IMG/VR virus record: IMGVR_UViG_3300050821_001247
Location: 1-43,659 of that record
Reading direction: 5' to 3' (one strand)
DNA from: a virus
DNA: 43,659 nucleotides
The position numbers were made by a program, and so were the translations under genes. Below, in pieces: positions 1 to 43,659 of the stretch; the stretch's first letter is position 1; the number at the start of each line of letters is the position of its first letter. Below the pieces are notes generated by a model. That model was not told the DNA's origin and ran no database searches. It saw nothing but the letters and a program-made list of their open reading frames with translations.

Positions 1-103
1 CCCTCCTATAGAGCACCGAGAATTGAGAATCCGATGCTCCTGTGCGGACCATCTCTTCGACGATTTGGCGGCGCTGCTTACATTGTTCCAGTGTCAATCT
101 CAT
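1..103 (-). CDS. Partial small helical protein, N-terminus only
   Basis: A leftward reading frame starts at ATG 103-101 and runs off the left edge, giving 34 residues rich in charged and helical residues (begins MRLTLEQCKQRRQIVEEM). A GGAAGG ribosome site lies about 7 bases upstream. The ATG overlaps the TGA of the gene at 100-684 (ATGA), the coupling used throughout this operon. I do not recognise a family. If the molecule is circular as given, the frame would stop three codons past the junction, so the gene is either truncated by the window or very short. Confidence 0.55.
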   Translation of the reverse strand, partial: MRLTLEQCKQRRQIVEEMVRTGASDSQFSVLYRR

Positions 104-684
104 GGCTCGACCTTCCTTCCGAGAGCGCGTAGAAGTTCGCGCATCGTTTTAATCCAGTGCCGTACTTTCTCTCGGTGCTGATAAACGAATTCGCGTGTCC
201 GATTGCTACGATCCAGCTCAACTTCTGCGGCCCACGCTAGTGTGTCTGCGGCATCCGCCAGCTTCTTTGCAGCCTCGATACGAGCTTCGACTGAGGCGAG
301 TTCGGCGCAGAGGGTGCAACCGGCGACTAACCTACAACGTAGGTACTCTTCGGTGCCTTCCGTCTCGGGGATTTTCCCATAACATGAATCTGTATGCGTG
401 TGGTAGAACATCTTCGGATGCTTCCCGCATGGTCCCGGTGAGCGCAGCTCGGCGAGTTCCTTTTGTAATTCCTCAGCGACATCATGTGCTTGCCCTGAGA
501 TGTCCTTCCAATTGGCAATCTCAGCTTCCTTGCTCGCAAGGGCGGCGTGTAATCCGGCATTCCAAGCGTCTGCTAAGGTGTGCAGTCCTGACTTCTCCCA
601 CTCCTCAAACGTCTGCCCCGTTACCGGCTTTGACGGAATATCGAATGTGACTGATGGATTTGGAATACCCTTCGTCGGTTTCAT
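100..684 (-). CDS. Coiled-coil protein with Cys/His cluster, unknown function
   Basis: This 194-residue protein has no recognised domain. Residues about 45-80 and 125-190 look like charged amphipathic helices, probably coiled coil. Between them is a Cys/His-rich stretch with C86, H88, H95, H97 and C101, then C117, C122 and C125, which may bind a metal. The start at ATG 684 is supported by GGGAGGT 8 bases upstream. It overlaps the end of the FtsK-like gene by four bases, so the two are probably co-translated. It is an accessory early protein of unknown role. Confidence 0.7.
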   Translation of the reverse strand: MKPTKGIPNPSVTFDIPSKPVTGQTFEEWEKSGLHTLADAWNAGLHAALASKEAEIANWKDISGQAHDVAEELQKELAELRSPGPCGKHPKMFYHTHTDSCYGKIPETEGTEEYLRCRLVAGCTLCAELASVEARIEAAKKLADAADTLAWAAEVELDRSNRTREFVYQHREKVRHWIKTMRELLRALGRKVEP

Positions 685-1805
685 CGACTAACCTCCCTTC
701 GAGATTCATTAACTTTAGCCATTTCGACTGCGGCTTTTATGTCTTCGATACTGGCGTATGGAGCGTGAATACGTCTAATCGTTGGGTTATTCGGACTAAC
801 GAAAAGCATGTCGCCTTGACTGAGTAGTTGCTCTGCGCCAGAAGTTCCCAAGATGGTTCTTGAATCCACTTCCGATGGGAGCCTAAAGGTGATTCTAGCA
901 GGGAAGTTAGACTTGATATTTCCCTCGACAACTCTAACACTTGTTCGCTGAGTCGCAGAGATAACGTGGATACCCGTTGCACGAGCCTTTTGGACTATCT
1001 TTCCAAGGAGATATTCCGCTTGTTTACCGTATTTCTTTCCGATCGGCTTTCCTTCTTCATTTTCATCCCTCGTTTCGTCTTGAAGAATATCTGCGAGTTC
1101 GTCAATGATAAGAACGACGTAGGAAAGCTTCTTTCCACGTTCGTGCATCTGAGCGATGTTTTGACATCCGGTCCGTGCCATGAATTGAAGTCTGGTTTCA
1201 ACGTCAGATACCAAATCATCTAAGGCATCAATTACCCATCTAACTGATGTTACGACGGGATAGAGAAGATGAGGAGCATTTTGAAACTGCGTAAATTCAA
1301 CCTGTTTCGTATCAACGAGGACCAATTTTATATCGTCTGAAGACCGACAATACATTAAGGAGGATATTACGGAGTTCAAAAGCGTACTCTTCCCGCCACC
1401 CGTCGATCCGGCTATTAGAAGGTGCGGTAGCAGGGTTAAGTCTTCGACTATCGTCTCTCCGTTGTGATCCATTCCTAAAAGGATTGGGATTTTGGCTTTG
1501 GAGTTCCATACAGCTCCTACGGCGTTTTTGAATTCCAAGAGCTTACGCTCTTTGTTCGGGACAAATATTCCAACGCTATCCGCCAATCTTGATATCTGAA
1601 CACAATCCACACCGAGTGCAAGCGCTAAATCTGCTGCGCGATTTTCGACTTGTGAAACTTTAGTTGCATTAGTAGGAATATACTTGTAAAGGGTGACAAT
1701 TGGTCCTACCTTTACTTCCGGAAGGAAGTGGCCATCAACTCCAAGCGAGCTTAGCTTTAGCTGGAGCTTCGCTAAAGTTCCGAGTTGGTCAGGAGGTAAG
1801 GTCAT
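681..1805 (-). CDS. FtsK/SpoIIIE-like DNA translocase ATPase
   Basis: This 374-residue protein looks like the motor core of the FtsK/SpoIIIE/HerA family, hexameric ATPases that pump double-stranded DNA. The Walker A motif GSTGGGKST is at residues 133-141, a family-typical LVLVDTKQVEF strand follows at about 161-171, and the Walker B IIDELAD is at 233-239. A further arginine-rich stretch around 270-330 (KARATGIHVISATQR) matches the FtsK sensor region. The N-terminal 110 residues resemble the FtsK alpha-domain. There are no membrane segments and no gamma (KOPS-reading) winged helix, so it is a soluble motor. It sits immediately after the VWA gene with a four-base overlap. Possible roles are DNA movement, concatemer resolution or packaging support. 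The family call is firm; the role is inference. Confidence 0.9.
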   Translation of the reverse strand: MTLPPDQLGTLAKLQLKLSSLGVDGHFLPEVKVGPIVTLYKYIPTNATKVSQVENRAADLALALGVDCVQISRLADSVGIFVPNKERKLLEFKNAVGAVWNSKAKIPILLGMDHNGETIVEDLTLLPHLLIAGSTGGGKSTLLNSVISSLMYCRSSDDIKLVLVDTKQVEFTQFQNAPHLLYPVVTSVRWVIDALDDLVSDVETRLQFMARTGCQNIAQMHERGKKLSYVVLIIDELADILQDETRDENEEGKPIGKKYGKQAEYLLGKIVQKARATGIHVISATQRTSVRVVEGNIKSNFPARITFRLPSEVDSRTILGTSGAEQLLSQGDMLFVSPNNPTIRRIHAPYASIEDIKAAVEMAKVNESRREVSR

Positions 1806-2476
1806 TTTACCTCATTAGCTCCAGCGGTTAGGAACAACTGGGCCGCTTGCGCCCGTGTTTCTGGGAGGAGAAATGCGAAAGCAGTTGAAAAACTTCGAAT
1901 ATCTTTGAATTTTACGAAGAGACCTCCGGTTATTTCGGAAATCTCCTTAAGGACATCTACTCCCATTTCTGAATCTCCGATATGGACTGTGTCGATGGGA
2001 ATTTCTCTTGAGGCATAATCTCTCGCCGTCTGTATTGGTGAGTAATCTGGTTGACCATCGGAGATTAGAATAGCTCGCGTCATTTTCATTTTAATACAGC
2101 GATTCATACAATCAGTCATCGGTGTTCCTCCGGACGCTCTTAATCCCATGCAGAGCATCCAAAGTTTCATCTTGTCGTTTGTCATTTCGATTGAGGTTGA
2201 TTCTGGAAAACTTTCAATAGCTATCGCCGTGTCCTGCTGATTGGACTTTTGAATGAAATCTTGAACTGCGTTTTCAAGAAGCTTGATTGGTTCACCATTC
2301 ATTGAACCGCTTTGGTCGATCATTATAACGAGGCGGTTAGGCAGAGTGTTTATGTTTACGAAGCCCTCGACTATCGAAGGTGCTACTTCGGAACGAAGCT
2401 CCGCTTCCGCAATACGGGCGTGAAGGCTACCGCCCTTTGTTACAGAGATTTTATTCTTGGTTACTATATCTGCCAT
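1802..2476 (-). CDS. von Willebrand factor A (VWA) domain protein
   Basis: This 224-residue soluble protein is almost entirely one VWA domain. The metal-ion-dependent adhesion site (MIDAS) is complete: DQSGS at residues 54-58, the GGTPMTD threonine loop in the middle, and ILISDGQPD. VWA proteins of this kind bind partner proteins through Mg2+ and often work with AAA+ ATPases. I chose ATG 2476 because AAAGGAA lies upstream; an in-frame TTG at 2500 would add eight residues. The gene overlaps the FtsK-like gene by four bases and follows a small acidic ORF and a J-domain gene. No MoxR-type ATPase is visible, so the FtsK-like motor is the obvious candidate partner (inference). Confidence 0.88.
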   Translation of the reverse strand: MADIVTKNKISVTKGGSLHARIAEAELRSEVAPSIVEGFVNINTLPNRLVIMIDQSGSMNGEPIKLLENAVQDFIQKSNQQDTAIAIESFPESTSIEMTNDKMKLWMLCMGLRASGGTPMTDCMNRCIKMKMTRAILISDGQPDYSPIQTARDYASREIPIDTVHIGDSEMGVDVLKEISEITGGLFVKFKDIRSFSTAFAFLLPETRAQAAQLFLTAGANEVK

Positions 2477-2492
2477 AGCGATTTTTTCCTTT

Positions 2493-2675
2493 CTACGCAA
2501 ATTGAAGCCATTCTACATATTCCTCGACAAAATCCCAGCTTTCGTCACATCCTTCGTACTTATTCTCGCTTGCCGCCTCTCTCACTAAGAGCATGAACTC
2601 TTTTAGTTTCCCTTCGTTGTAAATTCTCACTTCATCCTCAATTCGAGCAAACTTTTCGTCCGTAAAATCTATCAT
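2493..2675 (-). CDS. Small acidic protein, unknown
   Basis: This 60-residue acidic protein is predicted to be mostly helical and ends in a Trp/Tyr-rich tail (WDFVEEYVEWLQFA). Its ATG overlaps the stop of the J-domain gene (ATGA), and the VWA start lies 17 bases downstream. I do not recognise it. Its place between a J-domain and a VWA gene, within a tightly overlapped operon, suggests a real translated gene and perhaps an adaptor for either neighbour. Confidence 0.65.
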   Translation of the reverse strand: MIDFTDEKFARIEDEVRIYNEGKLKEFMLLVREAASENKYEGCDESWDFVEEYVEWLQFA

Positions 2676-3136
2676 TGATGATAAACCTCCTTTTCAATCC
2701 TCTGCCAACTGACGTTTAGTTTACTCATTAATTCCATGTTTCCTCCTCTATCGGGGTGAAGAACGAAACAGGCTGCCTTATAGGCCTTTTGAGCCGCTTC
2801 GTATGGGAGGAGTTTCATAAACTCCAACAAAGTTGTGTCGATTCCGGTTATCATTACCTGCGGATTTACGGACTGTTTCGACTGACCCTCGACGGCTTGA
2901 CGGTTTAGGACTGCTACCTCTTGAGCACCATAAACGAGTTTACAAAACTTGTCCACGCCGTCAAGGTACTTCTCGATAAAGGTCCACGTTTTGGTATTCT
3001 GGTCCCAACTTCTGTCGGAATGTGGGATGGCCTGTTTGAGAAAGGTTACGACCTTTTCAATTCGGTCAAAATCCGTTTTCATTTTAAGCTGGTAGGCTTG
3101 GATTTTGACATCCCAGTAGATCATTACTTTGGCCAT
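2672..3136 (-). CDS. J-domain-like protein (C-terminal HPD motif)
   Basis: The protein is 154 residues. Residues about 105-152 form a J-domain-like unit: a helix (PYEAAQKAYKAACFVL), then the diagnostic HPD tripeptide at 127-129 in LHPDRGGN, then a second helix ending NVSWQRIEKEV. J-domains stimulate the ATPase of Hsp70/DnaK and deliver clients to it. Here the J-domain is C-terminal rather than N-terminal. The first 100 residues have no recognised fold. ATG 3136 has GGAG seven bases upstream; an in-frame upstream start at 3169 has no comparable site. No phage DnaK is in the window, so the partner would be host DnaK (inference). Confidence 0.78.
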   Translation of the reverse strand: MAKVMIYWDVKIQAYQLKMKTDFDRIEKVVTFLKQAIPHSDRSWDQNTKTWTFIEKYLDGVDKFCKLVYGAQEVAVLNRQAVEGQSKQSVNPQVMITGIDTTLLEFMKLLPYEAAQKAYKAACFVLHPDRGGNMELMSKLNVSWQRIEKEVYHQ

Positions 3137-3138
3137 AG

Positions 3139-3417
3139 CTAGTCTCCTATATCTATTACATGACAGCAAGCTAAGTATAATATTGATGAGTGCCGTACTA
3201 CTCCGTTATCCTCAAGGACTGGCCATAAATACTCTGTATCACATCCCTCATGTACTTCGTAGCCGTAAGGAGCATCTTTAACTTTTATCGGCTCTCCGAC
3301 AGTTATTTCCTTTCCGCGCTCATTATTCCAATAGGCTGTGCCTGCGGTTGGATTTATTTTAAACTTATGAGGGAAATCTATATCCGGTACTCTTACCTTT
3401 CTCGGGTATATTGACAT
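3139..3417 (-). CDS. Small protein of unknown function
   Basis: This 92-residue protein is probably beta-rich, with pairs of hydrophobic and charged residues and two adjacent cysteines (CCHV) near the end. No family is recognised. ATG 3417 is preceded by GAGGT at good spacing; the longer in-frame start at 3429 lacks one. The gene lies directly downstream (leftward) of the structured region 3449-3717, so that region could form its 5' untranslated leader. The stop is just two bases upstream of the J-domain start. Confidence 0.65.
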   Translation of the reverse strand: MSIYPRKVRVPDIDFPHKFKINPTAGTAYWNNERGKEITVGEPIKVKDAPYGYEVHEGCDTEYLWPVLEDNGVVRHSSILYLACCHVIDIGD

Positions 3418-3448
3418 TTTAAACCTCACGTAGTGAAATAAAACTCTC

Positions 3449-3554
3449 GACTAGCCTAGTTTCTTTCGGATTGGGTTAGCCTGTTGCATCGGAGGCTACC
3501 AATGGCCAGTCTGTGCGTTCTGACTGGACGCATTTTAGCGAAGCTAGGCTAGTC
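3449..3554. ncRNA. Candidate structured RNA, three-way junction
   Basis: Complementary segments nest into a three-way junction. P1 pairs 3449-3463 with 3540-3554 (15 pairs, one G-U). P2 pairs 3470-3474 with 3499-3503 and 3477-3481 with 3494-3498, with a two-base bulge and a 12-base loop. P3 pairs 3506-3511 with 3522-3527 around a 10-base loop. No ORF of note crosses it. The structure folds on either strand. On the minus strand it would lie just after the terminator at 3571-3616 and in the leader of the 3139-3417 gene. It does not match a tRNA. Pairing was found by eye; function is unknown. Confidence 0.55.
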
Positions 3555-3570
3555 AAGACTTCTATCTCGA

Positions 3571-3616
3571 AAAACTAAAAGGAGGGAGCAACCGGGGAAG
3601 GCTGTGCCTCCCTCCT
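3571..3616 (-). terminator. Rho-independent terminator
   Basis: Read leftward, a nine-base stem (3608-3616 pairing with 3580-3588, GGAGGGAG type) closes a loop of about 19 bases and is followed by TTTTAGTTTTT. This is a classical intrinsic terminator on the minus strand. It lies about 110 bases after the stop of the gene at 3725-4213 and would end, or attenuate, the transcript coming from the zinc-ribbon genes. Confidence 0.7.
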
Positions 3617-3638
3617 AATAGCCCGCTATGGCGTGCGG

Positions 3639-3717
3639 CACTTCGTGTATAAGAGTATGATTCGACGTTATGAGGCATGGCCTGTCTCCTTAGTCGTCAT
3701 ACTTTTAACACGAAGTG
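3639..3717. other. Long imperfect hairpin
   Basis: A perfect ten-base inverted repeat (3639-3648 with 3708-3717, core ACTTCGTG) is followed inward by nine pairs (3652-3660 with 3697-3705, one G-U) and four more (3663-3666 with 3693-3696). A small AGGC/GCCT hairpin caps the top. It starts eight bases from the stop codon of the gene at 3725. It could protect an RNA 3' end, act as a processing site or be part of a larger RNA with the neighbouring junction. Confidence 0.6.
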
Positions 3718-3724
3718 AACTCGT

Positions 3725-4213
3725 TTACGCAGTAGCGCCCGCGGCGGGATTCATTGCACGCAGAATCTCGGCAAGCGCTTCTGGAGTAACTTCAAAACCA
3801 GCCAACTTCGACAACGCACGAGCGGCCTTGGCTTCGGGCGAAGCCGTTTTACGCTCGGATACTGCGGCCGCAACGTCTGCGAGGTCGTAGATGCCTTCAA
3901 CTGGTGTGAAATTGTCGTTTGACATCAAATCGGTCTTGTGTTTCATTTGCTTGATTCGAAGAGACCGATTAATGATATTTGCTTGCTCGGTTTGATTCCC
4001 GACGAGTGAAGCCAAATCATCCAATGGACTCTCATCGGATACTTCGTGAACACCGAAGGTTTGAGTAAACTTCACCTCTCCTACAGCGCCCTTCTCAGTC
4101 AGTTCCGCAAGCTTGTCTTCGACGTTCGATTCATCTACTATGACGAAATCATGAACGTTCTCCTTCGTCACGTAGTCGATTCGGACGTATGTTTCATTAG
4201 CTAGCTTTGACAT
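3725..4213 (-). CDS. Unknown acidic protein, possible DNA- or protein-binding
   Basis: This 162-residue acidic protein has an Ala-rich, helical C-terminus (from about 115 on). No catalytic motif is seen. I chose ATG 4213 because AAGGAAGG precedes it; an in-frame ATG at 4276 adds 21 residues (MALFVSRVP...) but has no ribosome site. The gene is followed immediately by a strong hairpin and then a terminator, which suggests it is the last and perhaps abundantly expressed gene of the transcript that may start at the promoter near 5700. Confidence 0.65.
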   Translation of the reverse strand: MSKLANETYVRIDYVTKENVHDFVIVDESNVEDKLAELTEKGAVGEVKFTQTFGVHEVSDESPLDDLASLVGNQTEQANIINRSLRIKQMKHKTDLMSNDNFTPVEGIYDLADVAAAVSERKTASPEAKAARALSKLAGFEVTPEALAEILRAMNPAAGATA

Positions 4214-4282
4214 CTTTTTGTTACCTTCCTTTTTGAATTTAACTACAGTTGGAACCCTTGAAACGAATAATGCCATTTATGT

Positions 4283-4549
4283 TTATGAAGTTAACACTTC
4301 CGGATTATAATACTTTGCCCGTTCCTTACAGGCTACGGAATCGCAAGTGAAAGTTTCGATAAAACGGCCGTCTTCACGGTTGAAATGAGCGTATTCCTTA
4401 CATTCTATATTAGTGCATAGGAGGAATGTTGCCATAACCCTATATGGCTTATCCGGAAGGACCTCCGAAACGGTGCGACAAATGACCGGTTGCTTGCATT
4501 CATCGCAGCTACGCTCTTGGCGAGCGCAGTATTTGCAGGTTTTAATCAC
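4283..4549 (-). CDS. Cysteine-rich zinc-ribbon protein
   Basis: This 88-residue protein is dominated by metal-ligand pairs: CKYC, CDEC, CTNIEC and CDSVAC, enough for two zinc sites. It starts with GTG at 4549, which overlaps the TGA of the preceding 49-residue gene (GTGA). Function is unknown. Proteins like this in phage early regions often bind host RNA polymerase or nucleic acid, but nothing here proves that. It is one of four zinc-ribbon-like genes in a row between 4283 and 6135. Confidence 0.7.
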   Translation of the reverse strand: MIKTCKYCARQERSCDECKQPVICRTVSEVLPDKPYRVMATFLLCTNIECKEYAHFNREDGRFIETFTCDSVACKERAKYYNPEVLTS

Positions 4550-4695
4550 TTAATTTCCTCGATTGATTTAACTTCTATAGAGAAGCCCAAATCTTCCGCC
4601 TGAGGAATAACTTCGGCGTCGAGGAATTCCTTAAATCCATATTCCTGTTGATTCAAATCACTGTCTTCGACTTCTAAGATAATACGAACTTTCAT
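4546..4695 (-). CDS. Small acidic protein (49 aa)
   Basis: A 49-codon frame starts at ATG 4695 with GAGGT six bases upstream and ends in TGA overlapping the GTG of the next gene. The peptide (begins MKVRIILEVEDSDLNQQ) is acidic and looks like a small alpha/beta fold. No family is recognised. The good ribosome site and four-base overlap with its neighbour support it as real. Confidence 0.7.
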   Translation of the reverse strand: MKVRIILEVEDSDLNQQEYGFKEFLDAEVIPQAEDLGFSIEVKSIEEIK

Positions 4696-4699
4696 AAGT

Positions 4700-4822
4700 T
4701 TACCTCGCTTCGCGTAGCCGTTTTAACCTTAAGGTTATTTCCTCATGCCTTGGCATCCATCGTGGAAAGAAATGATTTATGATCCATTCTTTTAAGCGGA
4801 GCTTAATTCTTATTCGGATCAT
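4700..4822 (-). CDS. Candidate 40-residue basic amphipathic microprotein
   Basis: A 40-codon frame begins at ATG 4822, inside the last codons of the gene at 4803-5375, and ends at TAA 4700, within the ribosome site of the next gene. The product is very basic (begins MIRIRIKLRLKEWIINHF, ends LRLKRLREAR) with alternating Arg/Leu, so it could bind nucleic acid or membranes. The ribosome site is weak (AAAGAGA). It fills an otherwise empty 107-base gap and keeps the overlapping-gene pattern of the operon. It may equally be a chance frame. Confidence 0.45.
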   Translation of the reverse strand: MIRIRIKLRLKEWIINHFFPRWMPRHEEITLRLKRLREAR

Positions 4823-5375
4823 CGTTATCTCTTTGTTCGGAGCGCTTTTTCATCCCCTCGAAGAGGTCGTCGGAAGATATGGGAGGAACTAGTTGGCCTT
4901 CTTCGTTGAGAGTGAAGCCTTCCGGTATATCTCTGATATCTCTTTCAGTTCCAGTGGAATCTGATTGAGTAGATTGTTCAGACGTTTGTTTAACGTCCTT
5001 ACCGTTATTCCCAAGTTTTTCGCTATTCTCCTGCGCATCTGGGTCGATTGGTTCTTCGAGGATTCCTTTTTTGAATTCAATTGTACCTCCGTAGGAACGG
5101 ATAAAGCAAATGGCCTCATTTATTCTTTCAACAAACTTTTGTAGATCATCCTTTACCGGTATGATCTTGGCGATTGGCGGAGCGCAGCATTCTACTTCGT
5201 AGAATTTGGCTTTTAGCCAGCCATACTCAACGCCGCACTTGCGACAACGATAATACCGAACATCAATCTTTAGAATACCAGCCGCGGAGGTGGTCTTCTG
5301 AATTAATGGGTGTTTGCTAACAGACCCACATCCAGGGCAATGCTCACCCTCTCTATTACATGAGGAGCAAATCAT
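4803..5375 (-). CDS. Zinc-ribbon protein with disordered C-terminal tail
   Basis: This 190-residue protein begins with a zinc-binding N-terminus (CSSC, CPGC, then CRKC around residue 45-48), followed by a helix/strand section to about 115. The rest is low-complexity, acidic and Ser/Gln/Asp-rich, probably disordered. ATG 5375 overlaps the stop of the gene at 5372-5647. Two treble-clef or ribbon sites at the N-terminus suggest nucleic-acid or protein binding. No specific family was recognised. Confidence 0.7.
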   Translation of the reverse strand: MICSSCNREGEHCPGCGSVSKHPLIQKTTSAAGILKIDVRYYRCRKCGVEYGWLKAKFYEVECCAPPIAKIIPVKDDLQKFVERINEAICFIRSYGGTIEFKKGILEEPIDPDAQENSEKLGNNGKDVKQTSEQSTQSDSTGTERDIRDIPEGFTLNEEGQLVPPISSDDLFEGMKKRSEQRDNDDPNKN

Positions 5376-5647
5376 TTCGCCTCAATGCCATACCGCTTTT
5401 GAATATCTTCTATATTCTTACGCATCGCTGGGTCTCTCGGCAGGTTGGCTACGCGTCTATCATTGCCGTCGTCATAATAGTCCTTACCACAATTACGGCA
5501 ACGCCGACACATAATTTTCATCGGCTCGCCCGTCTCTTCATCCAAAACAACCTTCCCATCCTCCCCAACCTTCGTCTTTGCTCTTGACGGTACCGCGTAG
5601 GTATGTGTCGATCCGCATTCCGCCCGCGGACATCTCTTATTTATCAT
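5372..5647 (-). CDS. Small zinc-ribbon protein
   Basis: This 91-residue protein resembles an Ogr/Delta-like or generic zinc ribbon: CPRAEC near the N-terminus and CRRCRNCGKDYYDD at about residues 48-61, separated by a charged hairpin. The C-terminal 25 residues are basic and helical. It is the first gene after the predicted sigma70 promoter at 5676-5704, with an expected leader of about 20 bases. A role in transcription control is plausible but unproven. Confidence 0.7.
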   Translation of the reverse strand: MINKRCPRAECGSTHTYAVPSRAKTKVGEDGKVVLDEETGEPMKIMCRRCRNCGKDYYDDGNDRRVANLPRDPAMRKNIEDIQKRYGIEAK

Positions 5648-5675
5648 TCCGTTTAGCTCCCAACAACATTTAACG

Positions 5676-5704
5676 AGATTACAGCATCTCTAGGAGTTTG
5701 TCAA
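5676..5704 (-). promoter_or_regulatory. Sigma70-type promoter
   Basis: On the minus strand a perfect -35 TTGACA (5704-5699) is separated by exactly 17 bases from TAATCT (5681-5676), a good -10. Transcription would start near 5669, some 20 bases before ATG 5647. It would drive the run of small zinc-ribbon genes leftward to the terminator at 3571-3616. Confidence 0.7.
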
Positions 5705-5892
5705 GAGCTTTTATGTTGTTTGTTTTCAAGAGCTTGCGCGCTAGTTTTGAGACTGCGCACGCATAGAGAGTGACTGCTTGCTAAGTTGTTGATAAGACGA
5801 GCGATAGCTATTAGCGTCAGTCTTGTCACAGTCACATCTCTCACAAATATTAAAATAACTATACTGTGAGCTAACACTCGACGTGTGCGGTG
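5705..5892. other. Non-coding interval with direct repeat
   Basis: No convincing gene is seen between the promoter and the stop at 5893. A ten-base direct repeat TCAAGAGCTT occurs at 5701-5710 and 5732-5741, the first copy overlapping the -35 box, so it may be an operator. A GTCACAGTCAC repeat lies near 5826-5836. The interval is otherwise unassigned. Confidence 0.4.
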
Positions 5893-6135
5893 CTATCCAC
5901 GAGAGAGATAGACTTCGAAATTACGTTGACCGTCCGTTTTAGTCCGACGGCAAGCCTTGCAGGATTCGAAATATAACTTTTCGTGAAAGCAAACCAACCT
6001 TCGGTAGCCAACCGGAACGTAGAGCCGTTCGGCTTCGCCGTTAGAAGGTTCACGGATCGTAGATGGTGTAGGAAGAGCCTTGCTATCGCTGTTGGCCTTC
6101 TGCCGATAGACTTGTCTTAGGATATCTTTAGCCAT
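5893..6135 (-). CDS. Small protein with Cys/His cluster
   Basis: This 80-residue protein has a disordered Ser/Pro-rich middle and a C-terminal CFHEKLYFESCKAC segment that could bind zinc. ATG 6135 has GGAGG at ideal spacing; a longer in-frame start at 6165 is weaker. It overlaps the end of the 43-residue membrane protein gene. Function is unknown. Confidence 0.65.
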   Translation of the reverse strand: MAKDILRQVYRQKANSDSKALPTPSTIREPSNGEAERLYVPVGYRRLVCFHEKLYFESCKACRRTKTDGQRNFEVYLSRG

Positions 6136-6248
6136 ATATTCTCCTCCCTCCGAGATTGAAACCATTCAATTATAACGGTCTCAATAACGGCAATATATGG
6201 CAGCCAAGATAGCCAATGAAGGGTGTAAAACATCCAGGCTATCGCCAT
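6117..6248 (-). CDS. Small membrane protein (43 aa)
   Basis: A 43-residue product starts at ATG 6248 with AAGGAG four bases upstream. It contains one hydrophobic, Trp-rich segment (about residues 3-28) and a charged C-terminus (EWFQSRREEN). It overlaps the next gene start by 19 bases. An inner-membrane early protein of this size could affect host membrane or exclusion, but no homologue is recognised. Confidence 0.55.
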   Translation of the reverse strand: MAIAWMFYTLHWLSWLPYIAVIETVIIEWFQSRREENIWLKIS

Positions 6249-6316
6249 ATGACTCCTTTTTATCCATTCGCCCAGCGAATGCCTTCGGCAATTAAGCCTC
6301 AACATTCGCCTAGAGA

Positions 6317-6748
6317 TCATGCGACGCCAGAAGGGTTGGTCGCAGCCTCTAGCTGTTCATCGGTCAGTCCGTCTCCGTCGAGAATGGTCTCTTCCTCGGA
6401 TTCGACGGCCGAAGGCTCTGGCACTTGCATCCCAGCAAGACGCGCTATCTCCGAAGGATCAAGCGGCTTGCCAAGAATCGACTGTGTCCGAATATATTCT
6501 CGCACAGCCTTCCCAGAGTTCCTTAGTTCCTTGTTCTTGGCGGCCTGATTCCATCTCCGTTCGATGGTATCCTTGCCGACCGCGAGCATCTCCAAGACTA
6601 CTCCCGTAAGCGAAAGCTTCTGCCCTCGCAGAGCGTAGTCCTCTTGCAGCCGCATGACCGAGGTCATAACGGTTGAAGGGAGTTTAATCTCCGGAATAGG
6701 AACCTGTTTCCCAGACCGAGTCGTAAACAGTTCAACATTGTTCGCCAT
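6317..6748 (-). CDS. First leftward gene: unknown helical protein
   Basis: This 143-residue protein is mostly helical (ALRGQKLSLTGVVLEML and a basic stretch following) with an acidic C-terminal tail. It is the first gene of the leftward unit, next to the divergent control region, and has a clear GAGGTGA ribosome site. The central helix pair could be a DNA-binding or ribbon-helix-helix-like region, so a regulator is possible, but no fold is certain. Confidence 0.65.
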   Translation of the reverse strand: MANNVELFTTRSGKQVPIPEIKLPSTVMTSVMRLQEDYALRGQKLSLTGVVLEMLAVGKDTIERRWNQAAKNKELRNSGKAVREYIRTQSILGKPLDPSEIARLAGMQVPEPSAVESEEETILDGDGLTDEQLEAATNPSGVA

Positions 6749-7111
6749 AGCGGTTCACCTCGTTAACGTATGTAGCGTAATAGTACTCTCGCTATTCATA
6801 CGAAGTACCGAAGGTACTCGCTTGACGAATGGATTGGAGGTGTTGTCTCTCACCTCTCATATATAGTGTCCGCAGTTGGGACTCGAAGAGGATGTTATCA
6901 GACGTAGAAATTACTTGTCGGAGGACCCTAAGGCTCAAAAAACGTGAAAATAGAAATGAGTGTACATCATCCACAAATAATTTTTCCATATTTCTAGAAA
7001 TCACTTTTTCCACGAAAAATTTTTCCTTCCCTAGCGGGAAAGTGGATTTGTATATGTTTAGTTCCTAAATGGATGCGGAGTTAATGTCGAGTATATATGA
7101 AGGAGATATTT
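6749..7111. promoter_or_regulatory. Divergent control region with palindromes
   Basis: This non-coding stretch separates the leftward and rightward units. It holds an AGTACC-GAA-GGTACT hairpin near 6800-6818, a GAGGTG/CACCTC hairpin near 6836-6855, and two perfect 12-base palindromes, ATTTCTAGAAAT (6990-7001) and GAAAAATTTTTC (7014-7025), followed by a TTCCC/GGGAA hairpin (7027-7040). TTTTTCC recurs at 6981, 7005 and 7020. TTTAG-TTC-CTAAA lies at 7057-7069. This looks like operators and promoters, possibly an origin; no promoter could be assigned firmly. Confidence 0.5.
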
Positions 7112-7171
7112 ATGAAGAAAGTCGAATATCGTTTGTATGTTGTAGATTATGAAGAAGATAGAAGTACTTGA
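7112..7171 (+). CDS. Candidate 19-residue leader peptide
   Basis: An ATG preceded by a strong AAGGAG and six-base spacer opens a 19-codon frame (MKKVEYRLYVVDYEEDRST) that stops 65 bases before the small terminase gene. The latter has no ribosome site of its own, so this peptide may act as a leader cistron. It is short enough to be chance. Confidence 0.4.
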   Translation: MKKVEYRLYVVDYEEDRST

Positions 7172-7235
7172 CATCACATCGAAGATATGAGACACTCGTC
7201 ACGACGCGAGTAGTGTAGCTTCGCTTAAAATCAAG

Positions 7236-7832
7236 ATGACCACCAAGATTAGGGTAGATGGTTTGAATTCACAGAGTGGGTCGGGCGCCGCCGCGAACAC
7301 ATCCGGAACTTCGTTTAGCGGAACTCAAGGACCCGGCCCGACGCCCGGAACGCTTCACGCGCAAACGAAAATTAGAATCGAACAAATTGCCCGTTATCGG
7401 ATCGCCGGATTACGAGATATTCGTATCGCAGAGATTCTCAAAATTACTCCGGCCGCACTTAAATTTATTTGTGACAAGGTGGAATATAAAGAAGTTGAAG
7501 AAGCTCTTCTTATCGGCCAACTAACCGAGATGGATCTAGCCTTGGCTGGGCAGATCGAACCACTCCGTCAGGAGGTCCGCAATGCTGTCCCGGCTGCACT
7601 CAGATGCCTTGTTGATGCTGTCAATCAACGGCGGGACCTACGGACTGCTCTCGCCGCAAGCGTTGAAATCCTTAAAAGAGACCCGGATAGAGTTGCCCCT
7701 GACCTCGAAAGAAAGTCCGGTCCTACCGACGAAGAAGGACGATTACTTACGATCCCACAATCTTTGATGGATGAAACCGCCCGTCAAGCTGATGTAACCG
7801 CAAGCGAACTTACTAAGAAGAGGCTTCAATAA
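7236..7832 (+). CDS. Probable terminase small subunit
   Basis: This 198-residue protein has a disordered Ser/Gly/Thr N-terminus (to about 45), then a helix-turn-helix-like segment (LRDIRIAEILKITPAALKFI) and a long helical region with Arg/Glu pairs, the usual plan of phage small terminase subunits that recognise DNA for packaging. It is the first gene of the late operon, with the large terminase five genes downstream. The start ATG lacks a visible ribosome site. The assignment rests on fold and position. Confidence 0.6.
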   Translation: MTTKIRVDGLNSQSGSGAAANTSGTSFSGTQGPGPTPGTLHAQTKIRIEQIARYRIAGLRDIRIAEILKITPAALKFICDKVEYKEVEEALLIGQLTEMDLALAGQIEPLRQEVRNAVPAALRCLVDAVNQRRDLRTALAASVEILKRDPDRVAPDLERKSGPTDEEGRLLTIPQSLMDETARQADVTASELTKKRLQ

Positions 7833-7833
7833 A

Positions 7834-8154
7834 ATGAGTTCACTCCCGAAGGTGCCAAATGTTCCGCAAAGAGTCGTCACCAATAAAGAACCCCAAAAAG
7901 CCTCCGCGGTCAATTCATCCCTCCCTACGGGTAAAGACCCCGCAGTCAGCGTTCCGCGGGAAGCGCCAGCGTCGGACATCTTGGTAGAAGGTCCTCTAGG
8001 ACATGTCGTTACGATTAAAGACCAGTCAGGAGATGCTACGCAATTTTATAAATATTTTGTCTTTTGCAAATGTGGCTTTCAATCACGACAAAATCAATTC
8101 GAATTCGCCAAACGAATCGCAGATCACCATGTTTATCATCACACTAGGCGTTAG
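7834..8154 (+). CDS. Unknown protein with C-terminal Cys/His motif
   Basis: This 106-residue protein starts one base after the previous stop. The first 60 residues are low-complexity and probably flexible. The C-terminal part carries CKC and, about 20 residues on, HHVYHH, a plausible zinc site. No family is recognised. It belongs to the late operon between the terminase subunits. Confidence 0.6.
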   Translation: MSSLPKVPNVPQRVVTNKEPQKASAVNSSLPTGKDPAVSVPREAPASDILVEGPLGHVVTIKDQSGDATQFYKYFVFCKCGFQSRQNQFEFAKRIADHHVYHHTRR

Positions 8155-8172
8155 TGTTCGGAGACTAAACAC

Positions 8173-8412
8173 ATGAGCCGACATCACGATTCTGGGGATC
8201 ATATCGACGCAGGAAAGACCTTCGAGCATCCGGATTATCCGTCCTGTATCGACTTTGCCTCGAAGCCTTCCGAAAACCGTTCACTAATTACGAGCGGAGC
8301 TCAGAGCCGTGGTCCGGGCGGCAGCATGAGAGGTAAAGGCCCTTGGAAAACTCACTGTCATGCACCAGAAGTAAACGAAACTATTCGATGTGAAAATGGG
8401 GACCTGTCGTGA
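8173..8412 (+). CDS. Small polar protein, unknown
   Basis: This 79-residue, Gly/Ser/His-rich protein has no clear fold and is probably disordered. It begins MSRHHDSGDHIDAG. Its TGA overlaps the GTG start of the next frame (GTGA). No catalytic or membrane features are visible. Confidence 0.55.
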   Translation: MSRHHDSGDHIDAGKTFEHPDYPSCIDFASKPSENRSLITSGAQSRGPGGSMRGKGPWKTHCHAPEVNETIRCENGDLS

Positions 8413-8552
8413 ATGTTAAGACTTGTTGTCATAACTTCTCTGCTGATTTCAAGATAAGAGGAGAAATCGCCTGTAGTCTTTGTAAGATGCCTTTTAGTGA
8501 TTACCTTAAAAGAGACCTCAAACGCTATATGCAAAGGAAAAAACAAAAGTGA
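8409..8552 (+). CDS. 47-residue zinc-finger-like protein
   Basis: A GTG start at 8409 overlaps the previous stop, and the TGA overlaps the next GTG (8549). The product has CC-x-N-F near the N-terminus and CSLC at residues 22-25, followed by a basic tail (LKRDLKRYMQRKKQK). Together these could form a small zinc finger that binds nucleic acid. The tight overlaps at both ends support a real gene. Confidence 0.55.
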   Translation: MNVKTCCHNFSADFKIRGEIACSLCKMPFSDYLKRDLKRYMQRKKQK

Positions 8553-8863
8553 ATATTAATCCTGGTCAAAGTACCACTTTAACGGCTTCACCCCTCGACG
8601 CAAACGGAGTTGCCACAACTCTTCCAAGCGGAGACGTCCCTCAATGGTCAATCGAACCAACCGCAGGTGTAACCGTTACGCCTTCGACTGATGGGTTAAC
8701 CCTTGGAGTAGCCTTTGCGACTACGGCTTTGCCTGGAAACTACGTTGCGACTGTTATGGACGGCATTATCAAAACGGCTATGGGAACGATTACACTAACG
8801 ATTCCGGCGCTCGGACCTAATCCAGTCGCGAGTTTTTTAGTAACGGCTAGTACGCCAGTTTAA
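8549..8863 (+). CDS. Ig-like (bacterial Big-type) domain protein
   Basis: This 104-residue, Thr/Pro/Gly-rich, all-beta protein resembles a single bacterial immunoglobulin-like domain of the type used for surface or virion decoration. It starts with GTG. Its C-terminus (NPVASFLVTASTPV) closely resembles the C-terminus of the membrane protein at 11306-11581. It is probably a virion decoration protein, though it lies well before the capsid genes. Confidence 0.55.
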   Translation: MNINPGQSTTLTASPLDANGVATTLPSGDVPQWSIEPTAGVTVTPSTDGLTLGVAFATTALPGNYVATVMDGIIKTAMGTITLTIPALGPNPVASFLVTASTPV

Positions 8864-8869
8864 CGAGTT

Positions 8870-9003
8870 GGAGGTCTTAGTGCTGCGTTATAAATCTGGA
8901 TCGCCAGTTTTCGCCAATTCTGGCCCAGTGCCCATACTGTCACGCTAAGACCTCCTGCATATTGACAGGAGGGCAAAAATTGGCGCCGCTACGTTAGTAG
9001 CGG
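8870..9003 (+). other. Structured leader with competing stems
   Basis: Three pairings stand out. Segment 8870-8882 pairs with 8943-8955 (13 pairs, one G-U). Segment 8951-8957 pairs with 8966-8972, sharing CCTCC with the first stem, so the two exclude each other. Segment 8986-8992 pairs with 8997-9003 around GTTA. Two GGAGG ribosome-like sites (8870-8874 and 8968-8972) lie in these stems. It could be a switch controlling the HNH gene, or part of an old intron. Confidence 0.5.
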
Positions 9004-9024
9004 AATTTAGATGAGGGCACAAAA

Positions 9025-9459
9025 ATGGCGATGAATGACTTATCAAAGGCTAGGTATCGGAGAGGTCAGGCTGTAAAGAGAAGAATTTATTATAAAGCTC
9101 TAAGAATTCTAGCCGTTAAGAAGCTTGGAGGTAAGTGTGCTAGATGTGGGTTTTCAGATTTTAGAGCATTACAGTTCGATCATATTCATGGAAAAGGGAC
9201 GATGGAATGGGAAGAGGTAGGAGCAATAAAGATTTTTCAGTTTATTCTATCCGATCCAAATTCTAGTGAAAAGTATCAGATACTTTGTGCTAATTGTAAT
9301 TGGATTAAGAAATCAGAGAATGATGAAGTAGATAGAATCTACCCACTTGACAACCCTAACTCAGCCGACTTCTTACTTAGCGACATTCAAGCCAGTATCG
9401 TTGACTGGGAAAAAGGGGGAGGAATTTCGGATCGCTCTAAGGATAAACTGCCTGGGTAG
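9025..9459 (+). CDS. HNH endonuclease, probably free-standing homing enzyme
   Basis: This 144-residue protein has the zinc-finger HNH layout: CARC at about residues 36-39, the H-x-x-G strand FDHIHGKG at 56-63, and CANCNWIKK at 92-100. Enzymes of this type cut DNA and spread their own genes. The conserved domain ends near residue 105; the last 40 residues read through the start of the terminase gene and are probably unconstrained. The gene is more A/T-rich than its flanks, consistent with recent transfer. It sits directly before the large terminase, a common target. An ATG at 9031 is an alternative start. Confidence 0.82.
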   Translation: MAMNDLSKARYRRGQAVKRRIYYKALRILAVKKLGGKCARCGFSDFRALQFDHIHGKGTMEWEEVGAIKIFQFILSDPNSSEKYQILCANCNWIKKSENDEVDRIYPLDNPNSADFLLSDIQASIVDWEKGGGISDRSKDKLPG

Positions 9460-11068
9460 TCTATTCTACTTTATTAAGGTTGGGTTGAAGAGAAGACGAC
9501 TTGTAGATCATCTCCATGAGCCGCTATGTACGTTCCTCGAAAGGGACAGAGTTAAAGACGTTGTCGAATGGCCTCGCGACCACTTTAAATCAACGATTGG
9601 CTCTGAAGGTTTACCTATCTGGCGCGTCTTACCCGTTAATGAGTCCGATCTTAGAGAATTTCAGAGGCTCGGTTACTCAGATGAGTTTCTACAGTGGCTA
9701 CTTCGCGTTCATCGGACCGAAGCCCGAAATCTCCTCGTTAGTGAAAATATTACTAACGCATCCAAGCTTGGTCGTAGAATATCTTTCCATTACGAGTCTA
9801 ATTCCATCTTCCGCTTCCTCTTCCCGGAAATAATCCCAACTTCATCGGAGACCTGGTCAAACTTTTCTCTGCACCAACGGATTCCCTTGGCAGCCGCCGC
9901 ACGCTCTGGGGGACATGGGGAGGGCACCTTTGATTTTCTCGGGGTCGGGGGTGCCCTTCAGTCTAGACACTATAACGGAATGATTGTCGAAGACGACCTC
10001 GTGGGCCGGAAGGCTATTGAATCAATCTCTATAATGGACAAGACCGTTGAATATCATAAGCTCATGGTCGGTGCCTTCGAAAACGAAGATTCGGTTGAAG
10101 AGAACGATGAACTTGTTATTGGTAACCGTTGGGGTTATACTGATCTTAACTCTCACATTCGTGAACATGAGCCTGAGTTTCGTATTACAACTCACTCAGC
10201 AATGGGCGGATGCTGTGACCTCCATCCTAATGACACGCCTATCTTTCCGGAAGAATTCAACGAGCTGAAACTTGAGAAGTGGCGTAGAAGACTTGGTAAC
10301 TATCTTTATAGCTGTCAGTTTCTAAATAACCCTGCCGCCCCAGAAAACGCAGACTTCCATCCCGACGATCTTCGATACTTCCGTTTAGAGAAGGAAGTGA
10401 AAAATGGTCTTGAAGAATGGACTATTTATCACGAAGTTATGGATGGTCAAGTCAAAAAGAATCTCTCCGTCAATCATCTTAACCTTTGCATGGTCGTGGA
10501 CCCGAATCATAGTGGTAACGCTTCTAGCGGCCGCTGTCGTCATGCTATTAATGTTGTTGGTTTATCTAGTGACGGCGATTTTTACCTTATTGATACTTGG
10601 GCTCAAGCAGCTAGTTATGATACTTTTTATGCTAAAATTTACGAACTTTGCGATAAATGGAAACTTCGTAAAGTTGGTGTAGAGGGTTATGCTGCGCAAA
10701 AATATATCATTCATCATATCGACTATGTGAATAAAACTCAAGGAAAATACGTTAAGGTTATTCCTCTTGAGGGCGAAATCGACACCGGTGACGGTGAACT
10801 AACCAAAAAGAAGGAATTCCGCATACGGAATGTTCTCTCTCCTATTTTCGAATCTCATAAGTTTTGGGCACAGCGAAGGCAGCAAGATTTCTACGGCGAG
10901 TTTACGACCTTCCCGAAGGGTCGTTATAAAGATGTTCTCGACGCCTTGGCGTATGCTCCGCAGATGCTTAGATTGCCTCAAGGGTATATAAGAGAGATGG
11001 CTTGGAAAGCAGCGAACGCCGCTGGTGCTCGAAGAATCAACCTACCCTACTCCGTAGGAGTACACTAA
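9347..11068 (+). CDS. terL: Terminase large subunit
   Basis: This 573-residue protein is the packaging ATPase/nuclease. An N-terminal helical region (FRIALRINCLGSLF) is followed by the Walker A-like WPRDHFKST near residues 74-82, and the Walker B GMIVEDDL near 210-217. The C-terminal RNase-H nuclease shows VVDPNHS, VGVEGYA and DVLDALAY, giving three acidic ligands. The frame opens after a TAG at 9329 and has no ATG near its start; the TTG at 9347 is the first usable start and lies inside the HNH gene, with no clear ribosome site. The original start region may have been altered by the HNH insertion. Confidence 0.92.
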   Translation: MTTLTQPTSYLATFKPVSLTGKKGEEFRIALRINCLGSLFYFIKVGLKRRRLVDHLHEPLCTFLERDRVKDVVEWPRDHFKSTIGSEGLPIWRVLPVNESDLREFQRLGYSDEFLQWLLRVHRTEARNLLVSENITNASKLGRRISFHYESNSIFRFLFPEIIPTSSETWSNFSLHQRIPLAAAARSGGHGEGTFDFLGVGGALQSRHYNGMIVEDDLVGRKAIESISIMDKTVEYHKLMVGAFENEDSVEENDELVIGNRWGYTDLNSHIREHEPEFRITTHSAMGGCCDLHPNDTPIFPEEFNELKLEKWRRRLGNYLYSCQFLNNPAAPENADFHPDDLRYFRLEKEVKNGLEEWTIYHEVMDGQVKKNLSVNHLNLCMVVDPNHSGNASSGRCRHAINVVGLSSDGDFYLIDTWAQAASYDTFYAKIYELCDKWKLRKVGVEGYAAQKYIIHHIDYVNKTQGKYVKVIPLEGEIDTGDGELTKKKEFRIRNVLSPIFESHKFWAQRRQQDFYGEFTTFPKGRYKDVLDALAYAPQMLRLPQGYIREMAWKAANAAGARRINLPYSVGVH

Positions 11069-11069
11069 A

Positions 11070-11306
11070 ATGGCCGGATTTCTAACTGGTCTTATGAGCG
11101 TAGCTAAGAAACTTGGTGGAGCTGCTAAAGATTGGGGTCAAGGAACTCAAGTCGGTCAAGATATTGATGCTGCTCGAACTGGTAAGAACCCTTGGGCTGG
11201 TGGTCGTAGCCGTCCTACTTTACAATCTAGCTCCGCAGGCTCTTCTGCTCCTGGATCAGGAATCGGAGATTCTTCTAATCCTATCGGAAAACAAGAGAAC
11301 GGATAA
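11070..11306 (+). CDS. Small Gly/Ser-rich protein, unknown
   Basis: The protein is 78 residues. The first 30 residues are amphipathic (FLTGLMSVAKKLGG), and the rest is Gly/Ser-rich and probably disordered. It starts one base after the terL stop and ends overlapping the next gene. It could be a small head or membrane-active virion protein. No homologue is recognised. Confidence 0.55.
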   Translation: MAGFLTGLMSVAKKLGGAAKDWGQGTQVGQDIDAARTGKNPWAGGRSRPTLQSSSAGSSAPGSGIGDSSNPIGKQENG

Positions 11307-11581
11307 TGAAAGAATCATGGTGGTCTCATAATTCGGATAAGATGATTCTCTTAGTTCTGGTGCTAATTCTCTGGTTTAGCACCACTACTATGGCAGTTCA
11401 TATCTTTCATCACGATACGGACTCCATGGAGGCTATCGCCTTTATTTCATTTATGACCGGCTCAGTAAGTACAGTTCTTGGTGCCTTAATCTTAATTTTA
11501 ACTGGTCGGACTCCAACTAGCGGCCAAAATCAAGTAGCATCCTTTCAAGTTACGGCTTCAAACCCTGAGGAGAAGAAATGA
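11306..11581 (+). CDS. Two-transmembrane protein
   Basis: This 91-residue protein has two hydrophobic segments (about residues 13-31 and 44-66) joined by a His/Asp-rich loop (HIFHHDTDSMEA), then a polar tail ending VASFQVTASNPEEKK. It overlaps the previous stop by one base and the next gene by four. Size and topology fit a holin or exclusion protein, but the location between terminase and portal is unusual for a lysis gene. The lipoprotein immediately follows, so an inner/outer membrane pair is possible. Confidence 0.6.
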   Translation: MKESWWSHNSDKMILLVLVLILWFSTTTMAVHIFHHDTDSMEAIAFISFMTGSVSTVLGALILILTGRTPTSGQNQVASFQVTASNPEEKK

Positions 11582-11949
11582 AAAAGCTTTCAGCTATCGC
11601 TATTGGAACTCTCGTGTTATTTCTAAGCGGCTGTCCGAAGATCGAACAAGATGCCTATAACGTAGTTATTGCTGCTAAGGGCTTCACGGATAGTATTAAA
11701 GTTCAGCATCCGGAATGTGCGACTGGTGCTAAGAGTACCGTCTGTGCTGATCTTGCGAAAGCAATCGCAGCTAAGGATTTAATCATCGACGCCGTTGAAG
11801 TTTACTGCTCCGGTCCGAACTTCAATGCTAAAGGTTCTTGCGATGCTCCCGCGAAGGGGACTCCGACTTATACACAGGCAGTCGCTAAAATTAACGCTGC
11901 TATCGCATCATACAATCAAACCTCAACCGATCTAAAAGGGGTGCTATAA
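11578..11949 (+). CDS. Lipoprotein
   Basis: This 123-residue protein has a classical lipoprotein signal: basic start (MKK), a hydrophobic core, and the lipobox LSGC with Cys19 as the acylation site. The mature part is helical, Ala-rich and has further cysteines (C42, C51, C76, C87) that may pair as disulphides, consistent with an envelope location. A phage lipoprotein here might be an outer-membrane spanin, an exclusion factor or a receptor mask. It is coupled (ATGA) to the two-TM protein and to the next small gene (TAATG). Confidence 0.75.
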   Translation: MKKLSAIAIGTLVLFLSGCPKIEQDAYNVVIAAKGFTDSIKVQHPECATGAKSTVCADLAKAIAAKDLIIDAVEVYCSGPNFNAKGSCDAPAKGTPTYTQAVAKINAAIASYNQTSTDLKGVL

Positions 11950-12119
11950 TGCTGGAGCTTATTGGTCTTGGGCTTTCATTTCTACAGCCGTTTCTAGCAA
12001 GTCTTAGCAACAAAGTTCCTTCCGAAGTTGAAGCCGCAGTTCAAGCGGCCGTGACTGCTTTAGCAAATCATCAAGCTGATCTTATCACTCAGGCTAATCT
12101 TGAGGCTGAACGCGGATAA
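11949..12119 (+). CDS. 56-residue amphipathic protein
   Basis: ATG 11949 overlaps the previous TAA, and the stop overlaps the portal ATG, both as TAATG. The peptide begins with a hydrophobic stretch (LELIGLGLSFLQPFLASL) and continues as an Ala/Gln/Glu-rich amphipathic helix. It could be membrane-associated or a small head accessory. No family is recognised. Confidence 0.65.
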   Translation: MLELIGLGLSFLQPFLASLSNKVPSEVEAAVQAAVTALANHQADLITQANLEAERG

Positions 12120-14038
12120 TGGCTGATTTTATTCCATTGAAGTTGACCGTCGGTTCGGATGCCGAAACTAAACTTAAACGGCATTTGAAGAGTCGAATCT
12201 TGGCCCTCGAAGACGGTCTTCACGAACTTCACGAATCCAAAATCACGAAGTGGAGAAAGGCTTATGAAGCCCAACCTCGTGAACAGGTTAGGGAGTTTCC
12301 TTTTTATCACGCTAGTAATCTTGTTGTTCCTATTATTGCAATATTTAGTGATACGCTTCAAGCACGGGTGATGTCAGCGTTGCTAAAGGTTCGTCCACCT
12401 TGGGCAGCGAAGCTTATAGGTTCTCATCCTGAGATGGAAGAAGGACTTGCCGGAGTTGTTGAACAGTTCATGGAGTACGTCGGAATAGAACCTCAAGAAC
12501 TTGATCTTTACAGAGTCTACCGTGAATGGACCGGAGACACAATCAAGTACGGTACTTCCGTAGTTAAATGCCCCCACGAAGTCCGTTACACTCACGAAGT
12601 GATGGCCTCCCCAGGTGATGGCTCTGGGGAAGCGAGACCAGAATTTATTCAATCTCTTGAATATGAAGGCCCCCGCCCGGAAAAGATTCCGTTTGAAGAA
12701 TTCCTAATCCCTCCAAAGGCTAAAACTCTCGAACAAGCAGATATTATCATTCACAAACGGACGTTTACGAGAGCAGAGCTTGAAGAGCGACGATTCTTCA
12801 AGATATTCGAACCTTCGAAGGTCGATGCTATTTGGCATAAAGCTGATAGAACTGGACCGGATTACGTATCTTCTATGAAGGAGGATACTCTTGGAGCACA
12901 CACCTCAGCAGGATATGGTTATGCCGAGTGGGACGTATACGAATGTTGGCTTAAATGGCCTACACCGGATGGAAAGTGGAGACCAAAGATTGTCGCTTCG
13001 TATCATAAGCAGTCGGACACACTCCTTCGAACTATCTACGATACCTCTAAACTCCTACCCTATGCGCTGGCTCGTCTCTTTTATAGAGACGACATGATCT
13101 ATGGTTACGGATTTTGCGAGACAATGTGGTCCTTTCAGGAGGAACTATCGGAGGAGCATAATGGTCGTTTGGATAATCGTACGATTGCAAACACCCGACT
13201 ATGGAGAGTTGATCCAAATTCTAAGCTTCATGCAGGCTATCGGATATACCCCTCTGCTCTCGTACCTGCGGATAAAGACGAAATCGAACCCCTCCCAATG
13301 GGAGATATTTCTCAGCAGACCATTGATGACGAACGATTCTCCATTGAGCTTGCCGAACGTCGAGCGGGCATTAGCCCTCCTATGCAAGGCGCCGGTGCAG
13401 GTTCGCAGGGGAAGCGTGGAATCTATACCGCACAGGGAACTCTCGCTGTTATGCAAGAGGGCAACAGGAGAACTGACCTCAATATCTCCGATATGAGATA
13501 TAGTCATACGAGGTTGGGAAGAATTATTCTCTCGGATTATGCCCATAATAAGATTCGACCAGCGTTATTGAATATTTTCGGTGAGAAAAAGGACCTACTT
13601 GTAACAGCTTTAAAAGCCGTAGCTGAGAATAAACTCGGGCTGCCAATCTACTCCTCGACAGCCAGTGTCAACAAGGAAGTAGAGAAGCAGTCCAAGTTTA
13701 TTCTCATCAACTTAATGCGTCAGCATTATATCGGAATCTCGCAGATGATTGCTCAAATAAACCAGCCTACGATCCCTGATCCAGTTAAGGTTTATTTGAA
13801 CGATGTTATTAAGGCGTCGAATTTAATTATGTCTTCGACGCTTCGCGATTTCGATATGGAAGATGTCGATACCTTGGTACCGGAGGTAGAAAATGCAGCC
13901 GCTCAACAACCAGATCAACAAGGTCCCGGCCAACAGTTGCCTGGACAGGCTCCTCCTACAGGCCAGTCGAACCAGAATGTACTTGGTTTCCCCGGAAGGG
14001 GAGCCGTATCGCAAGTACCTAGCGGAGCGCCTCGCTGA
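12119..14038 (+). CDS. Portal protein
   Basis: This 639-residue protein has the features of a large podovirus-type portal: the helical N-terminal region, a charged core with many Trp/Tyr residues, a long helical region towards the C-terminus and a Gln/Pro/Gly-rich disordered tail (from about 590). Portals form the dodecameric vertex through which DNA enters and leaves the head. Position after terL and before a scaffold-like protein and the capsid genes agrees. The ATG overlaps the previous stop. The family is inferred from size, composition and order rather than from a single motif. Confidence 0.85.
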   Translation: MADFIPLKLTVGSDAETKLKRHLKSRILALEDGLHELHESKITKWRKAYEAQPREQVREFPFYHASNLVVPIIAIFSDTLQARVMSALLKVRPPWAAKLIGSHPEMEEGLAGVVEQFMEYVGIEPQELDLYRVYREWTGDTIKYGTSVVKCPHEVRYTHEVMASPGDGSGEARPEFIQSLEYEGPRPEKIPFEEFLIPPKAKTLEQADIIIHKRTFTRAELEERRFFKIFEPSKVDAIWHKADRTGPDYVSSMKEDTLGAHTSAGYGYAEWDVYECWLKWPTPDGKWRPKIVASYHKQSDTLLRTIYDTSKLLPYALARLFYRDDMIYGYGFCETMWSFQEELSEEHNGRLDNRTIANTRLWRVDPNSKLHAGYRIYPSALVPADKDEIEPLPMGDISQQTIDDERFSIELAERRAGISPPMQGAGAGSQGKRGIYTAQGTLAVMQEGNRRTDLNISDMRYSHTRLGRIILSDYAHNKIRPALLNIFGEKKDLLVTALKAVAENKLGLPIYSSTASVNKEVEKQSKFILINLMRQHYIGISQMIAQINQPTIPDPVKVYLNDVIKASNLIMSSTLRDFDMEDVDTLVPEVENAAAQQPDQQGPGQQLPGQAPPTGQSNQNVLGFPGRGAVSQVPSGAPR

Positions 14039-14237
14039 GTGTAATAAGATGATTGCGCGTGAGCGTGACTCCGTCGAATTATATAGACTTCAAGGAGAAT
14101 ATCGAATCCTCGAATGTCTTACGACTTTACCACTCGTGGTAAGCGATTATCTAACTGGAGTTTCCAAAGGAACCTTTAATAAGATAGTCGATCCGATGGA
14201 ATTTAATCCGAGAAAGGAACTTGAAAATGTTCGATAG
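13893..14237 (+). CDS. Small helical protein overlapping the portal end
   Basis: A 114-residue frame starts at ATG 13893 after an excellent GGAGGT site, inside the disordered tail of the portal gene. A second ATG at 13977 would give 86 residues. The part beyond the portal stop is helical and charged (CNKMIARERDSVELYRLQGEY) and ends ELENVR. It overlaps the scaffold-like gene by 11 bases. The 146-base overlap with the portal is unusually long for this genome. Confidence 0.65.
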   Translation: MQPLNNQINKVPANSCLDRLLLQASRTRMYLVSPEGEPYRKYLAERLAECNKMIARERDSVELYRLQGEYRILECLTTLPLVVSDYLTGVSKGTFNKIVDPMEFNPRKELENVR

Positions 14238-14976
14238 TGAGTACGAGAAGGAACTTAAGGATCTTGGACTTAGTCCAAAACAGATCAAAGAGGCTTTGGC
14301 GGAAGCTAAAGCTGCTAAAGAAAAGCTTACTGAGACCGAAGGTAGACTAACGACTCTTTCAACGGAGTTGGAAACTACCAAAGGTAGCTTCGCCGAAGTT
14401 AAACTAAAGCTCGATACTTTGGAAGCTAACTCTCGTCGTCCAAAAAATAATGATCCTCCTCCTGCGAAAACGGACTTTATTGATGACGGAGATAAGGCCT
14501 TCAACGAGCGTTTTATGGAATCGGCTACGCCTATAACTCAGATGGCTTTTCAAGCCGCAAAGAATGTCGCTAGAATGTCCGCGAAGAATTCTCTTTTCGG
14601 TCAAAAGATCAAGACTCCGAACGGCGAGATTTCTCTAACTAATCTTTGGGATCGTTGGTCAACGGAGTTAGATAATGCTGAAAAGGAAATGATGGCGTCG
14701 AACGCTTTGGCGTTACAGTATGAGAAGACGTGGCTCAATCTTTTCAACTACATTAAGGGCCAACATATTGATGAATTAATGGCGAAGCCAGAAACCTTCT
14801 TCGAAAGCGCCGCTTCGGGCCGCGATGGAAAAGTCCTCGATGATAAGCGTCCAGATAAACTTAATGACGAGGAAGCCCGCGTAGCGGCTAGAATGGCCCG
14901 TTATGGTAAAGGTGTAACCGCGGAGAAGATTATGGAAGCTCGTAAGAAAATGACCTTTGTTGGGGAGGCATCTTAA
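14227..14976 (+). CDS. Probable scaffolding protein
   Basis: This 249-residue protein begins with a long acidic coiled coil (about residues 5-65), a Pro-rich linker (NNDPPPAK), and then helical regions, matching capsid scaffolding proteins that shape the procapsid. It lies directly between portal and capsid genes. I chose ATG 14227 with AAAGGA upstream; an in-frame TTG at 14221 would add two residues. No protease motif is visible. Confidence 0.65.
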   Translation: MFDSEYEKELKDLGLSPKQIKEALAEAKAAKEKLTETEGRLTTLSTELETTKGSFAEVKLKLDTLEANSRRPKNNDPPPAKTDFIDDGDKAFNERFMESATPITQMAFQAAKNVARMSAKNSLFGQKIKTPNGEISLTNLWDRWSTELDNAEKEMMASNALALQYEKTWLNLFNYIKGQHIDELMAKPETFFESAASGRDGKVLDDKRPDKLNDEEARVAARMARYGKGVTAEKIMEARKKMTFVGEAS

Positions 14977-14977
14977 A

Positions 14978-15505
14978 ATGGCTATTACACAGCAGAATCT
15001 TCCCGCTTCACAGCGTGGCGCGGCCGTCGAAATTGATCCTTCGGACCCGTACCCGAATGTAGTTGGTAAGCCATTGGCTATGCCGGACTTCGTTGATATT
15101 AAACCAAAGAATCCTCTTTTAACGATTCGATGGTGTAACCGCGTTGCGGGAGAGGGTCAGCGAATGGATCAGGTTACCTACGCTGGTTTTCGTCCTGCGA
15201 AGCCCGACGAAGTCGTGATGAAAAATGGCTCTCCTCTTCAAGCTTCGCTTGTTCGAGATGGTAAGATTATTTACGGCGATCTTCAAGCCATGATTATAGA
15301 TAAGGCTTCTTACGATGGGGCTTTAAAATATAACTGGCAACGCGCCGTTCAACGCATGAAACCCGGAAACGTCCGCGAAACTGGTAAGCAGGAGCTTAAG
15401 AAGGTTTTAAGCGAAGCTGGAGTTCGAAGTGATCTTTCAAAGAAATTATCGACTTTCCAACCATCCGATGCCGAGATCGAGGCTGGAGAAAAGGCAAGTA
15501 AGTAG
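14978..15505 (+). CDS. Head-region protein of unknown role
   Basis: This 175-residue protein has an N-terminal Pro-rich stretch and a central domain with the segments TIRWCNRVAGEG and IIYGDLQAMIIDK, followed by a charged helical tail. ATG 14978 has GGGGAGG upstream; the upstream TTG at 14957 has none. It lies between the scaffold-like gene and the capsid decoration gene, so a capsid or maturation role is likely. The exact function is not recognised. Confidence 0.6.
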   Translation: MAITQQNLPASQRGAAVEIDPSDPYPNVVGKPLAMPDFVDIKPKNPLLTIRWCNRVAGEGQRMDQVTYAGFRPAKPDEVVMKNGSPLQASLVRDGKIIYGDLQAMIIDKASYDGALKYNWQRAVQRMKPGNVRETGKQELKKVLSEAGVRSDLSKKLSTFQPSDAEIEAGEKASK

Positions 15506-15535
15506 TTTTTATCCTAAGAAGGAGGTAACAATCAC

Positions 15536-16108
15536 TTGGCGTCGATCGAAATACACTCGATTCAGACGATTTCAGGGAATCAGCCTAGAATTAGGCGACT
15601 CGCTGAAGCCGCTGGTCAGACGTGGCTACCAGGAACCCCGCTTGCCTTAAACGCAGCCGGGTTTGTTATTCCTGTAGCTTCGCCTATTGCAACTTTCACC
15701 AACATTCAAGGAGCTATTATCGGAATGGCTAAGGAAGCTTCGGCTAACTTGGCTGTCGCTGGTGTAGCTCAACAGCAAACCTTCGGTTCTGTTCCGAACG
15801 AAGCGTCCGCTGTAAATATTTCCCGTCCATACTTTAACGACGGTCGTACCGGAGTAGAGGTCGCAGACCCGGATACGATCTTCTTGGCTCAAGTTGGCCC
15901 TGCTCAAACTGCAACGCAAGCGTTGATTGGCACAGCCTTGGGCATGACAAAAGATACCGATAATCATTGGTTTGTTGATACCACTAAAACTACCTTGGGT
16001 ACTAACACAGTATGCGAGGTAGTTAAACTGGATCCTAACGATCAATCTGCTACTCCTCGCGGAGTGTATATCAGATTTATCGTTGGTGAAGTCCAGTCGG
16101 TAGCTTAA
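15536..16108 (+). CDS. Probable capsid decoration protein
   Basis: This 190-residue, Ala/Thr/Val-rich, beta-type protein sits just before the major capsid protein, where small decoration or stabilisation proteins usually lie. It starts with TTG at 15536 after GGAGGT nine bases upstream. The protein has no catalytic motif. It is likely an abundant virion protein. Confidence 0.6.
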   Translation: MASIEIHSIQTISGNQPRIRRLAEAAGQTWLPGTPLALNAAGFVIPVASPIATFTNIQGAIIGMAKEASANLAVAGVAQQQTFGSVPNEASAVNISRPYFNDGRTGVEVADPDTIFLAQVGPAQTATQALIGTALGMTKDTDNHWFVDTTKTTLGTNTVCEVVKLDPNDQSATPRGVYIRFIVGEVQSVA

Positions 16109-16121
16109 AGGAGAATGATCT

Positions 16122-17075
16122 ATGACAATGGTTAGAGGTCAATTCTCACAGCTACAGGCTCCTGGTTTGCATGCAGAATTCGTTCATTGGGTAGATACTC
16201 TCCAGCGTGAGGAAGAGTACTCCCATATTCTTCATGTCGAACCTTCCGATAAGGCTTTCGAAGACGAAGTCGAGTTTTCGGGCCTTCCACCGATGCCAGA
16301 AAAGCCTGAGGGCGAATCTACGATTTATCAAGACGCCATTCAGGGCGGCACCTATCGCTACATTAACTTCACCTACTCTCTCGGAGTACGATCATCCTTC
16401 GAACTTTACGAAGACGATCAGTACGGAATTATCATGCAGGTTCCGAAAGCGATTGCGAGAAGCGCGCATTTCACGAAGGAGCAAAAGGGATGGAATATCT
16501 TCAATCTCGGGTTTACTACCCAGACGACGACGGACGGGGTTTCCCTTTTCAACAACCAACACCCGTTACTTGGTGGTACGGCAGCGACAACGTATGGCCC
16601 TGGTCTAGCGAACGTAATCAGCGCGGCCGGGACCTATCCGAACCGTCCAGCAACGGATGTGGACTTGTCCTTTACCGCAATCCAGTTAATGATTAACCAA
16701 TTCGAGCGCCTGGTCGACTCTCAAGGCTTGCCCATTTCGATCAAACCTCGCTATCTGGTTATCCCTCCCGAACTCAAGTGGATTGCTCGTGAAATCCTTG
16801 GTTCTCCACACAAGCCCTATACCGCTGACAACGAAATCAACGCTCTGATTAAAGAAGACTTGCAATACTTCATTAGTCACTATTTGACTTCCGCGTCAGC
16901 GTGGTTCGCAGTAACGGAGAAAGATGGTCATTGGCTAAAGTTCCTTGTTCGTCGTGAATTGGATGAGGACTTTTCGGATGACTTCGACACGTTTAGTATT
17001 AAGCAACTTTCTCGAATGCGCTTCGCGACTGGTGCTACAACGTGGATGGGAACTTGGGGTTCAAACGGGCCGTAG
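16122..17075 (+). CDS. Major capsid protein (HK97-like)
   Basis: This 317-residue protein forms the head shell. It shows the expected pattern of an HK97-fold capsid protein without a long delta domain: a mixed N-terminal arm, a central segment FNLGFTTQTTTDGVSLFNNQHPLL where many phages carry the conserved capsid loop, the PRYLVIPPELKWIAREIL region (about 210-227), and a C-terminal beta section ending in TGATTWMGTWG. GGAG lies upstream of ATG 16122. Position after the scaffold and decoration genes agrees. Confidence 0.88.
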   Translation: MTMVRGQFSQLQAPGLHAEFVHWVDTLQREEEYSHILHVEPSDKAFEDEVEFSGLPPMPEKPEGESTIYQDAIQGGTYRYINFTYSLGVRSSFELYEDDQYGIIMQVPKAIARSAHFTKEQKGWNIFNLGFTTQTTTDGVSLFNNQHPLLGGTAATTYGPGLANVISAAGTYPNRPATDVDLSFTAIQLMINQFERLVDSQGLPISIKPRYLVIPPELKWIAREILGSPHKPYTADNEINALIKEDLQYFISHYLTSASAWFAVTEKDGHWLKFLVRRELDEDFSDDFDTFSIKQLSRMRFATGATTWMGTWGSNGP

Positions 17076-17098
17076 ATTTATGCGCGGAAGGAGATAAG

Positions 17099-17356
17099 AT
17101 GCCACGAACAAGTCACTCAGGGAGAGGAATCGCACCGTTTCACGACTGCGATCGTTGTGGCTATACTTATCGTGTTTCGGAGCTGCGCAGGCAATTGGGT
17201 TTAATCCTATGCGAAACTTGCTTCGATGATCCGATTGCCTGGCAGCGTCCGATTATGATTCAAGATTTGTTAAACTTTACTTCGGAAGACGAACTCCGTC
17301 TTGCAGAGATTCTAAAAGAAAACATGGGAGATGATATTCAAGGACTAGGCAATTAG
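17099..17356 (+). CDS. Small zinc-ribbon protein after capsid gene
   Basis: This 85-residue protein has CDRC and CETC pairs 20 residues apart, a typical zinc ribbon, in a basic N-terminal region, then an acidic helix. The ATG at 17099 follows a strong AAGGAG. The position directly after the major capsid gene suggests a head-completion or DNA-binding role, but this is inference. Confidence 0.65.
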   Translation: MPRTSHSGRGIAPFHDCDRCGYTYRVSELRRQLGLILCETCFDDPIAWQRPIMIQDLLNFTSEDELRLAEILKENMGDDIQGLGN

Positions 17357-17390
17357 TTGCTTTAGTTGACGCACAACCCAAGGAGGGTTA

Positions 17391-18065
17391 ATGCCTCATA
17401 CAGAAAGTAGATATCAACAGGATTTGGGCTTCACAGACGGAGAAGTCTTCGCTGCTGCTGGGGATTTAGTTTGGTCTCCAGCGGCTAACGCTACTATAAC
17501 TAGAAACGCTGCTGGTAATTGGTCAGTAAATCAAGCCGCTTCTCTAACCGTAAACTATGCCGTAAATATAACAACTCTTCTTCTTCGAAGAGAAGGATTC
17601 TTCGAAGACATTCAAGAGCAGTTTGGGGGGACCGGAATTGCTGGCTCTGCTCAACCACAGTTTTATCGCCCCGACCAAGGTATCTTGCTGCAAGCACAAA
17701 TTCAACAGCTACTTCCTCGAACCGCGTTTAAGACTAAGGGCTTTAAGCTAATTTCCTACGACGTTATTTATCAAACTAGCGTTCTGGCTCTTTCGAGTAT
17801 TACCACTCGCGTAGATCAGACGGTTTTCGTAAATAACGTAGCCCCCGCGATAACGTCAGTTTTGGCCTCTGGACAAAATGGGCTTTCACTTGCAGTCCCA
17901 TCAACTGGACCGAATGTCACAACCGTATCTTTGCCAGTGAACCAGCAGATTTATCGAACTTTGGAAGATATGCAGCTTTGGATTGAATTGACGGTTGTAA
18001 CTCCGGCAACGAGCACGTTTGCCCTTTACGGGTTTGACTGCGATGTGGAATTTAACTATAATTAA
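17391..18065 (+). CDS. Virion structural protein, unknown
   Basis: This 224-residue, beta-rich protein (many Thr/Asn/Val) starts after AAGGAGG with a short spacer. No family motif is seen. It is a likely head or head-tail connector component by position between capsid and lysis genes. Confidence 0.6.
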   Translation: MPHTESRYQQDLGFTDGEVFAAAGDLVWSPAANATITRNAAGNWSVNQAASLTVNYAVNITTLLLRREGFFEDIQEQFGGTGIAGSAQPQFYRPDQGILLQAQIQQLLPRTAFKTKGFKLISYDVIYQTSVLALSSITTRVDQTVFVNNVAPAITSVLASGQNGLSLAVPSTGPNVTTVSLPVNQQIYRTLEDMQLWIELTVVTPATSTFALYGFDCDVEFNYN

Positions 18066-18076
18066 ACGGGGCCAAA

Positions 18077-18271
18077 ATGCACCTCGACTTCTCTGTCAGT
18101 CTAGGTCAAATAGCTATATTCATATCTATTTTAGGAGTTGGCTGGAACATATCCAGAAAACTCAGCTTCTACCAGATAGAACATGAGCTTTTAATTAAAA
18201 AATACTGTGACGATCTTGGTCTTGATCTAACTGACTTACCGACTAGAACTAGAAAATGGAAAAGTCCTTAA
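18077..18271 (+). CDS. Small membrane protein, candidate holin
   Basis: This 64-residue protein has one hydrophobic segment near the N-terminus (about residues 8-25, IAIFISILGVGW) and a charged cytoplasmic tail. It overlaps the next gene by 16 bases. Together with the neighbour and the Tlde1-like enzyme it makes a lysis cassette, in which this could be the holin or the antiholin. Confidence 0.6.
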   Translation: MHLDFSVSLGQIAIFISILGVGWNISRKLSFYQIEHELLIKKYCDDLGLDLTDLPTRTRKWKSP

Positions 18272-18453
18272 ATCAAATGGAAGATAGTCACAAAGTCTGT
18301 GAGCTTGAGAAGGAAATTGCCGTTCTTAAAGAGCAAGCTAAAGGAACGGCGACTGCCTTAATTCTTGCGGATAAGGTTGCGACTTCAAATCGAACGAGTT
18401 TGGTGGCCGTAGTTCTAGCCTTACTAGCTCTGCTCGCGAGGTTCATAAAGTGA
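18256..18453 (+). CDS. Holin-like protein with coiled coil and C-terminal TM
   Basis: This 65-residue protein has a charged coiled coil (EKEIAVLKEQAKG) followed by a hydrophobic C-terminal segment (LVAVVLALLALLARF). This tail-anchored layout is seen in small holins and pinholins. The stop overlaps the GTG start of the Tlde1-like gene, supporting a shared lysis function. Confidence 0.6.
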   Translation: MEKSLNQMEDSHKVCELEKEIAVLKEQAKGTATALILADKVATSNRTSLVAVVLALLALLARFIK

Positions 18454-18827
18454 GCTGGATTTACGAACAGTCAACTGGAAAAATGTTCGACCCAAACGGA
18501 GTTCTCGCTGGAACTGGTTATAGCGGCTCTCCCGAAGGGAAGAATAACTCTCTAATGCAAGCGGTTCACGACGTTGGTCCTATTCCAGTGGGATGGTATA
18601 CTTTGCAGGGGCCAGTGGATTCGCATGTCCACGGTAAGTATGCCATTCCACTTGAACCTGACCAATTAAACGAGATGTTTGGAAGAACTGGGTTTATGTG
18701 TCATGGGGATTCGCTCGTTAATCCGGGTGGAGCTTCCGAAGGATGTATTATCATGCCGCATGAAACTCGCGTAGCGATGTGGGAATCTAATGATCATCGT
18801 TTGCAGGTTGTTGAGGTAAAAGAGTGA
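18450..18827 (+). CDS. Tlde1-like (DUF2778) L,D-transpeptidase, probable endolysin
   Basis: This 125-residue protein matches the Tlde1/DUF2778 plan: N-terminal W-x-Y-x-x-x-TG, GTGYSG and GPIPVGWY, then the active-site signature FMCHGDSL (H85) and ASEGCI (C99 nucleophile). The known Tlde1 toxins cleave or exchange cell-wall tetrapeptide stems through a YkuD-like cysteine site. Placement right after two small membrane proteins suggests this is the phage endolysin. It starts with GTG and has no signal peptide, so it would need a holin. Using this family instead of a lysozyme or amidase is unusual. Confidence 0.82.
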   Translation: MSWIYEQSTGKMFDPNGVLAGTGYSGSPEGKNNSLMQAVHDVGPIPVGWYTLQGPVDSHVHGKYAIPLEPDQLNEMFGRTGFMCHGDSLVNPGGASEGCIIMPHETRVAMWESNDHRLQVVEVKE

Positions 18828-20107
18828 GCAGATTCTTCATTCTTTCGGAGGGTGGAGACGGACTTGGTCTAGCCGTTCGGCTACAGAACGAGGGCCATTC
18901 CGTCTCCATGATGATCAAAGACCCCGATCTAGATAAACGAGGAGAAAACATCATTGAAAAGGGAACCTTACCTGGTTTTGGCTCTATTATTCTTGCTGAT
19001 TGCACTGGTAGTGGCCACGCACTTGACCGTTATAGCGAAGCTGGTATTCCAACTTTCGGAGGGTCTCAAGTCGCTGATAAATTAGAGACTGATAGGAAGT
19101 TTGCTTCGCAAGTGTTTAAGAGGTGCGGGATTCAAGAACCAGACTCAAAGGAATTTACTGACTGGACGGAGGCTGAAAATTTCATTAAAGACCTTGGTGA
19201 CGAAGTCCGTCTCGTTTTTAAGCCGGAAGGTAAATTCTCCGGTACTGTCCCCTCCTATGTTTCTAGCGACAGTGATGATATTCTCGATTATCTTCATCAT
19301 GCTAAAAGCCTTATTGGTGAAAATGATCCATCGTTCGTCTTGCAAGAATTTATAGACGGTACTTGTATTTCAAGTGAGGCGTGGTATGCCAAAGATCACT
19401 TCGTCCGTCCCACAAATCATACGCTCGAACGTAAACAACTCATGTGTGGTGATATTGGGCCGTCAGGAGGGTGTACCGGAAACGTTGTTTGGCGATGTGA
19501 AGAATGGGACTGTCCTCTTTGTCGGAACCTTGGAAAGCTTGACGAGTTTCTTAGAGAAAATTCTTACAATGGTTGCATCGACATCAATTCCGTCGTAGAT
19601 AAAGAAGGTAATATTTATGCTCTTGAGTTCACACCAAGGTTTGGCTATGATGCTTTCCCCACTTTACTCTACGGTTTATACGAAGGAGATTTTGGTGAAT
19701 TCCTCGCAGACTGTGCCAGCGGTAACGGCCCCTTTGATATGCCGCTCAGAAGCGGCTTTGCTGCGGGAGTTAGGGTTTCAGTTCCGCCCTGGCCCAATGA
19801 ACTGTATAAATCTAAAGAGGGCCTACCTCTACGCGGACTGCGCGGAAACTCTTTCGAGAGCTTCTATCCTTACGAAGTATCTCGATTCAAAGACGAGCTT
19901 AAAACTAGTGGTGGTGTTGGGATTATAGGAGTGGCCATTGGATATGCATCGAATGTTGAGGACGCTTTTAACGAAGCCTACAAAGTATGTGATAAGCTTC
20001 GCTTGCCTGACAAGCAGTTTCGTAACGATTTAATCGAAACTTTTAAGAGCGATATACGAAAGTTGAAGAGAGCGTTTTCCGTAAGTGCTCAAACTGTTAA
20101 CACATAA
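18824..20107 (+). CDS. PurD-like ATP-grasp ligase
   Basis: This 427-residue protein resembles phosphoribosylamine-glycine ligase (PurD). It has an N-terminal Rossmann-like part (FFILSEGGDGLGLAVRL), the ATP-grasp strands (LVFKPEGKFSG at 130-140, FVLQEFIDGT at 171-180), the PurD-like GDIGPSGGCTGN at 209-220, and LEFTPRFGYD at 267-276. The GPSGGCTGN segment replaces PurD's GPNTGGMG, so substrate may differ. It sits between the endolysin and tail genes and is coupled by GTGA overlap, which fits a modification of virion protein or wall peptide rather than purine synthesis. Catalysed ligation of an amine to an acyl group is the family reaction; its substrate is unknown. Confidence 0.85.
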   Translation: MSRFFILSEGGDGLGLAVRLQNEGHSVSMMIKDPDLDKRGENIIEKGTLPGFGSIILADCTGSGHALDRYSEAGIPTFGGSQVADKLETDRKFASQVFKRCGIQEPDSKEFTDWTEAENFIKDLGDEVRLVFKPEGKFSGTVPSYVSSDSDDILDYLHHAKSLIGENDPSFVLQEFIDGTCISSEAWYAKDHFVRPTNHTLERKQLMCGDIGPSGGCTGNVVWRCEEWDCPLCRNLGKLDEFLRENSYNGCIDINSVVDKEGNIYALEFTPRFGYDAFPTLLYGLYEGDFGEFLADCASGNGPFDMPLRSGFAAGVRVSVPPWPNELYKSKEGLPLRGLRGNSFESFYPYEVSRFKDELKTSGGVGIIGVAIGYASNVEDAFNEAYKVCDKLRLPDKQFRNDLIETFKSDIRKLKRAFSVSAQTVNT

Positions 20108-20114
20108 GGATAGT

Positions 20115-20456
20115 ATGAAGAAAATAATTATTCTCATTTTGCTTTTTGTCCCGTCTTTAACTACTGCCCAAACTACGCATAGCGTAACATTAAAATGGGT
20201 AGATACATTAAATCCGCTCTCTGGCACGACTTATAATGTTTACAGAGCAACTGGCCTTTGTAGCGGAACTCCAGTTTTTAGCAAAATTGCAACCGCATTA
20301 ACTGCATTAACATATTCGGATACAACCGTAACTCCCGGAAATTATTGCTATACAGTAACGGCATCTGTAAACGGAGTTGAATCAAGTCAAGCGGTCGGAG
20401 TTAATCCAGCAGTTCCGGCCTTCACTGTTACAGCGTTGAGTTTTACGGTACAATAA
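20115..20456 (+). CDS. Secreted fibronectin type III-like domain protein
   Basis: This 113-residue protein has an N-terminal signal peptide (KKIIILILLFVPSLTTAQ) and one FN3-like domain with the typical LKWVD, YNVYRAT and YCYTVTA strands. ATG 20115 is chosen with AAGGA upstream; the frame also opens at 20085 in the preceding gene, with no site. FN3 domains bind surfaces and glycans. A signal peptide on a gene in a tail cluster is unusual: the product may be exported, or it may be a tail protein whose leader is not processed. Confidence 0.7.
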   Translation: MKKIIILILLFVPSLTTAQTTHSVTLKWVDTLNPLSGTTYNVYRATGLCSGTPVFSKIATALTALTYSDTTVTPGNYCYTVTASVNGVESSQAVGVNPAVPAFTVTALSFTVQ

Positions 20457-20458
20457 AT

Positions 20459-21193
20459 ATGCCATTTCCTCCAACATTTACAAATGCTTGGGATACAACC
20501 CAGCCACCTGATACTCAGGCTGCTAATCTCTTGGGACAAGATATTCGGAATCTCAAGACGGATATAATGCAGCGAATGAGCTTGCTGGCTGGAACTCTTG
20601 GAAATCGTCCGACTCCAGAAACCGTTAACGCAGTTTGGGGAGGGGCCGGATTTGGGCTTCTTTATTTTGCTACCGATACTGGGCAAGTCTTTCAATGGAA
20701 TGGGGCTTCTTGGGTAGTTATATTTAACTCCATTTCCGGAGCGACGAAGTTTAGCGATCTAACTCAAGCAAACTTTAGTAACCCCGTTGGAGCGACGGCT
20801 ATAAATACCGTTACGGTCCCGAATACTTTTAACACAGGTGGAATTGTTAGGGCACACTGTTCTGGGCAACTTACGATCGGAATTGGTAATCCTACACTTG
20901 GGTATACCATTAATGGAAATGCATCTACGATAACCTCTGGAGGAGTTATCTCCGTTAATGGAGCGATATATAACTTCGAAATTACTCTAATGGCTTTAAG
21001 CGGCGTTTCTATGTCCTACTCCGTAGCTTTGAATATTTCCGGCCCTCCAGGTGGAGCGGTCGCAAACCAGGTATTTAACGCAACTGGAACTTTCGCATAC
21101 GTAACCGGAACTACGTTTAATATATCCGTAAGCGAAAACGCAGCCTTTACCGGAACTGTAACTTCAACTGGAATGGAAGCTTATTTAATCTAA
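20459..21193 (+). CDS. Tail or fibre-associated protein, unknown
   Basis: This 244-residue protein has a helical N-terminal part (DTQAANLLGQDIRNLKTDIMQ), then a Gly-rich beta section with repeated FATDTGQVFQWNGASWVV and Thr/Asn/Val stretches resembling trimeric fibre domains. The stop overlaps the next start (TAATG). Likely a virion baseplate or fibre component. Confidence 0.6.
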   Translation: MPFPPTFTNAWDTTQPPDTQAANLLGQDIRNLKTDIMQRMSLLAGTLGNRPTPETVNAVWGGAGFGLLYFATDTGQVFQWNGASWVVIFNSISGATKFSDLTQANFSNPVGATAINTVTVPNTFNTGGIVRAHCSGQLTIGIGNPTLGYTINGNASTITSGGVISVNGAIYNFEITLMALSGVSMSYSVALNISGPPGGAVANQVFNATGTFAYVTGTTFNISVSENAAFTGTVTSTGMEAYLI

Positions 21194-22806
21194 TGGTCGC
21201 GATCCCAGATCGAAAGATTATAACTCATACGGAAGAGCTTCCGGAGTGGCCGATAACTGGGCCGTTCGGAGGTTGTCAGAGTGAGTTACCGCTAACTGAA
21301 ATTGAGCAGTATGGATTTCAGGATTCTACGAATATTCTATTTCGTAAGGGAATGGCCTCCGTAAGACCTGGATGGAGTGCACTACCAGCATGGCCGACGG
21401 CCCCTTTTAATGAAGCTGCTCTCGGATTTCCATCGTTCTTTAATTCAAACGGAGTTGAAATTCAAGCTGCATTAACCCCAACGAGATTGTTTCAGTGGAT
21501 ACCTGGAACTCAAAGTTGGCTTCAAATAACTGGTCCCGCATTTACCGGAGGTACAACTCAAGTCTGGAACTGGGATATCCTCGGATATAAGGTTTGCTTT
21601 TCTCAGGGATCAGATAAGATTTTTACGTGGGACGGCATAGCTGGAACTTACGTTCAGGTAGCTAACGCACCTGCTTGCAATTCGATGGCAGAAATTGATC
21701 TTCATTTGATGACTGGGAATACCCTCGAAGGTGGGGTTTCATTCCCTCAACGATATCGCTGGAGCGGGGCTGGTGATCCAACGGATTGGACTTCGTTTAA
21801 CGCTGGATTAAATGACAATCTTAATAACCTTGGTCCGATAAACGGCATTATAAAACTCGGTCAATATGGTTATGGATTTCACTATCAAGGTCTTATTCAA
21901 ATTATTCCAACTGGAGTTGGAACCGCTCCGTTCTATTTTCTTCCGATTATAAATTCCTATATCGGAGAAATTGCATTAAAGTCTTTGGATAACTTTAATC
22001 GTGAAGGTCAAGAACAGGCCATTCTAGCCGCTTCGGATAATATCTACAACTTTAATCAAAGCTCAATGGTTCCTATCGGAGATCATCCGATAGACGGGCG
22101 TAAAAGAATTGGAGCAAGATCGAGGATTCTTGGGGATTTGAAGGTTGGTGGTTTAACTAATACTTGGGGTTTCGTTACGAATGCCATAAGCGGAGAAGTA
22201 TTTAACGCTTATTGGCTTATAATTCCGAATGTTGCGGTTTGGGTTTATAACCTTGATGAGGAGAACTGGACTCCGTTCTCGTATTCTAAAGTTCCGCTAG
22301 TTCTCGATAACTTTCAAAGATCGAATGTTATAAGAATTCAAGATTTATCCGGAATTATTTTAGAGCAATTTTGGTCTCCAGCTACGCTAGCGGCCACTCT
22401 TCAATTTCCAGGAGTCGCTTTCGGCTTCTCCGATGGAACCGTAGGTTATGTTGATTTTACAAATAGAAGCGAGGTTGCTTGGCGCATCGTCTCCGCCAAG
22501 CACACCTTCGGTGATAGAAGGCATAGTCATACGATTAAGAAGTTTCGCCTCGCGGTCGTGGATAATGGTCCGGTTACGTATAATATAACGGTTTCGAATG
22601 AACGCGGTTATTCTCAAACTCAAACCTTTACGCTTGGAACCGGAAGCGGGGATGATATAACGCAAGTTGTGGAGTTTAGCGTTACTGGTCTGAGGCTTCA
22701 ATGGACGATTTCGGGCTCCGCAGGGGCAGCTTCGGATATGCTTGAGTTTTGTCCAATCTACGATATTCAAGGTGAGCAGCGCGGTGGCTCTGCGGACGGA
22801 AATTAA
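21193..22806 (+). CDS. Tail nozzle-like beta-propeller protein
   Basis: This 537-residue, beta-rich protein has many repeats of W-x-W and G-x-x-F motifs (for example IPGTQSWLQITG, GYKVCFSQGSDKIFTWDG, NVAVWVYNLDEENWTPF) spaced as in beta-propellers. This fits podovirus nozzle or P22 gp10-type tail proteins that extend the portal and adaptor complex. Size and location with the tail genes agree. The assignment is by fold pattern, not by a sequence motif. Confidence 0.65.
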   Translation: MVAIPDRKIITHTEELPEWPITGPFGGCQSELPLTEIEQYGFQDSTNILFRKGMASVRPGWSALPAWPTAPFNEAALGFPSFFNSNGVEIQAALTPTRLFQWIPGTQSWLQITGPAFTGGTTQVWNWDILGYKVCFSQGSDKIFTWDGIAGTYVQVANAPACNSMAEIDLHLMTGNTLEGGVSFPQRYRWSGAGDPTDWTSFNAGLNDNLNNLGPINGIIKLGQYGYGFHYQGLIQIIPTGVGTAPFYFLPIINSYIGEIALKSLDNFNREGQEQAILAASDNIYNFNQSSMVPIGDHPIDGRKRIGARSRILGDLKVGGLTNTWGFVTNAISGEVFNAYWLIIPNVAVWVYNLDEENWTPFSYSKVPLVLDNFQRSNVIRIQDLSGIILEQFWSPATLAATLQFPGVAFGFSDGTVGYVDFTNRSEVAWRIVSAKHTFGDRRHSHTIKKFRLAVVDNGPVTYNITVSNERGYSQTQTFTLGTGSGDDITQVVEFSVTGLRLQWTISGSAGAASDMLEFCPIYDIQGEQRGGSADGN

Positions 22807-23204
22807 TGAGCCAAATAACTCCAAACTTTCAATTTCTACCTTCGGAGGTCCGAGATCCGAAAACTCGGACTGTTCCTTCGTGGAATATTCAGCTTGCGAA
22901 ATTCGCACGAATGATGTTGACTTTATGGCAGAATTTAGCCTTCGTTTTAAAGGGCCAAATTGGATTTGGGGACGGAACCAACCTTGATAATATTAACGGC
23001 TTTTGGGCTATCGTCCCTGATACTGGACCTGCTAATACGGATTTCACGATAACGCATAATATGGGTAGAATACCCGTTGGGTATATTACCATGACCGCTT
23101 CCATCGCGACGGATATTTATACCGGAAGCGTTTCTGCTACGAAAACTCAGATTACCTTAAGAAGCTCCGCTGCTCATGCGGCTATGAGTTTGTTTATCAT
23201 TTAG
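22806..23204 (+). CDS. Small tail protein, unknown
   Basis: This 132-residue protein has a polar N-terminal half with the segment VRDPKTRTVPSW and a beta-type C-terminal half rich in Thr/Ser/Ala. The ATG overlaps the previous TAA (TAATG). It has no membrane segment or catalytic motif; it is likely part of the tail or fibre base. Confidence 0.55.
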   Translation: MSQITPNFQFLPSEVRDPKTRTVPSWNIQLAKFARMMLTLWQNLAFVLKGQIGFGDGTNLDNINGFWAIVPDTGPANTDFTITHNMGRIPVGYITMTASIATDIYTGSVSATKTQITLRSSAAHAAMSLFII

Positions 23205-23213
23205 GAGATTAAA

Positions 23214-23771
23214 ATGAACATCTCTTCGAATCCATGGAGTTTTACCTCTGCTGATGTTGTAGCAGCGGTTACACCGACAGCCTCTCCCAACGGACTCGTT
23301 CAGTCTGGAGCACCGGCTCTTGGGACTGTAACTCTAACCACTACCGCGGCTCATGGTCTATCAGCTGGTCAGTATGTTATGATTCTTGGAACTACGAACG
23401 GAAGATTTATCGGTCTTTATAAGGTTGCTGGAATCGTATCAGCAACAGTAGCATTACTTACAAATATTTCCTCCCCTGCAAATGGTCAACCCTTTAACAC
23501 AGTTCTCGCTGGAGATGGTGGAGGATCTGTTTTTGTTAACACAGTTCAACAGATGGTAAGAGCAGAAGATATGTCAATTCAGGCCACTTCTGCAACTCCA
23601 ACTGCTGGTCTTCTTCTTGTTTCTGATCGGAATGGTAACATAGTTTGGGAAGCTCAGCTTCCGAATACTGCCCCTACGGGTTCTCAGAACCGTGGAAAAG
23701 TTATGTGGGTTGATGGTTTGACTTTACAGTCTATTCCCGCTGGGTGGGTGTTATTAGTTACAATCAACTAA
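23214..23771 (+). CDS. Virion structural protein, unknown
   Basis: This 185-residue, beta-rich protein (many Thr/Val/Ala and Gly-x-Y repeats) contains a segment GLSAGQYVMILGTTNGRFIGL of carbohydrate-binding or fibre type. GGAG precedes the start. Most likely a tail or fibre component. Confidence 0.55.
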   Translation: MNISSNPWSFTSADVVAAVTPTASPNGLVQSGAPALGTVTLTTTAAHGLSAGQYVMILGTTNGRFIGLYKVAGIVSATVALLTNISSPANGQPFNTVLAGDGGGSVFVNTVQQMVRAEDMSIQATSATPTAGLLLVSDRNGNIVWEAQLPNTAPTGSQNRGKVMWVDGLTLQSIPAGWVLLVTIN

Positions 23772-23783
23772 AGAAGAGTTAAA

Positions 23784-24065
23784 ATGGCTATTCTACAGCA
23801 AGAACAAATTGGCTTCTCTAATCTGATTGGTGATGGAACATCAACTAGCGTAACTATCGAGCTTACTGAGCTTCCTCTCGCCACAAAACAGTCGCTTCCA
23901 CCTCTAGACGGTCTTGCGTTTATTTCTGTATTTTCTAGCGGTCTTAGTGGTATTACTGTAAGTGGCTCTATTGCTGGAACCGTAGTGACGATAAACTTTT
24001 CGTCTGCCCCAGCACTCGGTCTTTTGTTCGGACTTCAAATTTTGTTGAGCTTCCCGCTTGACTAA
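23784..24065 (+). CDS. Small beta-rich tail protein, unknown
   Basis: This 93-residue protein has alternating Thr/Ser and hydrophobic residues (for example ISVFSSGLSGITVSGSIAGT), suggesting a beta sandwich. No family is recognised. It lies between two structural genes and 16 bases before the LamG/SGNH protein, so a role at the fibre base is plausible. Confidence 0.55.
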   Translation: MAILQQEQIGFSNLIGDGTSTSVTIELTELPLATKQSLPPLDGLAFISVFSSGLSGITVSGSIAGTVVTINFSSAPALGLLFGLQILLSFPLD

Positions 24066-24080
24066 GATGAGTAAATCAAG

Positions 24081-26450
24081 ATGAAAAAACTTCTTCTAGC
24101 TTTAGCTTCGTTACTTCTATTTCCATGCCTCGTAAAAGCTCAGGTAACTTTGCAAGTTACTGATACAGCTTCGCAGGCATGGCTTAACGGAACATGGGCG
24201 GTTCAGCTAACGCCTCCGAATGGATTCTCTGTTTCACAGCTACGAACGAACGGGAATCCTGTTCCTAATCCTACTCAAAACGGATCATTGAGCGGAACTG
24301 GTGGAGCCTCTATAACTTTAACCACGAATACGAGTATCGCTCCTACTCCGAGTACGTGGTATTTTACAGTTTGCCCTCTTGCTTCGTCAGCATGTTTTAG
24401 TCAGTTCGTTAGTATTACTACATCGAATCAGTCGGTAACGATAACTCCTCCACCACCAGTGGTATTTCCATCCCCATCTGCCACTAATAGTCTAGCTTAT
24501 AATGATGCTGAACTTTCTGGGGCAGTTATAGGATCTACTTATTATAATACCTCAAATAACCAGCAAAGAGTCTGTAACGCACCAACCCCATGTACATGGG
24601 GTCCTGCTGGAGGTGTTGGAATAACTGGAGCCCCACTTCTTACTAATACAGGATTAATTGGTGACTATAGATTTACTGAGGGTTCTGGAACTACAGATGT
24701 AGATGTTTCTGGTCATAGTGGTCCACTCACACTCGTCAATACTCCTACTTGGGTTGTCGGGGCTAGTGGTGGAGGAGTTACCTGCACGAGTGGCAGCAGT
24801 CAGTACATCTCTGTCCCTACTTCGATTACCACAACTGCCGTGTCGGTGGAAATGTACGTCAGCGTTCAATATTCCAACATCGGAGCGTTGCAGCAGAGGG
24901 CGCTCATCATCAATAGCGGAGGCGGAGGAACTTCAAATACTAGCGGCATCCTCGTGGACACCAGCAATGCGTTTCTAGGACCAGTGAATACCGGTGCACC
25001 GGACATCGGGGCATTTAAGAATGGTGGATTTGGTGAAGCCTACGAGAACTCGTACAACGGGACTGGTCTCATAACCTGGGTCAAGGGATCGAGCGCTGAC
25101 GCGATTTACTTGAACGGCCAGCAATCCAGTCAATTAGTTCAAAATTCCGGTACGTTGGGCGTCGATACCGGCAACAATTTTCAGATTTGCGGCGCCGCAG
25201 CCGGGTCCGGATATGCTAGCTCGACCTATCTGACGATGACTGTGTATTGGGTACGCTTCTTTAGTGCGGCGCTTACGACGCAACAAGTTACAAACGATTA
25301 TCAAGGCATGTCCGCAATCGAAGCAGGAAATGGGTTTCCGCAAAGCGTTGGTGGAACGGATCAGGTCAGTTACCAAATTGATGTCGGGGATTCGTTGACT
25401 TCCAATCCCGGCGGCTCCGTTGCTTATCCGACGCTTTTAGTTCTTAGTAATTCATTGACAACCGGAGTACGCGGTGTATCAGGACAGCAAACGTCTACTC
25501 TGATAAACAATTTTAACGTAATCGTTCCTCCATTTTATCGTCCTTCCGGACCACTATCGCTTTTTAATTATTGGGAAGGCACGAACGATTCCGGTACACT
25601 AACTGCGCAGCAAACAGTCGGAAACAATCGCAAATTTTGTACGCTCGTACACCAACTTGGCGCGAAATGCAGCATTATGCCAATGATCGCTCGCGGCTCT
25701 AGTGCTTCGGTATTTGCGGAAACTCTGAATCCGCTTCTGCGTCAACTCGTTTCCAACGGCTACGCGGATATGTTGATTGATATTGCTGCTGACCCGCTAT
25801 TCGCTCCAGGTCAAGCGGCCACAACTTCGTGTTACCTTGGTGATCAAACCCACTATACGACGGCATGTTCCTATAATAATGTCTCCATCATGGTGCAATC
25901 CGCAATCAATAGCCTGTATGGAAATTGGAGCTTTGGGACAGCGAACACCTATTCCTCGGCCGGCGCCGCAGCGATTGCAACGACCGCCGGTTCCGAGTCT
26001 ACGAATACAATGACATTTACGTCGGCCGGATGGACAGCCGCGACGTTTGTCGTTGGGACGCGCATGGTCTGCGCGGGGATCACTCCGGCGGGCTACAACG
26101 GAGTCTGGCAAATCCTGACAAACGGTGGAACGACGGTCACCGCCTATAACGGGACAACGGGCCTCGGCGCGATCACTGTGCAGGGAACTTGTCAGGGTGA
26201 ACAGCTACAGCAGGCGGATAACTATGCCATCCTGAACAGCGGGGGAAATTTCCTGCTTTCGAGCTGTCTTGACTGGGTAGGGCGAAACGTGAATCTGTGG
26301 AACATTAATGGCTCATCCGGAACGCTTGTTGTCTTTAACTCTGAGACTTTCGTCGGAAGTACAACTGTCACATCGAACGCGGTTGCAATTCTTAGTTCGG
26401 TATTGACGAGCAACACTGCTGGTGGTTGCAAGTGGGTGAGGTTACAATAA
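24081..26450 (+). CDS. Receptor-binding-type protein: signal peptide, LamG and SGNH esterase
   Basis: This 789-residue protein has a signal peptide (about residues 1-20), an N-terminal beta domain, a laminin-G/concanavalin-like section (about 190-410, with a LIGDYRFTEGSG start typical of LamG) and an SGNH/GDSL hydrolase domain. The latter shows block I VGDS near 435-438, GTND near 500 and DQTH near 590, so all three catalytic blocks are present. Such esterases remove acetyl groups from glycans, often on the host surface. The stretch from about 24,780 on is more GC-rich than its flanks, suggesting transfer. It is probably a tail spike or fibre, but a secreted enzyme cannot be excluded. Confidence 0.78.
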   Translation: MKKLLLALASLLLFPCLVKAQVTLQVTDTASQAWLNGTWAVQLTPPNGFSVSQLRTNGNPVPNPTQNGSLSGTGGASITLTTNTSIAPTPSTWYFTVCPLASSACFSQFVSITTSNQSVTITPPPPVVFPSPSATNSLAYNDAELSGAVIGSTYYNTSNNQQRVCNAPTPCTWGPAGGVGITGAPLLTNTGLIGDYRFTEGSGTTDVDVSGHSGPLTLVNTPTWVVGASGGGVTCTSGSSQYISVPTSITTTAVSVEMYVSVQYSNIGALQQRALIINSGGGGTSNTSGILVDTSNAFLGPVNTGAPDIGAFKNGGFGEAYENSYNGTGLITWVKGSSADAIYLNGQQSSQLVQNSGTLGVDTGNNFQICGAAAGSGYASSTYLTMTVYWVRFFSAALTTQQVTNDYQGMSAIEAGNGFPQSVGGTDQVSYQIDVGDSLTSNPGGSVAYPTLLVLSNSLTTGVRGVSGQQTSTLINNFNVIVPPFYRPSGPLSLFNYWEGTNDSGTLTAQQTVGNNRKFCTLVHQLGAKCSIMPMIARGSSASVFAETLNPLLRQLVSNGYADMLIDIAADPLFAPGQAATTSCYLGDQTHYTTACSYNNVSIMVQSAINSLYGNWSFGTANTYSSAGAAAIATTAGSESTNTMTFTSAGWTAATFVVGTRMVCAGITPAGYNGVWQILTNGGTTVTAYNGTTGLGAITVQGTCQGEQLQQADNYAILNSGGNFLLSSCLDWVGRNVNLWNINGSSGTLVVFNSETFVGSTTVTSNAVAILSSVLTSNTAGGCKWVRLQ

Positions 26451-28858
26451 TGAAGAGAATTTTTTATCTATTCATATTCTTAACACTTCTAACCTTCACT
26501 TCAAAAGCGAACGCCCAAGGCGTATCCGATCAAGGAATAGCTTTATTTAACTCCAACGGAAATGCTAAAGTAGTTCCTTCTGCTCTTATAACCGTTTGTG
26601 CGTCTACGTATATAGGATTAGCCCCGTGCTCTCCACCACTTCTTAATACTATATTCTCTGACGTAGCTCTTACTAAACCACTTACTAACCCTTTTAATGC
26701 AGACGCGAACGGTAATTTTATATTCTTCCTAGCCCCTAACGCAACTGGTTATACTTATAGCATAAATGGGGTAGGTGTCGCTGGGCAGGTTTTTCTTATC
26801 TCACCACAAACAACCGTTATTTCTAGTTCTGGTCCGACTCTAAATGGTACCTGTATTGTTAGTGCTACACAGAGTTTACAAACTTGCTTAAACAACGCAG
26901 TTAATCACACAGAAATTCACGTCCCTCCTGGAACATTCGTATATTCTAGCGCCGCCCCACTCGTTACCGCAACAGCAGGTATAAATGGGGTAAAAATTAT
27001 AGGTTCTGGGAAATATTCTACTAATATCCAGTATACTGGAACAAGTGCAATTCCAGCTCTTATAGATGTAGCCCCAGCTACTCCATCCTCTCAAACTTTA
27101 AATAATTGGACGATTCGTGATTTGACTCTTATTGGAAATTCTCATTCCGTTGATTGTATTCGCTTCCAATCGGTCGTTCATAGTACTATTCAAGACGTTA
27201 ATTGTATTAACGTAACTAACTACGGACTTGAATGGTTCTTCGGTGTTGGAAATGTAATTAATCATTTTTCTTGTGATCCTGACGGGGTGGGCTATCTCGT
27301 AGTTCCCGTTGGGTGTATTAGCTTAGGAGAGAATTCACAAGGTGCTTTTACAACCTCATCTATAATAACTCCAGTTGGTGAAAATCTTAGCGGAACTGCA
27401 CTTCTATGTACTGGATGCTCCTCCAACTCTTTTAGTGCAACTCAGATTTCAACTAACGGAACGGCTATGGATATTGAACCTAGTGCTCTTGGTCATGGAC
27501 CTGCTATTGGTAATACATGCGACGGATGTCTTCTAGAAAATAGCTCTAATGCTAATGGATTAATAGTAAATGGGGAGAATAATGTCTTTAACGGAGGTAT
27601 TATTGCTGGAATTGGTGTCGGAATAGTAGATGTAAAGGGCTTTAATAATCAATTCAATAATACTCAGATTGGTCTAGGATTAAAGACTGAATTAACGGCA
27701 GTTAATACTATTCTTAATCATGTTTTAATGAGTGCAACTTTACTGACTGATCTAGGTATAAATACACAACTAATTCATAACGTCGATCCAGGTACTGGCG
27801 CTCAGTGGAAAGTGACGCAGCCAAACTTTCGCTCTGTTATTCCAGCTAGCGGTACCCAAAGTGATCTTAGCTCATCTGACCCACAGGATCACAACGCCAC
27901 TAACTGTTGGACATTCCTTAGCACCACGCCAACCACTATGTCCACTACGGTACTTACTACTGGAAAGCCTTGGCGCGCTGTGCTACATGGTATTTGGCAG
28001 AACGACATTGAGGGTACAGGATTAGTGCAGTTACCCGAAATCCAAGATGTGACCAGTGTGGCGAACACCATTGCCGTTGGTGGAACTATTATCATTACGT
28101 TCTCAGTCAACGGAAGTGGTCAGTTTCAAGGCGTAGGAAATACATCTGCGAAGAATGCTATGTTTTGTGGAACTCTTACCATGAATCCAGCTCCGCAGAA
28201 TGCGGCTGGTACGTCCTCTATTTCTATGAAAGGCCTTATTAGTTCTGCTGGAGGATTTACATCAACATCTGCAACTGGAGTAGATTTTAATGTTCCTTTA
28301 AATAGTTCAATTCGAATTGCTGGTTCCGGTAATTACTTTCTCGATCTTAGTAATGTGACATTTCGAGATGCAGGAGGAGCTCCTGGAGGAGCAGTTCAAT
28401 TCTCTGGAGCTGTTCGACCGTCCGTAGCAGGGGGCTCTGATCTTGGAACTGCGCCTCTTCCGTTTGGGAATATATGGATAGGAACTGCGGCAACTAATAA
28501 TTTTAAGATACAGCCGTCTTCGACTACTGGTGCTAGAATTATCACGCTTGCTGATCCTCTTTCTCCTACTACTGTTGCATGGCCTCTAACGATTGCAAAC
28601 GGTACGGCCGCAATGACAACAGCATTAATAGCTACAGTTTCCTGTGGAACTACGGTAACGGTAGCCGCTACTGGAGTTTTAACAACTGATGTAATAGATA
28701 CAGATTTCAACGCGGCTGTAACCGCGGCAAATATGGGTCTTCTTACGTTTCACGCTTGGCCGACATCCGGAAACGTAAATTTTAATTATTGTAATCCTAC
28801 TGCCGCTAGCCAAACTCCAACAGCTATGACAGTTAATTGGAGTGTTAGGAGACCATAA
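26450..28858 (+). CDS. Beta-helix tail spike with signal peptide
   Basis: This 802-residue protein begins with a signal peptide (about 1-23, ending ANAQG), then a beta domain, then a right-handed beta-helix of pectate-lyase type (around residues 150-450), with repeats such as NNWTIRDLTLIGN and GLEWFFGVGN, and a beta C-terminal region. These folds bind or cut surface polysaccharide. ATG 26450 overlaps the previous stop (TAATG). It pairs with the LamG/SGNH gene as the receptor-binding part of the virion. The signal peptide is unexpected for a cytoplasm-assembled tail protein. Confidence 0.75.
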   Translation: MKRIFYLFIFLTLLTFTSKANAQGVSDQGIALFNSNGNAKVVPSALITVCASTYIGLAPCSPPLLNTIFSDVALTKPLTNPFNADANGNFIFFLAPNATGYTYSINGVGVAGQVFLISPQTTVISSSGPTLNGTCIVSATQSLQTCLNNAVNHTEIHVPPGTFVYSSAAPLVTATAGINGVKIIGSGKYSTNIQYTGTSAIPALIDVAPATPSSQTLNNWTIRDLTLIGNSHSVDCIRFQSVVHSTIQDVNCINVTNYGLEWFFGVGNVINHFSCDPDGVGYLVVPVGCISLGENSQGAFTTSSIITPVGENLSGTALLCTGCSSNSFSATQISTNGTAMDIEPSALGHGPAIGNTCDGCLLENSSNANGLIVNGENNVFNGGIIAGIGVGIVDVKGFNNQFNNTQIGLGLKTELTAVNTILNHVLMSATLLTDLGINTQLIHNVDPGTGAQWKVTQPNFRSVIPASGTQSDLSSSDPQDHNATNCWTFLSTTPTTMSTTVLTTGKPWRAVLHGIWQNDIEGTGLVQLPEIQDVTSVANTIAVGGTIIITFSVNGSGQFQGVGNTSAKNAMFCGTLTMNPAPQNAAGTSSISMKGLISSAGGFTSTSATGVDFNVPLNSSIRIAGSGNYFLDLSNVTFRDAGGAPGGAVQFSGAVRPSVAGGSDLGTAPLPFGNIWIGTAATNNFKIQPSSTTGARIITLADPLSPTTVAWPLTIANGTAAMTTALIATVSCGTTVTVAATGVLTTDVIDTDFNAAVTAANMGLLTFHAWPTSGNVNFNYCNPTAASQTPTAMTVNWSVRRP

Positions 28859-29614
28859 ATGCCAGTTTTAAGTCCGACTGGGGTTCAGTTTTATATAAAT
28901 GATCTTGTTCCCGAAGTTCTTATTCGATGTGAGAATAGAACGACGGATACGGCTCGCGCTGCAATCTGGTTACGAGATGCGTTGCTAGAGATTGCATCTA
29001 ACCCCGATTATCGAGATGACTTTCAAGAGCTAGAGGAACTTGGTCCGTTATTCAATTTAACCGGAGGTAATAGTCTTTCAACTGCGGTTCAAGAATATCC
29101 CGAAGCAAGCTTGATTCCGGGAGGAGATGTTAATAATGCGTTTCTGGATATTCTTATTTGGATTGATTTTCCAGCAAATAATGATCGTAGAAAGCTTGAT
29201 GTTTCACATTATCAGAAAACGGATAAGTTTCAACCAGTTTTCTCAATCCCGACGGAGTGGTATAGATTTGGTGGAACTATAGGATTTAATCCGATTCCAG
29301 ATAAGAATTATCAAGTTCAAGCACGGCTATGCCGGATGCATCCCATAAATGATAACGTGCTTACTCAGACGTTAATTCTTCTACCAAGGGATTGGAACGA
29401 AATTCTTATATGGGCTGCCGTTCAAAGAGGGTTTCAGGAATTGATGGAATATGAAAAGGCTGCATCAGTTCATACGTTTCTTTATGGAGATCCGGATAAT
29501 AAGAATCAACCAGGATTACTGTTCCATGCGAAGCGTAAGCGTCGAAAAGAGCAGTGGAGACAAGAATCGAGATTAAGTCTTATTCGTCGTCCATACATCT
29601 GGGGAGCGCAGTAG
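28859..29614 (+). CDS. Head-tail connector / tail tubular A-like protein
   Basis: This 251-residue protein has a helical and beta mixture (ARAAIWLRDALLEIASNPDYRDDFQEL region at 30-60) and a charged C-terminus, of the type seen in podovirus gp11/tail tubular A adaptors that close the portal. The adjacent large virion genes agree. The call rests on position and size. Confidence 0.55.
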   Translation: MPVLSPTGVQFYINDLVPEVLIRCENRTTDTARAAIWLRDALLEIASNPDYRDDFQELEELGPLFNLTGGNSLSTAVQEYPEASLIPGGDVNNAFLDILIWIDFPANNDRRKLDVSHYQKTDKFQPVFSIPTEWYRFGGTIGFNPIPDKNYQVQARLCRMHPINDNVLTQTLILLPRDWNEILIWAAVQRGFQELMEYEKAASVHTFLYGDPDNKNQPGLLFHAKRKRRKEQWRQESRLSLIRRPYIWGAQ

Positions 29615-29622
29615 GAGGATAA

Positions 29623-30669
29623 ATGGCCGCACCATCAGGAGCAGTTTCTCAACTTTCGGGATTATTTGGTGGAGCTAATCAAAGCTCTTTAAGTCCTACG
29701 ACCGGCGGTAGTAATCAGTTTATGTCATATCCATCTATGAGTGCTGGTCAAGGTCTTACGATTCATCCTCCGACTCCAATCGGAGGTGGTGGAGGTGGTG
29801 CTCCTGGTCCCACTCCGTTACCTCCGGCTCCTACTCCCGCTCCACCTCCGGGAGGTGCTGGAACTGTTCCTACGCCGACTCCGCTACCAGGATCGAATCC
29901 TCTTCCTTATCAGGGAGCTGGTCCTGGATATGGAGGGACGGTTCCTGGTACGAATACGTTTCATCTTGATCCGACCTATGATCCGGCCTATACTGGTCAG
30001 TATTATAATACTATTCAGCAAATGCTTGGAACTGGCTTGCCTGGTTTCAATCTTCAAACAGCCCTTCCGGGTGGAGGGACAACGGGAGCTGGACAGTTGA
30101 ATGCTCCATTGAATTCGACTCTTCAAGGAATACAGAATTTCCTTGGAGGTTATCAATCCAATGTTCCGGGGTCCAATGCGTTAAATCAGATGGCTAATAC
30201 CGGTAACCCTGTTGATCAGACGGCTGCATGGCAAGCGATGCTTGGTTCCGAGCAGCAAAACATTCAACAGAATCAAGCGGATATTAAGGAGCAATTTGCC
30301 TTTGGTGGGGCGCTCGGAGGTTCTGAGTTCGGCAATGCTATGCAGAATTATATGAGTCAGGTTACCGCAGATCAAAATGCCCAATTGACTCAGGCAACAG
30401 CGACCGCGCAAGAAAACGCCATGAATCGTCAATTAAGTGCGCAGCAGGGGATTCAAGGCGAAGCCAATCAATTTGGTTCTGGGGTTCAGAATTTGGATCA
30501 AAGTGCGATTCAGAATATGCTTAATGAATTTAATTACACTTTACCACAGAATAATCCTCTATGGCAGTTGATGGGTCAGTCCGCGAGCGCGAGTCCGGGA
30601 CTTGCTCAGACCGCTAGTGCTTCGCAGACGTTTTCGAATATCGCAGGCGGAATTGGGAGTCTCCTCTAA
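29623..30669 (+). CDS. Gly/Pro-rich internal virion-type protein
   Basis: The protein is 348 residues. The first 120 residues are low-complexity Gly/Pro/Ser with PTPLPPAPTPAPPPGGAG-type repeats; the rest is helical with many Gln/Asn (QQNIQQNQADIKEQ). Preceded by GGAGG. Proteins like this in the 3' part of podovirus late operons are often internal or ejection proteins. It may be the first of three such genes (29623-34411). Confidence 0.6.
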   Translation: MAAPSGAVSQLSGLFGGANQSSLSPTTGGSNQFMSYPSMSAGQGLTIHPPTPIGGGGGGAPGPTPLPPAPTPAPPPGGAGTVPTPTPLPGSNPLPYQGAGPGYGGTVPGTNTFHLDPTYDPAYTGQYYNTIQQMLGTGLPGFNLQTALPGGGTTGAGQLNAPLNSTLQGIQNFLGGYQSNVPGSNALNQMANTGNPVDQTAAWQAMLGSEQQNIQQNQADIKEQFAFGGALGGSEFGNAMQNYMSQVTADQNAQLTQATATAQENAMNRQLSAQQGIQGEANQFGSGVQNLDQSAIQNMLNEFNYTLPQNNPLWQLMGQSASASPGLAQTASASQTFSNIAGGIGSLL

Positions 30670-31994
30670 TGCCTAATGGTGACGCTGCAACTAACGTAGT
30701 TGATCCAAGACAGCTTTTAATAGCTCTTATGCAAAGGGCCAATAGAAACGCACCTTCGGGTGGTGTGCAACCGCAGGGCGGGCAGCCAATGCCAGTCCCT
30801 TCGGGGCAACCGCAGCAACAACAGCCGCAAGCTCAGGCTCAACCTCAGCAAGCTGCTTCACAACTTCCGCAAGCAAGGCAAGCTCCGTATACTCCGCTTC
30901 CTCAGGGACGTGGACCTGGTGGGGTTATCCTTGGATTAATTAACACTGCGGAGCAGAGGTCGCATGAAAAGAAGGCTGCGTTAGCAGAAGGATATTACAC
31001 GCAGATAAACGATCTTCTCGCAACTGGCGATCCGAAGGATAAGGAGAAGGCTCAACATTTTCTTGATGATCCGAAAATTCGAAAGATGCTTAATGAGGGA
31101 ATGAATTGGCAGCCTCTTACGGAGGAACCTCCGCCAGAGGCGTTAGGAATTCAAAGAGCGAATCAGAAGATTCAACAGAAGCAGACTACGAAACAGAAAT
31201 TAATGCAAATGCTAATGCCCAGACAACAGCCTCAGGCTCCGCAGGGAAGAGCGATTATTCCTGGTCCGAGTCAAGCTTCGCAGCAGGCTCAGCAACTCGG
31301 ACAAGCGAAGGTTGCTACGGAACAAGCGCAGGCTGGAAAAGAAACCGCACAAGGTGAGGAAGCTAAAGCTAGAACGGCTGCCATTGGTCCGGAAGTAGAA
31401 GCTAAAAAGCTTGCTGCGCAGGCGGAAGCTGACCGAGCATCCGCAGAAGTTAAGAAAGCTGAACAGGCTGCTAAAGAGTCGGAAGCTTTAACTCCGTTCA
31501 AAGAACGGGAATATAACGCTAAAATCGGACAACTTAACGCTCTCGCAGAGGAGGCTAAGGCTCACGCTAAATATTTCGATAAGGGCGGTAAGATTCCTGG
31601 CTCTGCTATGAATAATCTTATTAAGTCCGCAAGATCCGATCTATATTCAGCATGGAAGGACGCTCAATCAACTCGTAATACGGTTCATAAAGAAATTCAG
31701 AAACAAGAATCTGGCGTAGCCTCTAAAGTTCTTTCTAGAATGGGGATTGTCGGAGATGCTAGAACTGGAGCCTTTACGGCCGACAAGCAGTTTGATGGGT
31801 TAACACAGGCTCTTAAATGGTGGGATGGGGAAGGTTTACAGAAAATTCAAAATGGAGAGATAACTCCAAGTCAAGCCTTAGCTCATGCCTATAGCTTAGC
31901 TGGAATAGAAGCTCCACCTTCTTCCAATCCACAGGATTTCGGAGACACAGGAGGTTTCGTTATGGGACCTGATGGGACGTATCAGGAGAGATAA
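30669..31994 (+). CDS. Gln-rich coiled-coil virion protein
   Basis: The protein is 441 residues. The N-terminal 70 residues are very Gln/Pro-rich; the middle (about 170-300) is a long charged coiled coil (for example QAGKETAQGEEAKARTAA). A C-terminal region is helical. The ATG overlaps the previous stop (TAATG). This type of protein is common among DNA-ejection or internal core proteins in podoviruses. No catalytic motif is visible. Confidence 0.6.
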   Translation: MPNGDAATNVVDPRQLLIALMQRANRNAPSGGVQPQGGQPMPVPSGQPQQQQPQAQAQPQQAASQLPQARQAPYTPLPQGRGPGGVILGLINTAEQRSHEKKAALAEGYYTQINDLLATGDPKDKEKAQHFLDDPKIRKMLNEGMNWQPLTEEPPPEALGIQRANQKIQQKQTTKQKLMQMLMPRQQPQAPQGRAIIPGPSQASQQAQQLGQAKVATEQAQAGKETAQGEEAKARTAAIGPEVEAKKLAAQAEADRASAEVKKAEQAAKESEALTPFKEREYNAKIGQLNALAEEAKAHAKYFDKGGKIPGSAMNNLIKSARSDLYSAWKDAQSTRNTVHKEIQKQESGVASKVLSRMGIVGDARTGAFTADKQFDGLTQALKWWDGEGLQKIQNGEITPSQALAHAYSLAGIEAPPSSNPQDFGDTGGFVMGPDGTYQER

Positions 31995-34411
31995 TGGCAA
32001 CTACTCCACAGGATTTTACTCCCGTTAAGCTTAAAGATGGGACTATGATTAAGCTTAAAGGTAGTAATCTGAATCCGCAACAAGTTGCTGCTGGAGTGGC
32101 GAAGTTCCGTGCGGCTCAGCCAGGCTTGCAGAAGCCTCCTGCTACGCAGCCACCTTCGCAAACGGCTCCTCAAGCTCCGCAGCAGCCGAGCTCTAGTTCA
32201 AATCCAGTTCCACCCTTTCAGGGTCCTGCGGCTGGATTTTCCTCAGAGCATATGTGGGAATCTGCGAAACAGGGATTAAAGAATGTCGTCGTGGGGACCG
32301 TAGGTTATAATCCATTAATTAAAGGCCCGGGAGGAGAAGAACGAGGGGAAGGTTCGATATTTGAGACGCTTGCGAATCTGGATAAGCATTTACCAGAGAT
32401 GTCCGATCAATCTAAAGAGATTCACGGACAAGCCCGCGAAGCGTTAAAGCGGGGAGTTAAAGGTGGCGGAACTAGTGATATTGCCGAGGGAATGACGAAA
32501 GCATTATTCGCGGCTATCCCTGGAATAGGTCCCTGGCTAAACGATAAATACAATCAAGCTATGAGCGGTGATCCTGGAGGAGCGTTAGTAGAAGGTGCAA
32601 CTACCGCGGCTGCTGGAAAACTTCTCGAACATATACAGAGTAAAGGAGTCGTAAGCGTTGAGGATTTGAAGAATTCCTTTCCAAAGCACGCCATCGTAGC
32701 GGCTGCGAATGATACTTTAGAAAGCTCTGCTAAAGATTTCAAACAAAATGTTTTAAAGGCCGTTAAGAACACCAACGAAGTTATTGGGCAGAAGGTTAAA
32801 CTAATTGCAGATGCGGATAGAACGGCTAGTCCGAATGGATCGTTTTCTCAAACTGATATTTCACAAACTTCGTTAGATGCCGTTAACAGCGTTAACGCAC
32901 AGCACGTTGATCTTCCTGGAACTGGAATGGTTCAGAAGGCGATAGGTCGTTATGGAAATACCTTGACGTGGGAAGACGTTAAAGATTTACGTGGGGTCGT
33001 AGACGCCGCGAGGCAGGGCGCCAGTGGAAAGGATTTAGCAGTTCTTGGTCGGCTACAGAAGGTTTACAGCGAAGCTCTTGAGAAGCGCGCTGCGCAGCTT
33101 GGTAAGGGCGACATCTACAAAGACTATACTGAAACGACAAAGTCGCTCAGAGAGCACCAGAGTGGTATTGTATCGAAGTTAGCTAGTGCAGATACAGGGC
33201 TTAAGACGTTCAATGAGCTAGCGCGTCAGTCGAATCGACCTCAACTGAATGACTTGTTCGGTATCCTTGAAAAGCACGGAGGACTTCCGTCTGATTATTT
33301 GGATGATCTTCTAAAGGACCATTCCAAAATCGCACGACTTGCCTCGCTAGCTGAGGGAACAACTTATACGGGTGAAAGAGGCGGTCGGCTTGGTTCCGTA
33401 ATGCGCCATCCAATCGTTGCTGGAACCGCGATGGGTGCGGCTGGAGCTGCCGCTTCTGGTACACCGTTAGGTGTTAGATTTCTGCTTTCACTTGGTGCAG
33501 CCATGAAGGCCGATGATATTATGAATCGGTATGAGGCTGCGAAGCAAATAAGGGAATTGGGTGGTCCGGACGGGGTTACCGGACGATACGGAATATCACA
33601 GAGTCCCTCTGGTGGCCAGCAACCACCACAAAGGCCAGCCGGCCCTGGGCTTCCCCCATCACCGTCGCAGCCTCCGCCAACGCCTCGACCGGCTGGTCCC
33701 TTCCCTTCGGGAGGTGATCCGAAAGGATTAAGTCCAGCTTTACAAAAACTCGTTCGACCTCCAGAGGAAGTTATGGTTCAACCTCCCTCTACGAGTAGAG
33801 GAACTCCGACTGGAGAAGCGAAGCTTTTTGAAGGAAGAAATACTCCGCTTCCAAAAGAGATTCACGCAGATTTGGAGAAGCAAGCTGGAAGGAAGTTGAC
33901 GAATGAAGAAGCCGTAGCTCTTGATAGAGCTAATCTTGAAAGACAGATGGGTTCTGGGAAAGCGGATGAAAGCTCTGCTATTAGGGAGGAGCATCGAAGT
34001 AAACTTGAGGCGAAGGGCCGACCTGAACCAACTAAAGTTCCAGAGGAAGCTCGCGGCCGTGAAGCTTCCGCACGAAGCGGGATGACGAAGGATACTCCTG
34101 AGGCTCGAAGGGCTAAGGCTGCGGAACGCGTAGCCGCGAAGCGGGAGGAAGCTGGAAGAACTCAGCAGAAAACTTCGCTCGAAGATCAGGCAAGACAGCT
34201 CGCTGGAAAAGTTACGCCGCAAAGTTTAAGGAATGTTCCTCTAATTGAGGTTGAAGAGGCCGCGAAAGAATTCGATCACACTCCCAATCAGATGATTTGG
34301 AGAGGTTTACAGAAGTTGAAACGTAGCCAAGGCTGGACCGAGGACATCTATCGTGGTTATCTCGAAGATTTTATTCTCAAGTCGATCGACATGAAAGCGA
34401 AAATGCCGTAA
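31994..34411 (+). CDS. Large internal/ejection-type virion protein
   Basis: This 805-residue protein has a disordered N-terminus, a helical core (about 170-550) with a Gly/Ala-rich hydrophobic patch (AGTAMGAAGAAASG near 475) that could insert in a membrane, then a Pro-rich linker and a charged Arg/Glu-rich C-terminal region. This is consistent with a podovirus ejection or internal virion protein that is released into the cell. No lysozyme or transglycosylase motif is evident. Confidence 0.6.
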   Translation: MATTPQDFTPVKLKDGTMIKLKGSNLNPQQVAAGVAKFRAAQPGLQKPPATQPPSQTAPQAPQQPSSSSNPVPPFQGPAAGFSSEHMWESAKQGLKNVVVGTVGYNPLIKGPGGEERGEGSIFETLANLDKHLPEMSDQSKEIHGQAREALKRGVKGGGTSDIAEGMTKALFAAIPGIGPWLNDKYNQAMSGDPGGALVEGATTAAAGKLLEHIQSKGVVSVEDLKNSFPKHAIVAAANDTLESSAKDFKQNVLKAVKNTNEVIGQKVKLIADADRTASPNGSFSQTDISQTSLDAVNSVNAQHVDLPGTGMVQKAIGRYGNTLTWEDVKDLRGVVDAARQGASGKDLAVLGRLQKVYSEALEKRAAQLGKGDIYKDYTETTKSLREHQSGIVSKLASADTGLKTFNELARQSNRPQLNDLFGILEKHGGLPSDYLDDLLKDHSKIARLASLAEGTTYTGERGGRLGSVMRHPIVAGTAMGAAGAAASGTPLGVRFLLSLGAAMKADDIMNRYEAAKQIRELGGPDGVTGRYGISQSPSGGQQPPQRPAGPGLPPSPSQPPPTPRPAGPFPSGGDPKGLSPALQKLVRPPEEVMVQPPSTSRGTPTGEAKLFEGRNTPLPKEIHADLEKQAGRKLTNEEAVALDRANLERQMGSGKADESSAIREEHRSKLEAKGRPEPTKVPEEARGREASARSGMTKDTPEARRAKAAERVAAKREEAGRTQQKTSLEDQARQLAGKVTPQSLRNVPLIEVEEAAKEFDHTPNQMIWRGLQKLKRSQGWTEDIYRGYLEDFILKSIDMKAKMP

Positions 34412-34412
34412 C

Positions 34413-34429
34413 TGTTTAGGACCTAAACA
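34413..34429. promoter_or_regulatory. 17-base perfect palindrome
   Basis: TGTTTAGG-A-CCTAAACA is an eight-base inverted repeat around one base, placed between the last large virion gene and the small gene at 34448. A related TTTAG-nnn-CTAAA occurs at 7057-7069 in the control region. It could be an operator or RNA hairpin. Confidence 0.45.
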
Positions 34430-34447
34430 CTAAAGGGAGGTAATGAA

Positions 34448-34693
34448 ATGGCAAATACTGGTGTTAGTCACGTGGAAGCGAAGTCGATTTGCGATGCGTT
34501 GGAATGTTCTCCTTCGCAGCACCAACCGACTTCGCCTCTTTATGTTGGAAGCAGGGATAATCCGCAAGCGATGAAAACCCAATCTCCTAAAGCATCCGCT
34601 GATAAGGGTGCTGAGAAGGATATGGGTGTTAAGAGAGTCCCTGCGGTTTCGAAAGGTGAAAACCACAACCGTCCGATTAAAAAAGCTACATAG
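34448..34693 (+). CDS. Last late gene, small polar protein
   Basis: This 81-residue, basic and disordered protein has a strong GGGAGGT site. It ends in Lys/Arg/Ser-rich sequence (KKAT end). The stop overlaps, by eight bases, the end of the leftward gene at 34686, so the two transcription units converge here. Unknown function. Confidence 0.6.
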   Translation: MANTGVSHVEAKSICDALECSPSQHQPTSPLYVGSRDNPQAMKTQSPKASADKGAEKDMGVKRVPAVSKGENHNRPIKKAT

Positions 34694-35027
34694 TTAGGTC
34701 GGATTTTTCGAGAATCTTTCCGATAAGAGTTTCCGCTTGTGGATTGATTGTTCGAAAATATCCTCCTAAAATATTTGGCTGCCCCGGTATTAGTTGGACT
34801 AACATCTCAAATGTTACTCTGACAAGTGCCGGGGTTTCCTTTGGATGTTTTTCTCCGGTTTCAATTAGGGATACTCCACCTTTTTTCCAGTCTGTTACTC
34901 GACCTCTTAGATGATTCATATTTCTACATCCAGTCCAGACAACCCCACAGCCTATTGAGAGATAGTTTCCAGCTTCGTCTTTTACTGGGATAATTTCTCC
35001 TTGTTTTGGTTTATCGGCTTCGCTCAT
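34686..35027 (-). CDS. Unknown small protein
   Basis: This 113-residue protein has a beta-type core (DEAGNYLSIGCGVVWTG, then VRVTFEMLVQLI) and is the last gene of the right leftward unit. GGAGG lies upstream of ATG 35027. No family is recognised. Ends convergently on the late operon. Confidence 0.6.
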   Translation of the reverse strand: MSEADKPKQGEIIPVKDEAGNYLSIGCGVVWTGCRNMNHLRGRVTDWKKGGVSLIETGEKHPKETPALVRVTFEMLVQLIPGQPNILGGYFRTINPQAETLIGKILEKSDLTM

Positions 35028-35415
35028 CGTATTCCTCCGTCATTTTAACTATCTCATCTTCGTAAGTTTTCCAATCTATTCCCATCTCAGCAGCCAGAAT
35101 TCTCTCAACTCCAGTTGCGATGCAGTGCTCTCTTTTATATGGAGCTTTAGGATCATCTCCAGGCTCATCATCCCCCTTATAGTTTAGATCGAATTTATCT
35201 ACCGCCGACTCCGTTATTCCATTCGCTTGACAGAGAAAAACTTCGATAAGCTCGTGAATGGCTATTAGAATTGAACCCTTCGCTCCGGTTTTATTCATAT
35301 CACTAACTCTAATGCGAAGGCTATCAACCCCTTCCTCTTCTTTTAGCCATTGCCAGTCCCCAACGGTGTTATAACGCTGTTGATTATTTGGAATAATCTC
35401 GATTCTTATTTTCAC
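35011..35415 (-). CDS. HExxE-motif protein, possible zincin-like
   Basis: This 134-residue protein of a recurrent phage family has the motif AIHELIEVFLC near residues 52-62 and an EHC-x-A-x-x-VERILAAELG-like segment (around 100-115), where the H and E residues could bind metal. The HELIE pattern resembles, but is not identical to, the HExxH of metalloproteases. Start is GTG at 35415, overlapping the GroES-like stop (GTGA). Function is unknown; a minimal metallopeptidase is possible. Confidence 0.6.
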   Translation of the reverse strand: MKIRIEIIPNNQQRYNTVGDWQWLKEEEGVDSLRIRVSDMNKTGAKGSILIAIHELIEVFLCQANGITESAVDKFDLNYKGDDEPGDDPKAPYKREHCIATGVERILAAEMGIDWKTYEDEIVKMTEEYDERSR

Positions 35416-35843
35416 GTTCCCACCCCCACTCCGATGAATTCGGGTGCCTTTTCATCAATAATCGCAAGGATTTCGTCCTGTCCAAGGATTCGGAAGATAA
35501 TTCGAGTTTCCGGGTCCCAGCCTTTAAATTCCATTACGGTTCCGGAATAAAGACCGTAGCCAATTTTTTGACCAATCTTAAAGATTTCATCGACGCCTTT
35601 TCCAATTTCAAGAATCGTTCCAGTTGTTGGGCGTCTCTTTGAAACCTCTGGAATAATTAGACGACCCTCGTATCTAAAGGAATCTTCCTGAACTATAACT
35701 CGTCCACTTGTGGGGTGGACGAAGATGGTTTTAGAGGTAACCTTAACGAGTTTTTTTGGCTTCTCCTTAGAAGGAACGAAACTATCTACAATACTATCTG
35801 AGTCTCTCTTGCCTCTTTTATCTACTATATTTATTTCACTCAT
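35412..35843 (-). CDS. GroES-like co-chaperonin
   Basis: This 143-residue protein has a disordered N-terminal 35 residues and then a Cpn10 fold: GRVIVQED (47-54), a mobile-loop-like GRLIIPEVSKRRPTTG (60-75), GTILEIGKG (75-83) and the closing GQDEILAIID (121-130). In GroES the mobile loop carries the hydrophobic tripeptide that binds GroEL; here LII fits. Phage GroES-like proteins (T4 gp31 type) replace host GroES for capsid folding. No GroEL is seen, so it would use the host's. The ATG overlaps the previous stop. Confidence 0.8.
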   Translation of the reverse strand: MSEINIVDKRGKRDSDSIVDSFVPSKEKPKKLVKVTSKTIFVHPTSGRVIVQEDSFRYEGRLIIPEVSKRRPTTGTILEIGKGVDEIFKIGQKIGYGLYSGTVMEFKGWDPETRIIFRILGQDEILAIIDEKAPEFIGVGVGT

Positions 35844-37045
35844 GGTTTTCCTTTCCCTTTCGGGTCGAACTTTTCAACCGCCTTCCACATAACCTTACGA
35901 CCTTGTTGGTATTCTACGATTATATATGCTTCCTTCAAGGTTGCAAGAATTCGTTCGAGATCGTCGGAGGTTACGTCGCGCCAGTGGGCTTTTAAGATTT
36001 CATCCTTGGAAGCGAAGCCTTTCATTTCGATAAATTCTAAGACCTTATTTGTAGCGACGACCAGTTCACTTTCACCAACTCCTCGAAATACTCTGGGGAC
36101 GTTCTTAGCAACCGCTTCAACAGAATCCAACGCTCGCTGGAAGTCCGCTTTCGTGATAATAAGATCATCCCCGCGAGACGCAGATATACACATAGCAAGC
36201 TTCGACACTTGTGCCCATTTAGAAGTTTTATAACTCGTTGTCGCCATATCATCATAAAGCTTCGGTGACGAATCTGCATAAACTACCTCGAAGAGTGGGA
36301 TAACATCTGGACTAAATCTGAATTCTCCGGAGAGCTTAGCAATCTCCTGAAGGTCTCTAACGAGATTGTCTCGCACGTTACTGTGATTGGGCAAGGCTGG
36401 CCAGGGGATAAGTTTTTCGCGATCATATGCAACGACGAAATTAACTCGGCGAGTGAAACCTCCTCCAATTGCGCTAGGCGGTATGCTGCTAATAAGCCAC
36501 TCCTGAGTGGAACCTCCAAGGAGACAAACACACGGAGATTCGATTTTGAATTCTCCTTTTCCTCTCGTGCCATATATATACGCTCCTTCGTTAGCGTCCC
36601 ATAAATCTGTTAAAATCGGAAGAGTGAATTGTGAGGCAGTTACGAAAACCGAAAGTTCACGGCTTAAAATTAAACATGAATGATCAACTCCGACATTTAT
36701 TGATCCAACACTCGCGGAGCCAAAATGCGGCCATCCCTTCGAAAGACGTTCCAAAACATACTCAATCGTTACGCGATCGGAAACTAGATTGGCTGTTGCT
36801 GCATCACGTAATATACTTAACGCCGGATTTATGGCTGAACCCTTCCCAATCCCCGGTCTTGCGACCAGGACTGTAAAAAGATTCGGATATAATTTCCAGG
36901 AACCTCGTCCAATATAAACATGCCTTCGAAGCGTCGCCGAAATTACCGTTAAAGCTGACCATAGATGAAAATCTAAAGGCGATTCGCTTGCTGGCGTAGT
37001 GTACGTAACATAGGTTCCAAGCCAGTCCTTAAGTCTACGGGGCAT
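35840..37045 (-). CDS. DUF3987-like replication ATPase
   Basis: This 401-residue protein resembles DUF3987/YfjI-type primase-helicase ATPases. The region FTVLVARPGIGKGS (about 56-69) is the phosphate-binding loop, though the residue after GK is Gly then Ser rather than Ser/Thr directly. A Walker B-like LILSRELSVF is near 128-137, and ESPCVCLLGGSTQEWL and a FTRRVNFV arginine region follow. The C-terminal 80 residues look like a winged helix. It lies between the polymerase and the GroES-like gene and overlaps the polymerase by 73 bases. Probable replicative helicase or loader. Confidence 0.7.
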   Translation of the reverse strand: MPRRLKDWLGTYVTYTTPASESPLDFHLWSALTVISATLRRHVYIGRGSWKLYPNLFTVLVARPGIGKGSAINPALSILRDAATANLVSDRVTIEYVLERLSKGWPHFGSASVGSINVGVDHSCLILSRELSVFVTASQFTLPILTDLWDANEGAYIYGTRGKGEFKIESPCVCLLGGSTQEWLISSIPPSAIGGGFTRRVNFVVAYDREKLIPWPALPNHSNVRDNLVRDLQEIAKLSGEFRFSPDVIPLFEVVYADSSPKLYDDMATTSYKTSKWAQVSKLAMCISASRGDDLIITKADFQRALDSVEAVAKNVPRVFRGVGESELVVATNKVLEFIEMKGFASKDEILKAHWRDVTSDDLERILATLKEAYIIVEYQQGRKVMWKAVEKFDPKGKGKP

Positions 37046-38448
37046 TCGACCTCGTTCTTCAAATCGTATCCCATTTCGAATTCCACTGGAATTTTTATCG
37101 CGGTTCCATTTTCAAATTTTAATTCACGATCGAATGCCTTTCGTAAGAGTTCGATTGCTGTGATAATATCGGCTTGAGAATCCGGAACTTCCAATGTAAT
37201 TGCATCGTGGCCGTCCAAAAGGACCCAACCCGTATGAATCGTCTCACAGTATAATATCGCCAGCCCGGTGTTATCCCCGACTGTGGATTGTGGGATATAG
37301 GAATAGGCCTCTTTGAACAATTTTGAATTGTCTGCTCCAGGTCGGAGACCAAAGAAGTAACGCTCGCGTCCGATGGGAGTTTTAAGCGTTCGGGAATTTC
37401 TAAGATTAGTCTCAACCCCTCGTTGGAACGTATTTCTAATTTCTGGCTCGGCTTTGTGGAATTCATTTAATAAGACCTCGCAGTACGGAATAAGCTTCCC
37501 ATCCTTGGACATCTGCTCGACGGCGTCGGGGACCTCTTTAATTAGCGAAGTTGCCATCATTCCGGGGCCCTCACCGTAGTTTCCAGCGTGACGAGTTTTC
37601 TTTCCCATAAATCTCAACATCGTTCCTTTGGAACATTCGCTTAGAGGTTTTTTGAAGATTTCTGACGCGAGTTTGCGATGGCGATCGACTCTTTGAGTAA
37701 GCTCGTCAAGTCCTCTTGTTCCACCACCGTTATCAGCGATGAGTCCAGACACAATCCAGTCCTCAGCTTGAGCCTGGTCGCAGGAGACAAAGATTCTGCC
37801 AGGTCGAGCAACAAGGCATTCTCGAAAGCTTCTACCGAGTTCGGATTGTTTAGGTAAGTTTTGAGTATTTGTACCGATCTTTTTACCTGACGAAGATTGG
37901 AAAATAGTTGCCCCACTTGACCGTCTACCACTGACGGTACCGGATACGTTCCAGGAAGAATAGAGTATTCCATCGAGGAGCGCAGCTTCTGCATATGTTC
38001 CTTTAAGCTTGTTATATTCTCGGGCTTCGAGGATATTTCTGAGAATTTGATTTCCCGTTTTCGCGTATGCTTCATTTAAGGCGTCCTCACCCGAAGTAGG
38101 AAGGCCGGTCTCCCACTTCGTTTTTAGTTTTATTTTTAGATCGTTTGTTAAAATTTTAATGAGCTGTTGAGGCGAACTTAGGTTCAAAGTACCTGCTGGT
38201 GTCTTAACGCCTTTAGGCTGCTTTGGAACTACCTTCATCTTAACTTCGTTTTCGATCTTTTGGCAGCAAGCTTCGAGTTTAATATCCAACATCTTAACGA
38301 AGCTTTCCAAACGCGTAGCGTCAACCATAACGCCGCGACGATCTATTTCGTGAAATACCCGTGCCAAGGGCATCTCGTAGTTATGGTAGAAGCTATAAAG
38401 TGTATCGAAGATTGACATTTGGACGAAACTTCCCAGTTGAACCTTCAT
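36973..38448 (-). CDS. Family A DNA polymerase, polymerase domain only
   Basis: This 491-residue protein contains the palm and fingers of a Pol I-type enzyme: motif A SCDQAQAED (catalytic D224), motif B RFMGKKTRHAGNYGEG (279-294), and motif C GHDAITLEVP (H414, D415). The usual Glu after HD is Ala. The 3'-5' exonuclease is absent and is encoded by the gene at 38745-39947. The start could be ATG 38448 or the in-frame ATG 38418, which fits the family's N-terminal helix better; neither has a strong ribosome site. It is the phage replicase catalytic subunit. Confidence 0.92.
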   Translation of the reverse strand: MKVQLGSFVQMSIFDTLYSFYHNYEMPLARVFHEIDRRGVMVDATRLESFVKMLDIKLEACCQKIENEVKMKVVPKQPKGVKTPAGTLNLSSPQQLIKILTNDLKIKLKTKWETGLPTSGEDALNEAYAKTGNQILRNILEAREYNKLKGTYAEAALLDGILYSSWNVSGTVSGRRSSGATIFQSSSGKKIGTNTQNLPKQSELGRSFRECLVARPGRIFVSCDQAQAEDWIVSGLIADNGGGTRGLDELTQRVDRHRKLASEIFKKPLSECSKGTMLRFMGKKTRHAGNYGEGPGMMATSLIKEVPDAVEQMSKDGKLIPYCEVLLNEFHKAEPEIRNTFQRGVETNLRNSRTLKTPIGRERYFFGLRPGADNSKLFKEAYSYIPQSTVGDNTGLAILYCETIHTGWVLLDGHDAITLEVPDSQADIITAIELLRKAFDRELKFENGTAIKIPVEFEMGYDLKNEVECPVDLRTGLEPMLRTLRQQANRL

Positions 38449-38782
38449 TGACTACGTCGATTCGAAATTCCACAACCGTAACTGGAGTGTTAAGATTAAT
38501 ATCCGGATAGTATTTCTGCATCTTGTGGAGCATATCGAATATATTCTTAAAGCCGTCAAAGACGAAAATATCCAAAGGAACTGTGGAAAGAATGTAATGT
38601 TTATATCCGTTTACGACGGCATTATGACCATGGATGGTTATATTTCGAGCGAAGTGCCGATGACCTTTTCGGATGGTATACGTTTTACACCCGCTCATTA
38701 CTGTCGGTTTTATTCTTTCATCGAATTCGAGAATTTTCTCGACTTTAGATTCTGGAACTACTCGTAATTTTTCGTTCTTCAA
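38393..38782 (-). CDS. ASCH-domain-like protein
   Basis: This protein of 129 residues from TTG 38782 (139 from ATG 38812) contains an ASCH/PUA-like core: FDERIKPTVMSGCKTYTIRKG, followed by IHGHNAVVNGYKHYI and a final PVTVVEFRI strand. ASCH domains bind RNA or modified nucleotides. I prefer TTG because AGGAG is seven bases upstream. The gene overlaps both neighbours: the UDG-exonuclease end by about 38 bases and the polymerase start by 56. It thus sits exactly between the two halves of the replicase. Confidence 0.7.
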   Translation of the reverse strand: MKNEKLRVVPESKVEKILEFDERIKPTVMSGCKTYTIRKGHRHFARNITIHGHNAVVNGYKHYILSTVPLDIFVFDGFKNIFDMLHKMQKYYPDINLNTPVTVVEFRIDVVNEGSTGKFRPNVNLRYTL

Positions 38783-39947
38783 ATTCTTTCTCCTGTTCGA
38801 GATATATTTCATAGGTGCAAGCTGCGTCTAGAGCGTTGTAGTGCATTAATGATTCTAAACCTTCTCGGAGAGACCAGACTTTTCCTTCTTCTTTCCAATA
38901 AGGTTGGCGAGTATATTGCATTCCCTGGAATTCGAGTTTATGACGTAGTCCAGGCCAAAGAATATGATGACGAATAAGGGTATCATCCACAAGGTTGAGA
39001 TTAATATTGAAACCGAGAGCGCGTAGCCAATGACTGTCAAAAGAAGTGTAATTTTGTCCGATTTGTCGCTTTGTTTTGAAGATTTCATCCATTTTTCTCC
39101 AGAGAGAAGATAACTGTATGGGGCTGTAATTCCAAAATGACAGGGACATCGCGGTCCACGGATCTGAGGCGAAAGCGATAGTATACGGGACTTTCCGGCG
39201 TAGTAATTCGATGTCTACGGAAATAGAACTTTGTGAACCAATACAAAGCCTTAGGAAATCGTAAGCCTCTCCAAAGGAGGGATTTGTTATTAAAGTTCTC
39301 TTCGGTAGTGTATTTAGAGAATGGGAGTGATGCGTCCAGTAGGTAAGTTCCTCGAACGCTCTCTGCAAAATGAAAAGACATATTTCCCTCTCCGAATACT
39401 GTCTTAAAACGAAGGCAGGATGATACATTGGAATTACGTAGTGCGGCCAATCTAGGAGTGGACTTATTAAGAGACTTCCTCTCCAGGAGCCGAAACCTTC
39501 TTTATCCTCGTTATTTTTGCCTTTCTTTTTTGGCTTCGTTTCAGGACAGAGGAGATTAGTTGGAGTTTTACCGCATGCCACGATGATAGTAGGTTTATTA
39601 CTTCGTAACTCTTCAAAGAACTGGTCATGGAAAAGATTGATTCCAATTCCGAGTTCATAAATTCTTTTAATATCATTATCTGGAGGTCTGCTTTTGTACG
39701 GATTTGTGAACCAGATGTCGTTTTCATGAAATCCTACCTCCGAAAGCATTTGATCTAGTAGTTGACCGCTATATCCAACGAAAGGAAAACCTAATCGGTC
39801 TTCATCTTTTCCTGGAGCTTCTCCTACAATACAAACTGGCGCTCCGACGGGTCCACGAGTTCCGACGTATCGAAGATTCTTAGCCGCTAACGCGGAGCGT
39901 AAGATAGAATCAGAAGACCCGACTGTAGAGCTTACGAACGAATTCAA
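38745..39947 (-). CDS. Uracil-DNA glycosylase / 3'-5' exonuclease fusion
   Basis: This 400-residue protein has two parts. The N-terminus is a family 4-like uracil-DNA glycosylase: GEAPGKDEDRLGFPFVG (42-58), a VACGKTP strand (123-129) and HPAFVLR (176-182). The C-terminus is a DnaQ-like proofreading exonuclease: ExoI VDIE (D245, E247), ExoII NYTSFD (N299, D304) and ExoIII YNALD (Y370, D374). The N-terminal CxxC of iron-sulfur family 4 enzymes is missing. SPO1-type phage polymerases join UDG, exonuclease and polymerase in one chain, so this appears to be the detached front half. TTG start 39947 has GGAG seven bases upstream. Confidence 0.85.
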   Translation of the reverse strand: MNSFVSSTVGSSDSILRSALAAKNLRYVGTRGPVGAPVCIVGEAPGKDEDRLGFPFVGYSGQLLDQMLSEVGFHENDIWFTNPYKSRPPDNDIKRIYELGIGINLFHDQFFEELRSNKPTIIVACGKTPTNLLCPETKPKKKGKNNEDKEGFGSWRGSLLISPLLDWPHYVIPMYHPAFVLRQYSEREICLFILQRAFEELTYWTHHSHSLNTLPKRTLITNPSFGEAYDFLRLCIGSQSSISVDIELLRRKVPYTIAFASDPWTAMSLSFWNYSPIQLSSLWRKMDEIFKTKRQIGQNYTSFDSHWLRALGFNINLNLVDDTLIRHHILWPGLRHKLEFQGMQYTRQPYWKEEGKVWSLREGLESLMHYNALDAACTYEIYLEQEKEFEERKITSSSRI

Positions 39948-40113
39948 GTTGAGTCTCCGTTACGAGTAGTTTATCACCGTATTTTCCGGCTCGATCGAAG
40001 TTATCTTCGATGAATTTTCGTTCATAGGAAGACATGTCTTCCGTTAACTCGGAGAGTTCCTCTACGAGGCGGATGAATTCGGCTACTCCTTCGGAATTGC
40101 ATTGTGTGGCCAT
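39910..40113 (-). CDS. Small helical protein, unknown
   Basis: This 67-residue acidic helical protein contains a segment (SSYERKFIEDNFDRAGKYGD, then TETQLEFVRKLYSRV) typical of short phage helical proteins found near replication genes. Ribosome site GAGGTGG precedes ATG 40113. It overlaps the start of the UDG-exonuclease. Exact function is unknown. Confidence 0.65.
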   Translation of the reverse strand: MATQCNSEGVAEFIRLVEELSELTEDMSSYERKFIEDNFDRAGKYGDKLLVTETQLEFVRKLYSRVF

Positions 40114-40114
40114 T

Positions 40115-40276
40115 TTACCACCTCGTTTTTCTGATAATATGACCGGCTTTTATCTGTTGAGTTGTATGCTTATGACACAGAACAACCATGCAGTTTTGCA
40201 GATAGACACGAAATCTAGCTAAGGTTTTATCTCCTAGAGCATTACATTGTTCGCAGATGGGAGCTTTATCAGACAT
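40115..40276 (-). CDS. Small zinc-finger protein (53 aa)
   Basis: This protein is 53 residues from ATG 40276 (GGAGA upstream). CEQC and then C-H-K-H near the end (CHKHT) with a basic linker form a plausible zinc finger. A longer frame from 40306 lacks a site and overlaps the ABC/GNAT gene. Function is unknown. Confidence 0.65.
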   Translation of the reverse strand: MSDKAPICEQCNALGDKTLARFRVYLQNCMVVLCHKHTTQQIKAGHIIRKTRW

Positions 40277-40277
40277 T

Positions 40278-41393
40278 TTAATCTCCATTAATAAGCTTCT
40301 TCGCATCCTCCGAATTCATGACTCCACCAACATAAAGAAAGACTGCGCACTTCCGTCCTCCGAAGCCTCCAACTGTACTTGTACTACCTCTTCGTGGGCT
40401 AAAGGAACCTGAATCTTTAATCTGAATCCAATTTGGACTTCTTTGATTGGATCGGATGTAGGCCGGATGATTGGGATAATTATGAAGTCTCTTTCCCAAA
40501 GCCTTATAGGCCGAGCCGACGGCATCAAGCAGCACATATGCCAAACCGAGTCCTTGGAAGTCCGGAAGCGTAACCACTCGACTGACTCCCATAATATCGG
40601 TAACCCGTGGGTGAGGACGGGTAAGTAGTCCAGCGAAACAAGCAATCTTGCCGTCGCAAAAGAGTCCATAACATCTCGCCGCCTTATTTAAATCCTGACT
40701 CATATAGTGATATTTAGCGAATAACTCCCAAGCTTCATATCGGACCCGACGGATTTCAACTTGAATTTTTGGTCTTGATTGAAGCTCCCTCCATTGGAAG
40801 CGAAGAGGGTCACCGGGTTCTATTATCCAATCTGGTTGGAGCCAGTCGATTATGTCGTAATGACAAGAAGCAGCAACAAGCTTCTTGTCAGTCCTTCGGA
40901 CATACTTACTTACAGCGTAACTGGTAATTTGGGCCACTTGCCTGTCCACGACAGAGGTGAACTCGTCAATGAGTATTGGGTCATCTCCAGACTTATCTCC
41001 GGACAATAAACGTCTTGCCACCTCAACTCGGAACTTTTCACCGTTTGAAAGAACCTCGTACGGACGAAGCCAAGCTGGAATTGTATTAAAGCCGACCGAC
41101 TGGCAAACATCAGTGATAGACTCCATCGACGCATCTGGAAAGTCATCGACCACGGATTTATTTCCCCATGTGAGAGGGTCAGGTTTTCCGAAGAAGTTTT
41201 CCAGGATAAGAGTCTTACCACTCCCCGAAGGCCCAACGATGAGTCCAACATTCCATTTCCTTTCTTCCAAGGGAACTTCTCCGCTTAGACAAACGGATAG
41301 TTTATCTTCGATGGGAAGATCGAACATCGAACCGAGCATTTCGACCCGAAGGGTTTTTTCGATTTCGACCGTCTTCTCAATATTTATTTTCAT
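40278..41393 (-). CDS. ABC-ATPase fused to GNAT acetyltransferase (COG2401-like)
   Basis: This 371-residue protein joins an ABC-type ATPase without membrane segments to an acetyltransferase. The ATPase shows Walker A GPSGSGKT (54-61), signature LSNGE (115-119), Walker B ILIDE (140-144) and switch histidine SCH (178). The C-terminal part has a GNAT-like core with VSRVVTLPDFQGLGLAYVLL (270-289), where QGLGLA is the acetyl-CoA loop. This fusion is the COG2401 type. ATG 41393 overlaps the ParB stop (ATGA). The modified target is unknown; it may be a base or a protein. Confidence 0.85.
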   Translation of the reverse strand: MKINIEKTVEIEKTLRVEMLGSMFDLPIEDKLSVCLSGEVPLEERKWNVGLIVGPSGSGKTLILENFFGKPDPLTWGNKSVVDDFPDASMESITDVCQSVGFNTIPAWLRPYEVLSNGEKFRVEVARRLLSGDKSGDDPILIDEFTSVVDRQVAQITSYAVSKYVRRTDKKLVAASCHYDIIDWLQPDWIIEPGDPLRFQWRELQSRPKIQVEIRRVRYEAWELFAKYHYMSQDLNKAARCYGLFCDGKIACFAGLLTRPHPRVTDIMGVSRVVTLPDFQGLGLAYVLLDAVGSAYKALGKRLHNYPNHPAYIRSNQRSPNWIQIKDSGSFSPRRGSTSTVGGFGGRKCAVFLYVGGVMNSEDAKKLINGD

Positions 41394-42154
41394 GCCACCA
41401 CCGGTTGACACTTTAGTCCAACGGAACGAAATTGAATTAACAAAGTTCGTTGTTCCTCTTCGTCTTTACATTCAATTAAAATCTTGTATTGCAGAGGCGT
41501 GACTACTTGCGGTTTCTGAGTTCCGAGAGCAATTTTCATAGCAAGTTCGAGCCGTCGTTTAGCCTCTTCCTTAGTGGGAGCTTTTTGGAGTTCTGGAATC
41601 TTCGTTATTAATGCAGCCATTTCTAAGTCTTGGGAGGTGGAAGCTGCGGATTCGTTAAGCATTGCAGCGAGTTTATTGACCCCGAACCCGGGCTGACTAG
41701 AAGATTTTTCAGAAGTTGAGGGTCTACCAACGATTGGGGCTCCGTGGATTTCCTGCATAATTGTGAGGAGCTTCTGTTTGCCCAAAACTTGCTCTTGCCA
41801 CGAGAGATCTTTACGACGAATATTTTCTTCCATTTCGATCGAAGACGCGAGGAGCTTCTTTTTCGGGTCATTTGATTCAAGCTCCGATCTCCAGACGTAA
41901 TGAACGGCATGTTCGAGTTCGGTCAAGCCGAGGGATTTGAGAGCCGTTAGGCGGCGTTCGCCTGCGATGATCTTTACGATTGGACCAGCCGGTAGAATAG
42001 GTCCGTTGTCTACCCAATCGTGTGTTAATACGATTGGCTCGATTAACCCGTTTTCTTTAATACTATTCGCAAGACCCGGAATGTCTCCTAAATCTTTTCG
42101 GATACGGTTTAATATTTGGATATCTTCGATCTGGACTTTCTGCGGAATTTCCAT
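41390..42154 (-). CDS. parB: ParB-like protein
   Basis: This 254-residue protein has the ParB/Srx-type N-terminal domain: IPGLANSIKENGLIEPIVLT (24-43), IIAGERRLTALKSLG (62-76; GERR is the CTPase/nuclease signature) and EMEENIRRKDLSWQEQ. A helix-rich middle (about 130-200) may be the HTH-containing portion, and the C-terminal 50 residues form a small domain. ParB proteins bind DNA and CTP. It is coupled to the ABC/GNAT gene and has AAGGAG just after a long hairpin (42171-42231). No ParA is visible. Confidence 0.85.
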   Translation of the reverse strand: MEIPQKVQIEDIQILNRIRKDLGDIPGLANSIKENGLIEPIVLTHDWVDNGPILPAGPIVKIIAGERRLTALKSLGLTELEHAVHYVWRSELESNDPKKKLLASSIEMEENIRRKDLSWQEQVLGKQKLLTIMQEIHGAPIVGRPSTSEKSSSQPGFGVNKLAAMLNESAASTSQDLEMAALITKIPELQKAPTKEEAKRRLELAMKIALGTQKPQVVTPLQYKILIECKDEEEQRTLLIQFRSVGLKCQPVVA

Positions 42155-42170
42155 ATATGTTTATCTCCTT

Positions 42171-42231
42171 AACACTAACGGAAATGAGGGCCCTCGGACG
42201 ACGTAAAGAGCCCTCGTTCCGCTTTAGTGTT
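42171..42231. other. Long imperfect hairpin before parB
   Basis: AACACTAA (42171-42178) pairs with TTAGTGTT (42224-42231), then CGGAA (42179-42183) with TTCCG, and GAGGGC with GCCCTC, giving about 19 pairs with small bulges and a loop of about 17 bases. On the minus strand it ends a few bases before the parB ribosome site, so it could regulate translation or mark a processing site. No T-run follows. Confidence 0.55.
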
Positions 42232-42249
42232 ATAGCTCAACCCCTTGGA

Positions 42250-42714
42250 CTACTTCGCTAAATTCTGCGGATGCTTCTTCGTGCATCCGGGGACCTGGCA
42301 CATCCATTGATCGACTGCGGGATTTGTTTTCCCGTTATAGGTTTTCTGCTTAATAAAAGCCTTGGCTACGCAGCCAGTTAGCGGTCCGACGTAGTCCCAG
42401 TGAGATGGGTCTTCTTCAGGACCATTAAAGTCTCCTGGCATAGTGAAGCCACCGTTCCCGTCTGGAGTAAGCTCAAATCCAAAGGCATGACAGAAGGCTT
42501 CGATAATCCAAGGGGCGCCGGCGTTGAGATTGTCATAAATTCGACGGCCAGTCTCCTTTTGATGATTAACAATCTTAACAATCGGATTTAAGTTTGTTGA
42601 GGTCTTTTCCTTCGAAAACTTTGGCTCAAATCCTTCGAGTCGAAGTTCATAAAGTCCTTCTTCAACCGGAGGTTTTTGTTCCAAACTTTCTTTTGAAAAC
42701 GACATTCTCGGCAT
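42250..42714 (-). CDS. Probable ssDNA-binding protein (DUF669-like)
   Basis: This 154-residue protein resembles DUF669-type phage proteins: a beta-strand N-terminal section (GLYELRLEGFEPKFSKEKTS), an IVNHQKETGRRIYDNL segment, and an acidic middle. It ends with CQVPGCTKKHP, a possible zinc site. AAGGAG precedes ATG 42714. It lies next to a Sak4-like ATPase, consistent with a recombination/replication pair. Confidence 0.65.
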   Translation of the reverse strand: MPRMSFSKESLEQKPPVEEGLYELRLEGFEPKFSKEKTSTNLNPIVKIVNHQKETGRRIYDNLNAGAPWIIEAFCHAFGFELTPDGNGGFTMPGDFNGPEEDPSHWDYVGPLTGCVAKAFIKQKTYNGKTNPAVDQWMCQVPGCTKKHPQNLAK

Positions 42715-42732
42715 TTTATTCTCCTTTTATTT

Positions 42733-43572
42733 TTACTTATTCCCATTTCGGGACTTGTGTTTCAAAATCATTTTCTCAATATCCGGTTCTTCAACTGGAT
42801 CCAAAAGCATCGTCGTGGCTGCATCCATCGTATAATCTGGCAAAGGGTAAACTCTCGGGAGATACCTTTGGCCAGACTGGGATGGAATTGGAGTGAGACG
42901 AACACGCCAAACTTCGTTGAAGTATTTAAGTAAACTTTTATATCTTACGGGATAGATCGAGACTTTACCAGTGTATTTTGGTTTCTCGTCTGTTGAATCC
43001 AAAGCCTCTTCGGCTACTTCGTGAAAAATGCAGAACACATTAATTGGAAGAGCGAATGCCTGAAAGACGGCTGACCCGACTCCGTCCATCTCGGCTCGCC
43101 ATGCATCGTAGTTTCGAGGGACTCTGACTTCAAGTCCTGGTCCGATCTTAACCTTTCGACAGAGATCAGCGTTATTGTAAGTTTCATAATCCATCATCAT
43201 CTTAGCGAAGCTGGACATCGAATCGAAGATGACACCGTCTATTATTGTTGGTGATTTTAGCTGAGGAAAGACTGGTAGTCCTTTCTTTGTTTTTAGTTGA
43301 CTTAAATCAAGAGAGGACGTAAGACCAGTCATAACATCCAAAACTTCCTCCGCTGCCTCTGGCATCTTTATACCGCCAGGGTCTTTGAAGGTTATGGCGT
43401 AAACGCCTTTCTTTCCAGCCACGGCTTCGGCTCGTTGGTCGAAGTCCAAGAAGAGCTTTATTCCGGGACTTGTGGAAGCGAGAACGGATTTACCATTCTT
43501 CTCCGGACCGATTATTGCTACGCGAAGTCGGCCAGTTGAAGATTCTGTTTCCATGTTACGACCTTCGATCAT
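42733..43572 (-). CDS. Sak4/RecA-like P-loop ATPase
   Basis: This 279-residue protein belongs to the phage AAA_24/Sak4-like group, single-strand annealing-type ATPases related to the RecA core. The Walker A motif GPEKNGKS is at residues 22-29, and the Walker B-like GVIFDSMSSF is at about 113-122. A C-terminal basic region follows. The ATG overlaps the TGA of the gene cut by the right edge (ATGA), with GGAGG upstream. It probably assists recombination-dependent replication with the DUF669-like partner. Confidence 0.75.
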   Translation of the reverse strand: MIEGRNMETESSTGRLRVAIIGPEKNGKSVLASTSPGIKLFLDFDQRAEAVAGKKGVYAITFKDPGGIKMPEAAEEVLDVMTGLTSSLDLSQLKTKKGLPVFPQLKSPTIIDGVIFDSMSSFAKMMMDYETYNNADLCRKVKIGPGLEVRVPRNYDAWRAEMDGVGSAVFQAFALPINVFCIFHEVAEEALDSTDEKPKYTGKVSIYPVRYKSLLKYFNEVWRVRLTPIPSQSGQRYLPRVYPLPDYTMDAATTMLLDPVEEPDIEKMILKHKSRNGNK

Positions 43573-43659
43573 TTAGCCTCCAAGGAAGCATCTTCTTCTT
43601 GAGATAGAAGAGGTTCACATTCCCACTCAGGGTTTATTCTTCGACAAACTAAGTTACGA
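43569..43659 (-). CDS. C-terminal end of a gene cut by the window edge
   Basis: An open frame enters from the right edge and ends at TGA 43571-43569, overlapping the ATG of the Sak4-like gene. The visible end (VCRRINPEWECEP and then an acidic tail) is 29 residues, with two cysteines. No identity can be assigned. Confidence 0.55.
   Translation of the reverse strand, partial: RNLVCRRINPEWECEPLLSQEEDASLEAK

Follow-up and report, generated by a model that had tools for sequence, protein, structure and literature searches.

A viral family A replicase encoded as two genes, with an ASCH gene at the exonuclease/polymerase joint

Genes at the replicase locus

The stretch of DNA analysed here (the window) comprises 43,659 nucleotides of IMG/VR virus record IMGVR_UViG_3300050821_001247. 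On its minus strand the genes for a UDG/3'-5' exonuclease protein, an ASCH-domain protein and a family A DNA polymerase lie in three different frames (Table 1). The initial annotation had described these three open reading frames, that of the ASCH protein overlapping both others, and all of them were confirmed at their positions. It had also held that the two outer proteins, referred to as halves below, carry complementary domains, and the profile searches that we ran bear this out: the halves match UDG and DNA_pol_A of Pfam, respectively, and their adjoining matches to PHROG_17 (DNA polymerase) mean that they tile one family profile. The resulting domain order, UDG, 3'-5' exonuclease, polymerase, is that expected of a PHROG_17-type family A replicase. 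The Pfam match of the 3'-5' exonuclease in the UDG-exonuclease protein is weak (0.024); its motifs DIE, QN..SFD and YNALD are intact in the window protein.

Table 1. Features of the replicase locus in the window.
Feature	Position	Strand	Remarks
UDG and 3'-5' exonuclease subunit	38745..39947	(-)	400 aa, TTG start; Pfam UDG 1.2e-21; PHROG_17 482-831
UDG domain, GEAPG and HPA motifs	39390..39854	(-)	Pfam PF03167, residues 32-186; motifs kept in the 7-contig clade
ASCH-domain protein	38393..38782	(-)	129 aa; Pfam ASCH 15.5 bits; predicted fold; strong excess of silent changes vs L001
Family A DNA polymerase subunit	36973..38448	(-)	491 aa; Pfam DNA_pol_A 4.8e-29; PHROG_17 836-1238
Shine-Dalgarno-like AGGAG	38790..38794	(-)	Within C-terminal codons of the exonuclease, 7 nt before the ASCH TTG
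Exonuclease/ASCH gene overlap	38745..38782	(-)	38 nt
ASCH/polymerase gene overlap	38393..38448	(-)	56 nt; 26 nt if the polymerase starts at 38418
DUF3987/primase gene, downstream	35840..37045	(-)	PHROG_14296 6.5e-48; synteny
ABC-ATPase/GNAT gene, upstream	40278..41411	(-)	Profile matches; record-level co-occurrence with ASCH

The TTG at 38782, given as the start of the ASCH gene in the initial annotation, is most likely the correct one and is upheld as the better start by the AGGAG motif upstream of it; the first ATG, at 38812, is without a ribosome site. For the polymerase the longer open reading frame begins with ATG 38448, and translation probably starts at ATG 38418, which is the conserved start in relatives. 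The polymerase and primase genes overlap too, and such overlaps are ordinary in the replication operon of the window. The DUF3987/primase gene adjoins the replicase in split and fused relatives alike. Neither a second family A polymerase nor any family B polymerase was found when the record was searched for both families, so that the exonuclease has one obvious partner, and we rejected the idea that it serves another polymerase.

One-chain relatives and the position of the joint

The survey of relatives yielded the fused form that the initial annotation had suggested looking for. Contig L004 encodes the replicase as a single open reading frame of 856 aa (4018-6588), which shares 48-49% identity with each window half and adjoins the same primase gene; the replicase of L084 is fused as well (884 aa), and six further fused contigs group with L084. 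One-chain relatives thus exist, as had been claimed, but SPO1, to which the arrangement had been likened, is not the nearest of them; the nearest are environmental phages of ~40-50 kb. Among described phages, Microcystis phage Mel-JY34, Desulfofustis phage LS06 and Pseudomonas phage PaBG have the same UDG-exonuclease-polymerase domains (PHROG_17), and the UDG domain on the family A polymerase of PaBG has been described (PMC7412058). As in the window, a DUF3987/primase gene adjoins the replicase in Mel-JY34 and LS06, whereas the replicase is one chain in all three phages and two genes in the window.

Aligning L004 with both window halves revealed that no residue is lost at the joint. Split exonucleases end with '...EFxER' and split polymerases begin with 'xxLxxFYxxYEMPL', the start codon of the latter lying a few residues ahead of 'LxxFYxxYE' in the alignment with L004, which itself reads through as '...EFDER-PELRRFYEEYELPL'. 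In an AlphaFold2 model of fused L004 (pLDDT 88, pTM 0.83) the joint corresponds to residue 380, located between the last helix of the exonuclease (349-379) and the first helix of the polymerase (381-404). Superposition of the model on Klenow (1kln) gave 661 aligned columns and a TM score of 0.70 by target length, with both exonuclease and polymerase covered. A sequencing error or frameshift as the cause of the split was rejected, as the arrangement is found in six other contigs and a selected gene lies between the halves.

Distribution of the split and contents of the gap

We surveyed relatives by scans with primase and polymerase alignments, together with earlier scans, and obtained 165 loci with both parts after removal of exact repeats, a count that still includes three short re-fetched stretches (L096, L101, L103), all of them among the joint splits. 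The replicase is fused in 62 loci and split in 103, the position of the split being the exonuclease/polymerase joint in 70, the palm in 18 and the inside of the exonuclease in 11; these frequencies are not those of populations, since the relatives stem from pattern-based scans, and many of the surveyed contigs are fragments. The genome-contig scan yielded a single relative, L094, which has the split form and lies on a contig assigned to a Sulfuriferula MAG.

A quick tree, with some long branches, was calculated for 108 replicases, of which 57 are joint-split and 43 fused, the remaining 8 being split at other positions. On the best version of it the joint-split label changes four times, two of these changes being forced by the strongly supported branches alone, and all members of a 47-contig clade neighbouring that of the window are split, deeper relatives being mostly fused. 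In a more careful tree of 29 replicases the number of changes is three to four across bootstrap trees, and the strongly supported branches leave the order of some lineages undefined. The changes of the label on the trees imply several independent splits or some re-fusion. In all 57 joint-split replicases the six exonuclease positions that we checked are identical, and so are the motif A Asp, the motif B Lys and Tyr and the motif C His-Asp of the polymerase. Intact active-site residues throughout are what one expects if the two parts still work together, and with fused relatives at hand and the catalytic positions of both parts kept, the proposal that a single UDG-exonuclease-polymerase chain is encoded as two proteins in the window holds.

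The halves abut or overlap with nothing between them in four contigs (L194, L204, L258 and L261), of which L194 needs further explanation. The other gaps measure up to ~2 kb and contain one to six predicted small genes, which fall into more than 50 sequence families, most of them present in a single contig; since the open reading frames were predicted mechanically, some are not real. HNH endonucleases are the most widely shared family, occurring in nine contigs on separate branches: six have HNH_3 above the Pfam cut-off (L007, L081, L198, L222, L260, L263), the match is marginal in L235 and it is weak in L249 and L247. ThyX is found in the gap of two contigs (L245, L250). Within the clade of the window, L007 and L081 hold an HNH gene between exonuclease and ASCH. 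The HNH gene of L007 is flanked on both sides by a 16-nt direct repeat (14/16 match). In L082, which is closely related to L007, the HNH gene is absent and the repeat motif occurs once; either L007 gained the gene recently or L082 lost it cleanly.

Of the 57 joint splits, 45 have a Shine-Dalgarno-like motif ahead of the following gene, and in 33 the start of that gene lies at or before the exonuclease stop, both counts being descriptive and made with no null model. This pattern in the last codons of the exonuclease suggests why a split at the joint is easily tolerated.

The ASCH protein

The Pfam ASCH score of the window protein lies below the cut-off of 21.2 bits, which two members of its clade reach (L006, 22.2; L001, 21.2). 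The structure model of the window protein has a pLDDT of 70, and its best eight PDB matches are all ZmASCH, other ASCH proteins or DUF984, with probabilities of 0.80-0.99 and E values of 0.03-0.16. Each of the seven clade contigs has the gene, always in the gap. Searches of 21 virus records from other lineages, some of them fragments, did not detect it; the query was the Pfam family, which is less sensitive, for five records (G003, G008, G010, G011, G012) and an ASCH alignment built from the clade for the other sixteen (G013-G028). In the same searches the fused relatives yielded no ASCH gene elsewhere either. Within the clade, no contig carries its ASCH gene at another place, which would have spoken against the initial reading. 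The unrelated Erythrobacter phage XM05, in which an ASCH gene seemed to adjoin a split replicase, was discarded as a parallel, as the neighbour annotated 'DNA polymerase' is DUF4326.

The ASCH gene is under purifying selection (pN 0.07 and pS 0.79 for the window vs L001; dN/dS 0.12 for L007/L082). Between subclades the protein retains 32-41% identity, as against 58-67% for both replicase halves. With the ZmASCH ribonuclease and E. coli YqfB it shares fold and Pfam match. The catalytic triad of YqfB is Lys21-Thr24-Glu74 (PMC9599836). In the seven clade members the position of Lys21 is occupied by K, K, R, K, K, I and K, with R in L003 and I in L081, and that of Thr24 by S in L006. The clade thus differs from YqfB in that the catalytic Lys is not conserved, and its ASCH proteins are without domain fusion. 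We rejected a YqfB-like N4-acetylcytidine amidohydrolase chemistry, the catalytic Lys being replaced in two of seven members. Its modelled fold and published operons of ASCH and GNAT proteins make it plausible that the protein binds bases or nucleotides, and from the fold its ligand is probably a nucleic acid or a modified nucleotide.

From these sequence comparisons we conclude that the ASCH protein would be a functional resident rather than a structural linker; on the best reading it is a real, selected gene of the replication operon that would be dispensable for holding the replicase together.

A replicase probably divided at a recurrent cargo site

The explanation that we favour, and consider likely, is that the replicase was divided at its joint, that the halves dock non-covalently, and that the joint is a recurrent site of splits and cargo, where a single clade has the ASCH gene as its cargo. 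A one-chain UDG-3'-5' exonuclease-family A polymerase would have been divided into two genes at the exonuclease/polymerase joint, and the two proteins would most likely dock in a Klenow-like arrangement as in the fused relatives. Reassembly of the UDG-exonuclease and the polymerase would probably need no linker. The joint may favour splits and insertions as it lies between two domains, and the last codons of the exonuclease would often supply the ribosome-binding site and the start for the following gene. HNH endonuclease genes are the most widely shared cargo, and the ASCH gene, read from the replication operon, would be that of a single clade. Three points speak against this explanation. The gap lacks an HNH gene in the window and in four of the six other clade members, so that an endonuclease insertion would be just one possible cause of the split in this clade; re-fusion of a split ancestor is conceivable on the strongly supported branches alone; and ASCH is retained in seven of seven contigs, which would not be required of a purely passive passenger. 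Whether the joint is in addition a standing cargo dock, the enzyme having repeatedly and perhaps reversibly become two subunits, aided by a ribosome site within the last exonuclease codons, with lineage-specific genes such as ASCH, ThyX or HNH between the halves, we regard as evenly balanced.

The ASCH protein could also serve the split replicase as an accessory subunit in this clade only, as linker, clamp-like protein or nucleotide sensor. This would account for its gene lying between the halves in every clade contig and, in the window, overlapping both neighbours, for the purifying selection on it and for its absence elsewhere in the records searched. We regard such a role, which the initial annotation had proposed as linker or sensor, as unlikely: other phages show the identical split with an empty gap or with unrelated genes there, the ASCH gene is restricted to one clade, it diverges much faster than both halves, and overlaps are ordinary in the operon. 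Compatible with the favoured explanation, and a real though lesser possibility, is that the ASCH protein acts with the nearby ABC-ATPase/GNAT gene in nucleic-acid modification or anti-restriction, the gap being merely its landing site. Among the virus records searched, seven carry the GNAT gene and those seven alone carry ASCH, and published operons pair GNAT-EVE with ASCH proteins that are proposed to act on modified bases (PMC7641849). The co-occurrence amounts, however, to a single phylogenetic observation, as it comes from one clade, the GNAT protein of the window is not a GNAT-EVE fusion, and N4-acetylcytidine deacetylation is unlikely as a shared activity given the non-conserved YqfB Lys.

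Phage DNA polymerase genes with HNH-bearing introns are known (PMC2988022, PMC3428280), and a self-splicing intron or intein in the gap would leave the replicase one chain after all. This is highly improbable: Rfam gave no match, either at E<=1 for this region of the window or at gathering thresholds for eleven related loci, an intein is excluded by three genes in three frames, and in several relatives the exonuclease stop and the polymerase start meet at the same domain edge with a gap of about zero. As to the history of the division, the split could be ancestral to a wider clade, with fused L004 and the L084 group as later re-fusions, as the wholly split 47-contig neighbour clade would allow; strongly supported branches force only two changes of the joint-split label, and those of the careful subset tree give no order of lineages. 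With four changes required by the best trees (three to four across bootstrap trees) and deeper relatives mostly fused, we hold this order of events to be possible but doubtful.

The division of phage enzymes has precedents: inserted DNA or endonuclease genes interrupt T4-type gp43 in Aeromonas phages 25 and 44RR, and NrdA in phage Aeh1 (PMC2988022). The gp43 halves of phage 25 (43A/43B) co-purify with polymerase activity, and Aeh1 NrdA, interrupted by mobE, still functions as two chains (PMC2988022). Like the window enzyme, gp43 is a replicase encoded in two parts, which in its case are separated by DNA or an endonuclease gene; it is, however, a family B enzyme without UDG, whereas the window enzyme belongs to family A and is cut between the exonuclease and polymerase domains, and the window-type split spans many environmental lineages with diverse cargo. 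With Aeh1 NrdA the window shares an essential enzyme divided by an inserted gene and probably also function as two chains, but NrdA is another enzyme, and the gene resident in the window encodes an ASCH protein and not an endonuclease. In HEG-islands endonuclease genes flank essential replication genes, with changing neighbours, at boundaries of gene exchange (PMC10448857). HNH genes beside essential replication genes with shifting neighbours are common to these islands and the loci described here, in which, by contrast, the cargo sits between the two parts of an essential gene, always at the same boundary between domains.

A literature search that covered few of the subscription journals returned no description of a split UDG-exonuclease-polymerase family A replicase. 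The splitting of enzymes is already known, and its scale in these replicases appears to be undescribed. For annotation the arrangement is a pitfall, since the exonuclease half has no palm domain and may be missed as part of a polymerase. Proofreading and synthesis in family A polymerases normally reside in one chain. A clade that stably encodes them as separate proteins, together with its fused close kin, provides natural pairs for studying the communication between exonuclease and polymerase sites that are not covalently linked, and in environmental phages the replicase joint is documented as a site of repeated insertion.

Split sites in the replicase family

A further recurrent split site of the same replicase family lies within the palm domain, close to the NLQNLP motif and at about positions 177-180 of the profile. 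It was found in 18 loci with varied gap lengths, 13 of which are L134, L135, L142, L146, L152, L155, L161, L164, L168, L171, L175, L180 and L184 (L numbers denote loci with relatives of the window's replicase). L075 (MW202554) carries an ORF within the short gap between its replicase halves, and on inspection the end of the encoded sequence resembles an NrdR zinc-ribbon tail.

At the exonuclease/polymerase joint of L194 the two ORFs overlap, an arrangement also present in L195 and L196. ATG, GTG and TTG are all absent from the L194 polymerase frame near the joint, so the polymerase would have to be made either by slippage of +1 at CCT TAG C or from an ATT start codon preceded by GGAGG. A programmed frameshift is possible in L194, and likewise in L195 and L196, by which one chain would still be made.

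Neighbouring and other genes

In three members of the window's ASCH clade the ABC-ATPase/GNAT gene, located upstream of the UDG-exonuclease gene, contains an in-frame insertion of ~100-120 residues near residue 255, the DNA of which also encodes a long ORF (226-237 aa) in a different frame. In two of them a second HNH-like gene directly follows, upstream of the UDG-exonuclease gene. The window's replication operon includes a GroES-like co-chaperonin gene (Pfam Cpn10, 3.9e-7), and a further HNH endonuclease gene of the window and the terminase large subunit gene overlap at the latter's 5' end.

Coordinates of the features described
Feature	Locus	Position
Gap ORF	L075	2878-3138
Overlapping exonuclease and polymerase ORFs	L194	5800-8374
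ABC-ATPase/GNAT gene with insertion	L007	4206-5699
ABC-ATPase/GNAT gene with insertion	L081	756-2249
ABC-ATPase/GNAT gene with insertion	L082	2377-3870
Second HNH-like gene	L081	2224-2580
Second HNH-like gene	L082	3860-4183
GroES-like gene	Window	35412-35843
HNH endonuclease gene	Window	9025-9459

UDG-like domain of the neighbour clade

In the 47-contig neighbour clade (e.g. L229, L245) the GEAPG and HPA motifs are mostly gone from the UDG-like domain, and the exonuclease and polymerase residues are intact. The motif pattern suggests a degenerate UDG domain that may have a structural role.
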